From assembly GCF_003597395.2 (NCBI RefSeq), contig NC_133770.1, positions 208,004,452 to 208,068,451 of the forward strand: DNA of 64,000 nucleotides, read 5' to 3'. This DNA comes from Chelonoidis abingdonii. Lineage: Eukaryota > Chordata > Testudines > Testudinidae. Positions 1 to 64,000 of the stretch are shown here, piece after piece (the stretch's first letter is position 1; each line of letters opens with the position of its first letter). The position numbers were made by a program, and so were the translations under genes. The notes below the pieces were generated by a model. It had not been told where the DNA came from, searched no databases, and saw nothing but the letters and a program-made list of their open reading frames with translations.

Positions 1-1794
1 AGTCAAAAAATGTTTTCACCGTGTCTAATAAATCAACGGGAGAAACTTAATCCCATATCTACTGCAGAAAATAGTCAACTCTTGCATGGCAATACTTTCT
101 AAGGAGTATCTAGCTACGCTGTCCCTTTTCTCATTTAAATTAAAATTGCTTATTGAACAGAATTAATGTCATAAAGATTCTGTAGCACTCTAAAAAACAT
201 TTTGCTCAGAGCTCATGCTGTGCATTCTCGGCATAGTGTTCTGCCTCACAGCTGGTTGAAATCAGTGGGAGTGTTCACTTTTGGAAGGGAGGCAGGGAGG
301 ATTTACTAGAACCCATACTTTAATCCAAACAAAGGATTTGTCCATATTTTCACCAAATAAAATGTGTATAAATTGAATAAGGGAACAGTTCCTCTTTTGA
401 GCATTACTAAAAAATATATATCAATTACAATGTGCCCATGTGTCTATAGAAAAATACAACATAAACATATGCATCATCATCATAAATAAGGGAGGGAAGA
501 AGATTAAGGCACAGATACTTAAATTTTTTAAAAAAACATTTAATTTACCATAATTAATGTAAACTTTCCATACAAGTATTAAGAAATCTTATTTTACCTT
601 TAAAAGGCCTATTTGTATTTGTGTATGTTGTTGAAATTAAAAAAATGGTAACCATATATTTAAAAAATCTACTTGATCCTAATATAAAGCGGTGTGTCAT
701 TTTTTTCTTAGGAAAAATTTCCAAGACTATTTTTTCATATCACTAATATTGGGGGAACCTGTCCTTTTCCACAAAAATGAATTATTGCCCCCGTGGCTAC
801 TAGTAGTAATTGTGTTAACAATAGGCCCTCTTGTGTCAATAAGATATTTCAGACAGAAATTTCTTAGAACTACTGTGGATAGGCAAAGTTTAGTTATCTT
901 GACGATTCTGTTTATTATTTTCCACCAAATTACTATTATCTTAGGGCATTCCTATGCACCATTTATGTATAAAATATCCTTATTCCTCCACAAGAGGTAA
1001 TAATGATGCACCCTGTGAAAATTAAATTCTGAGACCAAGCATTAAAAGATGCATCATTAATATGTGTGGCTTAAACCGTCCAAGAAAAAGAAATCCTGAG
1101 GCTGATATATGTGACTCTGGACAATTCATTTAACCTTTTTGTGCATCAAGTTGAGAGGTTTTTATTAAAAATATCACATAAAAAGTAAATTTAATTTGAC
1201 TTGGCAAAGTTTAGATAGCATAATTCTTGTAATATCATCACTGCTTCTAGAGACCCAGGATTGCAGTATTAGAGAGCTCATGCTGGAATCATAGAGATCT
1301 AAATGGAACCAAAACTGACTCCTAACCTAGACTTTCATAGACACTAGTTTTAAAGTTCCTTGGCTCCAATGCCTTCTTCCCTGTTTCAGCTTAATAGCCT
1401 TCTCCATTTTCCATGCTGGGCTTTCCCACTGGCATAACTTCATTTTTGATAGGTTTATCTTGGGGCTTGATAGTAACTTTAATGAAGGGTTTAAAATAAA
1501 ATAGAAGACATTTTGTATTAACTGTTAAATAGCTCCTTCTCTCCTCTCCCCACCTCTAGACAAAATATAGGTGGTGATCCTTCAGTCCTTACAGAACTCC
1601 CCTGAAAGTAAGTAGAAATTCTGCCTGAAAAGAAGGATCATTCCTAAATATTTTGTCGATCACAGCCGGTGAAATATGGGTGCTGTTTTGAGCCCACAGG
1701 AGCCTGCCAGTGAGTATGTATTACAGGTCTCCGTCTGTGCTGATCCACAGAGGATATGAGTTATAACACTCAACCTATAAAAAAGTTGTTTATT
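1..1794. other. AT-rich single-copy DNA, no gene seen
   Basis: No repeat, RNA gene or exon is recognised here. A 102-codon open frame at 692-1000 (+) encodes a hydrophobic, isoleucine- and leucine-rich peptide. It has no family motif, and splice-like or promoter context is lacking. Chance is the simplest explanation in AT-rich DNA. Confidence 0.5.
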
Positions 1795-1868
1795 CAGCTC
1801 AAGTTGGAGGTGCTCATGCTTTTAGCTTTGGAGGGTGCTGGTTCAATTCCTTGTATGTTACTAAAAGA
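1795..1868 (+). repeat. tRNA-derived SINE remnant
   Basis: A short tRNA-like head with a B-box-like GGTTCAATTCC at 1840-1850 follows an AGCTC...GCTCATGCT stretch. The same layout is present at 11625-11725, so this is probably a second copy of one tRNA-derived SINE family. It is too degraded to be a functional tRNA gene: no full cloverleaf or acceptor stem was found. Confidence 0.45.
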
Positions 1869-4380
1869 GCGGCTATCACAACACAACCTTTTAAGACAGG
1901 AAATGACTCAAAAATGGATATGATTTGTCCTTAGGTAAAGTCAAACTCCTCTGTAAAAGATGTGAGAGTATTTATCATAATGACACTACTAGTGCAAGTT
2001 TTTATCATTATAAAGGTATAGCATACTATGGGTCATGTCAGCCGTACATCAAAAGAAAGCATAGGGATCTGTAGACAATGTGGTACTTGTCTGCCCGTTG
2101 CTCTGGCAAACGTCAGTCATAGTAAGCTACAAGCTCAATATTTGTGCCTAATTTTCAAGACATATTTTCCTGGAATTCAATTGTATTTTCTTATCCCAGA
2201 ATGGTTCTTTAATTCACTAGCAGAGAAGTGAGAACTCATGGATAGGACAAATGACTACCTGTTTGTCTTATAATTAACCAACTTCTTTGTTTTGACACCC
2301 AGAAAAGCAAAATGTTATTGGGTTTTTAATTTATTATTTACCAAACAGTGGAGGATTGGCCCACATTGTGACATACCTGCCACACAAACAAAACCCCTCC
2401 TGTGGCAGAAGAGGCATATGAATGGTGCTTTAAAGTTCTATATGTGCTAAATTCATTCCTTCTCCACCATCACTGGAAATGATGAATTTCTCACTGTAAG
2501 TGTTCGCATTCTTAGCAGCACTGACCCATTTTTGAAGTTGTGCCATCTGCATACCATACTTCTCAGCCTTAGCAAAGTAGAGGTCTAATGAGTCCTATTA
2601 AAGTCAACAAAAACCTTCAAATGGCTAGAATGATCTATTGGGCTAAAGAAGTTCTTTGAGATTCTCTGATGGATGATTGTATATATTTGAATCCAAAGTA
2701 TTTCTATTATTAATTAAATAGTTAACTAGTGTGATGCAACAATGCAATTAATGCATTACTTTTGATGAACCCTTTTCACTACACCTGAAGCTGATGTAGA
2801 CTTTTGAAAATATGTTCCTGAAACTTTTGTTGTTTGCATTGTATTGTGTTTTCCTGCTTGATGTTCATGTTTCCAAAATTGATTTTGTATCAGATCTAGA
2901 AAAATCCTTCAACTTCCCACATGTTCCTATTACTGTGTATTATACTGGTATAAAAGTGAGAAAGTCTCTCTCTCTCTCTCTCTCGTTAGAAATACATCAC
3001 CCAGACATACAACAGGCATTCATGAATCCTTATCAGTGATCCTGCATTTGACATATACTGTACTGTATGTCCTGAGACATTCAAGGGTTTCAGAAATTTT
3101 TTTTCTTTATCCTTAAAGGGTAATAAGAGAATAAACTCTAACAAGGCTGCTTATTTGCTCTCTTAGCTTCATATGCTGCTTATGTAAATGTTTGCAGCTG
3201 GCTGTCATGAAAGCCACATGCTGGTTTGTGCCTTTGCTGTCTCTGTACTTGGTTATTAGTGGTGCTCTCTCAGAGGGCAATATCTCCAGGATCCATTTAA
3301 TACAGGATGCATAAGTTCAAACTCTCATTGAGTTTAACCTTTCCCGCACCCTTCTCTCCCATATTCTTAGATCTCAACAACGATTCCATCTGCTTTACCA
3401 CAAAGGCGGGATCTGTAATTAAAGGTTATCACCTGACTGCCCTTTACCCTGGATGCATCCTATTCACTTACAGTATCTGTTGCCTGGGTTTCTTTGGACT
3501 GTCCACAATTCTGATGTAAAGCTTCTGATCTTATGCATCAGAGGTTTTATTCTGCATATCTCATTAAAGAAGACTGTTAGGAACTGCATCCACATGCAAA
3601 CTTTATCACAATACTGGTGTGCTAGAGGCAGTGTGAGAGATGTGGTGTTAGGATGCCTACCAATGTCTACTATGTAAACTCCCAATCAGATGAGAAAGCA
3701 GAGACAGTTCTCTAAAATGTGTGAGGACCTAACACTTCCCACCTTCAATTTCCAGCCCATTATCTTCAAAGAATCCTGCAAATTTTGGACACCGTTACTG
3801 TGTGCTACATATTTGATGTCTGATCCACTTTTAGGTTATGACATCTGAACAGTGTGTCATACCTCAGAGCTTCCAAAGGATTAATGATATGACATAGCTA
3901 GGATTAGATGTACATTCATGCATGTGTGAATGTTGTGGTAGCAAAGGTGGATCATTGTTTTGCATTAATATGTTTTAGACTATTCAATGCATGCTCATCC
4001 AGTGAAGGCTCTTAGTCATACCTATATGTTGTTATCATCACACCCTATCTTAAGTCTCATGAACCCCAAGTAATGTGAGCTTCAGATGTACCACTGGTAG
4101 GTAAGACTTTAACATCATTCCTCAGAGTCTCCTGCCAACACTAGTACTGTTGTTCACCATGACTTCCACCTGTACAAGATCATGTACATCAGATCTGGAC
4201 CCCAAATAATCCACCATAGGGCCCAGATGAAGATCTGGTATTGTATGACTTACTGGTCTGAAAAAAATATACTATATAGATCTATACCATCCCTCCCAGG
4301 CCTTTATACCACTCACACACCTTTGCATTTGACAGCAAAAGCAGTCTGGCCCTGCATAGGAAGTGTCGGGATACTGGGCA
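1869..4380. other. Single-copy DNA with one microsatellite
   Basis: No transposon or exon is recognised. Short open frames of 60-75 codons occur on both strands, none with a known motif. The only clear structure is the (TC)10 tract at 2965-2984. Confidence 0.5.
2965..2984. repeat. (TC)10 microsatellite
   Basis: Ten perfect TC units lie in otherwise AT-rich DNA. It makes a run of Ser-Leu codons in the open frame that crosses it (2812-3039), which supports reading that frame as non-coding. Confidence 0.95.
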
Positions 4381-4545
4381 AAGGTAAGCAGGACTAGTGG
4401 GACCTAGGAACTGAAGTCAGGGGTCAGAGCTGGAGACAGAATCAGGCTGAGGGTCAATACCAGGTTTCTGGTATACCAAGTGTTATGGTTCTGGCGGTCA
4501 ATCAGGAGTCAGAATCCAAGTCAGAGCTGAGGTCAATACTGGCAG
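4381..4545. repeat. Imperfect GTCAG-rich repeat
   Basis: The motif AGTCAG/GGTCAG followed by AGCTG or AATAC recurs about every 20-60 bases (for example near 4413, 4420, 4452, 4498, 4508 and 4522). It looks like a decayed minisatellite or the internal part of a larger repeat. No family is assigned. Confidence 0.35.
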
Positions 4546-5350
4546 TTTGGAAGCACAGTGGTCATGGCAGATAGCTAAGTATCCACATTGTGACCTGAAC
4601 ACTTTGTGGTTTATAAAGGCTTATACTCCCTGGGCTTACAAAGGATCAAGGTGGCAATCAGGGATAGCCATGATAATTATCAGTCATATCACTCAAGGTG
4701 GAACTTCCCATCGCATGCTGTCTCCACAGATTGTGGTCACAGGGTAGCTAGGTTATAGTTGCTGCTGGGTGGTAGTGTTGGTTAGTTGGTAGGCCTTCAG
4801 GCCTGGGTTCAAGTGCCACTGCTCCTTACACAAAATGGCTGAGATGTGGCCTCATCTGTAGTGGTATGTTGTTAGTTATGTAGGAACTTAGCACAATGTT
4901 ATGGGACTTCAATAACTCATATGTTTCCTCTGATTATAAATACACCGTTATGCACAGAATTAATTGCCTTTTGTGAGTATGCTGGGTCTAATTATGATGG
5001 TATAGTGGAGTCATTGTGATGAAGTTGGGTAGATTGTCCCATAGTGACATGGGGATGTATATTTATCTGAACTGAGCACTTGAAAAGTACTGCCCCTTCT
5101 GCTTCTCACCCCCTCTTCTTTTACAGTGGGTTTTTTGGTTGAGAGTGAGTCTGATGAGAGGCTTTTAAAGGAAAGGTTTGCTAATCTTCCCTACAGTAGA
5201 TGAAACTGTAGTCTTTCCACCAGGGGAATGTTCATAATCCTTATTAAATAAAAATTGTGGGACTAACATGACATGTACCACATTTCCCTCTGCACAGTCA
5301 CAATGCTTTTAATTGGCTCCCTTCCCACTCCCTGTTTGTATATTGTCAGG
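4546..5350. other. No recognised feature
   Basis: A weak tRNA-like phrase (GGTTCAAGTGCC near 4807) is the only hint of a SINE. Otherwise nothing is recognised on either strand. Confidence 0.4.
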
Positions 5351-5412
5351 GTAGACTGTAAGCTTTTTAAGGCAATGATTATGTCTGCAAAGCCACTTTG
5401 TACATTCTTGAT
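5351..5412 (+). repeat. Possible L2/MIR-type LINE 3' tail remnant
   Basis: The order GACTGTAAGCT, a G/A-rich step, then TGTCT resembles the conserved 3' tail shared by L2- and MIR-like amniote repeats. Better copies are at 21225-21345 and 32811-32930. This one is short and diverged. Confidence 0.35.
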
Positions 5413-5544
5413 TATATGTAAGTAATTTTGTATTAATAATAAGATGGAAGGGAAAACATTTGAGAGATGGATTTGCATGGTGGGTGTTATGAATGGTGGC
5501 GAATAGGGAATGTGTTAATGGCTCTTCAAAGGTGTCTGTCCCAG

Positions 5545-5960
5545 ATTTCTAAAGGTATTTAGGTATTGCTCTGCTCAGCCTCCTAAGGCCTAAATGATTT
5601 AAATAGCTAAGTCCCATTTTCAAAAGTGACTTATGGTACAGACTCACATTGAGAGGAGGTGTATTTTCCAGCTTGAGGAAACATCCCCACTCTAGGTCTC
5701 ATCAACTTAGTGTGATTGAAAACAGAAGTGATCAGAGGCAGCAGGAGGGACTTGACACCCCAAATATGATCCCATCTCAGATGTTAGGTTCAGATTTGGG
5801 CGGCTAGCTTCTAGCACCACACCGAATATTCTTCAATCAGAGCTACCCACAGGTATGTTTACTTGAGCTGGAAATTACGCTTCCATCCCGAAGTGTAGAT
5901 GTACCCTTAGGCACTAATTCCTATTGACTCCTAAATCACTTTTGAAAGTAGGACTGTTGT
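5545..5960. repeat. Interrupted foldback repeat (CCCATTTTCAAAAGTGACTTA type)
   Basis: The left part has AAAGGTATTTAGG and CTAAGTCCCATTTTCAAAAG (5549-5630). The right part has CCTATTGACTCCTAAATCAC then TTTTGAAAGTAGG (5920-5953), roughly complementary. Foldback elements with these phrases are common in turtle and bird genomes. About 270 bases of unrelated DNA separate the arms. Confidence 0.35.
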
Positions 5961-8164
5961 GGTTTTGGTTTTGTCTTGTCCTGCGATAATCATATCAGAC
6001 CATGAAGTTTGAGAATGAATTTGGAAATGCATACAGGGTCCTCTGGAAGGGCTTAACCTTGGTGTCCAATGGGAAAAGCTTAACTTTCCTTACAATATTA
6101 CATTCAGGAGTGTGTGCTGGTGTTAAGTCCTGCTCCTGACATTTTGCAGACTGTATATATCTTGGTCCCATCTCTGTTGACTTCATTCTTGCAGTGTACC
6201 CTATCCATAGTCTCACAATGGTGGGTGTTATTTTCTGAGATGCTTTGATACCAATCAGGGAATTTTGCATCTTTTCATCATTTATTTTCATCTAACATTT
6301 CCCTTGATTAGGCATTAATATCCTCAACTGTTATCATTCCAACCTGAGTTTCCAGTCTTCCAATTTTGGCCAGGACATCAGCTTCCTCACTTCTGTATAC
6401 ATCATGTGATGGAATCCATTGAAAAGACAAGTTAATGGGACTTAGCCATCTAAGTCACTTAGGTCTTGCGGTGCTGAGCAGAATAACAACTAAATACTTA
6501 AAAAATCTGGGCCTCTGTCTGCTGGCTCCATCTTACTCCCTCCCAGAAGAGGTTTAAAGCTCAGACTGCCTGAAGTCAGAGAGAAGAAAGAGCCTGCCAG
6601 TTCCTCCTCCATTTTCAGAGAAATGTTTTCTTCTTTAAATGTTGAATTCTTTTCCCTACTGCTGTCTGAGGAGGTGGCTTCCCCAGAGCAAGTTTATTTT
6701 GAGCTGTGTGAATTACTCGTATTTTTTGTAGGCTCCTGAATTTAAATATATGCTAACATTTTTATAAAATCTATGGACTTTTACAAAAAATCTATTGTCA
6801 TTTTCTAAGGATTAATAGGATTGGTTATCTACCTATTTGCCATTAAGGAACCTGTTATATCATCTGACTACACTACTCCATTTTTTTTGTTTTCCCTTCA
6901 GAATCAGCTAGTTTCTGACAAAGATGGGACATCCTGTGTTTGTGCAACAGGGCCTAGTTTTAAACCAGGTGAGGTTTTATGGGTCATGGCTATATTAGAG
7001 TCTGATGGGCAAAAAGCCACTTGCAGACAAATGCCAGGAGTGTGTGTGTGTGTGTTTTGGGGCACAAAACACTCAAAAATGGAGACATGCCAGATTCTTT
7101 GAGTGTGTTGTTTCAGTGTTGCAAACATGAAGCAGAATTGAGTACTTTGCAACTGAGGCATTGACTTTTTGTTGATATTCAGAAATTTGATGGTTCTTCA
7201 TTCACTTTTTAATCCCAATTTCTGAAAAGTGTGATATATAGTGTAAATGATTCTTCTGATTTTTACAAGGAAAATGATTCTTCTGATTTCTGCCCTACAT
7301 GATAGTGGGTTTTGATTCATCTGACAATATTGTGCTTGAATCCTCTACTCATCTGTTCACTAACATGTTTTTATAGTGCACTTGATGCCAGTTGAATTCT
7401 GTCCAAACTCAGCAATATATTTTATACTTGCCTCAAAAAACTTCAGGAAAATAGCTGATGCAGGGGTACTGGCCAGTGTTTGTGCCACAGAAGGGTGGCA
7501 GTCTCAGTTCTAGATTAGACCTGGTATCTCTCAAAAATAGAAATCTTCACATTAAATAAGTGTCTCAGCTCATGGAAAAGTCCCAATACCCTGCGTAATA
7601 AGAAATGAGTAAATGAAAGTTTGTCTAGTTTTTGTGGCTGAATTCTGAGAATGGATTGGTTCCTGATTATCATCACTTGTTTTTTAAAAAACAAATTCTG
7701 TTTAAAAAATGTTTGTGACAATTGGAAGGATAAAAGAGGCTGATAATGGGTATATGTACTAAAGAGAAATGAGCAGGAACTAGTTGTAAATTTGTTTAAA
7801 TGAGTTCCCATGCTGCAGCAGATAACTGACATCTCCTCTGTAATGCATTGGCTTGACAGCCTGCTCTGCAGAAAAGACAAGTGACAACTCTAGTATTAAC
7901 CATATAGTATTGTACCCCACACTTACCTCAGACCAAGTGTTACTGACTCTTTACATGTTGTAGAAATGATGACTTGATAACAGTACAAAGCATTTCCACA
8001 TGTATTGGAAAATCATGTTATGAAATAATGTTGGTCCTTTGCTCTCAGCTAATTTGATTCTATTCTCCTTCTTGGGATATGCCATGGGGATCCCCTGCAT
8101 ATGAAGCGGGGCTGCTCCCATTGGCCCAGTCTCCGCACTGTCACACAGTCAGTGGGACTCCCAG
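5961..8164. other. No gene seen; small repeats only
   Basis: Contains a (TG)7 tract at 7041-7054 and an 18-base phrase (AATGATTCTTCTGATTT) present twice near 7247 and 7273. Open frames of up to 121 codons (7515-7880, minus) show no family motif. Confidence 0.45.
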
Positions 8165-8860
8165 TGGGATCAGGCAATTATTAAAAGAAGGATTCAGGAT
8201 TCGTTGTGAGGCTAAGTGAACAATCAGTCTGCAGCCCCTGAGCAGAGCAGGGTAAAGCAAGCAGTCTATGGCCTCTGAGCCTCCTGGCTGGGGCAGGCAA
8301 TAGTGGTTGGTGCTCTGACCCTCTGGGCAGGGTAGAGCAAACAGTCAGTCTGCGGTTCCTAGGCGGGGCAGAGTAAACAATCACCTGTGGCTGTAGCCCC
8401 CAGCAGCCACATCCAGTGGTAAGTACAGGGTAAAGGAACCATGACACTCCTTATTCCACTGGGTTCCAACCCAGGGCCCTATGAAGCCGTGAAATTCCCA
8501 GTTAATGGTTTAAGCATCGGCTTCTAATACATTCCCTGGGTTACTTCCTACTGTAAGAGTCATCTTCAGCATCTCCTCAACTGGCAGCAGCACAGCATTC
8601 AAGCCAGTCTTCATGGTTGGCTGGTCATCTGCAGTATAGTCTGGGTCCACGGTTCCCAGCAGTCAGAGAGTTGCTAGTGTCTCTGCAGGACTCTATATAT
8701 ACACCTCCTCCTCAGCCAGCCCAGACTGAGCTGGGCTGCTTCCTTTTATCTGTCCCTTCCACCTGGAGCATACATAGGAGGGGTGATGGGGCATAGTCTT
8801 CTGGGCCCATAGTGATTGGTCAGGCCCAGTCGGTCCAGTGTGAGGCTGGTACACCCTATC
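8165..8860 (-). repeat. GC-rich TATA/minisatellite repeat, copy 1
   Basis: Read on the minus strand, a TATATATAG box (about 8693-8702) is followed by an AGGGCCCTGGGTTGGAACCC block (rc of 8461-8480), then by degenerate tandem units of roughly 55-60 bases (8195-8395). The units share TTGTTTGCTCTGCCC, a gap, and GAGGNCTGAGCC. The same order occurs on the plus strand at 27475-28495, so these are copies of one interspersed family, probably an LTR-like or promoter-bearing element. No protein domain is recognised. Confidence 0.55.
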
Positions 8861-9649
8861 ACAGGATGATTTACGGGGACTTCAGTGTGGATTCTTAGCT
8901 GTTCAATCATTTTGAAGCTTCTGATGGCTACAGAGCAGTAATAATATAATTATTAATATTATAGACTATTGCTTAGTGTTTAACCACCTACCAGCCTGGA
9001 GAATGAACACAGCAATGGAAATCAGCTACTAGAAGGGGTATTTTGAGGGCATGAAGAAGAATTACATGCTTAGAATGAACTCTATCAGTCTGGGTCTATA
9101 ATGTATGTGAATAATATTCTATAGATTGTGGTATCTATAACTGCAAATCCAAAATGTACTGTACAAATATGTGTATATATAATAGATTTTAGCATTTTTG
9201 CTATATATATTTATATGTTTGACAAGTTCTAAGTACACTTTTGTAAGTCCATAAGTGAATTCCAGAAATGAGAGTTTTTTTCTAAATTACCATCTCTAAA
9301 AAGTCTCAGTGAAGAATGTGAGAAAATTACAGTTGAAAGAAGAATGCAAATTACGATGGGGGATGTAAGATTACAGCTATCTAACAAGTTCAGTTGGAGG
9401 TGAAACACACCTTATCCTGTAAAGTAAGTAATAAAATATTATAGCCCTGCCCTGTCCATTTTACCAGGAGCAGATGGACCTAATGAAGTAAAGGATTAAC
9501 AAGACTTAATGGGCTGAGGAATATTTCCTGTCTACCTTGCAGCGACGTTTTTAATACTTGTATTATGAATAATATATAATTATGGAATTTTATAAAGAAA
9601 TAATATTGCTTTGTACTTCTACATCATCCTTCATCAGGGGATTTCAACA
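8861..9649. other. AT-rich DNA, no recognised feature
   Basis: Several TA-rich runs (around 8940-8960 and 9110-9215) are present. No transposon ends or coding signal were seen. Confidence 0.45.
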
Positions 9650-9862
9650 TGCTTTACAAATATTAATTTATTAAGCCTTACTACAACCTATGAAGGAATA
9701 GAGATTTGCTATTTTAAGAAGGGGCTTAAACCTACTGCCACTGACTTCAATAGGTGCAGAAACAGGTTAGAAGTGACTCACCCAAAGTCATAGCAGTAAT
9801 TCTGTGGCAGCGCTAGAATTAGAATAGCCCCCGACCCTCAGTTCTTACCCACAAGAGCACTT
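9650..9862 (-). repeat. MIR-like SINE core
   Basis: The order TTTACAAATATTAA, ACAACCTATGAAGG, AGAAACAGGTTAGAAGTGACT, CACCCAAAGTCATAGCAG, then TGGCAGCGCTAGAATTAGAA matches the antisense layout of MIR elements (tail, then core). A small substitution around 9720-9755 breaks the match. This is an ancient element, consistent with an amniote genome. Confidence 0.7.
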
Positions 9863-10703
9863 TTTCATACTGATAGATGCTGGGATTCCCTACTGAAGTG
9901 TTAGAATACTCTTTGTTTTGTAGTGACTTTGTGAAAGAAGAATGAACTCAGTCTTCTAAGTAAGCACTAATGATGAGCAGTTGGGATAACATAAGTGCTG
10001 ACTTCAGCTTTGGCCCAGAGCTCTAAAGAAGATGGATCTCTTCTGTATTCAGACCAACTCAAATAATAAGTAAAAATATTTTCATATGCATCTGTATTTT
10101 TTTGGATCCTTCTAGAACAGGTAGCAGAAGTCCCAAAATACTATGGGAAAGCCTGTTTTCTTGAGTTATCCCATTGAATGCATGGAATTTGGATATTTCA
10201 AATAAGATTTAGCTAAGCATCCATGCTTTTGGGTGCACATCTTGTATAGGTGCATATTTGTAATGCACTTTGAAGTTGTAAAGAGCTATAGACAATCAAT
10301 GCTAAATTATGTCTCAACTCAGTGGATGGCCCTTTGAAAGTCACACAGTGCTACAATGCAAAGTAGAGGAAAAGCAGGAACAGAAATCATGGAACACTGT
10401 TTCCCATAGGGTTTCACAGGTGTAAATGATACCTAACTGGGCTTGTCAAACTATTTTTTTTTAAACTGGCGTTAGTTACTTCACAAGAAGAAGAGAAGCC
10501 TTCTCAACTCTCAGCCCAGATTGAGTTTGCAGAGTGGGCAGAAAACAAAAACGTCTTTTTACTTGTAAACTGAGCTTATTTCATGCTGATACCATGGCAA
10601 AGAAACAAACACTGTTGCCTTCAATGGAGTAGCACAGTGTACCTGTTTGGAATGTAATAAGTAAATCTGTTGGTGTTGCCCAAGAAGGAACAGGATCCAG
10701 CTC
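9863..10703. other. No gene seen
   Basis: A weak SINE/LINE-like phrase near 10263-10310 (CACTTTGAAGTTGTAAAGAGC) is the only hint of a repeat. Otherwise nothing is recognised. Confidence 0.4.
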
Positions 10704-10706
10704 TTA

Positions 10707-10991
10707 GGGCTTGTCTTTACTGCAGAGTTACTCAAGTCATAACTTGCGTTGCCCCTACCTTGAGTCCCATCCACAAAGAGTGCTTAACTCAAGTGTGGTG
10801 GTGTTTTAACTTGAGCAGGCTGAACCAGAAATGAATATATGCTAAAGCCTGAGTTAACACAACTAACTCAGATGCTGAAACAACCACTCTGCATCTCAAA
10901 TGTTATTTCACAATGTGGGTGCTCTGACTCAAGATAAGCTAACTTGAGAGGAGTTAACTCTAGTGTAGATAACTCCTGTGAAGACCTATCC
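10707..10991. mobile_element. Foldback DNA transposon, PIF/Harbinger-like
   Basis: Termini are imperfect inverted repeats: GGGCTTGTCTTTACTGCAG at the left and, read on the other strand, GGATAGGTCTTCACAGGAG at the right. The direct trinucleotide TTA flanks both ends (10704-10706 and 10992-10994), which fits a 3-bp Harbinger-type target duplication. The interior has no transposase, so it is non-autonomous. A 3-bp duplication can arise by chance, so the superfamily is tentative. Confidence 0.55.
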
Positions 10992-10994
10992 TTA

Positions 10995-11624
10995 GTTGTG
11001 TTGGCTCTGCAATAATTTTTGTTATTATATTGAACAGATATGATTGAACACATGATGGAGCAGATGTGATGAGTAAGACGGTGCCACTTTTTTGTGGTCA
11101 TTTTTCAGATTAGAACTGCACTTTAAAAGCTATCCAGTTTAACAAAATACTTGAACATGTTTGAATTTTTCTTTAAGATTTTAATTGTTATTTTTGAGAC
11201 CAATGTTAATAAATTGAATTGCAGTCAAAGAGAGGTGTGAAAATCAGGTTGTAAGCTTACTTTGATAATTATTTTTAAGGCTGGAATTTTCAAAGACAGT
11301 CTAAGAGAGTAAGAAAAAGAATTCTCAAGGAAGACTGAAGAGTTGAAATGTTGATTCTTGTATCAGTCTAATTTGCTTTATTCTCTTGCTTTAATAAATA
11401 TTTTTATACATTAGTAAGAATTTATTTGGTTGGATTTTAAATAAACCTTAGAATCCCTGATTTTAAAAAGACCACTCTGAAATCTGTCACAGAATCTGTG
11501 TAACCCCTCCACCTCCTGGGTGTGGTGTTCTGTCCCTTTTAGTGAACCCAGGGTGAGTGGAAGAGAATGAATATGAATGAATGAATGAGTCTCCTCTGCA
11601 GCCTTAGCTAATAGCCATATGGCT
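10995..11624. other. AT-rich DNA with GAAT microsatellite
   Basis: A short (GAAT)n-like tract occurs at about 11565-11588. No other feature was recognised. Confidence 0.4.
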
Positions 11625-11725
11625 TTTAGCTCATGCAGTAGAGCCTCATGCACTAAGGTCTAGAGGTCCCAGGTTCAATCCGGCCTGCCAACAACCAGGG
11701 TCTGTTGATGTTACACCTGTATTTC
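11625..11725 (+). repeat. tRNA-derived SINE
   Basis: An A-box-like TAGCTCATGCAGTAGAGCC is followed by a B-box AGGTTCAATCC at 11671-11681 and a tail CAGGGTCTGTTGATGTTACA. The A-box to B-box spacing is tRNA-like. It is more complete than the copy at 1795-1868. It is not a working tRNA gene, since no paired acceptor stem is seen. Confidence 0.6.
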
Positions 11726-11854
11726 TTTTTAAAGTGATGCAAGCCAGAAACTTCAGAATTGAAATGGAAACTTCATTATTAATTCATCCCTGTCTTCCCA
11801 GTTATTCCATCTGGTGTCTATTTGAGACTGGGGGTAAGAATGTATATCACTTGA

Positions 11855-12210
11855 TAAAAATTATAGCAAATGGGAGAAAGGGGAAGTTCACAGTAAGAAA
11901 TATAAATCAGAAGGTAGGATTTGTAGAAAATTGACAAGGGAAGCAAAAGGTGAAATCTATGGCTGGCAGAGTTAAGGACAATAAGATGGAGTTTTTAAAG
12001 TATGTTAGGAATAAAAAGAATCCTAACAATGGTACTGATACATTACTAGATGGAAATGGTAGAATTATCAATAATACAGAGAAGGCAGAAGAGTTTAATA
12101 TATTTCTGCTCTGTATTTGGAAAAAATCAGAGGATGTAGTCATATCATATGATAACATGCTTTCCATTCCACTAGTATCTCAAAAAGATGTTAAACAGCA
12201 GTTACTAAAG
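11855..12210 (+). mobile_element. CR1 LINE ORF2 fragment
   Basis: The plus strand carries part of the linker of CR1 ORF2 between endonuclease and reverse transcriptase. The open frame beginning at 11950 reads MKSMAGRVKDNK, then NKKNPNN, LLDGNGRIINN and ISYDNMLSIPLVSQKDVKQQ, a characteristic CR1 stretch. It has internal deletions and no 5' or 3' end. The downstream edge abuts the PLE-type hairpin at 12221, which truncates it. Confidence 0.8.
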
Positions 12211-12220
12211 TATGTATGTC

Positions 12221-12441
12221 GTTGTAGCCATGTTGGTCCCAGGATATTAGAGAGACGAGGTGGATGAGGTACTGTCTTTGATTGAACCAACTTCTCTTGG
12301 TGAGAGAGACAAGTTTTTGAGCCATATTGATCCCAGATCTGAAGAAGAGCTCCATGTGGTACAAAACCTTATCTCTCACCAACAGAAGTTGGTCCAATCA
12401 AAGATAATAACTTACCTACTTTGTCTCTCTAATATCCCAGC
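12221..12441. mobile_element. Hairpin of two Penelope-like element 3' ends
   Basis: The left arm has GTAGCCATGTTGGTCCCAGG, ATTAGAGAGAC and CCAACTTCTCTTGGTGAG. The right arm has the complements: CTCTCACCAACAGAAGTTGG, TTTGTCTCTCTAATATCCCA. The middle phrase CTGAAGAAGAGCTC is typical of PLE 3' regions in reptiles. The two arms therefore look like the same PLE 3' end in opposite orientation. A second example is at 46385-46557. Confidence 0.65.
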
Positions 12442-12849
12442 TTGTGTTAATTTCCACAAGAACCATTAGGTAGTAGTTTATATGTATGATTTATAGAAAG
12501 CTTAGATTCAAACTTTAATTTCTCTTCAAACGATTCTCAGAAATATGACTCCAATAAACATAGTGTGTCAGTTACCCTTACTTTTAAAGTTGATTTCAGC
12601 TTGAATACAAAATTGGATAACTAATATTTTTTGTCTTACTGCTAGTACAATAAAACTAAATATATTACTTTACTCTCATTTGCAAAGAAAATTCAGCACT
12701 AACTCTGTTTTCTCATAGTACTGAATCCCAAGCCCATCATCAGCTTTTGATTTGAGTCATTGTGATGCTCTGTACCTCAGGGGAACCCCCTGAATCCCCA
12801 TGTTCATCCTTATAATATGATTGTGTGGTATTCAATACAAAGTTTGTCA
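12442..12849. other. AT-rich DNA, no recognised feature
   Basis: No repeat ends, RNA gene or coding signal were seen. Confidence 0.4.
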
Positions 12850-13838
12850 TGTTGGGTGTCTTCGGAAGGCTCGTGATGCACTGAACATTGTTGTTATAGT
12901 AATGTTATAGGTTGTAATTTCATGTATATAGTTTTGAGGCTGAAAATGTGTGTTCATGGGTTAAAACAAACCCAGGCAAAACTCTCCAGGAGCAGAGGGG
13001 GCAGTTTACACCTCATCAGGGCATGTATGGGACAAACCCAGTCCAGCCTCACAGGAACAAAGGACACTGGTCTAGGCAGCAACAAAGGATACGTCAGACT
13101 CTGAAATGAATAACCCCCCCTTCCCTTGGTCAGTTTGGGACTATGATGAGGTAATGTTCACCTAACTCTGAAGGGGGAGGGCAAAGCCAAGAGGGAAGAA
13201 TGAGCATGGTAAAAGGGAGAAACGTTTGCTATGCTCTCTCTCTCTTCCACCTCCATCTAAAGACACCATCCCCAAGTGACTGAAGCACTGATCAAAGGAG
13301 AGAACCTGTCTGAAGCGCAACCAGCCAGCCTGTGGTGAGAAGTATCTAAGTTTGTAAGGGCACTGAAGGTATTAAGATCAGCCTAGAATGCATTTTGCTT
13401 TTATTTCAGATCTGACTTCTTGTGCTTTGACTTATAATCACTTAAAATCTATCTTTTGTAGTTAATAAATTTATTTGTTTATTCTACCTGAAGCAGTGTG
13501 TTTAGTTTGAACTGTGTCAGAGACTCCCCTGGGATAACAAGCCTGGTACATATCAATTTATTTGTTAAATTGATGAACTTATATAGGCTTGCTGTGTCCA
13601 GCGTGCATAACTGGACACTGCAAGATGGAGGTTCCTAGAGTTTTGTCTGGGACGGGAGATATTGGCTAGTGTCATTCGGATGCACAATCCAAGTAGCAGA
13701 TGGCCAAAAGTGGTCACTCACGTAGCTAGGAGCAGCTTACATGCTACAGGCTGTGTATGAACAGCCCGGGAGTGGGGGTTCTCACAGCAGAGCAGGGTAA
13801 GGCTGGCTCCCAGAGTCAAGGATTGGAGTGACCTAGCA
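12850..13838 (+). mobile_element. Possible solo LTR
   Basis: The block begins TGTTGGGTGTC and ends just before a CR1 tail with ACCTAGCA. It contains AATAAA at 13464-13469 followed by T-rich sequence, as at an LTR polyadenylation site. I recall similar interspersed sequences from turtle genomes. No primer-binding site, coding region or target duplication was identified, so the LTR identity and both borders are inferred. Confidence 0.4.
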
Positions 13839-15434
13839 TAGACTCATAGACTCGTAGGTCAGAAGGGACCAATATGATCATCTAGTCTGAACTCCTGCAC
13901 AAAGCAGGCCACAGAACCCTACCCATCCACTTTTATAGCAACCCCTAACCCGTGACTGAGTTATTGAAGTCCTCAAAATTGTGGTTTGAAGACCTCAAGC
14001 TGCAGAGAATCCGGTTAGAAACCTTCGTCTAATTTCAAGTCTAAACTTCCTAATATCCAGTTTGTACCCATTTGTCCTTGTGCCTACATTAGTACTAAGC
14101 TTAAATAATTCCTCTCCCTCCCTAACGTTAATCCCCTGATATATTTATATAGAGCAAGCATATCCCCCGGAGCCTTCTTTTGGCCAGGCTAAACAAGCCA
14201 AGCTCTTTGAGTCTCCTTTCATAAGGCAGGTTTTCATTCCTCGGATCATCCTAGTAGCCCGTCTCTGAACCTGTTCCAGTTTGAATTCATCCTTCTTAAA
14301 CATGGGACACCAGAACTGCACACAATATTCCAGGTGGGTCTCACCAGCGCCTTATATAACGGTACTAACACCTCCTTATCCTTGCTGGAAATACCTCGCC
14401 TGATGCACCCTAAAACCGCATTTGCTTTTTAACGGCCATATCGCATTGGCGGCTCATAGACATCCTGCTATCAACCATACCCCAAGGTCCTTCTCCTCCT
14501 CTGTCGCTTCCAACTGATGCGTCCCCAATGTATATCTAAATTCTTATTATTAATCCCTAAGTGCATGACCTTGCACTTTTCACTATTATATTTAGACCGT
14601 TAGGCGAGACTTTTAATCGATGGTAAACTCGGGAGGTTGTTACCGTTGATGGAGAATTGCTCACGTAGTTCCTATTTCAAGAAGGGAAAAAGTGATCCGG
14701 GTAACTATACGGCCTGTTAGCTTGATGTACTGTAGTAATGTAAGGTCCTTGGAAAAAAATTTAAAGGAGAAAGTAGTTAAGGAACATTGAGGTCAATGGT
14801 AAATTGGGACGATTGCAACATGGAATTTACTAAGGTATTCATGCCAAACCAACCTGATCTCCTTCTTTAAAGTGACGGATTACTTAGATAAAAGGAAATG
14901 CGGTAGATTTAATTACCTCGATTTCAGAAGGCGTTTGACACGGTTCCAATGGGGAACTGTTAGTTAAATTGGAAAAGAATGGGGTTGAATATGAAATTTA
15001 TAAGGTGGATAAGAACGGTTAAAAGGGGAGACCCAGCGGGTCGTACTGAAAGGTGAACTGTCAGCTGGAAGGAGGTTACTAAGTGAGTCCCTCAAAGGAT
15101 CGGTTTTTGGACCGATCTTATTTACCCTTTTTTATTAACTGACCTTGGCACAAAGAGGGGAATGTGTCTATAAAGTTGTGGTGACACAAAGCTGGGGGTA
15201 TTGCTTTAACACGTTTGAGAAAGGACCGGGATATTATACAGGAAGATCTGGACGCACCTTTAAAGCTGGAGTAATAGTATAAGAGAAGAGCTCGCAATTT
15301 CATGCGCCAGTTCCTTTAATATCCTTGGATGGAGATTGTCCGGACCCTCCGATTTTGTCCCATTAAGCTGTTCAAGTTTGGCCTCTACCTCAGATGCGGT
15401 AATATCCACCTCCATATCCTCATTCCCACAGTCA
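13839..15434 (-). mobile_element. CR1 LINE, antisense, with inverted middle segment
   Basis: From 13839 the sequence runs as an antisense CR1 from its 3' tail (TAGACTCATAGACTCGTAGG) through ORF2 to about 14593. From about 14594 to 15288 the same CR1 continues on the opposite strand, and from about 15291 to 15434 it returns to antisense (GCAATTTCATGCGCCAGTTC onward). The three parts join in consensus order if the middle is flipped. The middle encodes reverse transcriptase remnants on the plus strand, such as DFRR.LTR and SVFGPILF. Many single-base deletions break the frame. Confidence 0.8.
14594..15288 (+). pseudogene. Inverted CR1 reverse transcriptase segment
   Basis: On the plus strand the order is that of CR1 reverse transcriptase: a NYRPVSL-like area (about 14700), CNMEF..VFMPNQPDL (about 14815-14860), TDYLDKRK and DFRR (about 14876-14935), then GSVFGPILFTLFY (about 15100-15140) and KLGVLL-like sequence. 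Several frameshifts and stops make it a pseudogene. Left and right borders are placed within about 10 bases by comparing with the expected CR1 order. Confidence 0.75.
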
Positions 15435-16336
15435 TGCTATGCAAATAGTTCAGATAGGAGACAAACTATTCTATCCAGTGCTGTCTGAGTTCACCAAAGT
15501 AGAGCCATAGTCCCTATACACTCACAGCATCCCACATTAGGGGGGATGATCTGTATGAACACTTTGGAGAACTATGGCCTGAATAAGAGTTTTGAGGTTA
15601 TATGTGTCTCTTTTTTCTTTAAATCTGAAATAGGTAAGTAATAGGGAAGGCGCCAAAGTAACCCTTTCATGAAGAAGAGCACGATAAACCATCATTACAG
15701 ACAATACTGGTTTCCTGATTCTGATAAAATTCTTTGTTCAATGTTACAAGAAAGTGACTGAGTCGTCTGCTAAATTATTTTAAACCAAAAACCTCCTTTA
15801 AAAATCATGTTTTCAAAAACTGACAATTTTTGCTGTATACCAAAATTTTGAACTAAAAATAGTTTTTTTTAGTTTTGATTTCTCATGAAAATAAAAAAAA
15901 AACCTGAAAATTTTCTGTATTAAAAATTGCAAAAAATTAGGATTGCTTAGTTGATTCTAAAGATGATAAATTTCACAGGTAGAATGTGACTAAACCATGA
16001 AAAGCCTCAATGTAATGGACAAAAAGTTTCTACCTGTTGTAGTTGAGCTGTTAAAGGATAAGGACAAGAAATCTGATAGTTGGGACAGAGAGAAAAGCCC
16101 CAAATGAAAGATGTTAAGATTTGAAAACTATGGAGAGACTAAACTCAAAAATGGCATCCATATTGCAGCCAGAGCATCTAGAAGGATTACAGTATTTTCT
16201 GCAGTTCCACACTAGTAAAAAATAATAATTGAAAATAGGCAAATAATATTTTAAGCTGTTACTCAAAGCTTGTGTAGTTTGTCTTTTATTTGAAAATGAA
16301 ACAAAAATATCAATAGGTGACTTCTTCATTTTTTTT
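15435..16336. other. AT-rich DNA with possible T-rich foldback remnant
   Basis: About 15780-15950 has the AAAACTGACAATTTT / GAAAATTTTC phrases seen in the T-rich foldback family at 22686, 36996 and 44690. Ends were not located. The remainder shows nothing. Confidence 0.35.
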
Positions 16337-16530
16337 AAGAACATAAGAACAACCATACTGAGTCAGACCAGTATGGTCTATCTAGCCCAGCATCCTGTCT
16401 TCAGACAGTGGCCAGTGCCAGATGCTTCAGAGGGAAAGAACAGAACCATGGCAATTTCAAGTGATCCACCCTCTTCCAGTCCCAGCTTCTGGTAGTCAGA
16501 GGTTTAGGGACATCCAGAGTCTGGAGTGGT
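16337..16530 (-). mobile_element. CR1 LINE 3' end fragment
   Basis: Starts with AAGAACATAAGAACAACCAT and continues with GAGTCAGACCAGTATGG, TCTAGCCCAGCATCCTGTCT and GACAGTGGCCAGTGCCAGAT, the antisense 3' untranslated end of a turtle CR1 subfamily (same as 24668 and 34789). It stops inside the 3' region. Confidence 0.8.
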
Positions 16531-18000
16531 GTCTCTTAATGGATCTTTTTATAATGGCATTCCACTCTGAAGTTAATGCAGTGTATCATATTTTACAAGT
16601 TTTTATTAATACTGAGTGTTTACTACAGACAACATATCGACTATTTAGTGTAAGCAACTATATCATAACATAGTTTAACCAGAAATGCACAAATAAAATA
16701 GATCCCAAAATTAAAATGTACTACTCAAATTAATAGGCCAGATCTTCCGCTGGTGTAAAGCTGTGAATGCAGCTACATTAATTTACACTAGCTGAGAATC
16801 TGAATGTGTGTGTGGTTAAAATTTAACTTAGGGCCACAGTCATACTTCAGGCTCAGTTGTGACTGAAAGGCACAGTTCCATTTTGGGAGCAGTCTGAAGC
16901 CATTTCACACCAGGACAAACATTGAAAGACATCCTGCCTCAGAAATGCCTGCTGGATTTATTTGGTAAAGAGACCTGTAATGGGGTAATACTGGATGAGG
17001 GAGGTCCTGCCCTTCAGCAATTGAGGGGTATGCAACAAGTGGAGGGACAGTTTAAAAGGGTATTGGCAGCCCAGGGGAAGGGTGGAAGGAGCTACAGGTT
17101 ACACCAGAAAATGAGGGTGCTGCCTGGAGTTGAGGGAAGAGTGACTATGGCACCAGTAAGACTGTTCCAGAAGAAGTGACCCAGAATCCCTTCCCCACTT
17201 TTGACACTGAAGAGTGAGATGTTACCCTCTGGGCAGACTAAACTGCTATTACTAAGACTGTTACCGTGCCCCAAAGGAAGGCGCTCCAGCCTGGTAGGAA
17301 GAGATCCAGGGGGGCATGTAACTTGGGGTGGACCGATGGATGGTCTGGACCCTTTTAGGCCCTGGTCTGAACCTGGTGAAGTGGGTTGTCTCAGGTCCTC
17401 CCTTATCTTGTCCCCTTCCCCTCTCTCACAACAGAGACTTGAGGGCAGAAGAAGAAAAATACGTGGGGTTTGGCGGGGGAGGGAGGCTTGCAGTATGCCA
17501 TTTGGGAGGGCCCCCTTCCAGAATGGAGAAACTGAAAAGTCATGGCCTGATCATGAGGCTACCTGGCTTTCGGACTGACCCACTAAAAGAGGTAACATAT
17601 CTGCTGCTAGACCATTTCATGGAGGTGTAATTTATTCATTTGATGGCAGGTATTTCTAGAGACACATAACCATGACTCTGCATCCTCCCACTTTGGGGTG
17701 TTGTGTGACCCGAGGAGCATAAGGAGTGAGTCGTTCATGTGTGTTACAAGAATACCATAAAAAAGGGATGTGTGTACATATGAAAAGAGTTTAAAAAATA
17801 ATGTGAAGGCATATGGTATTAAGAATATGCTGCACTGTTCCTGGCTTTTGTGGGACCAATAACATTTGTTGTTGTGCACTGAATATGGCTTTTTGTGTGC
17901 AGTTCTTTACATAGAGCTCTTAACAATGTGCTCCTCAAAGTGCAAAGACTGTAATTTGTAGTTTGCCCTTACATAGACCACACAAGGGGGAAAATCTTTC
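16531..18000. other. No gene seen; GC-richer block and a small foldback
   Basis: 16736-16802 is a small palindromic repeat: GCCAGATCTTCCGCTGGTGT against CTAGCTGAGAATCTG, typical of reptile foldbacks. 16960-17610 is richer in G and has overlapping open frames to 125 codons (17201-17578), without any recognised domain. It may be an unclassified repeat. Confidence 0.4.
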
Positions 18001-19194
18001 CTCCCCTGACGTTCACTTGAGGCCTAGAAAGAATCTGGCCTTCGTTTTTACAAAGTCCTTATTCATACACTGCTCCCATTGGCTTCAGTCCTCTGTTTGC
18101 CTCCATTGACATTAATGAGGATTTTCCTTGAGCCAAGGATTTCAGGGTTTCAACTCTGGAAAAGATTTATTTTTGTTTGAAAGACAAGAGAGAATTTGTC
18201 AGAATGTGACCTGTATTCCTAGATGTATATCACTAAAGGGCTGTTTAATTTATAAAATATGTGTACAGAAGAACCTCACTAACAAAGCACTAATAAGATC
18301 CATTCTGAATTACTGACTTTTCTGAATTAGCAAGCAAGTGAATAAACACAGTATAAAAGCAAAGATAATGGATCACTACATGCATCTTGTTCATTTATTT
18401 TGACCATTGCAATTCAGTTTTAATTATTTATTATACTTCATGTACAAATAAATGTTCTGTGATATATTTTGTAAATAAAATGAAATATTAGCGATATGTC
18501 AACTCCCCAGAGACTCTCCTATTAAATCTTTACTGAAAGATGGGGCAAGGTGTCCAGTGTTTATGCAGATTATAAAGTGTGCACATTAACAAGTTTCAAC
18601 TATGTTCATTTTCTAGCTTTGAACTGAATTGTTACACAGTATGGAATACCTGGATGTGCCACAGGAGTTCTCCTACACATACATGTGCAACTCCATTTCC
18701 TCTTAAAATGACTGAAAACAGGAACAATTGTTGCTGGCAGTTCATGGTTTTTGTTTCCAGGGAGTGTGACCATTCCCAGAGATCCTTTACAGAGTGCTTC
18801 CTGTTTCATGAAAATGTGAAAGGTAAGAAGAAACGCTGCTCTGAACAGAATCTGCGTGATGTTCACAGGTATCAATCACTGGATCACATGCCACTACTTA
18901 TGCTGAATTCAGGATGTAACCCTGGCTCCACTGAGTCAATGACAAAACTTCCATTGACTTCAGTGGGGACAGAATTACACCCCCAGTGCCCCAACTACAC
19001 AGGCCTGCTGATTTAGAGAATTAAGAAGGAAGGAACTGGATGGAAATTCAAATTGATGTTTTTCTAACTTATTCTTTTAACTACTTGTATGAATGACCTA
19101 AATGAGCATTTATAGCTCTACAACTATAGTGTATATTCCAAATGAGCGTGACATAATTAGTGTACCCTCATACCCATTCAGTAAGTTGTTCATA
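18001..19194. other. No gene seen
   Basis: A 145-codon open frame at 18579-19016 (+) is cysteine-rich but has no family motif and overlaps an ACTTCAGTGGGGAC phrase common in reptile repeats near 18956-18970. It is likely chance. The 3' part of 18001-18125 has CCCATTGGCTTCAG, another repeat phrase. Confidence 0.4.
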
Positions 19195-19265
19195 GAGGGC
19201 TTGACCCAAAGCCCACTGAAGTCAATAGAAAGATTCCTATTGGCATCAGTGGTTAGATTAGGCTC
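19195..19265. repeat. Short foldback repeat
   Basis: GAGGGCTTGACCCAAAGCCC plus ACTGAAGTCAATAG pairs imperfectly with TTCCTATTGGCATCAGTGG and TTAGATTAGGCTC. A hairpin of about 70 bases results. No target duplication was found. Confidence 0.55.
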
Positions 19266-20071
19266 ACACTAAGCACTACCGGTGACTTTAGGATTAAAGA
19301 TCCATCTAGTTTCAGCCATATTGCTACCTTAATACAATAACAGAGGTAGTGCAAGACTGTAGTGCAGTAGCAACTTGATTTTTTTTACGCCAATTGTACA
19401 TTGATATAACTCCATTAACTTCAGCAGATTTACTCCTCATTTACGTTGTTGGGAGTGATAAGAGAATCAGGCCTTATAGGTATGTATGTTTTCATTTATT
19501 TATTTTACACATCTTATCCACACAAGTGAGTCGGAAATAAGATCCATGACAATTCTGGAGAATGAGGTAATCCTTAACTGTGGTGAATGAAAATCCAGCT
19601 ATTCTTTTTCTGTTCATCAGAATCCTTACTTTTTTGCCATTAAATTTCTTTCCTTCTCTTTTGCTCTTTAAATGAGTTCTCCCCTTTTCACCAGTGCAGT
19701 GCATCTGTATTGGTTTAAAACAACAGTTCTCAGAAACGTCCATTTCTTACTCTTCACTGATTATTGCATAGCAGGTATTAATATTAGAAATATACTGTAC
19801 AATCAGTTTTAGTGGGAACCTTAATACACTAGACCTTAAGTACTAAATTTATCTTTAGAAGAACTTTTATTTGGTTTCTTAGCAATGATTAGATTTGATT
19901 CTGCCAGTCATATACTGTAACCAATCTATGCCTGCAGCATCCATTGATGAAAATATTATGTATACCAATATTTCTATATAAATATACTTTTATAAGGCAT
20001 CTCATAACCAAAGACCTCTATTATAAGGGAGTTATGAATATGGCTCAATGATAGTGTATGGTCCTTAGTGT
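19266..20071. other. No gene seen
   Basis: 19384-19472 is a weak foldback-type phrase (TGATATAACTCCATTAACTT ... GAGAATCAGGCC). The rest is AT-rich with no recognised feature. Confidence 0.4.
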
Positions 20072-20294
20072 ATGTCTATACTGCAGCTGGGAGCAGACTT
20101 CCCAGCATGAGGTAGGGGTGGGAGTAGGGATGAAGGGGCAAAGACAGGAGACATGCTAGCTCTCCTCCAAAGTACCAGTGTGGCTGTAGCAGGTTGGGTT
20201 AACCACCTGAATTCCAGCCCCAGGGGAGGTACTCAGGTAGCTAGCCCAAGCCATCACCTGTGCTGCTCTATTTTTAGCAGTGAAGGTATACCCT
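20072..20294. repeat. Foldback MITE copy (TCTATACTGCAGCTGGGAG end)
   Basis: The left end TGTATGTCTATACTGCAGCT and interior CCACCTGAATTCCAG, GGTACTCAGGTAGCTAGCCC, GTGCTGCTCTATTTTTAGCA match a known turtle foldback layout. The 3' arm is truncated or degraded. A second copy is at 32938-33110. Confidence 0.5.
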
Positions 20295-21224
20295 GAGTAT
20301 CAGTCTCTTTATTCTTGCCTTTCTGGGAAATTTTCTTTTCTCTGCTACTATGGTGCATTTCTCCAGATTACTATGTAGATTCAGTGGTCCCACACTCCAT
20401 AAATCCTTCCAACTCCTCCTCCCATTATGTAGATCAGTCATCCTGATGTACATCTGGTATGATTTAATCTCCTTTATTGTCAACTTTGAATCTCCTTTCA
20501 TTGTCAATGTAAAACATAACATTGTATTCTATAGCCAACTTTATTTTACTCTGAAATGTTTTGGGCTATGGCATTTCATCTGATTTTTTTTTCCTCTGTG
20601 GAAGGAATAGAGAACTTTTGGTTTCCAGAGGCTTGGTGCAGGATCACGACATTTCTTTGGTGGAACATTGTTGCTTTGTGCACTAAATGTACTTATCTTT
20701 AAAAAATATAGTAAAGGTTAGGTCATCTAAAGCCATTTTGAAGGGTTGTAGTTCTATATTGTTTTTGTTGCTATGTTTTGCATTTGTTACAAATTTTGGG
20801 ATTCAACAAAATAAAAACTGCATTTTCCAGAAGGACAAAACTTATAACATTGCAATGATACAAAGTTTTGTTTTCTTTACCCTTATTGAAAAAAACAGAA
20901 TAAATGAGAATTCAAAAGTAAGTCCATTTCTTTTACAGACAAAACTTTTCACAGACTTCAGGAGATGAAGATATGAGCAACACAAGGAGAAGCTTCCTAA
21001 ATAAAGTAAATCTGTAAAGAGTCCAAAGATCTTCTCCCTCATCATATTTTAGTTTTTCAGAGATGTAGCATAAAGAGACCGTATGTGCTGTGAAAACTCC
21101 CAAATATGACAGGTACGGAAATACTTGCAACCAAGCAGCTATCTCTTATGCCTTAGGAATCCATTTTAAATATAGATCAGTCTGAATGTGACTTGAGGAT
21201 TTTAGCCTTAAACATTCCTAGTTA
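20295..21224. other. AT-rich DNA, no recognised feature
   Basis: Short overlapping open frames up to 93 codons are present on both strands. None has a motif. Confidence 0.4.
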
Positions 21225-21345
21225 GTGAGCTCTTGGGGGCAGGGAACTTCTCTTCCTGTGGTTCTTTTAGTAGCGCCTGGAACAATGCAGTTCTGGTCCT
21301 GACTGAAACCTTGGGATACTACCCCAGTACATCATTACTATACTA
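21225..21345 (+). repeat. L2/MIR-type 3' tail repeat
   Basis: GTGAGCTCTTGGGGGCAGGG, then GCGCCTGGAACAATGCAG and GGTCCTGACTGAAACCTTGG follow the tail layout shared by old amniote LINE/SINE repeats. The copy at 32811-32930 has the same order. Confidence 0.6.
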
Positions 21346-21370
21346 CTGCTAATAATGTGATAGTTTAGTA

Positions 21371-21612
21371 CAGAGATCAGCAAACTTTGGCACATAACCT
21401 ATCAGGGAAATTCGCTGGCAGGCCGGGACTGTTTGTTTACCTACAGTGTCTGCAGGTTCGGCCAATCGCAGCTCCCACTGGCCTCAGTTTGCTGTTCCAG
21501 ACCAATGAGGGCTGCGATCAGCTGAACCTGTGGACGCTGCAGGTAAACAAACCGTCCTAGCCTGCCAGCGGATTTCCCTGATGGGCCATGTGCCAAAGGT
21601 TGCTGATCCCTG
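21371..21612. mobile_element. hAT foldback MITE 1
   Basis: Terminal inverted repeats begin CAGAGATCAGCAAACTTTGG at the left and CAGGGATCAGCAACCTTTGG at the right (other strand). The flanking octamers GTTTAGTA (21363-21370) and TTTTAGTA (21613-21620) match at 7 of 8 positions, as expected for a hAT target duplication. The two halves are complementary over most of their length. It has no coding region. Confidence 0.85.
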
Positions 21613-21625
21613 TTTTAGTATATAC

Positions 21626-21952
21626 CAGGGGTCGGCAACCTCTGGCACATGGCTTGCCAGGGCAAGCCCCCTGGTGGGCCGGGCCAATTTGTTTATATGC
21701 CGCATCGGCAGGTTTGGCGGACTGCGACTCCCACTGGCCGTGGTCCCAGGCCAATGGGGGCGACGAGAAGCAGAGCGGGTGAGGGATGTGCTGGCCGCAG
21801 TTTCCTGCCACCCCCATTGGCCTGGGACGGCGAACTGCAGCCAGTGGGAGCCGCAATCAGCCAAACCTGCCGATGTGGTAGGTAAACAAATTGGTCCAGC
21901 CCGCCAGGGTAAGTACCCTGGCAAGCCACATGCCAGAGGTTGCCGACCCCTG
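21626..21952. mobile_element. hAT foldback MITE 2
   Basis: Termini CAGGGGTCGGCAACCTCTGG are near-perfect inverted repeats. The octamer GTATATAC is directly repeated at 21618-21625 and 21953-21960, an exact 8-bp hAT target duplication. The left and right halves are complementary around a GC-rich centre (about 21780-21790). It is related to MITE 1 but closer to a consensus, so probably younger. The open frames of up to 160 codons that cross this pair are artefacts of the palindrome. Confidence 0.92.
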
Positions 21953-21960
21953 GTATATAC

Positions 21961-22685
21961 TGTCAAAAGCAGAGATAGCTGCTAACCGTAAAATAACAGG
22001 ATAGCCTCTAACCATCTAAAGCTTCATCTACTTTTTCTGGACAAGAAAACCTGGGCCTGATCCTGAAAACCCCTATGTGAGTACTCTTCTTGTTTGCAAG
22101 TTTTCCCACTGAAATCAATTAGCTTTCAAATAATTCTGTTGCCACGTCTCAGATAAAGTTATTTGAGGAGGTTTTCCAGCTCCAGTAGGGATTTCTTTAT
22201 TAAAATGTCACATGTAAATGAATTAGTTCTTTAAAAAAATAAAAAAGCAGACACAGTAACCACATATCTTGATTTTAAAAAATACAAAAAGTTTTGAGAG
22301 AAATGATGCAGAAAACCAGTATAATTTGACATCATTCGGGAGTGTGAGTTTAGCATCTGACAAAGTAGTGTCTGTCTGAAAGTTACAGACATAAAGAGTT
22401 TGTAGGTCAGGAAAGATATGTTTAGAAGGGGTGGTCTTTAGAGAGATTTACTTTCTACATCCCCTTCCCAGTTTCCCCTGAGAATGAAAAGGAAAAAAGT
22501 CTGCCTCAGCATCACTTAAGCAGTTCTTGGCAGTGTAGGCCAAATTCTTATACAAGAATGTCTTTGGTACTGTTAAATCTCCAACCTGAGTACAGAATGA
22601 CATGAGAACTAATGAGAACAAGATGGTGGCAGTAATATTTGGCTGTTGATTCCAAATGAGTTTTCTTCCAAACAGATATTTACAG
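21961..22685. other. No gene seen
   Basis: GGGCCTGATCCTGAAAACCC near 22050 is a common foldback-repeat phrase; the partner arm is not clear. Nothing else is recognised. Confidence 0.4.
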
Positions 22686-23431
22686 TAGAACTGGTTGCAA
22701 AATGTTTTTTTGAAAATGCAGTTTCCACAACATTAAAATTTTCCAGGGAAAATTTCCGTTTAGGAAAAAAAAATAGTTATTTTTCTATCAGGAAAATCTA
22801 AACAAAATATGTCATGTTCAGTTGAGTAAACCAGACTTAAAACATTTTGGTTCTTCAAACTGAATCAAAATGTTTCATTTTGGGTAAATTCAACATTAAT
22901 CTGTGTCCGCCTGAGCTCCCAAAATATGTCCTAGGAGCTGTGGTGCAGGTGCTTTAGGACCCCATTCTTTCCTATAGGTTGGGCTCTCCAGCTGGACTAC
23001 ATCTCTCATGATGCACTTGTGGGTGAACTCCTGTGGTGCATTGTGGGAGTCCTAGTCACTGCAGTCCATCCTGAGAGATGTAGTCCATCCTGGGATCCTA
23101 GATTATGGAGAAGAATGAGGTACCTGAGCTCAAACTCCCATGAGGCATTATGGCTGTTCAGGCCATTCAATATCTAACTGGCCAAAATTAAATGTTTCAA
23201 ATTCGTTCAACAAACTACAGTGAAATGGTTCAGTCCAGGAATATTGAAACATTTTGTTTCAATCAAAAAACTTCAAATGAAAAATCTCAATATTTCTTAA
23301 TCAATTTTTTCCAAACTTTTCATTCCACAAAAAAATGATATTTTGACTTTTATCCACAATTATGGTGAAAACAAGTTTTGAAAGGTAATAATTTCCAATG
23401 AGATGGAAATTCTGATTTTTGACCAGCTCTA
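22686..23431. mobile_element. T-rich foldback element with TA ends
   Basis: The left end TAGAACTGGTTGCAAAATG and right end TTTTGACCAGCTCTA are inverted copies (TAGAGCTGGTCAAAA), each bordered by TA as in Tc1/mariner-type insertions. The arms (22690-22890 and 23170-23430) are A/T-rich and partly complementary. The centre (22905-23160) is different: it has several copies of a CTACANCTCCCATGATGCA-like motif. No transposase is present. Superfamily is tentative. Confidence 0.6.
23031..23056 (-). promoter_or_regulatory. ZNF143/STAF-like motif inside foldback element
   Basis: On the minus strand the sequence contains ACTAGGACTCCCACAATGCA followed by CCACAG. This is close to the vertebrate ZNF143 site (ACTACAANTCCCANNATGCA type). 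A second, weaker copy on the plus strand is at about 22994-23022 (GACTACATCTCTCATGATGC). Binding is not shown; the motif is common within repeats. Confidence 0.4.
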
Positions 23432-24667
23432 ATGTGCAGTAAACATGACAGTGTTCTTGTTGTGAGAGGCATGAAATTCCTGTTCTGTGCATTAATTACA
23501 GAAGGGTTTGTATAAAATAAAAAAACCTCAATCCCCACCCACCCTTTTTTATTGCTAATTTCCCAAACCAAATCCACACTTTAAAAAAAAAAGTTTTTAT
23601 CTAGAGATGTCCCATTCCACTGACCTCTCGTTGGATTCCCTCCCTCCTTTCTTCTGATGTCTGCCTGCTTCTTGTACTGTGTTCTTATCCTTGCAACTAC
23701 CACCTCCAGTGAACATTGGCTATCAATTTCAATGGGAGTTGATGGTGCTCAGCACCTTTTTGGATTTAGTTCTTTCATAGGAACATATGTGACCCAGCAT
23801 AAAAATAGATAAAGATAGAAGGCTTAACACCATGTGTGGTCACTAGGAATCGGGCTGTGAGACCATGAGAATAGATCCTAAAGTTATAAATTTAAGAGTT
23901 ATCTAAATAATATCATTTTTTCACCCATAAACTATGATAGACCATCTCAGATATCCACCACGAGATTTTCAGCAAAATCTGAAATCCTGCGTACACAACC
24001 TCCTAAATTGTGTTGTTAACACGTGAGCTCATATTATATTAGACAAAAGTATTCATCTCCAAGCAATGTAATTCATGAAATTCTAATTAGCTAGGTCATG
24101 AAAGTACAAAGGGGCATCCATTGCAGTAATGAATTGTTTTAACATATTTATTGATTTTTCCACCAAAAATTAACACAGTTAAAAAAGGTGAGAACCTTTG
24201 GTAATCCTGTCTCCTGCTGTTTATATATAATATGTACTGTATCAACAATAAACAAAAAACAAACAAACAACAAGAAGTTAGCTAATAGGAAAGAAATCTA
24301 TAATCATTTCTAACAAATTTCCATACAGCCTCACAAATATACCTCTATACAAATGGTCTAACTATGTATGCCAAAAACACTTCAAGAGCACATTCAATCT
24401 ATGGTAAATAAATAAATAAACATATCTAGGATTCCATTAGTGGCTCCAGCTAAATGCGAATCTCTCATTTATAGTTTTTATCAAATTTCTCATTCATAAT
24501 GTGTATGAGGTCCACCAGCTGGTCTGGCTCATAAAACAAATAGGAATTTTTATTATGAAACTGCCTTGCATCAGAAGGGATGGAAAGGTTTGAGATCTGC
24601 ATGCATACATTTAAGATCAGGAATTAGAGAAGCAATTTTATGTTATATGAATTGAGTAATTGATACT
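23432..24667. other. AT-rich DNA, no recognised feature
   Basis: A CAAA-rich tract occurs at 24246-24270. Nothing else is recognised. Confidence 0.4.
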
Positions 24668-26442
24668 CATAAGAACATACAAATGGCCATACTGCATCAG
24701 GCCAATGGTTCATCTAGCCCAGTATCAAGTTTTCCAACAGTGGCCAATGCCACGTGCTCCAGAAGGAATGAACAGAACAAGCAATCATCAAGTGGTCCAG
24801 CCTGTTGCCCACTTCCAGATTCTGGTGAACAGAGGCGAGGGACACCATCCCTACCATCCTGACTAATATCCATTAACAGACCTATCCTTCATGAATGTAT
24901 CTAGTTCTTTTTGAACCCTGTTATAATCTTGGCCCACACCATCCTCTGGCAAAAAGTTCTGCAGGTTGTGTGAAGAAATACTTCCTTTTGTTTGTTTTTG
25001 ATTAATTTAATTGGGTGACACCTAGTTCTTGTGTTATGAGGAGTAAATAACACTTCCTTATTTACTTTCTCCACACAAATCATGATTTTATAGACCTCTA
25101 TCATATCTCCCCTTAGCCATCTCTTTTCCAAGCTGAAAAGTCCCATTTTATTACTCTCCTTATATGGAAATCATTCCATACCCCTAATCATTTTGCTGTC
25201 CTTTTCTGAATCTTTTCCAGTTCCAGTATATCTTTTTTGAGATGGAGCGCCATATCTGATGCGAAGATATTCAAGATGTGGGTGTACCATGGCTTTTATA
25301 GCGGCAATATGATTTTTCTGTCTATTATCGTTCCCTTTTCTCAGTTATTTCCAACATTCTTTTGCTTTATTTTGACTGGCCACTACACATTGGTGGATGT
25401 TTTCAGAAAACCATCCACAAATGACTCTAAGTTCTTTCTTGATGGTTAAGCTGATTTAAGACCCTCATTTTTTTGGTAGTGATATTGTTTTCCAAGTGAT
25501 TTACTTTGCATTTATCAACATTGGATTTTAATCTGCATTTTGTTCGCAGTCACCAGTTTGTGAGATCTTTGTAGCTTTCCAGTCTGCCTGGGACTTAACT
25601 TCTGATAGTTTTTGTATCATCTGCAAATATGTAAACTTTCCTTTTTTCCTTTGTTTTTTTTAGAAAACCGGGGGGGGGCTTTTTTTTTTCCAGGTTTTAC
25701 AATTGTTGGACAGATCTTCCAGTTACCAGATCCTGATGGACCCCACTATTTGACCACCCCATCTCTCCATTCTGAAAACTGAAATTTATTTCTTACCTTG
25801 TTTCCTATCTTTTATAGACTATAGACGCATAGATGCGGAGGAACAAATGAATCATACTAGTCTGACCTCCTGCACAAAGCAGGCCACAGAACCCTACCCA
25901 TCCACTTCTATAAAAACCCCTAACCTATGTCCGAGTTATTGAAGTCTTCAAATTGTGGTTTGAAGACCTCAAGCAGAGAATCCACCAGCAAGTGACCCAT
26001 GCCTCATGCTGCAGGGGAAGGCGAAAAACCTCCAGAGCGTCAGCCAATCTGCCCTGGAGGAAAATTCCTTCCCGACCCCAAATATGGTAATCACCTAAAC
26101 CCTGAGCATGTGGGCAAGGCTCCCCAACCAGCACCCAGGAAAGAACTGGTTACTGATCCATGAGAGAACCTTCTCTCTTATCCTAGGAGAGCTTACTTTG
26201 CTTAAGAACTTTTGGTGAGGGACCTTGTCAAAGACTTTCTGAAAATCTAAATACACTGTATCCACTGGATCACTCTTGTCCACATGCTTGTTGACCCCCT
26301 CATAGAATTCTAGTAGATTGGTGAGGCATGATTTCCCTTTAAAAAAACGATGTTGACTCTTTCCTAACAAATTGTGTTAATCTATGTCTCTGATAATTCT
26401 GTTCTTTACTATAGTTTCAACCAATTTCCCTGTGCAGACCCT
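24668..26442 (-). mobile_element. CR1 LINE, antisense, interrupted by another CR1
   Basis: The 3' end starts at CATAAGAACATACAAATGGCC and runs through the ORF2 C-terminus (minus frame near 24901-25146: LFSLEKRWLRGDMIEVYKI) to the reverse transcriptase core. The minus frame at 26144-26370 encodes FKGKSCLTNLLEFYEGV and VYLDFQKVFDKVPH, the fingers/palm region. A stretch of the RT is missing near 25640-25740, where G- and T-runs occur. It is 5'-truncated at 26442 and interrupted at 25815-26143. Stops and frameshifts make it inactive. Confidence 0.88.
25815..26143 (-). mobile_element. Second CR1 subfamily nested in the first
   Basis: At 25815 the older CR1 is interrupted after CTATCTTTTA. The insert begins with the tail-like TAGACTATAGACGCATAG and continues GTCTGACCTCCTGCACAAAG, the same subfamily as 13839-15434. 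It carries GAAAATTCCTTCCCGACCCC and ends near 26143. The host CR1 resumes with AACTGGTTACTGATCC, its next expected bases. No obvious target duplication is visible. Confidence 0.82.
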
Positions 26443-26850
26443 GGCTGAACCCTAGTCTCTCTCACTGGGTCAGGCACATTGGCCCCTTTCTTCATGGGTC
26501 TCTCCATGCCGCCCCATCTCCATGTGGACCTACACCCCAACACTCAGCCCCTGCCCCTGTCTGTCCCCCCACTAGCCCTTCTGAACCCCCAGTCTGTGAC
26601 TCTTCATCTCCCCTATATTCCATGCCCCCCCATATTCCACAGCAGGGTGCTGTGAGGAATGCAACCTCATCTCCTCCCTATCCATAGCTGGGCTGCTCCG
26701 ACCAGGCAGTGGTTGCTCTCTGTTCTGGCACCACAGCAGCACCTGTGGGTGAAAGGTGTAACTGCAGCACCTCTCTGGCAGAATGTATTTTCTACAGGGG
26801 ACATGAATTCTGCACATGTGCAGTGGTGCAGAATCCCCCAGGAGTGAATT
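26443..26850. repeat. Unclassified C-rich interspersed repeat
   Basis: A C-rich part (26443-26640) leads to a hairpin-prone end: GAATTCTGCACATGTGCAG and GGTGCAGAATCCCCCAGGAG. CTGCACATGTGCAG at 26810-26823 is a perfect 14-base palindrome. I recall similar GCAGAATTCCCCCAGGAGT ends from turtle DNA but cannot name the family. Confidence 0.45.
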
Positions 26851-27474
26851 GAGTAACTCTATACTACCATAAAAGAATCTGGTTATTGTGAGAACATTTT
26901 AAATGTCCACTTGCAATCTGAATGGAAAAAAATCATCAATAAATGTCATTGGGGTTAGTCTCTTCAGTGAGACCTGAATAGGTCTACTCCAGTTATTGTC
27001 TCTGGTTCTGGGTTAATATCATGTATTTTTTGGATATATGAAATGATTCACAATCTCTTTATTCATCTACAGTTCCTTTTTACCTTTAATCAGCAAATAA
27101 TAATCAGCTATCCAGAAGTCATATTGACAGGGATAGATTCAAATTGATATAATAAAACACACAAGATTTTTTGTGGCTTTACTAACCTAAGTGTAGGAGA
27201 TGAAAATATTGCTCATTTAAGTTCTTTGTTGAACAGTCTATGGCTAATTATGTGAGCTTAAAAAACATGAGGAAGATGGTCACATCGTCTGTAAATGTCA
27301 TTTCTTCCTTAGTGCCTACAACTATTTTTACATACGTCTGGAGATTTTTGAAATTCTTAGCTGTTGAAGCATTTTAGTTGGTTGCCATGTCATGTTTCAT
27401 TTGGCTCCATGTTATAGCTATTCTGAAAAAGCAGAAAAAAAACTTTTATCATTATTTTATATTAGCCATTGTAG
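26851..27474. other. AT-rich DNA, no recognised feature
   Basis: No repeat or coding signal was seen between the C-rich repeat and the GC-rich TATA element. Confidence 0.4.
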
Positions 27475-27583
27475 CGAGGCGGTGTGGCTCCCCTCCTCCC
27501 CAGGGAGGGTCGAGCCCTGTCAGACACCTAAGGGGGCGGGACCACAGAGCAGTGAGCCCGCCCCTCAGAGGGTTAGGAGGTGA

Positions 27584-28035
27584 CCCGGAAGTATAAAAGC
27601 CAGCCGTCAGCACTCAGTTGAAGGCCAGCTGCCGTCGGGAGCAGACCTGCCAGAGGGTGCTCGTGACTGGGAAGCTGCTGAGGCCCAGGGTCGTTGCCCT
27701 GACTGGCCGGAGCTTCCCCGCGCCCGCTACGACGAGGAGCTGCCGGAGCTTCCCCACACCCGCTATGAGGAGGAGCTGCCGGAGCCACCCCATCCCTGCT
27801 GTTACCCCGAGGAACCCCCGGAGCAGGCCTGGCCGGACTTCCCAGAAGTACTGCCGGACCTACCGCCCAGCCCTGACCGGGAGGAGCCCATGCTACTGGA
27901 CTTCCCAGGGGCTGACGCCACAAATCAGGTAGACCCAGAGGGGGAGATTGGAAGTAGCCCGGGGGCAGGCGACTCCAGTCAGGCTACAAGCATACCTGAA
28001 CCCATGTCAGTGTGTTGCGGTCAGGAACCCCACTG
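27584..28035 (+). other. Stop-free acidic, proline-rich frame without ATG start
   Basis: The frame is open for about 150 codons and closes at TGA 28033-28035. It encodes repeated ELPELPH/ELPEPPH phrases (about 27737-27790), then PEEPPEQ and PDLPPSPDREEPMLLDFPG. The first in-frame ATG is at about 27888, too late for the repeats. Codons are strongly GC-biased, unlike the surroundings. It could be a remnant coding region of the element or a by-product of GC-rich tandem repetition. No homologue is recognised. Confidence 0.3.
27592..27599 (+). promoter_or_regulatory. TATA box of GC-rich element
   Basis: TATAAAAG lies 45 bases or more downstream of a GC-rich CACAGAGCAGTGAGCCCGCC stretch and is followed by GC-rich sequence. 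The equivalent position in the 8-kb copy is TATATATAG (minus), and in the 54-kb block TATAAAGG (minus). Conservation of the box supports a polymerase II promoter in the ancestral repeat. Confidence 0.5.
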
Positions 28036-28164
28036 ACCGTTAGCGGTGATAACCGTTACTAGGGCCCCGGGCTGGAATGCAGTGGAGTGGGTGGGCCTGC
28101 GTTCCCCCTGCCACCTGTACTCGGCTGGCAGAGTCCCCCTCTCCCCGGCCTGAGGAGGCCATTA

Positions 28165-28445
28165 AGCCGAGTGATTGTTTACTCAGCCCTGAACCAAGAG
28201 GGTCTGAAACCTCTGTGATGTTGTGTTTGCTGCCCCGCCCGAACCAAGGCCTTGGCCCCTTTAACTGCTCGGCCCTGCACCAAAGGGCTTGAGCTGCCTG
28301 AACTATTGTTTGCTCAGCCCTGAGCCAAGAGGGCCTGAGCCTCGATAACTTTGTGTTTGTTGCCCTGCCCTATAGCAGAAGGCTGGAGCCCTAAGCGACT
28401 GTGCAGCATCGCTCCGCCCTGAAGAAAGGGGCAGACTTAGATGAC
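28165..28445 (+). repeat. Degenerate minisatellite within GC-rich element
   Basis: Units of roughly 50-60 bases share CTCAGCCCTGAACCAAGAGG, GAGCC, and TGTGTTTGYTGCCC. About five divergent units are visible. The reverse-complement of the same unit occurs at 8195-8395. Confidence 0.6.
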
Positions 28446-28495
28446 GCGTATCGAGGCCGGTGTGGCTCCCCTCCTCCCCAGGGAGGGTCGAGCCC

Positions 28496-28689
28496 CAACC
28501 GTAAACCTTTACAGTCATTCATAGAGAGAAGGGCAGAGAAGTTCCATGCTTGCATAAGGAGAGAGTGCTCTTTTATCTCAAGGTAAAACTTTGTATCATA
28601 GGCACTTATTATAAGACCAATCTGATGAAGATAAATGGAATTATTTATACTATGATGTAGAGCTAATCCAAGTATCAGAAAGGGAGGAA
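28496..28689. other. No recognised feature
   Basis: Short AT-rich spacer between the GC-rich element and a T-rich foldback remnant. Confidence 0.4.
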
Positions 28690-29002
28690 TGTTCCATGGA
28701 AAATTTAAACCAAAGTATGAAAAAAGTTTTTGTTGAAATTTTCAGCATAAAATTTTGACTTTTCATCAGAAAATGGAAACCACAGAAAACAAAAATATTT
28801 GTTTTTGGCAATTGAAAATTTGAGGCTTTCATTTGAAATATATTTGTGGTCTTTGGATGACATTTTTTTCAGATATTCAAGAAAACAATCAAAATTTCGA
28901 GGAAAGCAGACATTTTGTGAAAATTTTACTTAGTCAAAAACTCAATTTTCCATTTCGGGGATAATATTGTGATAGAATACTTTTGACCAGTCCAACTATC
29001 AT
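28690..29002. repeat. T-rich foldback remnant
   Basis: The interior has TTGAAATTTTCAGCATAAAA and GAAAATTTGAGGC phrases, and the right end TTTTGACCAGTCCAAC resembles the CTGGTCAAAA terminus of 22686-23431. The left terminus is unclear. Confidence 0.4.
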
Positions 29003-32000
29003 GAAGATTTTTTTTCAATTCAACTTCATATTTACATTCACAGACCTCACTAATACTCCTGGTTGTTCTTTTTTTTAACTTGGGACAGGGTTAATAGGAA
29101 TTAGGAGAGCCAATAGTAACTACAACCATTCTGTTTTAGATGAATTTAGGGTCATGACACATTTTGGTTCAGTCTGTGTTTGATATCCTGAAAACTAAAC
29201 TGCTTTTGTAGGAGACTCAAATGGTAGGCATATTTGGATAGCATTCAAACCACCTGGACTATGCTCTAAAGTGCAGTTATATTTGAAAAGTAACTGTATA
29301 AAAATGACACCTTCTTACTCACCAGATCTGTTCTTACAGTGTATTCAGAATAAAATCTGTTTGTTAGTGACAAAAATAAGTTTCTTATTGTAAACTGATT
29401 TTTATTCCTGTTAACTCAGTGGAGCCAAAAACAGGAAACCAGTTGGATTCTAACCTCCTTGACCATCATCCACAAAATTGTTTACTAAATTCTAATTGCT
29501 GGGCCAATTAGGTACACCTAAGGAAACCCATTGAAGGCAACCTTTATTTCTGATGAATATCTATGAAAACATAAGGACCTGTTTGATGCTCAGATTTCAG
29601 GAAGAGTATTCAGAGCTCTCAGGAAAAAACAAAAACACAAACCTATCATTTAAGTTGTAAACTGAACACATTTGATCTGGAGTAATGGATACACAATAAA
29701 CATGGAATCCATCGATGGCCCTTTTCAGAGCAGAACTCCATTTTTAAATTGGTCTCTAATTTTGATAAAATTCCTTTTCTGCTTTGTGGAAATATTTCAT
29801 AGGTTATTCGATTTTATTGCGGATCTACTCCAGTATGTCATCTTCTCCAACTTTTGTACTAGCTCCCCTGCACAAATGTAGACAGTCATATGCCAGAAGA
29901 ACTATTCCCAAATGTGTAGTTCCACTGAAAATCTTTTCATGTATATCAGATGAACTTTTTTAGGAGACTAAAGTTATCATTTGACCTACTATTAAGTTAT
30001 CAGCATCTTGGAGACAGACCTGCTGCATATGATGCTTTGTTCTCAGAGCAAATGGCTATTGAGTAAGACTTCATCATTGTGTGTGTGTGTGTATGCATAC
30101 ATGTAAACTTTAAAAGATTATTTTATAAAAATTTGAAAATAAGTAACATATTGTAAAGCTTGCACCGATACTTTCAATATGCCCATGGATGTTGTAAAAT
30201 AATTGACTCAGTTCCAGCATTACAGAGAGTTTGTGGACATCAGAACTGAAGAAACCCTGAACTTTGTTGGAGTTCAGATACAGATCTGAACTTTATAGCT
30301 TAGGCCCACTAGGGACTTTCCTGTCCTTTCCATGTTGATGAAACTTGTACTTTGACTATAGAACAAACTGGAAGATAGGGCAATGTGCGACATGAATAAT
30401 ATTAATAGACAGTGTTCTCACCCACAATAAAATTTCCTGGTACCTAATTAATATGTTGTTTGTCAAAGAGACAACCTAGCATATAAATTGTTATGTAGTA
30501 TGGAAGGATAGGAGTTTGGAGTATTTGTGAAATTATCTGATTACATGTATTATTAGTTTCAGCAACAGATTTTATGTATCGTTATGTGAACACTAGAAAC
30601 AATAATTTTGTGTATAGTAACCTTGCCTTAGGAATTTTATTTTGTCATACAACTGTTTAATATATGAATGTACTCTTTCGGGTTTTTTTTTAAAGAAGAA
30701 AATTAGAGTGCAAAGAAAAGTGATGAGACTTTATTGACATGCTGTACACCACATATTTTGTGAGACAGCTCTCCCAAAGTTTTGTAATAAAACCTGGATT
30801 TGTTTGGAGGCTTGAACTAGGAAGAGTCCAGCATGTTGCAGTAATAACAACTGGCAACTGAAAAGTGAGCATATGGGTTGTATAGCAATGCAGGTTCTGA
30901 AGATGCCCTGAAGAGGCAATGCTCAGATCTGGATCTAGATCCAGATTAGAGTTATACTAGAGTTGGAGATTTCAGGCCGTGAACTCAGGACTTGATATGG
31001 ATTTTGCTACAATTAGTGTCCAAAATCTTCCATTTCTTAATGTGCTTTGGGATGAACTTCCATCATCCTGAAGTTTCAGTGATACATTCATTATTCTCTA
31101 GGATAATGCTGGTGAGTTAGTAAAATGGTCATCTCTGTTGCATAGGTCATTGGTCTGTAAAAGAGCACTCAATAGCCGACAACAGCTGATTTCGAAATTA
31201 TTAAGTAATGTCCGATAATTTGAAGCATACGTGATTCATTAGGAATTAGTGGTTCAGCTCTAATACTGAGGATCCTTCTTTCTTCTTCTGGATGAGTACT
31301 TGGAAACATACACATCAGATATGTATTAGTTAACATTTTTGGAAATGCACGCTATAGAATATACATATGTCATTCCAGTTTCTGATATCCTCATCCTTAT
31401 TTTTAATTAAAAATAAACATGAACCAGTTGCTATGTCTGAAATATGTACATCATTCTCTAGAGTAATTTTCAATCTATGATGTTAAAAAGTTATGGAGAA
31501 CAGAAGATGAAAATTAAACAATAAAATTAACGGAAAGTGTAATCCATTCAGTGATACAAGAGATACAGTTCTGAGACTTCATAAAGAGGTGTTCATAGGA
31601 ATTGATATGCTTCTCTGGAAAGACAATAAAATTACATCCTCAAGCTTACAGCTTTTATTAGGGGTAAAGTGTGAGACATAGGGACCTCAGAAACACGTAC
31701 ACTATAGCCAGAAAACAATGCTTTGGGTACACATCTGAGAGGGGTCAAAAACATAAATAATTCCATCAAAAGTCTGCATTTAGTGCCTGAGTTTAGATCC
31801 AAATCTGCTTTGAAGAGAGAGAAGAAAACAAAGAACATCAATGTTTTGCTAATTGCACCCACTTTTTGGTGAAAACACAGCTGTTTTTAGGAGATTGGTG
31901 ATCAGAAATGCAGACAATGTGTATTTTCAAATCAGATAGAAAGGGACCACACGTACATGGTTTTAACTCTTCACTCAAGTAAATTACTACCAAACCCATT

Positions 32001-32810
32001 CAAAAAGCAAACAAATAAAATTTAGTGTAGCCTTGAGGGCACAATTTAGCCTTAGAAATGCAAGTATAAAAAATCGTTTTGTTTTTGTATTACTGTCCCT
32101 TTGTATATTGTGCCATTTGGCACTTATCACTGCTCCCAAGGTGCCTAACATGCCAAAATTTCTCTCTGCTTAGTCACTGCTACCCCAGAGTTGGCAAGAG
32201 AATGCGGTGCTGCCACATGTAGTTGGAATGGTTTAACAGTGATCTGTTGTTCAAACTATAATACTTTATTATTGCCAGACCTCTGGGGTTTTTCCCCTTA
32301 ACTTTGCCTACATTTTTTAACACAATAGTGTTTTTTTCACAGTATTTATGGAAGTACAATTAACATAAATTAGAAATAACCTGTTATCAGGCTTGTTCCA
32401 TACATGCTAATTAAAGACCATAACCTCCCTTCCATTGTCAAATTTAACAGATAAGTGCAGAAACCAATGGGGTGTTGATAGGGTGGAAGTGGAGATTGCT
32501 GGCCCAGTGGCATGCGCCCACCATCCTTCAGCCCTGCAGAAGTATCTCTTCAGGTCATTTGCACCAGTCCTCTCCTTTCCCCTCCCTCACAGTCTCTTCT
32601 CCCCTGCCCTAACACCTCACCCTACTTCCCTTCCCGTTTCTTTCCACTTAGCTTATCCCCTTCTAAGTACATATTCTCTCCTTTCCCCTCCTCTGCCCCC
32701 CTAATGATGACACTACCAAGACTCTTGCTCCCATCACATTATTTGTTCTGCTTCTCTGTTACACTCCTTCCCACCCCTTCCCACCCTGTGTCCCACACCC
32801 TTCTCTGTTT
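29003..32810. other. Long repeat-poor stretch, no gene seen
   Basis: A (GT)7 tract occurs at about 30077-30092. No transposon ends, tRNA-like region or convincing coding frame was found; the longest open frames are 60-89 codons. A pyrimidine-rich tract lies at 32560-32810. This is candidate space for conserved non-coding DNA. Confidence 0.45.
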
Positions 32811-32930
32811 AAATTGTAAGCTCTTTGAGGCAGGGACCATCTACTATTCTGTGTTTGTACAGTGCCTAGCACAGCGGGGCCCTGCTCTTGGTTGACCCTT
32901 AGGTACTACCATAATAGCCTATATTATTAT
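32811..32930 (+). repeat. L2/MIR-type 3' tail repeat
   Basis: AAATTGTAAGCTCTTTGAGG, CAGGGACCATC, TGTACAGTGCCTAGCACAGC, GGGGCCCTG and a TATTATTAT end are present in the canonical order for this old amniote repeat tail. Confidence 0.75.
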
Positions 32931-32937
32931 CAATCAT

Positions 32938-33110
32938 GTCTATGTCTACACTGCAGCTGGGAGTGAGCCTCTCAGCCCAGGTAGTTGGACTCGCACTTGC
33001 GTTCTAAAAATGCCAGTGTTGATGTTGCTGCACTAGCAGAGGCCCGGGCTTGCCACCCAAGCTCAGACCTACCCAGTCTCCTAACTGGAGTTCTTCTCAG
33101 GTGTTTCTGA
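32938..33110. repeat. Foldback MITE copy, truncated
   Basis: The left end CTATGTCTACACTGCAGCTG and interior GGGAGTGAGCCTCTCAGCCC, GGACTCGCACTTGCG and GCTTGCCACCCAAGC correspond to the family at 20072-20294. The right arm is not present. Confidence 0.5.
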
Positions 33111-34788
33111 GCAAGACCAGGAATTCTCCATGGAATAAGCCCCATAGTGTGAGTTAATGCTGCTCTCAGCACCATTAATTTATGGCGGGGGGTCCTCCTC
33201 ACCTACAGCTGTACAGCAATAAGGGGAGGTCATCAATAGCACCCTGGCTCCAGCAGACTTGTTGCCTTGGCAGCTTATGAAGGCGCTGAGTCTTGCGTGT
33301 TATGTAATCTCTTTGGCTCTCTTGACAGCTAATTGTTAGGGGCTGGAGGTGCTCGTGCAAGGGGGAAGCAGGAGCATGGGTCCACTGATCAGTAGGGGCA
33401 CAGAACTGCTCCGGGGCTGGGGTGGGGAGAGTGAACTGTTCTGGCCCTGGGCTGAGGCAGGAGATGACCGCTCCTCCAGTCCTGGGGTTGTGGGGGAGGG
33501 GAAGAGTGCCAGCTCCACTGACCCCAGGGCCGCCGTGGGGAGAACCAGGTCCTCCAGCACCGGAGTACACAGAGCCAGGTCCTCTGACCACAGAGGGAGA
33601 AGAAATTTTATTCCCGTGTACATCCCTGGGCTGGACCCTGGCTTGTTCTGAAGCCCATGGGTGTGGGATGGTACCAGTATTATCTTCCCTGCAGTGGGAA
33701 TTGTAAGCTGACACTCATGGAATTTCTTGTCCTCTACTTGTTTTTTTCTCCAAATCAAGGTGAACTTAGCCCTGACTGAGCAGTCCATTTTTCTTGATTG
33801 TTGTGATTCAGACAGTTCACTTTCTGTATTACATGGTGGAAAGTGGGGCTGCAAGTTAATAAACCTACCATTTAGCTCTGAAGGTAAGTTAAAAATGTGA
33901 CCTCTGGCATAACCTAAAGAGTCCGGCAATTTCCTCTTGTGCATTTGACCACATCGTAGAACTCTCAGAAAGTCTGGCATACACTAGTTAGTTATGCTCA
34001 GGAGACACTCAGGACTGGCTGTACTAACGTTCATTTATTGGGATAACTGGACAAGGGAATCTAAGCAGATTCTGCCTGCAAAATTCCCAGCCATTGGAAT
34101 TATTCCTTCATTTGCCCTCATATTTAAAAATCTCAAATCTCCCCTCCATTAAATGAATTGCCTTATAAATATTAATTAAATGTAGCTAAATACAGTAGAT
34201 GCAGACCTAACTAAAATTACTGTTACACTGGTTTTAAAAAAGATGGAACTGATTTTATGCAAATTTTTTTTATACTATTGTGCATACAATGGAAACAGAC
34301 ACAATGCATAATCACAGGGTTATTATTCATTCTTGCCTTGTAAATTTTCAAATCTATGGGCAAGTATCCAATCAGAAGGGAAAAAAATATTCAGCAATAG
34401 GCATGAGACTTTTGGCAACTGCTGTATAATCCGTTTGTTGATTTGTTTTTTTCTGAAAATGTAGTTTAGGTTTGCCTGAGCCTGAGATCTTTGAAATGAA
34501 TAATGTATTTTAACATGATTGCCAGAAAAAGAAACAAAGTAAAATGAAATCATTACATCAGGGACAGACTTATTGATGTGAACAGCTTCACCTTCAGAAC
34601 AATCAGGAAATGACACAACTACCCACTCCTAAAGTGTTTTTATTATAGCAGCTGTTGCCCCCTCCTCGCTATTAAACATAGGTCTTCCTGGTTTTTCTTT
34701 TACAGCTGTGCCCCAGAAGCTTTTACTTTTACTTTTGCACCATACAATGGATCAGACTAGCCTGAAAGGAGATCCACAGAACAGCATA
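33111..34788. other. GC-rich patch with the longest open frame; otherwise nothing recognised
   Basis: 33330-33620 is GC-rich. The rest (33990-34788) is AT-rich and shows no repeat or coding signal. Confidence 0.4.
33336..33980 (-). other. Uncharacterised 214-codon open frame
   Basis: This is the longest open frame in the window. The N-terminal half is ordinary in composition (MPDFLRVLRCGQMHKRKLP...). The C-terminal half, over the GC-rich patch, is rich in Pro, Ser and Leu with PSPTTPG and SLSPPQPRSSS. A second minus frame (33199-33714) overlaps it and is also open, which argues that GC-rich composition, not selection, keeps stops out. No domain, signal peptide or splice context is recognised. 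Probably non-coding. Confidence 0.15.
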
Positions 34789-36715
34789 AGAATATAAGAA
34801 TGGCCATACTGGGTCAGACCAAAGGTCCATCTAGCCCAGTATCCTGTCTTCCGACAGTGGCCAATGCCAGCTGCCCCAGAGAGAATGAACAGAACAGGTA
34901 ATCATTAAGTGATCCATCCCGTCGCCCATTCCCATTCTGGCAAACAGAGGCAAGGGCCACCATCCCGCTGTCCCTCCTGGCTAATAGCCATTGGTGGACC
35001 TATCCTACATGAATGTATCTAGGTTTTTTTGGAACTCTGTTATAGTCTTGGCCTTCATACCATCCTCTGGCAAGGAGTTCCACAGATTGACTGTGTGTTG
35101 TGTAAAAAAATACTTCCTTTTGTTTGTTTTAAACCTGCTGCCTATTAATTTCATTTGGTGGCCCTTAGTTCTTGTGTTAAGGGAAGAAGTAAATAACACT
35201 TCCTTATTTACTTTCTCCACACAAGTCATGATTTTATAGACCTTTAATATCCCCCCTTAGTCATCTCTTTTCAAAGCTGAAAAGTTCCAGTCTTAGTAAT
35301 CTCTCCTCATATGGCAGCCATTCCATACCCCTAATCATTTGTGTTGCCCTTTTCTAAACCTTTTCCAATTCCAATATATCTTTTTTGAGATGGGGCGACC
35401 AAATCTGCATGCAGTAGTCAAGATGTGATCATACCATGGATTTATATAGAGGCAATATGATATTTTCTGTCTTATCTTTCCCTTTCTTAATTATTTCCAA
35501 CATTCTGTTCACTTTTTTGACTGCCGCTGCACATTGAGTGGATGTTTTCAGAGAACCATCCACAATGACTCTAAGATCTTTCTTGATTGGTAACAGCTGA
35601 TTTAGACCCCATCATTTTATCTGTATAGTTGGGATTATGGTTTCCAATGTGTATTACTTTGCATTTATCAACATTGAATTTCATCTGCTATTTTGTTGCT
35701 CAGTCACCCAGTTTTGTGAGATCCTTTTGTAGCTCTTCGCAGTCTGCCTGGGACTTAACTATCTTGAGTAGTTTTGTATCATCTGCAAATTTTGCCACCT
35801 CACTGATTATCCTTTTTTCTAGATCATTTATGACTATACTGAACAGCACTGGTCCCAGTACAGATCCACTGTTTACCCCTTTTTCCACGTCATTTACAGG
35901 GCTGCCCAGAGGATTCAGGGGGCCTGGGGCAAGCAATTTAGGGGGCCCCTTCCATTAAAAAAAAGTTGCAATATTATAGAATACTGTATTCTCGTGGGGG
36001 GTCCTGCAGGGCCCGGGGCCTGGGGCAAATTGCCCCACTTGCCCTCCCCCCCCATGAAGCCCTGATCATTTATGAATATGTTAAATAGGACTGGGCACAG
36101 TATAGACCCTCAGGGGACACCACTATTAATCTCTCTCCATTCTGAAAACTGATAATTTATTCCTACCCTTTGTTTCCTGTCTTTTAACCAGTTACCAGTC
36201 CATGAGAGGACCTTCTTTCTTATCCTATGACAGCTTATTTTGCTTAAGAGCCTTTGGTGAGGGACCTTGTCAAAGGCTTTCTGAAAATCTAAATATACCG
36301 TATGCACTGGATCTCTCTTGTCCACATGCTTGTTGACTTCCTCAAAGAATTCTAGTAGATCGGTGATACATGATTTTCCTTTACAAAAACCGTGTTAACT
36401 TTTCCCCAACAAATTATGTTCCTCTATGTATCTGACAATTTTGTTCTTTACTAATGTTTCAACCAGTTTACCTGGTACTGAAGTCAAGCTTACCAGCCTG
36501 TAATTGCCGGGATCACCTCTGAAGCCCTTTTTAAAAATTGGCATCACATTAGCTATCCTCCAGTCATTTGGTACAGAAGCTGATTTAAATGAGAGGTTAC
36601 AGACTACACTTAGTAGTCTTGCAATTTCACATTTCAGTTTCTTCAGAACATCTGGTCCTGGAACATCTGGTCCTGGTGACATATTACTGTTTAGTTTATC
36701 AACAATCAGCACTGC
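34789..36715 (-). mobile_element. CR1 LINE, antisense, longest copy
   Basis: Starts with the 3' end (AAGAATATAAGAATGGCCAT) and runs to the RT fingers at 36715, so it is 5'-truncated. Minus-strand frames in order encode VPNDWRIANVMPIFKKG (36395-36712), DFQKAFDKVPHQRLLSKI (36110-36325), FADDTKLLKIVKSQ with the catalytic Asp pair (35700-35936), and [17 protein letters not shown] at the C-terminus (35005-35229). These are CR1 ORF2 motifs in the correct order. Stops, frameshifts, a MITE insertion at 35897 and a 66-base duplication make it inactive. Confidence 0.93.
35897..36064. mobile_element. Short hAT-like MITE inserted in CR1
   Basis: The insert starts CAGGGCTGCCCAGAGG and ends CATGAAGCCCTG, short inverted ends. 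The flanks GTCATTTA (35889-35896) and ATCATTTA (36065-36072) match at 7 of 8 positions. CR1 sequence continues across the insertion. The interior has GGGGCCTGGGGCAA and complementary TTGCCCCACTTGCCC. Confidence 0.75.
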
Positions 36716-36995
36716 ACCATCTCACTTTGTCTGCATCTATTTCCCTTCTGTTTCTCTATATAGAATCTAGCAGCCTGAAAATGCTGTTGCTCAAGAAAAT
36801 ACTTGCTGTTCATCAAGAAAAAAATATTCCTTTCATCTAAGTAGCTATTAGTGGTAGCTCTGTTTGCATCTTGCAACATCATCAAGTACTCTGTAGGATT
36901 AAGTATCTCAGACGCAGATTGTGTACATGAAAGCAGCTTGGCAAAATGAGGAAGTGATATATTAATAGCTAGCAGAGTCCATAAGCACTGACAAG
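36716..36995. other. No recognised feature
   Basis: A spacer between the CR1 5' truncation and a foldback element. Confidence 0.4.
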
Positions 36996-37338
36996 TAGGT
37001 CTGGCTGGAAAACTGACATTTTGTGAAAAACTGACGTTTGTTTCTGTTCTGATGCATAGCCACTAGCACGATGATCAGGGCCCTCATCTTGGATGTGAGT
37101 CCCACAGACCGGGTGAGTGCTAGAGAGTTGAACCTGGGATTCCCACATTGCAAGTGAGTTCCCTGATTGCCAGGCTATTGATGATGATGGTGGTGGTGGT
37201 ATGTGTGTGGGTGCGTGTCCCTCCTTCAGTTCCATCCTGGAACTGATAAATCTTTTCTGCAAAAATGTTCAGTTTTGACAAATCTGCATGTTCTAATGGG
37301 AAAAAAATATTTCATCAAAAAGTTCCTGACCAGCTCTA
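36996..37338. mobile_element. T-rich foldback element with tRNA-like centre
   Basis: The left end TAGGTCTGGCTGGAAAACTG and right end AGTTCCTGACCAGCTCTA are inverted copies bordered by TA. The centre carries, on the minus strand, GTGGGAATCCCAGGTTCAAC (37127-37146), resembling a tRNA B-box, preceded by TAGCCTGGCAATCAGGGAAC. The same arrangement is in 44690-45356. It has no coding region. Confidence 0.55.
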
Positions 37339-37377
37339 CTATCAACTTTGCAAATATATAATAGACATTTGTCGTGA

Positions 37378-37442
37378 AATACTGGCCCTATTGAAATTGA
37401 AGTCAATGGGAGTTTTCCATTGATTTCAATGGGGCCAGAATT
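37378..37442. repeat. Short near-perfect foldback
   Basis: AATACTGGCCCTATTGAAAT pairs with ATTTCAATGGGGCCAGAATT, with AGTCAATGGGAGTTTTCCAT at the loop side. The whole unit is about 65 bases and forms one hairpin. Confidence 0.7.
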
Positions 37443-38233
37443 ATACCCTCGGTACATTGCAATCTGTTTTCTAAATTCTTGGGATGGGGAAGTTGAGAGA
37501 CAATCCCTCCCCACCTTAGAGAAGAACAGACCCCTGCCTTTGTGTATCTAATTACTAAGTACCACATATTAAGAGACTGACATTTAAGCAACATTGGCTT
37601 TTAGTTCTTGTGGTGTTAGCTGTAAATGTTTAGAGTCACTATTCAGGATGGGCACCTGAGGGCAGATAGCAAGGAGATAGGGGTCTGCATAAACATGAAA
37701 TAAAAACAGTCTTACATTTGCCCTGAGCATGATGTCCTGGGTCTCTGTAATCTGTACAGTTCTCACAATGATTCAGTCAAATTCTCAGAAAAGTCCAAAC
37801 GCTTGGTTCTTTGTATAAGCTGTAGTGATAGTATACTGCATTTTATTTCCGAGCATCATCTATACATACGTGAAACGCAGTGGAATGATTTAGCTGATGT
37901 AAGGACACGTATTGATTCATTTCATTTCTGTAATTTTATAACAGTGATATGAAAGCTGGGTAACAGAGCCTATCGAGGGCAAATGTTTTATTGTTGCAGT
38001 CTACTGCTATACTTCTAAAAGATGGAATATGTAAGATTTTGTAACTGAAACAAATGCTTATTTAGATAGATTCATTTACATTATGCCTAGGACTTATTAG
38101 GCCATATCATTCATTCAATGCCACACTCCTGCTCCGTTTGATATATTTCTAGAACTTTATCCAGGACAGTTTTAAATGATTCAAGCAATCAGATATGGTA
38201 AAGATGTGCAGCCAACTTATGTGTATAAAAAAA
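37443..38233. other. AT-rich DNA, no recognised feature
   Basis: No repeat ends or coding signal were seen. Confidence 0.4.
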
Positions 38234-38705
38234 GATTTTAGGGTCAAAAGGGACCATTAGATAATTGAGTCCAATTTCCTGTATAACACTGGCCAGAAAA
38301 CTTCATCGAGTTAACCCTGTAATAAGCCCAATCATTTATGTTTGGCCAAAGCGTATATTCCAGAAAAAGCATCTAGTCATGATCTAAAGACAACAAGTGA
38401 TGGAGAATCCATCACTTCCCATGGGAGTTTGCTCCAAAGTCTAATCACCCTCATTGTTAAAAAATTGTGCATTATTTCTAATTTGAATTTGTCTGGCTTT
38501 AACTTCCAGCCATTGGCTCTTGGGTCTTTGCTAGATTGAAGAGCCTTTTAAGTACCCAGTATTTTCTCCACATGTGGGTATTTATACACTGTAATCAGGT
38601 CACATTTCAGTCTTTTTGATACGCTGAACAGAATGAGCTCTTTACATCTCTCACTGTAAGGCATTTTGTCCAGCCCTTGAATTTATTTTGTGGCTCTTTT
38701 CATTT
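38234..38705 (-). mobile_element. Older CR1 LINE 3' fragment
   Basis: TTTTAGGGTCAAAAGGGACC is the antisense CR1 3' end. It is followed by GAGAATCCATCACTTCCCAT, AGTTTGCTCCAAAGTCTAAT, TAACTTCCAGCCATTGGCTC and TATACACTGTAATCAGGTCA, the ORF2 C-terminal and 3' region of another CR1 subfamily. It is more diverged than the 24.7- and 34.8-kb copies. Confidence 0.82.
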
Positions 38706-41087
38706 TTTGGTCACTTTATTTTTTGTGCAAACATGCTGAATCCTCTGCTTTAAGTGAAAAACAGAAGTCAACCACGATGAAAAACATAACATTTACATTC
38801 ACCCCTAAATTCATCTCAAAGTTTTTAATCTGTAAATTTCCTTATCTCTCTCTCTTAAATAGAAACACTTAGTCATCAGTGCATAGCTGTGTCCTTGTGC
38901 ATAAAATAATACAACTAGCCACAGATCTGTCCACAAGAACAATTTCTTTATACAATCAATGCTACCTATGTACATATCCCCATCCAGATTCTACTCCCAT
39001 GCCCACACAAAGTCAGGGGCTCAGTTGTTCTATACAATGTAATGTAAAGTATCTGACTAGTGTAAAGATTTCATAAAAATGCATTTGCACCCTTTTTGTG
39101 CCAGCAGCTAACTATAAGATGTTTTCTAGAAAGAAATCCAATTGGGGTTTGTTGAGAAGATACAATTTTTCAAAGTTTTGGTTTATTGCAGTTGAACATC
39201 CAGTATGCTTTCCTCCCATGAGTAACTATCTCAAGGAAAGCTATTTTGAAAAAAAATATTTTGCACTCCTCTTCAAGATCTGGGTTTTATGTATACTTTT
39301 CAACAAAAGCTTGCTGATGTCACCTGTACTTGTGAATCATCTGATGGCAGATAACAATGTGTTAATCATCTCCTTTATTGTGGAATACCATGATCAAAAT
39401 CTGTACTAGTGAAAAGGAAGACAATACTTGTACTGTATGGCACAATGGACAACTGTTAATATAACAACATGAGGGGGGGGGTTAAATACAGGAATGCTGC
39501 CCTTCATTCCATTTTTATTTTTCACAAGAGACTAAAGAAATGTCTTTCATGTCTGTGTCTACAAGGTCCCAAGTATGATCATGACTGCCATCCACCCCAA
39601 GACATGGGAAGGGGCTGTTATCAGTTAAACACGATCATTTGAGTCACTGCATTGGGACTATTTGGTATATGCCTTTGCTGGGGACAATGGACAGAAGGTA
39701 AGCATGTACTTAAAGTCAGTACGGTTTGGTGGATTGGGCAGGAGTATCACCTCCTGGTGCAGTGAGGCATTTTAAGACTGAAAAGATATAAAACATGGTG
39801 ATCCTTTATTGTGGAATAGTGTGATCAAAAGTTGTGCTAGTGAAAAGGAAGATAATTCTTGTACCATATGGCATAAATTATAGGTATCATTCTAGAAGCC
39901 CTCAGTTTCTTGTGCTTTGGGATCTATAAATTGGTAACTCAGTACTATGAGTCAGATTACCATAAAAAAATATAAACATTCCTTTATTAAAAATATCATA
40001 AAAGTCTGTTGCAATTTTACATCCTGTCTGAAAGTCTTACTTCTATATGGGGCCCAATCCTGATCTTATGAAGCCAATGGGAGACTTTCCACTGTCCTCA
40101 AAGGGAGCAGAAGCAGGCCCATAATGTTCAGGCCCAGATATAGAACACACTGTAACTGAATGAAAGCATGTCTTTGTTGCCACACACTTTCAAAATTTGG
40201 CTTCATTGCAGACACATAAAAGCAGGAGATAAAGCTGTCAAAGCACAATTTAATGTGGAATTATTTTAACAGTCTGGTTTTCTTTACATTAGTATATAAT
40301 TATGTTTCAGTTAAATGCTACTTTAAGATTCATTTTCTTAAACCACAAGAATAATGCTTTTAACCTTCCACATTAACCACAAGTGCTGTTGTAAAGAGCT
40401 GTGACACAATGTGCTTCCCCGGCTGCATACAGTTTTTTATTTATGTTGAAAACTTTACTATACCAAATCAGACAAATTTAGAATTAATGTTTTTATTAAG
40501 CCTGTACTTTGGTTTGATTTGTGTTTCTGTCCTGGGGCCAGTGGCCCTACAGGAAGGATTGGGCCTAAATGGCCTATGAGGACCCTATGAGGAATACCTG
40601 GGAGCAGTGAGGTGCTTCCAGGTGTTGCCCTTTTAGTACATCAGAAATGGAGCAGCTGAGGCAGAAGGAGACTGCTAAAATAGTATAAAGAGGAAGTTGC
40701 CTGGGGAGGATGAAGCCCTGTGGTTGTTGAAGGCTGGAGGAGCTTGCAGGAAGTAGAAGATGTCTTTGTGAGGACAAGAACTGCATGAGGGCTAAAAGGT
40801 CACAGTAGGATTGCCAAGAAAAGTGTCAGAGTCCCTGGGGAAGGGAGACAGTGGGGGGTACATGTCAGTAAATTCCAGGAAGAGAGCTGGTCTGCCTGTA
40901 GATCAGAGAGACCTACAGATTGAGCCAGGCTCCTGGGAAGGGAAGAGGAAGATGAAGAGTGTGCTGTCAAAGAGAAAGATACACATACAACTTATAGAGG
41001 GAGCAATATAACTAAGAGGTTAGCTCTCTAGGGACTAATAGCGGAACAAGAGACTGAAGCCCGGCATGGATGCTGGTGGACAGCTAA
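38706..41087. other. No gene seen; a direct repeat and a foldback
   Basis: Contains the direct repeat 39371-39442 / 39802-39873, a G-run at 39472-39480, and a small foldback at about 40051-40123 (GGGGCCCAATCCTGATC ... AGCAGAAGCAGGCCC). 40520-41060 is G/A-rich, with a TATAAAG-like box at about 40683, but no element was identified. Confidence 0.4.
39371..39873 (+). repeat. 72-base direct repeat pair, 431 bases apart
   Basis: 39371-39442 and 39802-39873 share TCCTTTATTGTGGAATA, TGATCAAAA, CTAGTGAAAAGGAAGA and TATGGCA at matching spacing, with roughly 80-85% identity. The intervening DNA differs. It may be an old local duplication or two ends of a lost element. Confidence 0.65.
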
Positions 41088-44000
41088 CAGGCTGGCCTTA
41101 CCATGAGGTGAACTGAGGCGGCCGCCTCAGGTGCCAGACTGGTGGGGGGGAAGGCACCACTAGGACCCAGAGTGTAGAAAATTGTGTCTGCTGCTGGTGC
41201 ATATGTATTCTCTGTGCTCTAGATGCACAGAGATGGAGTGCTGTGCTGGATGAAGGAGGGCACAAGAGATATAACAGGCAGGCAGAAGAAAAGGTGAGAG
41301 GGAGTAACAGAAAGCAGCAGGAGCTGCAGGGAGAGAGAGGAGTAGGAGCCTCTTATGTACCTCTCTAGCACCCCCAGGGTTGCTAATTAACACCAGCTTC
41401 TCAGGGAGCTTCTTGTTTCCTGCTGCTTCCCTGAACCCATTTGAGGAGAACAAGCCGTCAACTTAAGTAGTAGGAGCCAGTTAGTCCTTTAAGATGCTGA
41501 TATCTTCCCTCACTCAGGCCCTGCTACCAGCCAGCTAATTTGTCCCCTTCAACTGAATGTTGAGAAACACTATAGCTGGCACAGAACAGCAGTAATAAGT
41601 GAAAGAAGAAAACGCCCCTCTGGGGCAGCATTCAGAAAAAGCAAGCAAGCAAAGGAAGCTTTTCTATCTAAGCAGGAAGGAGGTCTCCTGAGATACATAG
41701 ACACAAATGTTCACCATGAGCCTTCCAGCCCCAGCGAGGATGTGAGTGGTGAGGAGGTGCCTGATCTTCCAGTTAGTCAGAGTGCAGGTGATCTGGCAGC
41801 TACTGCAGCATCCATATCTCCATCTCAAATCAATGTAACCATGCACATTCCTGAAGAAAAGTGTAGATCAGAGAAGAGAGTGGTGGAGGCACAAGAAACA
41901 GCTGCTGCTGGTTTTCGTCCTGAAGTCTAGATGATCCAGGATTTGGACCACACTGAGCAGTAGTCAGAGGGACTTCCTTGTACGGCATGGGCCATAGCAA
42001 TGAAAATTCATTGTTCCCCAAAGACAATGAAAATAGAAGTTTCCATCCAACACATTACTGGTGTGAAATCCCTATGGTGACAAAGTGTAGAGGCCATGGT
42101 TATGTACTAAAAACCCAGAATGCTGCATACTTTTTTGTTGCAACTCTTCCACATTGGGTTCTGCAGGAACAAAGACTGGAATCTGGCTAAAAATCTGGGC
42201 ATGCCATGAGAAGGCAGCAATCACCAGAAAGCATTCCATAGGTGGAAGAGCTTGAGATGGAGACTAAAGTTAAAGGCCCAGATGATCAGCATCAGAGAAG
42301 ATTGCATCAGTTGCTTTACTGGCAAAATGTTTTGAAAAGGCTCTTGCCATTGTGAGAATGCTTGCTACCCAAAACTAGCACTGTTGTGGCACTTCAGATC
42401 AGCTGTAGGTGCCAACAATGGAACTTCCTTGAAACTGTGGAAACTGATGTTTGAGTTTGATGCTGTACTCCAGGAGCATCTAAGAAGAGTCACCACTCAA
42501 GAAATGTCACACCACCACTACATTGGAAAAACAATTCAAAAGAGATCATACAGTTACTGGCAACCAAAATTCAAACAGAAAGATTGTGTGGCAGATCTGA
42601 AGTCAGCAAGATATTACTCTGTTATTCTGGACTGCATACCTGACATCAGCCATACTGAACAAATGACTTTAATGGTGCATTTTATAACAACAACAGAACT
42701 TAGTGAAAATGTCCCTGCAATGGGGATTGTCAGAGGGCATTTTCTAGAATTTATTGACACTGATGATAGTACAGGAGCTGATATGACAAATGTGCTTCTT
42801 AAAAAGCTGGAAGATACGGGAACTGAGATAGCTGACATGAGAAGTCAGGGCTACGATAATGGTGCCAACATGAGAGGAAAGAACACAAGTGCAGAAATGG
42901 ATCTCAGAGTTAAATCCTTGAGCTTTTTTTGTCCCATCCAGTTCTCATTCATTGAACTTGGTGGTCAGTGGTGCAGCATCAGATTCTAGTGAGGATGCTG
43001 AATTTTTTAATGGAATTCAAAGCATCTATGTATTTTTCTCTGCATCAACTCATCAATGGCAAAATTGAAGCAACATCTGGGAACATCCTCTCTGACACTG
43101 AAACTACTGAGTGCCACACGATGGGAAAGATGAGTGGAGGTGATAAAGCCTATCAAACACCAAATCGGGAAGATAGATGATGCCATAGCTGCCATTATGG
43201 GGGATAATGCTATCACAGGAACTGTTCGAGGGAGAACAGTGGCAGAGGGAATGGAATCAACAGAAACATAAATAACTTCAAATTTCTGTGTGGCTTAGTG
43301 CTGTGGCATTACATACTGTTTGAAATAAATGTTGTAAGCAAGAGACTTCAAGGTGTTGACCTTGATATGTCTGGAGCAATGGAACAACTAGACAAAGCAA
43401 AGTCATACCTAAAGTCTTACCAGTCAGACGAAGGATTTCAAAACGTTCTGAAGAGTGCACAGAAGTTGGCAGAGAAACTTCACACTGAAGCTATTTCCCC
43501 ACCCATTCAAGAATACATGAGTCACTGAAGAAGAAGACAACATTTTGATTACAAGGCACAGGATAATCCTTAAGAGACTCCAAACAACAATTCAAAGTTG
43601 AATTCTTTAACCAGGTGCTAGATTGTGCAATACAGTCATTTGAAGAACATTTCATGCAGCTCAAGGAACACAGCAGTATATTTGGGATGTTGTATTACAT
43701 TCCAAAACTCCTCAGTATACCTGAAGACCTACACCAGCAATGCAGGGCTCTAGAAACAGTGACACATGATGACATGCACGATATTGATGCGAGTGATTTA
43801 GGTGATGAACTGAAAGCCCTTTCAAGATACATTTCAGCAGGATCAACTCCAAAGGCTGTTCTGGAATATAGGGGCAGAAAAGATGACCACCCTCTTTCAG
43901 AATGCTTTTGTTGCTCTGAGCATACTTCCTGTAACAGTTGCCAGTGGAGAATGCAGCTTCTTCAAGCTGAAGTTAATAAAAATACATCTATGCTCCATAA

Positions 44001-44230
44001 TGACACAGGAGAGGCTGGTCGGCCTTGCAACCATCTCAACAGAGCATGAGCTGGCCCAGACTGTGGACCTCCAGGAAGCAGTTCAAATCTTTGCACAGAA
44101 AGCACCACTTTGATTATTCAAACAGATAAAAATGCCAGTGTTTACTATACAGAGAAGAAATGTTACATTTGCTGTTCAGGCGTTTGAAAGTTAAATGTTA
44201 CTTAAAATTTTTGAACAAGGCATTTTAAGT
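41088..44230 (+). mobile_element. Decayed autonomous hAT transposon
   Basis: The left end CAGGCTGGCCTTACCATGAG is a hAT-like terminus. It is followed by a subterminal 18-base palindrome CTGAGGCGGCCGCCTCAG (41113-41130). A leader of about 600 bases precedes a broken transposase gene at 41690-44113. A right terminus with the matching inverted repeat and an 8-bp target duplication were not found near 44230, so the 3' end appears lost or diverged. Confidence 0.72.
41690..44113 (+). pseudogene. hAT transposase pseudogene (ZMYM1-like / DUF4371 family)
   Basis: Frames in order: an acidic Ser-rich leader (41742-41930), a TTF-type zinc-finger region (41978-42190, with SLFPKDNENRSFHPTHYW), then the DUF4371/RNase H-like core (42384-42989, with AVLQEHLRRVTTQ, YYSVILDCIPDISHTEQMT and DMRSQGYDNGANMRGK, where the aspartates sit as in the family). 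A middle helical insertion follows (43298-43528), and the C-terminal dimerisation region ends in PVTVASGECSFFKLKLIK (43883-44113). At least four stops or frameshifts separate these parts, so no active enzyme is made. The Asp-rich core is still readable, implying moderate age. Confidence 0.85.
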
Positions 44231-44689
44231 TGTTAGTTCTCCTTTAATGGGGTAGGTAGCAGAGCAGTACCATGAGAGGAGTAGAACAGGAAGAAGGCAG
44301 AATTGAGACCTTTCAAAGTTTTGGCCCAAGAAAGGGGTCTGTCAGCTAAGGCTGGGAGTCACGAGGCACTGCTGCTGACTTCCTAATGAGAGAAGAGTAA
44401 AACTTGGTGACAGGAAATTGAATTGTTGCCCTATTTCTCTGTTAATTGATTGCTTACTAATGAATGACGTCCCTGTCCCCCACTTCCCCCACCACATAAT
44501 GGGTTATTGTAGGTAACATCTGAGTCAGGACCGATTTGTATAGCCAGAAGGGGAAACTGAGGTGTGGCACAGGGTCTGGGCTTGTGCCAGTTTCTCTCAA
44601 GTGAATATGGTTTGCATGACTGGCAGCCCTAGAGGTCCAGAACTGAAGCTTTATGAATAACTGATTTTTCAGTTTGCTGTCAGTTCTGA
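44231..44689. other. No gene seen; possible MIR trace
   Basis: GGGGAAACTGAGGTGTGGCA near 44548-44568 is a MIR-like phrase. It is too short to call. Confidence 0.35.
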
Positions 44690-45356
44690 AAAATCAGGAG
44701 GGGAAAAGAAACTTCAGTTTGGGCTGAAATGAAACCAAATTTTTCCAGAATTCTTGGCAAATCAAAAAAAGAAAAATCTTGTTTTGGGGCATACAAAACT
44801 CTTTGTTTGACCTGAAACTAAACATGGTCTTTCTGGGGCATTTTAAATCTTCATTTTTAAAGAGCAAAAAAAATAAAGGGCTTCAGTCATAAAACAGCAG
44901 TGGCAGTGCCACTTCCTCTTCTGTGCAATATCAAGTGATTAAGGTGTTGACTTGGGGAAAGGGGATAGGACCCCTGGTTCCAGTTGTTGTTTCAGTGAAT
45001 ATTTGTTTGCAGGAAATAGAACAGCTTCAGCAAAACCCAACCCAGAATACCTGGTGGTTAGGGTACTGTTCCAGAGCAGAGATTTGAATCTGGGCTTCCC
45101 AGATGAGTGCCCCTAACCACTAGCATGTTGAATACAAGGAAGCACTAGGTCTTCCTCCTCAGCTTTTTGAATCTAGCCTGAAAAATCAAGTAGTTCATTT
45201 TGATCATGTTGAATCAAACGGTTTCAACCCTGCCAATTTGTTTGTTTCAAGCAAAAAAATTCCCTAAAAATGATACAATTTTTCAAAATGTTTGATCAAA
45301 ATCTGCATTTTTTTCAGTTAAAAAAAGTTTTGGATAAACAATTTACCGAGCTGTAT
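44690..45356. mobile_element. T-rich foldback element with tRNA-like hairpin centre
   Basis: The arms (44690-44870 and 45175-45356) are A/T-rich with AAATTTTTCCAG and CAATTTTTCAAAATG phrases, like 22686-23431 and 36996-37338. The centre holds a tRNA-like pair in opposite orientation: GTGATTAAGGTGTTGACTTG...CCTGGTTCCAGTTG on plus (44936-44988), and CTAGTGGTTAGGGGCACTCA...CCCAGATTCAAATC on minus (45080-45124). Exact ends are unclear. Confidence 0.45.
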
Positions 45357-46384
45357 ACAGGACATGCTTTGGTAGTGCAAACTTCCCCATTAAATGGGCC
45401 GCATTTCTTTCTGCTGTATCTGTAGGATCCCAGTGCACTGATATAACTGAGGAGACCTTTGAGTTACTAAAGGAAGGCAATTAGCTTTCCCTGAAACATT
45501 TATCATATATTTGAAGTCTGGTAAGCACAAGATATTTCAGTTGACTGGCAAGTGAATTATATGAATGTCTGCAGGAAGGAGGATGCCCTAGTGAAATAGG
45601 GCAGTTACAAATGGGCTACTGGGCCAGCTTTCTGTTTCTCAGTTTATTGCTTTCTTTCGGTAAGGCACCAAGTGCCTTTCAGGGATAATAATAGCACTCC
45701 TTATACTATTTAAATAGAGACTTTGGCCAAGATTTTCAAAAGGCATGCTGGATGCCTCAATTTCAGGTGATTTTTAGAAAGTAGAGGCCTGATTTTTACA
45801 AAGTAACGAGCACTTACCTCCTGAAAAGCAAATGGCTGTAATGTGTCTCAAGTCTGATACTCAAAAATTGTCACCCCAAATCACTGTCACTTCTGAAAAT
45901 CTTGCCCACATAGATGTTTTTAAATCCTATTTTCCAATCACCTATTAAAAGGGATCACGGGACTAAAAGGCCTCTTCCATCTCCCTTCTAATCACTCCCC
46001 AGACCCAAAGGAGATAATGCATTGGGTTCTCTGCATGTTAAATATCTGTCTGGATTAAATTTTCCCCTTTCAAGCATGGAGGGGAATTGTACCGTTCTCA
46101 GGATGACTTAAGACAATATTGCCTCAGAACAAGTAGGACTTGGCCTTTCCTTTTGATGAATCAAGTGATACCCGATGCCAAAATCTGGGGAGCCAAAAAG
46201 TTAGGACAAAATTTTTAAAAGTGCTTAAGTGGCTTAGACTGTAAATTATTCAGGAACTTTTGAAAATTTTGCCTTCAGTCTCACACTCTGTTCTCTTGCA
46301 TTTATTGAAATTGATAATTCAGGATACGTGAACATTTATAGTTAGGAAAGGTAGTTAATTTGTATCTAATACAAAATAAACTGG
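45357..46384. repeat. Two foldback repeats in AT-rich DNA
   Basis: 45724-45910 is bounded by TGGCCAAGATTTTCAAAAGG and, inverted, GGGCAAGATTTTCAGAAGTG. 46200-46277 has TTTTTAAAAGTGCTTAAGTG against GGAACTTTTGAAAATTTTGCC. Both are typical of reptile foldbacks. The remainder (45357-45720 and 45911-46199) shows nothing. Confidence 0.5.
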
Positions 46385-46557
46385 AATTAGGTTAGACAAG
46401 GTGGGTGAGGTAGCTTCTGTTGGACCAACTTCTGTTGGTGAGAGACGCAAGCTTTCGAGCCATACAGAGCTCTTCTTCAGCTTGTCTCTCACCACCAGAA
46501 ATGGGTCCAATAAACCTCACCTACTTTGTCTCTCTAATATCCTGGGACCATGATTAC
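46385..46557. mobile_element. Second hairpin of Penelope-like 3' ends
   Basis: The left arm GACAAGGTGGGTGAGGTAGC, TTGGACCAACTTCTGTTGGTGAGAG pairs with the right arm CTCTCACCACCAGAAATGGGTCCAA, CTCACCTACTTTGTCTCTCT. The middle phrase AAGCTTTCGAGCC then GAGCTCTTCTTCAG is the PLE 3'-end signature. The same family and geometry as 12221-12441, with a shorter centre. Confidence 0.65.
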
Positions 46558-49500
46558 AACTACACCTGAAGTAGGTTATGCAGTTTAAACCAAAAAAACC
46601 CACCATTTGAATGGCTTTTGAATAAAAGGTCACATACACTGTTCCTTGTCCGCAATGCATTAGGCAAAGGAAAAACTAGTATTTTAGGCCCACATCAAGT
46701 AGGAAGAAAACTTATAAATTTGAAATGTGCCAAATTCAAATACAGTCCCTTTGGATTTTGTTTCTGTTTCCTGTATAGAGCCCACTACCCTTTTCCTTCT
46801 AATTGCCTTTGTCTAGACAGAAATTGACTATAAAGCAATATCAATACTGCATATTGCCCTGTCATCAAAGAACTCTTAACATTTTAATGATGTATTCTGT
46901 AGCACAGTAGTAGTGAATAGGTTTAATTTAACGTAGAAATAAATTGGTTGCTGAAGATAATTTTTATGATACATCTCCATATAATTCCTGCCAAATAAAC
47001 AAAATATTCCTTAGATAATAGAGGTATTAGATTGTCACATTCTGGGTATTTTTGCTATACATACTGAATTAAAATCCCTATACATTCTAAATTCTTTTAC
47101 TTTGCTGACTTTGCAGAGTTCCGTGGTAAACAAACTGGCGCATCATAAAACCTCCTTATTGAACAAAGGCAACATATTTTATGTATTGACTTTTGCATGA
47201 TTCAATTTACACTAAGTATCACAATGACCTCTATAACTGCACTGTGAACTTTAAAAGCAAGTTTGCATTTTGTGGTAAACTCTTCCTTTTCAGTGTGATT
47301 TTTAAAATGATGACCCAGCCTTTCAAAGATTGATGAATGCACAGTAGACATTCCAGCAGGATAATGAAAATTAAAGGTCTTCAGAATGCTGAGGGCAATA
47401 ATTACCTATTTAAAAGGATGGAAAACTTGATCAATTAATTGTTAAAATGATTTTAAACTTTCTTTATAAATTATATTGGGTGAAAAACAGAATGATTGTT
47501 CTCATGTTTGCATATAGAGGTTTTGAACCCTTCACCAGAGCTTTAAAGTCCTGTAGTTATAATTAAATCAGAGTTAATGTGTCCATTTCTGTCACCCTAA
47601 TATTGATTTAAGTTCTTATACTGCACCCATATCTGTGGTTTCTGAGTGCTTTGCTACTTACTAATACAAATAGTTCTGATTCATGGGAACTGTATACTAT
47701 TGACTTGATTTAGAGTATTCCTGTAAATGTTACAGTATCAGGTCCCATATTTGAATGAAAGGGCTATTATCTTGCCAATCTCTCATTATTTACTGGGTCT
47801 GTTGTTTTTTTTTTGGGGGGGGTTGTTTCTGCGGGGGCCAGGAGCGGGTTTGGCTGATCATATGAAAAGGAGAAAAAAACAAGTTTGTGCCACCTTTGGG
47901 GGTCCTCGGTTCCTTATGCTTTTATTCATATTGGTGGAGCAGAAACAGAGAACTGGAATGACTGATCAGTGGTACGAAATGTTCCCATTATATGGTGATT
48001 AAACCTTGACTGGGTCCTTTAACTGTTCATTTCCAGACTCAATATTTTGGGGTATTTTTAAAGATGTCAGATTTTTGTAAAGAAATTGTAATTTTGAGTG
48101 TCAGCTGAACTACGGTTAAACTACACTTCCCATTTATTACAATTTGTTTCGTTTCGTTTGAGCTGAGTTCCAAAAACTACTTACATTGGGTTGGCATATA
48201 AAATGCATAGGAGGGGAATCCTGCTTTCACAGATCTTAGAGGCCTGCCAAAGTGGGGCTTCTCTCCTAAACACTTGGTAAATCCAGAGATTGACTAATTA
48301 TTTCTGGACACAATATGGGGGTAGCTGTCCATGGATGTGGGCGAGGAGGAGACTTTTATTCATACTGAAAACTTTATTTGTTTAAGTTCTTACATAGTTT
48401 GTCCACACTGAATAGTTTAAGCATTTAAAAAGGTAAGAGAGCCTGCTCCAGTGCCAGGATTGGAGCAATCCCTGTTGCCCAACAGAGTGGGGGCAAGGAG
48501 AGGTCTGGAGACCCAGAGAGTGGCTTGTGGGACGGGGAGCTCATTCTCCTTTGCAAGCAGCTCCACACTTACAGCAGTTGTGGCTATAGATCCCTTCCTT
48601 CCCCCAACTACTTATGCACCAAACCAACCTTCTCCAGGTTGGGTCAGCTGGGTGCTTGGTAAGTTTGCAGATCTTTCTGTGGCTTATGTGCCCCAGAAGT
48701 TTAATTCTTTTCAGGATGTGGTCCAAGCACTTTCGTTACTATACTGTAAGATAATGCTAAAAATGGGGAGTCAGGAATGACCAAAATTAGCCTAATGAGC
48801 ACCCTGAATCTATTTCTTACTCATTGTCCGATAAGTTAAAATGCTCTTAAAATCAAATGTAAATCTTCAGAACTTTCATATGGTATTGTAAAGACCCTAA
48901 TGCTCCCTCATTAAGTGGAGGGGAGCAGGAGATGTCCTCCACGCTTGCCCTACAGATTGCTTCTTGAGGAAGAATCTCCAGATTATTTTTTCATCTGACA
49001 GACTCTTCAGCTATCCTATTTTAGCTCGTAAATCTCATCTTCCAAAGATAGCAGCTGTGCCGATGTATCTGTAATAACTCTACTTACCCACTTTTCCTTT
49101 TCCTGTCCTCTTTCTTTCAATCGCTCCTCTTCATTCTTTTCTCTCTGCTTTATTCTAGTTGCTTTATTATATTTCCTTACCTACATGGCATTCTTTAGAC
49201 TTTCCTGTAAGTTGAGTGAATCAGTTTGTTTGCATTCACTCTTTGTTACTGCACATGTACTTATTTGTCTCTAAAAAAGCTTAACTCTCCCCCCCTTACT
49301 CAAATGAAAATCTTCAAAAAGAGACTTTCTTTGTATATAATTCTGTTACCTGATTATCCCCCAGATGGGTCTATGGCTACAAATAGCTCTCTGTGTAATA
49401 ACAAAATAAGTTTTCCACAGTAGCACACAGTATGATTTACATGAGGCAATTAAATCAGTTCTTAAAGAGTGCCTGGTACTAAAAACTGTAATGGCTTGAC

Positions 49501-49730
49501 AAATGTGAGTACTGTGTGGCTGTTTTAACCTTGCCATAAGTACTTCATTAAACTGTAAAAAGGAGAACATAACTGCAGTATACAACCAATATACTGCATT
49601 ATAACATAAAAATGTTTGAAGGAGTTTGTTAGTTCCAATTAAAAATGGCATGTTCAAAAGAAAAGTTAGAGTCACGGCATTTCAAATTAGAGTCTTCTCC
49701 AGATGATAATTTTTAACTATTTATGGGTTT
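46558..49730. other. Long repeat-poor stretch, no gene seen
   Basis: No transposon ends or convincing coding frame. T8G9 near 47800-47822 is a simple run. Open frames up to 109 codons (48451-48780) lack motifs. Homeodomain-like TAAT/ATTA cores are frequent but expected in AT-rich DNA. Confidence 0.45.
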
Positions 49731-49853
49731 AGGGTCCAATCCTGCAAACACACATCACTAGGCATAGTGCGCACTACTGTAAGTAATCTCATTTACTTCA
49801 CAAATACTATGCATAATAGTAAACGCTAAATCCAGTAGTTCTGGTAGGATCAA
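49731..49853. repeat. Short foldback repeat
   Basis: GGGTCCAATCCTGCAAACAC pairs imperfectly with GTTCTGGTAGGATCAAGCC. The interior ACTATGCATAATAGTAAACG resembles the opposite arm CATCACTAGGCATAGTG. No target duplication is resolved. Confidence 0.55.
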
Positions 49854-50029
49854 GCCTTTCTGTGTGAATAGGAATGATGTGGATTGAGTTGGATGATCCT
49901 ATCATGGTATAAGGCCCTGATAGCATGCAGAGACTGTACAGGTACACTTTATGTGGGAGTCAGTTCTTTGGACATGACAAATTCATGGTGACTGCTTTAT
50001 GGGATATGACATAGGAAAGGTTTTAATAG
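49854..50029. other. No recognised feature
   Basis: A short spacer with no repeat or coding signal. Confidence 0.4.
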
Positions 50030-50870
50030 TAACACATGTAACCCTTCTGCCCCTCTGAGTTGGCAGCAACAAGGGCCGGGTTCAGTATCCAGGGGTTCCG
50101 TTTCAGTAACACAATGCATAACCGGCTCGAGCCCCCACCCAGTGACCTGGGACACTTACATACCACACCCTCCTGGGCGCCTCTAGGAGGCAATACTTCC
50201 CCTCTCACAAGCCGGAGTCTGTTGTGACGCAAAACTTTTTTTAAAAAGGAAGAGATCAATGCGGCATCCCTTGGAAAAGACCACAACAGGGTTATAAAGC
50301 ACAAACATAAACAAAAACCCACACACTCCAAGTACATTTGGCAATTGTCCTTTTCCCCTTAGATCTTAAAGTCCAATCATCCAAAGCTCCACAATCCCAA
50401 AAGTCTCTGGTCAATGCCACGATCCGCAGAATTCAAGAGTCTATTGTAGAGGTCCTCCCCACAGTCCTGGGTGAAAAGGGGCCACTTACGCTGGTCCAGG
50501 GCCAACTGCCGCTGCATCTCCGTGATTACTGCTTCGCTTTCCACGAACTGCTCCCCTTACCAGCTGCTCCACTCTCCCTCCAGCCATCCTGCACAAACTG
50601 CTCCTGCTCCACCAGCTGCCCCGTGAGCTGCTCCCAGTTGATCGCTCAAACAAACTGCTCGGCTCGCTGGCTCCGTGGTCCACTCCACCGCGTTCATCAG
50701 CTACTCCACTCTGGCAGCCGCTCCGCTCCACAGCTGTCTGTGGTCGCGCTTTCAGCCATCTCCACAAACTGCTCCAGCTATCCGCCAACTGCTCGTTCTG
50801 CAGTATAGCTTCAAGGTCCCCACTAGTTAGCACAGTACTTAGCTGCTCCAGCTCAGTAATCTTCAGCTCT
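50030..50870 (-). mobile_element. LTR-like interspersed repeat with broken coding leader
   Basis: GC-richer than its surroundings. Read on the minus strand, an upstream part (50850-50470) encodes, across a frame break, Gln-, Leu- and Glu-rich repeats (GAGCAG/CTGGTG units). It leads into a coherent 50-codon stretch ending at about 50369 with TGA. A non-coding part follows to 50040, with GAGGGGCAGAAGGGTTACA at its end. I recall similar sequences as an abundant turtle repeat, but not its class. No polymerase, primer site or paired LTR was seen. It may be an old retroviral-type remnant. Confidence 0.45.
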
Positions 50871-52317
50871 TTTGTGATTCAACCCTTTGTATCTCAGCAC
50901 ATAGTAGGGGAGCCCAGTGCTAGTGCAGCCATTTGCCAACAGTGGTTCAGACCAGTAACCTGGAATATAGAGTATTTAAGGGAATATAAAAGTCAACCTC
51001 TGAGCATCCCAGTGGAGACAGGAGAGCGTGGAACAAGTGCATCTGGCTCCAAGGCCAATGCACCAGCCAGGCAGCAGATGCTTCCCACGCATCTCTCCCA
51101 TTCAGTGGGTTTTGGAACCCATGTCCCTTGTCTAGCAAGTACCACCCAACTGAGGTTGAGTCATTTCTGTCACAAAGTAGTCCCACAGCTCCCCATTCAC
51201 ACAATCATGGTGACAAACTTTTTTTTCCTCCTGCCCCAATAAAAAGAAATTGGGGATCCCAGAGCTGTTAAAATCACCATCCCAAGCTGCTGTGGGCTTA
51301 TGCTAAGTTGAGGGCAGATGCCAATGCAAATCTGTCTACACCTTTTGAGATTCTTGACATTCTTTCCACACTCCCTACAATTCACCACCAGATGTCAGGA
51401 TACAGCTCATCCTGACTCTGCTTACACACAATATACCAGAACATGATCACAGGGATTCCATTTTGAATGGCCACAAATGACAGGATTATAAATACTACTT
51501 GTGTAATGATATGGATAAAATACATCAAGTGATGAACTTCTCATTTCTCTTTCTTGGTGGGTTTTTAATACCTATGAGATATTGGGTTCACTGTTTGCTT
51601 GTGACCACAGTCAGAATATTTGAGAATGCAAAAAGCAGGGTAGGGAACATCCTTATGTTTCCATAGGTGTTTTTTTTTCTCCACAATACTCAATTATAGA
51701 GATGGTTTGTTTGAAGCAAGCATGGTTATCCACAGTGTTAATTAACTTTCTTTGAGATGAGGAGGATTCAGACTTTTTACATTAAATTAGATGTGCAAGA
51801 GCTCTTACTCTGGGAAATAGCCATGGTTTTACAGTGCAGAAGCATTACAGGAAATAGCTCTAGCACTCCAGGATTAAGTAATTTCATGTAACGTAGACAA
51901 TGGGAGCCTGATTAATCTGTTTTACCCACTCCTCCAAGAATCCAAATAACTCCAGTTCAAGCTGATGGAAGTTGCTTCTATCCTGTGGGAGAAGTGAAAA
52001 AATCAGATCCTACATTTTTAAAGTGAATTCAAGAAAGGGACACATACAACTTACTTCACTTGTGGGTATTAAATTACTGAGCCTGATGGCATTTAAACTG
52101 AAGACCTACGAAGAAAATATATTCATGATCAAATAGTGAGCTCTGCTAAGTCTGGTTTGTAAATAAGAAAAGGTGAGCATGCATACTGTGCCTCAGACAG
52201 AGCATTCCTTATGTCTTCTGGCTTCCAGGATCTTTATATCCACCTACACTCCCCTCCTCCCCACCAAGAAGCATTAAAGCCAAAACCTACATGTGTTTTT
52301 AGGTTGCAACAGCAGTA
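50871..52317. other. No gene seen; one degenerate foldback
   Basis: 51906-52012 has GCCTGATTAATCTGTTTTACC against AGTGAAAAAATCAGATCC, a degenerate foldback. Nothing else is recognised. Confidence 0.4.
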
Positions 52318-52325
52318 ATCTAGTT

Positions 52326-52523
52326 CAGAGGTTCTCAGCCTGTGGTCCATGGACCACTGGGGGTCCCCAAACTATGTCTAAGGGTCTGAAAAAGGTTGCT
52401 GTTACCATAGAACAGTTGTTTTCAACCTGTGGCACATGGGCCCCTGGGAACCACAGACTGTTTAAAATTTCCAAAGGGGTCTACACTTTTATTTGAAAAA
52501 TTTTAGGGGTCCGCAACCACTAG
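52326..52523. mobile_element. Short hAT MITE
   Basis: Flanked by a perfect 8-bp direct repeat ATCTAGTT (52318-52325 and 52524-52531). Ends are CAGAGGTTCTCAGCCTGTGG at left and, on the other strand, CTAGTGGTTGCGGACCCC at right, a typical hAT terminus pattern. The interior repeats TTTTCAACCTGTGGCACATG. It has no coding region. Confidence 0.85.
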
Positions 52524-52531
52524 ATCTAGTT

Positions 52532-53479
52532 AACACTCACTACAAGAGGCAAGTAGCATTTGTTTGATATGTTTATCTGTGTCTGGGCCCTGGGGAGGGC
52601 TAAAGAGCAGAAATTCTTCTTGAGGTTCTCCTTGCAGAGATTTTTCCCTATGTCATTCCATCAGCAGGTTAGGGTTTGCTTCCCATTCATGGGACTGGAC
52701 TCCCAAGCCTAGAGAATTCCAACATCGTGGGTGGATCAAGTGGCTTCAGTGGGAAGCTTAGGGCCAAACCCATGGAGGCTATTTGCCTTTGCAGCATCTG
52801 AGGCTCTGCTCTACATCAGTGGCTCTATTGCCAGTGACTCTTCTGGCCTGGGCTCCCTTGGGAGTCCTCTTACAGCAAATCCCCACCATGGAGCAGGCTG
52901 ATCATTCCTGGGGAAATGTTTCTGAGGCTGTGATGAGATGATGTGAGTATCCCAGGCCCCCTCCACTTTTATACTGAATCACCCCCAGCCCCAGACAGAT
53001 CTTTAGTGTACTTTCTATAGGGTCTGTGGGAAGAGGATTCTTCTGCCATGGAAGCAGTTGACTCATTCTCTTTGGGTGGGAGACTTCAACATGCCACTCG
53101 GGACACCCACAGCTGAACGCTATGGTATTACCTCTCTGCCTCAGCAAGAGTTAGCTTTGATTGCGCTTAGACTGTGTATGTATAAGATCCCTGCCACACC
53201 AGTCTGTCTTTCTCAGCAAGAAAATCCTCAAGACTCTCCCAGCCCAAACTTACCTAGCAGTTAATATCAGTGAATTCCAGCTCCCAATCTCTCAGAGATG
53301 TTTCTCTGCAATGCACAGCCCCTATCACTGCACATCCACAGAAGATATTAAATTTGCTGCCCTTTAAAACAGTTAGTACATTACCACTTAATTTAAGTGA
53401 GGTAAACATATCCTTCCCTTCAAATACAGCACTGACTTGGTCTATAGTAAAAATAAAACAAGTTTAGTCACAAAAGGAC
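52532..53479. other. No recognised feature
   Basis: Average composition. No repeat ends or convincing coding frame. Confidence 0.4.
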
Positions 53480-54090
53480 ATAGGTTAAATGTCATGGTCC
53501 ATGCCCCTAGGGTCAGGGAAGCATGGCCTAATGGCCAGAGTCTAGAAAGTTGGGGCACCCAAAAAGGGGTGTGGCAATCCCAGTAAGGGGGCCCAGGCCC
53601 ACCTGACTCCTCTGGGCCCTGACCCAGGGCCCCAACAGTGGCATAGCAGCTTGCCACTGACTCAGTGGGGGAGGGGGAGTTTCCCACCAAAACACACTGA
53701 GGTTTCCCAGACAGGAGGTACCACTCCATCACCCTCCCTGGGTCACTTCCTACCATAGACTGCATTGGTATTTCTCATGCAATGTCAGGTTCTCTGTGTT
53801 CAGTGGGGCTGGTCACCTCTGGGGGCTCCTCCAATCACTTGGCTGAGGGCAGGGGATGAAAGGCTTTGATTCCCAGTATAGTCAGTGGCGCCGGCTCCAG
53901 CTCCGGCTCTGCAGGCACTTCCCAGGCAGGTCCTTCCCCTGCACCCTCCAGCCCAGAATGAGCTGAGCTCCCTCCCTTTATACTGCTAGAGTATTTGAAG
54001 CATGCCCAGTCTCGCCAGGAAGGACTTTCTCTGTCCATAATATGGGCTTAAGCCTGTCCAGGCTAGTGCGAGGTAAACAGACTCCGTCAC
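53480..54090 (-). repeat. GC-rich TATA repeat, possible third copy
   Basis: On the minus strand a TATAAAGG box (53975-53982) is followed by GC-rich sequence and then GGGGCCCTGGGTCAGGGCCC (within 53611-53635), comparable to the block in the 8-kb and 28-kb elements. The minisatellite part is not evident, so membership is tentative. Confidence 0.4.
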
Positions 54091-54195
54091 ACCATGTAAA
54101 AGGGATAAAGATAGAAATGAACACAAGTAAATAAAAGTGAAAACACATTTAAAAGACTGAAATTTAATCTAGCAAGATAGTCTTCGTTTACGATG

Positions 54196-54284
54196 TAAAA
54201 GTAGCAAAAAGTCCTGTGGCACCTTATAGACTAACAGATGTATAGGAGCATGAGCTTTCGTGGGTGAATACCCACTTCATCAGA
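54196..54284 (-). mobile_element. Penelope-like element 3' end with target duplication
   Basis: The minus strand reads as the PLE 3' end: CCCACGAAAGCTCATGCTCC, GTTAGTCTATAAGGTGCCAC, AGGACTTTTTGCTAC. It is flanked by 15-base direct repeats TCTTCGTTTACGATG (54181-54195) and TCTTTGTTTAAGATG (54285-54299) with two mismatches. It is therefore a complete, severely 5'-truncated insertion. Confidence 0.85.
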
Positions 54285-54299
54285 TCTTTGTTTAAGATG

Positions 54300-55689
54300 G
54301 TTTCTCTCACCCACAGACTCCTTTCCAGCTTTTACTGGTCAGGATCCATAACAGGGATAAATCACTTGGTTCCTTTGTCTTCTAAGGTGAAGGATAAGCC
54401 AGTGGTTCTTTGCCTGACTCTTTCATAGTCCTGTGAACATTTGAAAAGTATTCTTCTGAAAGGTTCCCCCAGATGAAGTTTTAGTTCATGCTGAGAAAGG
54501 GAGCCATGAGGTCTGGATGATAAGGCTCCATGCTGGTTCCTCCCCTGATGGTGATTGTTACAATGCAAATTGATCTCTTCCTGCAATCTCTGATATACAA
54601 ATGAATAACCAACTAACTATGATTGCACCTGGATGGAGGCACAGGGCTGTCCTTTTTCTGGGAAAATACCTGTTTACCAATCCCAGATGTATTTGTTGGA
54701 ACACTTTTTAGCACCATTTTGTGGGTTTACTGTATATACATTATGCAATATTAATCAGTGTTACCAGTTTTACCTTACACAACACATATTGGACATAGAT
54801 GATAACAGTAGTGAGTTGGGGTACACTGAACCGGTTTGGTCAGCTGAAACTCACTTTCAGGTACCAGGCAGTCCCTTGCCATCTGGCATTGGGATGCTGT
54901 CAGGGTCACAGGGACGTCTGTGGTCAGATCTTGGAGGCACAATCAGGGCCTATGTTTGCACTTGTCTGATATTTTCCAGCAGCCCCAACAGGGTGGTGGA
55001 CTAGGGTGATAACTAGGAGAGTTGGAGTGTGTGTGAGTGAGAGGTACTAGGGATGGGTGGATGAATGTCTCTGTTTATGTATGTATATATATAAAAGTTA
55101 CCTTTTAATCATGCACACATAAAATCCATTAGGTTAACAAACATTGGACAAATTTCTTATTTAGCAGAGACTCATTCTGTACTTTTTGTTTTAGTTGACT
55201 TCATGCGCTGCATTTAGAATGTCTCTAGGCAAGAATAACTGTTTTCAGAAAGCCATAATTGAGCAGGTCCAATAACGTGTGTACTAGTGCCATTTCAACT
55301 TGACTGAAAAAGTTAAAGAAATGCCATTCGTGGCTAATATAAGCGGATATATTTTCTCTTTGCATCCAGAGTTTGATGGTGTATGGATTATTGACTGTTT
55401 AAACTCTATTATAGTTCTGGAGAAAGTATAAAAATGTAAAAGTCCTCTTAAAAATGAGCCAAGTATTGGAGTATACACAGCAAACAACCAATCTGTTGTT
55501 GAATCTGAAGAAAATGCTAAATGTTCTTTCATTTTGCTACATTTAGTAACATTTCCAGGACTCATAGAAATGTCTACTATTCTATGAAGAGAATTGAAGT
55601 TCAGTGTAAAATGTGACTTATTTGCACAGACTTCTTCCTTGATTTCTATAGGGGAAGGGCCATGCTAATTCTTTTTTTATTTTTTATAC
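54300..55689. other. No gene seen
   Basis: Open frames up to 123 codons (54633-55004) have no motif. A TA-rich tract lies at 55078-55095. No repeat ends were recognised. Confidence 0.4.
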
Positions 55690-55705
55690 ACAGTGTAAAA
55701 TAAGT

Positions 55706-57480
55706 ATCAGAAGGGTAGCCATGTTAGTCTGAATCTGTAAAAGCAGCAGAGAATCCTGTGGCACCTTATAGACTAACAGACATTTTGGACACTTAACTAT
55801 ATTTTCGAACGTCTTGGAGCGTAAGCGTTTCGTCGGTGGGAGTGCTTGATACCCAACCTTGTCGTCAGACCGCAGGTAGTGGAAATTTCCAGGGGTCGGT
55901 ATATATATTGCTACCAAGCAAGCAAGCTAGGAGATAACGAGGTTTAGTTCAATCAGAGGAGGAATGGGGGCCGCATGGTCTGGCGAAGGCAGTAAGAGGT
56001 GTGCACAAAAAATAACCAAGGGAGGGAGAAATCTGGTTCTGTAACTGGCAAGCCATTCACAGTCTTTGTTTAGTCCCAGAGCTCGGATATGGTAGTCAAA
56101 TTTTGCAAGAACTTGAACCACATGAAGCCATCAAGCAGTTTCCTCTATTGCAGTCGTCTTGCACGTTTTTTATTTGGGGCTGCAGGGACTGGGCGGCCAC
56201 CTTAAAGCGGTCTGGGCCTATTAGTGTGCCAGGGATGGGCGAGCTTAGTGGCAGAGGACGGCTGGGCATGTGAGGGAGGGGGGGGGTGAGGGAGGGAGAG
56301 AGCTAGGGTCAGGCGTGTGCGCTGGGGTAGGGGCGTGGCGGTATGGTGAGCCGGAAAGGAAGGAGGCAGCGACGGTGTGGGTGCAGAGATCATAGCCTGC
56401 GCGGGCGTGATACCGGCGGGAGGAGAGAACGTGCGTGTGAAGTGCTCTTCTAACTACAGGTTTTGTGCAAAAAAAAAAAAAACGTATTCAGCCATTCCTG
56501 ATATCCTGATTTGCTGTGCCATTTAATCGCTTTTCCGTAGTGATCGTGTCGCAGTATTTGGCGATGTACAATACGCAGAGGGGCATTTGCTATGGCATAT
56601 AATGTCGGCGTATATTACATACACCAACACACAAACAAGACAGATCCATACACATAAACAACAAATTACAGACGGACTCAGAACATAATACATTCAGTGG
56701 ATCGTGCAGGTGAATGAACCAGTGATGGTGTGGCTGATCTGGGTTAGGTCCGAGGTGTGATGGTGTCAAGCTGGTGGTAAAAGATATGTGGGCAGAAGTT
56801 GCACATCGGACAGGGTTTGTTGCATGGGATTGGTTCCTGAGGTAAGTTACTATCATAGTATGGATGTTGCAGTTGCTGGTGAAGAATACGTTTCAGGTTG
56901 GCGGCGTTGCCCTGTAGGGCAAAGGGATTTTGGGCCTGCCACCTCCATGTTCCAGTGAGACTCTTGTGAAAGTGTGAGAGCATTGGTCCAGGATGGGGTT
57001 GTAGATCCCTGATGATGCATTGGAGGCAGTGTTTAGCTGCGGGCCTGAATATGTGATGGCCAGTGGTAGTCCTGTTGGTTTCTTTCTTGGGTTTTGTCCT
57101 TGTAGTAAGGAGGCTTCTGGGTACAACGTCCTTCTGGGTACACGGGTGCCCATAGCAGTGCCCACGGATCTGGAGATATATATTGTCAGTCAAACTTGAA
57201 ATAGTTGTGGGGGTGCAGTATAAAGGCACAGAGCTCAGCAGCCAGTTGTGGCTGTGGCTATCAATCAGGCAATACTGTTCTGACAGCTTGTATTCATCGT
57301 GTGTGGGACTGTTTGTGTAGAGAGGCCTCCTACATCCATTGTGGTGCTAGGATAGGTGTTTTCTGGAGGTGACCAATGCATTGTAAGTTTTCCTCCAGCA
57401 AATCAGTGGGCACGGAGATAGCTGGGAGTGCTGGTGGCATAGGGTCTTGAGCAGAGAGTCCCACATATCGCACACAGTCT
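55706..57480 (-). pseudogene. Antisense PLE arm
   Basis: Minus-strand order: start of the RT domain (about 57440-57230, with VLQCIGHLQKTP-like and frame-broken sequence), DNIYLQIRGHCYGH (about 57190-57145), a junction, then PRSLLTTRTKPKKETNRTTTG and LQCIIRDLQPHPGPMLSHFH (about 57120-56970). Next come RATPPT/NLKRILHQQ and PCNKPCPMCNF (about 56905-56790), and the start of the GIY-YIG region. A GC- and G-rich insertion (about 56225-56450) breaks the endonuclease end. Relative to the other arm, about 520 bases from the RT core to the linker are missing at 57143. Not functional. Confidence 0.8.
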
Positions 57481-57489
57481 GGACGTGTC

Positions 57490-59028
57490 AGTGACCCGCA
57501 TGGCCCCACAATACGCCATATTCTTTATGGCTGACCTGGAACAACGCTTCCTCAGCTCTCGTCCAACTCCGCCCCTTCTCTAACTACGCGAACATTGATG
57601 ACATCTTCATCATTCTTGGACCCATGGGAAGGAAACTCTAGAAAAATTCCACCAATGATTTCAACTAACTTCCACCACCACCCACCATCAACCTCCAGCC
57701 CTCGGACCCATACTACACAGGAGATCCACTTTCTAGACACCCACGGTGCAAAATACAGTGATGGTCACATTAATACCACTCTATATCGACAACGCTACCG
57801 ACTGGCTACTGCCTACCTTCATGGCCTCCAGCTTCCATCCGGGCACATCACACGATCCAATCTGTCTAGCAGCCAAGCACTGAGGTACAAACGCATCTGC
57901 TCTAAAACCCTCTAGATCAAGACCCAATCACCTACAAAATTCTCCACCAACGCAAATTCGTCAAAAGTACAATACCCGCACGAGGAATTAGGAAAACAGA
58001 TCAACAGAGCCAGACGTTACCCAGAACGACTGCCTACTACACGTCCCGTTGCTGGCGAGCAGTGCCGCTTCATCCGAACCAGACAAACCCAGAAAGAAAC
58101 CAATCAGGACTCCCCACTGGGGCCCATCTCCAACAATAAAAAACAACAAAAGCCCCCAACGCTAAAACCCTCTCCAACGCATCATCAGGGATCTAGCAAA
58201 CCCATCCTGGACAATGATCCCACACTTTTACAGGATCTTGCGGAGGCAGGCCAATCCATTGTGCCCACAGACAACCTGGCACAAACCTGAAACGTACTTC
58301 TTCAACAGCACTGACTGCAGCACCAATACCATAGTAACTCTAGCTCAGGAACCAATGCCATGCAACAAACCTCGATCCAACTCTGCCACATATCTACACC
58401 AGCGACACCATCACAGGACCTAACCAGATCAGCCCATTCACCATCACTGGTTCATTTCACCTGCCACGGTCCACTGCAATGTAATATACGCCATCATATG
58501 CCAGCAATGCCCCTCTGCTATGTACATCGGCCAAACTGGGACAGTCACTACGGAAAAGGATAAATGGACACAAATCAGATATCAGGAATGGCAATATACA
58601 AAACCTGTAGGGAGAGCACTTCAACTGCCTCCTGGCCACACTTATAGGCAGACCTTTTAAGGTGGCCATCCTGCAGCAAAAAAAACTCAGGACCAGACTG
58701 TTTTCAAAGAGAAACTGCTGAGCTTCAGTTCATTTGCAAATTTGACACCATTCAGCTCTGGACTAAACAAAGACTGTGAATGGCTTCCAATTACAGAACA
58801 CAGTTTTCCTCCCTCTGCGTTTTCACACCTCTACTCTAGAACAGGGCCTCGTCCATCCTCCCTGATTGAACTAACCTCGTTATCTCTAGCTTGCTTGCTA
58901 GCATATATATACCTACCCCTGGAAATTTCCACTACCTGCGTCTGACGAAGTGGGTATTCACCCACGAAAGCTCACACTCCAAAATGTCTGTTAGTCTATA
59001 AGGTGCCACAGGATTCTCTGCTGCTTTT
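57490..59028 (+). pseudogene. Sense PLE arm with RT core and GIY-YIG domain
   Basis: Plus-strand order: MAPQYA-like and LTWNNASSALV (57500-57570), the RT catalytic box NIDDIFIILG (57588-57620), QEIHFLDTHGAKYSDGHINTTLYRQ (about 57718-57790) and the thumb. A linker follows, then the GIY-YIG core with IYAIICQQCPSAMYIGQTG in disrupted frames (58480-58545). RKRINGHKSDIRNGN (58550-58600) and KVAILQQKKLRTRL (about 58660-58705) lead to the 3' untranslated end. Stops and frameshifts are numerous. The usual Tyr before the Asp pair is replaced by Ile, with Asn before it. The last ~35 bases of the 3' end are absent compared with the other arm. Confidence 0.85.
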
Positions 59029-59044
59029 ACAGTGTAAAATAAGT

Positions 59045-62000
59045 GAAAGAATGAAAATCTTTCCTTTACTTTTTTCTTAAATGAATCTGTTTTACTAAAA
59101 ACCTAATAAATTGGGTGAGTCTGGAAGAATTCTGTCAAACCATGTAATTAAAATGTTTTATTTACCTTCTTCTCTGTGACCAGAATTATAGAAAGCCCAA
59201 AAGGAGGAGAACTGGAATGTAAAGCAATATTGTGTTAATGACCCTTCTTGTACAGACAAAGGAAGTGTCTGTGAGAGAGGGCAGAGGGAATGCTGGAGAA
59301 CATTGCATTTCCTTACAGTAACTTATGCAATATTTTACATCTGTTCTGTAGAAACCCACACTCTGGCAAGACACTGTTAGCACCATTAATCATCCCTGCA
59401 CTTGGTATCTCAGCCCCAGTGGGTCACTGGTGAGCTTTTAATATCTTAGGGAAGTGCAGAATCCGGGTCTTGCATTCACTGCTTTGTCCATTTCCCTGGG
59501 GATATTATCTGTCATGGGATTTCCCAGTGAATGGCTGCAGGCTGTATTATATTGTTACATGTGTTTTGACACCATAAGTGATCTTAACAGCTTTTCCAGG
59601 TGGTGCAGAAATAATGCCTGGCTTTCTTGTGTTTGTAGCCATCTGAATATGTGGAAAATAGGCAAACTGGGTCAGAAAAAAAAAATCACCTCTCAAAGTT
59701 TCACTTGGCTTTTAGAACCATGTTTGTGAAGGTTCTGAAATGTACAATTAACTAGTTATCTTCTCATTCATTTTCTTTTCCCTCCATTTGTGTCCTCTCA
59801 AGCTTCAGGCCAGGAGTGGGCTGGAACTAGAAGAGCTGTACTATCACTAGAAGAAGTTACTGTAGTTCTGGCCCAGATTGGAGCAGTTAGTACTGGACTC
59901 TCTTGAGAGAGTCTTTTCTTTTGAGACTTCAACTCAATTGTACAGACACAAGTTGTTCAGGTAGCTTGGAGTTTTGGGCATGTATCCAAACTGAACCCAA
60001 ACACGCAGCCCTTTGAAGTTTGCCTTCTTTAACAGTGGATCAAAATGCCCCTGAACTTCACACAGATCTTGATCCATATCCATATTTTGCAGTTGTTGCT
60101 CATTTCTAGCTACAACAGAACAGCAGCTTTATCCAGAAGAGAAGAAGTGGGCTGGAAGTTTCACAAGAATAGACTCAGATGCTACCTACATCCTCAGCAG
60201 AAGAGATCAACTTATTTATTATTAAGTGTGAGCAGATAAAATACCATCTAGCTGTGTTGGCAAGAGGATAATAAGGATGTGCTCAGGCTCAAGAAGCTCT
60301 AGCAGCAGTATATTGCAAAACTAAAAGACAGTTAACACAACTACACAGACTGGGCTCATTTTAAAATAAAAATCTTCAGAGCTGTTTCAGTGTATGGTGC
60401 TTGTGGAAGAGAGTAGAGGAAGAAGGTGAGGTGTGCATGTGCGGGGAAGCATTTTAATGGAGTCTCTCCTTTCTTTTGGCATTCAGATTACATCTGCCAT
60501 AGGATAGGTCCCAAAAAATTTGACCTTGTTGCTGGCATGTAAATAGGTTGAAATGAGGCATGGAGCAACTCTGCTTGAAGTCAGCTTTTCAGAAGGAAAA
60601 GTGAACAAAGAGCAACTGCAATGAATAATAACTCTGAAGGAAACATCAAAAAGTTGAAAGCCAGCTGCCATAAACATCCATTTACAGGAAATGGCAGGTT
60701 CTTAAAAATATCAGGAACAGTCCTCTAAGGGAGGAAAACCATTTTCCATCTTACAATTATTAGTGATGCGAAGGCTAAATTGTCTTACCTCTGATATTTA
60801 CTAGCTGTTCTCTGGGTCGGAAATTGTTGCAAGCATATAAATGTAACTTTTCTACTATAACATGGAATTTTTCACCTATGATATGAGTGTGGCTGATATT
60901 ATAAGGCTGCAGATCATGTTAGCAGCTTTCATGACATATTAAAAGAACTAATCTCTACTTGGCAAAAGCTGTACCAAGCTGTTTGCCTGAAGTTTAGTAT
61001 TGCCTTAAACCTCCTAATCAAATCTACATTTGTCCCATAGGCTGCCATCAGTACACCCGCTGGGTATAGATTGTGGCATTTAGCTACAGCAGTAAGTAGG
61101 GCTGGCCTGTAGAGTTGGATCACTTTGACAGGAGCTAGAATTGTGCCCCAAGAATAGAGCTATGCCTCAACTGTGCCTCAAGAATACAACTGTGTGAATA
61201 ATTGGCTACTTGAGGTGGGGGGTTGGTGGCTGTCCAAAAGTTAAAAAATGTTTTGGGTCAACCAAAAACTTTTTTTTTTTCAATTTTTCTGTGAACTGAA
61301 AAAGCTGAAATATTTTTGTTCCTGGTGAAACAATGTTTCATTTCATTTGCATTTTTTTACCTTTTTAATGTAAACAAAATATAATTGAAGTAAATTTTGA
61401 AACATTGTGTTTAAAATTTTTTGGACTTTTTTTTTGTTACCTAAACCATTTGGTGAATTGTACACAAATTCACTAAATGTTTCAGTTGACCTGAATATGC
61501 ATTTTTTGGCAAAAATTTTTTTGCCTAACTCAATTCAGGAAACACAATCCTTCTTGCAGTTTTCATGTGTGCTTGGGAGAGCACATCCCACAGGATGAAA
61601 TGGCGTGCTTCTTAAAAGATGTGCCCAGATTGACAGGCTAATGCAGGGCCTCCATAGATACACAAAGGGAGTTCAACTTTGTCTGGTGCCTCTGCTATCT
61701 TCCAAAACACCGGAGCTATGGCCATGGATTTTCCCTTAGAAAATAGTTCCTCCTGTTGGATTTCTGAAGAATGGACTCAAGCCCTGGGAATGCTGCATAT
61801 GACTGTGGAACGTGCATATTTACTACATGTACATTAGGATTTACAAGTTCTACTACTGTTACTTGAATTTGAAAGTCTGTGTTTCACTAAATGTGTTAGT
61901 GCATGCATGGCAGAAACATGAAGTAAACATCAAAAGGAATTCATTTGCAGTTTTAAAAAATGCTTTAAAAATATTTAAGTAAGAGATTTGCATTAAGCCC

Positions 62001-62083
62001 AGGATGGATACTCCGGAATTGTGGTTATAAAACTGTTCAATCAGACATAATTTGTATATTATTAGATGTTTAGATACAAGAAG
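59045..62083. other. Repeat-poor DNA with one T-rich foldback remnant
   Basis: 61235-61530 has AAAATGTTTTGGGTCAACC, GTTTCATTTCATTTGCATTT and TTTGAAACATTGTG phrases of the T-rich foldback family; its ends are not resolved. Elsewhere, no gene or transposon was recognised. Confidence 0.4.
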
Positions 62084-62628
62084 TAATTCTTCCGCTCTAT
62101 TCTGTACTGATTAAGCCTCAACTGGAGTATTGTGTCCATTTCTGGGCACCACGTTTCAGGAAAGATGTGGACAAATTGGAGAAAGTCCAGAGAAGAGCAA
62201 CAAAAATGATTAAAGGTCTAGAAAACATGACCTATGAAGGAAGACTGAAAAAGTTCGGTTTGTTTAGTCTGGAGAACAGAAGACTGAAAGGGGACATGAT
62301 AACAGTTTTCAAGTACATAAAAGGTTACAAGGAGGAGGAAGAAAAATTGTTCTTAACTTCTGAGGATAGGACAAGAAGCAATGGGCTTAAATTGCAGCAA
62401 GGGTGGTTTAGGTTGGACATTAGGGAAAACTTCCTGTCAGAGTGGTTAAGCACTGGAATAAATTGTCTAGGGAGGTTATGGAATCTTCATCATTGGAGAT
62501 TTTTAAGAGCAGGTTGGACAAACACCTGTCAAGGATGTTCTAGATAATACTTAGTCCTGCCTTGAGTGCAGGGGACTGGACTAGATAACCTCTCAAGATC
62601 CCTTCCAGGTCTATGATTCTATGATTAT
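62084..62628 (+). mobile_element. CR1 LINE 3' end with terminal repeats
   Basis: Plus-strand frame from about 62110 encodes PQLEYCVHFWAP, DKLEKVQRRATKMIKG, GRLKKFGLFSLENRRLKGDM and KLQQGWFRLDIRENF, the conserved C-terminus of CR1 ORF2. It then frameshifts and continues into the 3' untranslated region (GACTAGATAACCTCTCAAGA, TCCCTTCCAGGTCTATG). The end is ATTCTATGATTATT, the CR1-type terminal short repeat. It is 5'-truncated. This copy is among the better preserved. Confidence 0.93.
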
Positions 62629-64000
62629 TAAAAGCTGCCTCTAAAGCAGTTTTATAGCTCATTCTGAAATTATCTAGTTTGAATTTGGTCTTTGAAAAAA
62701 GCTTTGTTTGCAGAGAGGAAATAGCAAGACAGAAAGGGAGAGGGAAGAGAGAAGGGAAACCTCAATTTAAATACAATTGGCATAAATGTCATTACTTGGT
62801 GTATATTTGTTTGCATTGATTGAGACACACACACAATTTGTTTCTTTTTATGATATAGTAAAATGAAAAACTTAAATCCAGCCAAACAAATCCTATGCCT
62901 GTTCTGCACGATTAACCTACATTGTGAACAACATAGAAACTGTGGGCCAAATTGCTTCTGCCTTTATATGGGGACATGCAAGGAGGTGAGAGAACAAAGG
63001 AGATTCTCTTCTCCCCACCTACAGCCTTGAATGGCCATGTACAAAAGTTAATAGTGATTGAACTGCCTTGATGTGGACACAGCAGCAAAATGAGGACAGA
63101 TACATGGATGGATTCTTAGCAGCAGACCGCAACTTTTATACAACTTAAACATGGGGAGGGGTGCTACCTGGTTCCTTTGCTCCTACCATATAACTTGTAA
63201 CTTGGGGTAGGCTGTCCATGGCTTACTGCCGAAGGAGTGCTGAATGGTGGGGACCTTGGCTTACAAGGGCACACAAGGTGTCATGAGCCCAAGGCCCATC
63301 ACCAAAATCCCAGGTTTCTTTCCTCTGGGAACCATTGATTCTATCCTTTTTAACTGCATTGGAAACTGGCTGCAAACTGCGACTAATTAACAATTCAACC
63401 AAATACCTCAGTTAGGTAGGAATGCACTTAGTACCTAACTTACTATGGTTGGAAAGTGCTACAAGGAAGGTGATTAAACTCCCCAGTCCTCTGCCAATTG
63501 GCCCATGGTAGAAAAAATTCTTTCGTGACACCCTCCCCCCTAAACACAGGATCGGCTAGACCCACATCTATCAGGCCAGATTCCCATTCCTAGTTCAGGG
63601 TGGGGTGGGGCTGCTGAAATGGAGCTGAAGGTGTCTCCGCATAGCCTCCACTCCATGTTGAATCATGGGAAATGGGCCAGGGCTGGCCAATCAGCACCCT
63701 CCCCCAACTAGTCAGTGAGGTCATATTCCAAAGGCAGGAGTAACTACTTGGTATCCCTCAGTGAGCACTGCTGGGGCTGTCCACTTTCACTACTGGCCCC
63801 ATCAAGTTTCCACACTAGTTGAGGCTGAATGGAATGGAACTTCCCTGAGAGCAGGGACCGCTCCCTATTTGTGTACCCCTAAGAGGATGTGGAGATGCTA
63901 CCATCTCAAGGAACTACGAAGGAGGTAGGGCTTTCTCCTTCTGTGCATGTAATCCCGTGGATTGGACATGGTGCATCAAGGAGGCACTCACTAGAGCTGG
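62629..64000. other. No gene seen; possible old LINE trace
   Basis: 63480-63590 has GCCAATTGGCCCATGG, AAATTCTTTCGTGACACCC and ATCGGCTAGACCC, resembling a CR1-type phrase also present at 26055-26110 (GAAAATTCCTTCCCGACCCC). It is too diverged for a firm call. Nothing else is recognised. Confidence 0.35.

Follow-up and report, generated by a model that had tools for sequence, protein, structure and literature searches.

In a 64,000-nucleotide stretch of Chelonoidis abingdonii DNA (here called the window), we identified two Penelope-like element (PLE) arms that stand head to head, with their 3′ ends outward, inside one short target duplication. Their origin as one composite insertion, made by dual priming at a staggered break together with a template jump or a twin-priming-like step, is the explanation we favor with moderate confidence. 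The duplication, the outward 3′ ends, a tail on one side only and three interior pieces in the order L, M, and R are present in the given sequence, as summarized in Table 1.

Table 1. Features of the composite PLE insertion and their positions in the window
Feature	Coordinates	Strand	Evidence and remarks
Left target-site duplication	55690-55705		Exact match to 59029-59044; 16 letters, true duplication 13-16 bp
Tail at 3′ tip of left copy	55706-55734	-	Tip comparison; 29 nt; right copy without tail
L, antisense PLE piece	55706-57124	-	Frameshift-aware alignment, tblastn; covers residues 469-715 of P0001 and the 3′ untranslated end
L/M junction zone	57114-57142		12-nt word present twice (57114-57125 and 57131-57142)
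M, antisense PLE piece	57139-57492	-	Frameshift-aware alignment, residues 195-307; tblastn, residues 209-307
R, sense PLE piece	57494-59028	+	Frameshift-aware alignment, tblastn; residues 305/306-715 plus tailless 3′ end
Right target-site duplication	59029-59044		Exact match to 55690-55705; first 3-4 letters may be element
Insertion-rich noise stretch, probably long-read gap fill	55790-58862 (approximate)		Inferred

To identify the element, reading-frame segments of M and R were typed out as a protein query. This query matched 126 proteins with E values up to 0.001, the best of which was P0001 from Gopherus flavomarginatus (715 residues, E = 1.8e-131), and the best 12 of the 126 were all named as turtle proteins. 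Many of the matched proteins carry precomputed PF00078 and PF26215 assignments, and from this domain make-up, together with general knowledge of the group, we take them to be PLE proteins. The pieces were thus found to be homologous to PLE reverse transcriptase proteins. Over in-frame residues, R was 86.0% identical to P0001 and 86.3% identical to P0004, a protein of C. abingdonii itself, these being the best values among seven proteins tested of the 120 matches listed. While these two tortoise proteins were the closest to R among the seven, the copies in the window are fragments with many frameshifts. P0004 is devoid of the M region, and M was compared with P0001, P0004 being of no use for this piece.

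Profile searches were also conducted. Pfam yielded no relevant family for 10 raw open reading frame pieces (no match for 8, and matches only below the cut-off for 2), and it recognized no reverse transcriptase family in the typed pieces. The typed R pieces gave a weak match to PF01541 (GIY-YIG; E = 0.006), which at 17.3 bits did not reach the cut-off of 22.6 and came after a match to TAF8_C that is likely to be due to chance; the relatives P0003 and P0009 carry PF01541, and R aligns to the ends of both. A PDB sequence search returned a single match, at chance level (E = 0.37). Rfam reported nothing in 54000-60000 up to E = 1, including the hammerhead ribozyme, which a truncated copy need not contain; the tip of R does show a CTGACGA...GAAA-like word, and we take it to be the hammerhead core. 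An exact 24-mer of the PLE tip occurred in none of the viral contigs and in none of the prokaryote genome contigs, the tRNA gene search found no gene, and no tandem repeat was detected in the element. Elsewhere in the window, long imperfect palindromes at 12242-12437 and 21358-21976 are perhaps remnants of DNA transposons, and three open reading frames at 41493-44049 (145, 217, and 160 aa) read, by our presumption, like a putative transposase-derived gene of the hAT type.

The flanks had been described in a preliminary description as a single 16-bp target duplication. When both strands of the window were searched, the word ACAGTGTAAAATAAGT was found exactly at the two borders and at no other position, and the single pair therefore holds; the true length of the duplication, however, is 13-16 bp rather than a fixed 16, because the letters ACA or ACAG at the right border are also the element's own tailless end, which lies at 59031 or 59032 if they are counted as element. 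The tips of the two arms form a perfect inverted repeat (55/55 nt, 55735-55789 and 58978-59032), the outer 4 nt of which are, on the right, also the first four of the duplication, and the right tip passes directly into the duplication at ...TTTTACAG. The left tip carries 29 extra nucleotides between this repeat and the duplication, which the right tip lacks, and this extra stretch of about 29 nt matches the known PLE tail, reported to be 31 bp or 30-40 bp long (PMC3846280, PMC11167929).

A second PLE copy of 91 bp lies 1.4 kb from the composite at 54194-54284 (54181-54297 with its flanks), in the minus sense, tailless and 5′-truncated. It ends with ...CTTTTACA, and its flanks, TCTTCGTTTACGA and TCTTTGTTTAAGA, form a 13-bp duplication with 11/13 identical positions. 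The same end in this copy indicated that, in terminating without a tail on the right, the composite uses an end found elsewhere in the PLE family. It also leaves 3-4 letters of the "16-bp" duplication assignable to element or target, and with ACA as the element's end each of the two PLE insertions would have a 13-bp duplication.

The two outward 3′ ends of the composite were taken as real, since the tips look clean and are each flanked by the same 13-16 bp word. Short duplication, inverted copies and optional tail are all present at the locus and are all published features, and the outer form is thus ordinary for PLEs; the layout had already appeared in PMC3846280, in line with the preliminary statement that inverted structures are known for these elements. 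A history of two separate insertions, with a later element landing in or next to an earlier one, would be conceivable in that a secondary insertion of one PLE into another has been described (Pen2a in Pen3; PMC3846280) and the window holds another PLE close by. Nevertheless, a single duplication brackets both arms, the tips are identical over 55 nt, and the inner junctions coincide with none of seven direct-repeat families (repeats of at least 14 nt), all of which makes such a history very improbable.

Inside the duplication, pieces were assigned by frameshift-aware alignment of the window DNA to P0001, with which tblastn agreed for the main blocks of L, M, and R. The coding part of L runs on the minus strand from 57124 to 55957 and that of R on the plus strand from 57494 to 58862. 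Alignment of the arms with each other and with turtle PLE proteins, as had been proposed, bore out that both arms are PLE and that they face each other with outward 3′ ends, as does the 55-nt repeat at their tips; it also revealed that the differences between them are mainly indels and that the left arm is not one piece. The sequence at 55706-57480, originally regarded as one 5′-truncated copy, is in fact L, with residues 469-715 and the 3′ end, joined to M, with residues 195-307. Of the two different 5′ truncations that had been claimed, the corresponding points can be found at residue 469 in L and 305/306 in R, but they are not clean, and M lies between them.

L and R overlap over residues 469-715, and hence the 3′ end of the PLE was copied twice, either from two RNA molecules or repeatedly from one; the noise obscures the variants that would tell these apart. 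M, on the other hand, ends at residue 307, while R starts at residue 305, or at 306 with the DNA cut at 57495, such that the template is continuous from M to R within noise of a few codons. The chance of such an agreement is 7 in about 520 residues, by a rough estimate made after the fact. Since M stops where R begins, it resembles an inverted 5′ portion of the template of the right arm, and the continuity at 305-307 points to this template as the source of part of the "left arm". The inner junctions are plausible but provisional; they lie in noise, are placed to within a few codons and are taken from the assembly.

Plain dual priming on a deleted template could produce the same order of pieces with no jump, L and M coming from an RNA without residues 308-468 and R from an RNA truncated at 305. 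L and M are indeed adjacent and in the same orientation, the repeated 12-nt word at their junction is what slippage or a small-repeat deletion might leave, and microhomology-mediated internal deletions are known in the PLEs of Adineta vaga (PMC3846280). This scheme nonetheless makes it a coincidence that M stops within about 3 codons of where R begins, and we consider it unlikely. The head-to-head repeat could alternatively have been made by self-priming on an antisense PLE transcript, the A. vaga model proposed for head-to-head PLEs (PMC3846280). That model rests on junction palindromes, and none was found at the join, where a very short one could hide in the noise; the probability of self-priming here is close to negligible.

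Priming from both target strands most simply accounts for one insertion in one duplication. An element 3′ end is found at both target ends, in opposite orientation and inside one duplication, and to produce this geometry, both ends should have had 3′ overhangs of 13-16 nt that were extended with PLE RNA as the template. In the favored sequence of events, a PLE nuclease would cut the two strands 13-16 bp apart, generating a staggered break with 3′ overhangs, and from each overhang cDNA synthesis would be primed close to the 3′ end of a PLE RNA. A distal start would be used by the left overhang, leaving the tail on that side, and a proximal, tailless start by the right one. The left cDNA (L) would extend to residue ~469 and then continue on the right-hand template from ~307 to ~195, yielding M; the right cDNA (R) would stop at ~305, and the two cDNAs would be joined head to head. 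The movement of the left cDNA to the right-hand template at ~307 may have been either a twin-priming-like step or a switch onto the end of a broken RNA. Classical twin priming does not fit, because L separates M from the left duplication, and the inverted piece is therefore not at the target end. A point against the favored explanation is the length of the duplication, which exceeds the 8-10 bp reported for A. vaga. In a relay version, a cDNA from one target end, after its own RNA has been copied, would prime in, or jump to, the RNA of the other end; we offer this as a tentative possibility, and, if true, it would mean that dual and twin priming were combined in one event by a GIY-YIG retroelement. 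Among the open-licence papers listed, no title or abstract opening dealt with this locus or with a PLE combining both steps. The putative inner detail at M and R is interesting.

The sequence quality of the interior was evaluated from its indels, with M cut to avoid running into R. The pieces were 77-87% identical to P0001, and among the 686 in-frame codons of R, M, and L, 572 were identical and 1 was a stop. Against this background we counted 122 indel events, of which 110 were insertions and 12 were deletions (47 to 7 in R, 14 to 4 in M, and 49 to 1 in L), giving an insertion excess with binomial P values of 2.3e-8 for R and 9e-14 for L. The frameshift aligner does not favor insertions, since equal rates simulated on an open reading frame of the window were recovered as 275 insertions and 266 deletions in 40 runs. 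Long inserts in the protein alignment measured 74, 47, and 158 nt in L and 39 and 21 nt in R. Two long inserts in L that are absent from R lie at 56245-56450 and 56615-56690, one with 50% G on the plus strand and one with 51% A and 8% G. The base composition of the long inserts revealed no origin, and the G-rich skew was matched by stretches elsewhere in the window.

At the DNA level, three L/R alignments contained 89 gap openings and 71 mismatches (ratios of 1.12-1.50), versus 174 and 1268 in 24 alignments of other window repeats with at least 60 columns, a difference with a Fisher P of 4e-34 when overlapping pairs are counted. These controls included overlapping and self-palindromic pairs, and their highest ratios were 0.50 (90 columns) and 0.38 (1050 columns). 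The latter ratio, the highest among long control pairs, belongs to 24668-25655 and 34785-35818, possibly another stretch of lower sequence quality. As a control for decay, the open reading frame at 62074-62547 (plus strand), which we take to be CR1-like, was aligned by the same program with old copies at 35101-35467 and 38397-38720 (both minus strand), and these showed identities of 39% and 48%, respectively, with 3 stops and 2 indel events in the first copy and 2 stops, 5 indel events and two skipped residues in the second. At the control ratio, the 54 indel events of R would imply about 394 substitutions, a number that is excluded because R is 86% identical and has no stop in 371-372 codons. 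Raw PacBio errors are rich in insertions, and natural indels lean to deletions. The interior indels, being insertion-rich without matching substitutions or stops, thus look like raw long-read noise rather than decay or age. Dating from the divergence of the arms was rejected, as their differences are mostly indels.

The outer 84 nt of L (to 55789) matched R without gaps wherever the two overlapped. In the L/R profile no extra base appeared on the R side from the 58850 bin on, nor in the 58700 and 58750 bins, while indels in the protein alignment persisted to about 58862. Clean tips of about read length around a noisy middle are expected of short-read contigs with long-read fill, from which we infer that the stretch between these limits is probably a gap filled with uncorrected long-read sequence. 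Just past the clean left tip, at 55780-55822, ACATTTTGGA is followed by unrelated letters and then by ACGTCTTGGAG, such that, by eye, the sequence seems to start over; this could reflect imprecise joining of the gap fill. In a later Galapagos tortoise assembly, gaps were filled with PacBio reads at 0.5x, with Racon correction (PMC12032190); this and a snapping-turtle assembly are precedents for gap filling only, and corrected reads are mentioned for both.

An interior resembling raw-read noise raises the possibility that a fold-back (missed-adapter) read or a false repeat bridge made the inner junctions or one arm. Missed adapters can yield palindromic reads (PMC6218980), and gap closers can overfill or misjoin (PMC8848313, PMC6324547). 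Yet a fold-back needs a symmetric turn, M and R hold different residues, and both outer tips look clean, each next to the same 13-16 bp word; we judge an artefact of assembly or sequencing to be distinctly unlikely. As a whole explanation, a fold-back read was rejected, no inverted similarity being found within 57140-57840. The composite insertion by dual priming with a template step remains our preferred reading. The locus had been presented as a readable record of such an event, which is justified as far as one duplication encloses both arms, but the interior is almost wholly noisy. Its main import as it stands is a warning: repeat interiors in assemblies can consist of raw-read fill, and arm divergence in such fill must be used neither to date an insertion nor to prove that two templates were involved.

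Among known systems, the locus may be set beside the EN-containing Penelopes of A. vaga (Pen2a_Av and others), which likewise have inverted copies with outward 3′ ends, one short duplication and an optional tail, the last being about 31 bp on one inverted end (PMC3846280). In the cases described there, the duplications are 8-10 bp, in contrast to 13-16 bp here. Those cases mostly pair an inverted pLTR with a longer element and have palindromes where the two meet, whereas here two pieces of ~1.2-1.5 kb occur with an inverted inner piece, and a search of the join revealed no palindrome. Dual priming has been proposed for L1 (PMC2837659), where two 3′ overhangs are primed and inverted pieces lie in one duplication, as at this locus; L1 is, however, an element of another class, and its twin priming joins the inverted piece to the target end, while here L is in between. 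For PAc, the Poseidon element of Anolis carolinensis, both target strands are cut and extended in vitro, and the tail is the stretch between two adjacent reverse-transcription starts (PMC11167929), which explains tailed and tailless ends such as those seen here. The PAc starts were mapped in vitro on the RNA, whereas ours are deduced from the two element ends. If accurate reads confirm the interior, the tortoise insertion would be a natural counterpart of the PAc reaction, with both strands extended, two starts and a tail on one end, and it would point to the other strand's template as a possible source of the inverted part in such insertions.
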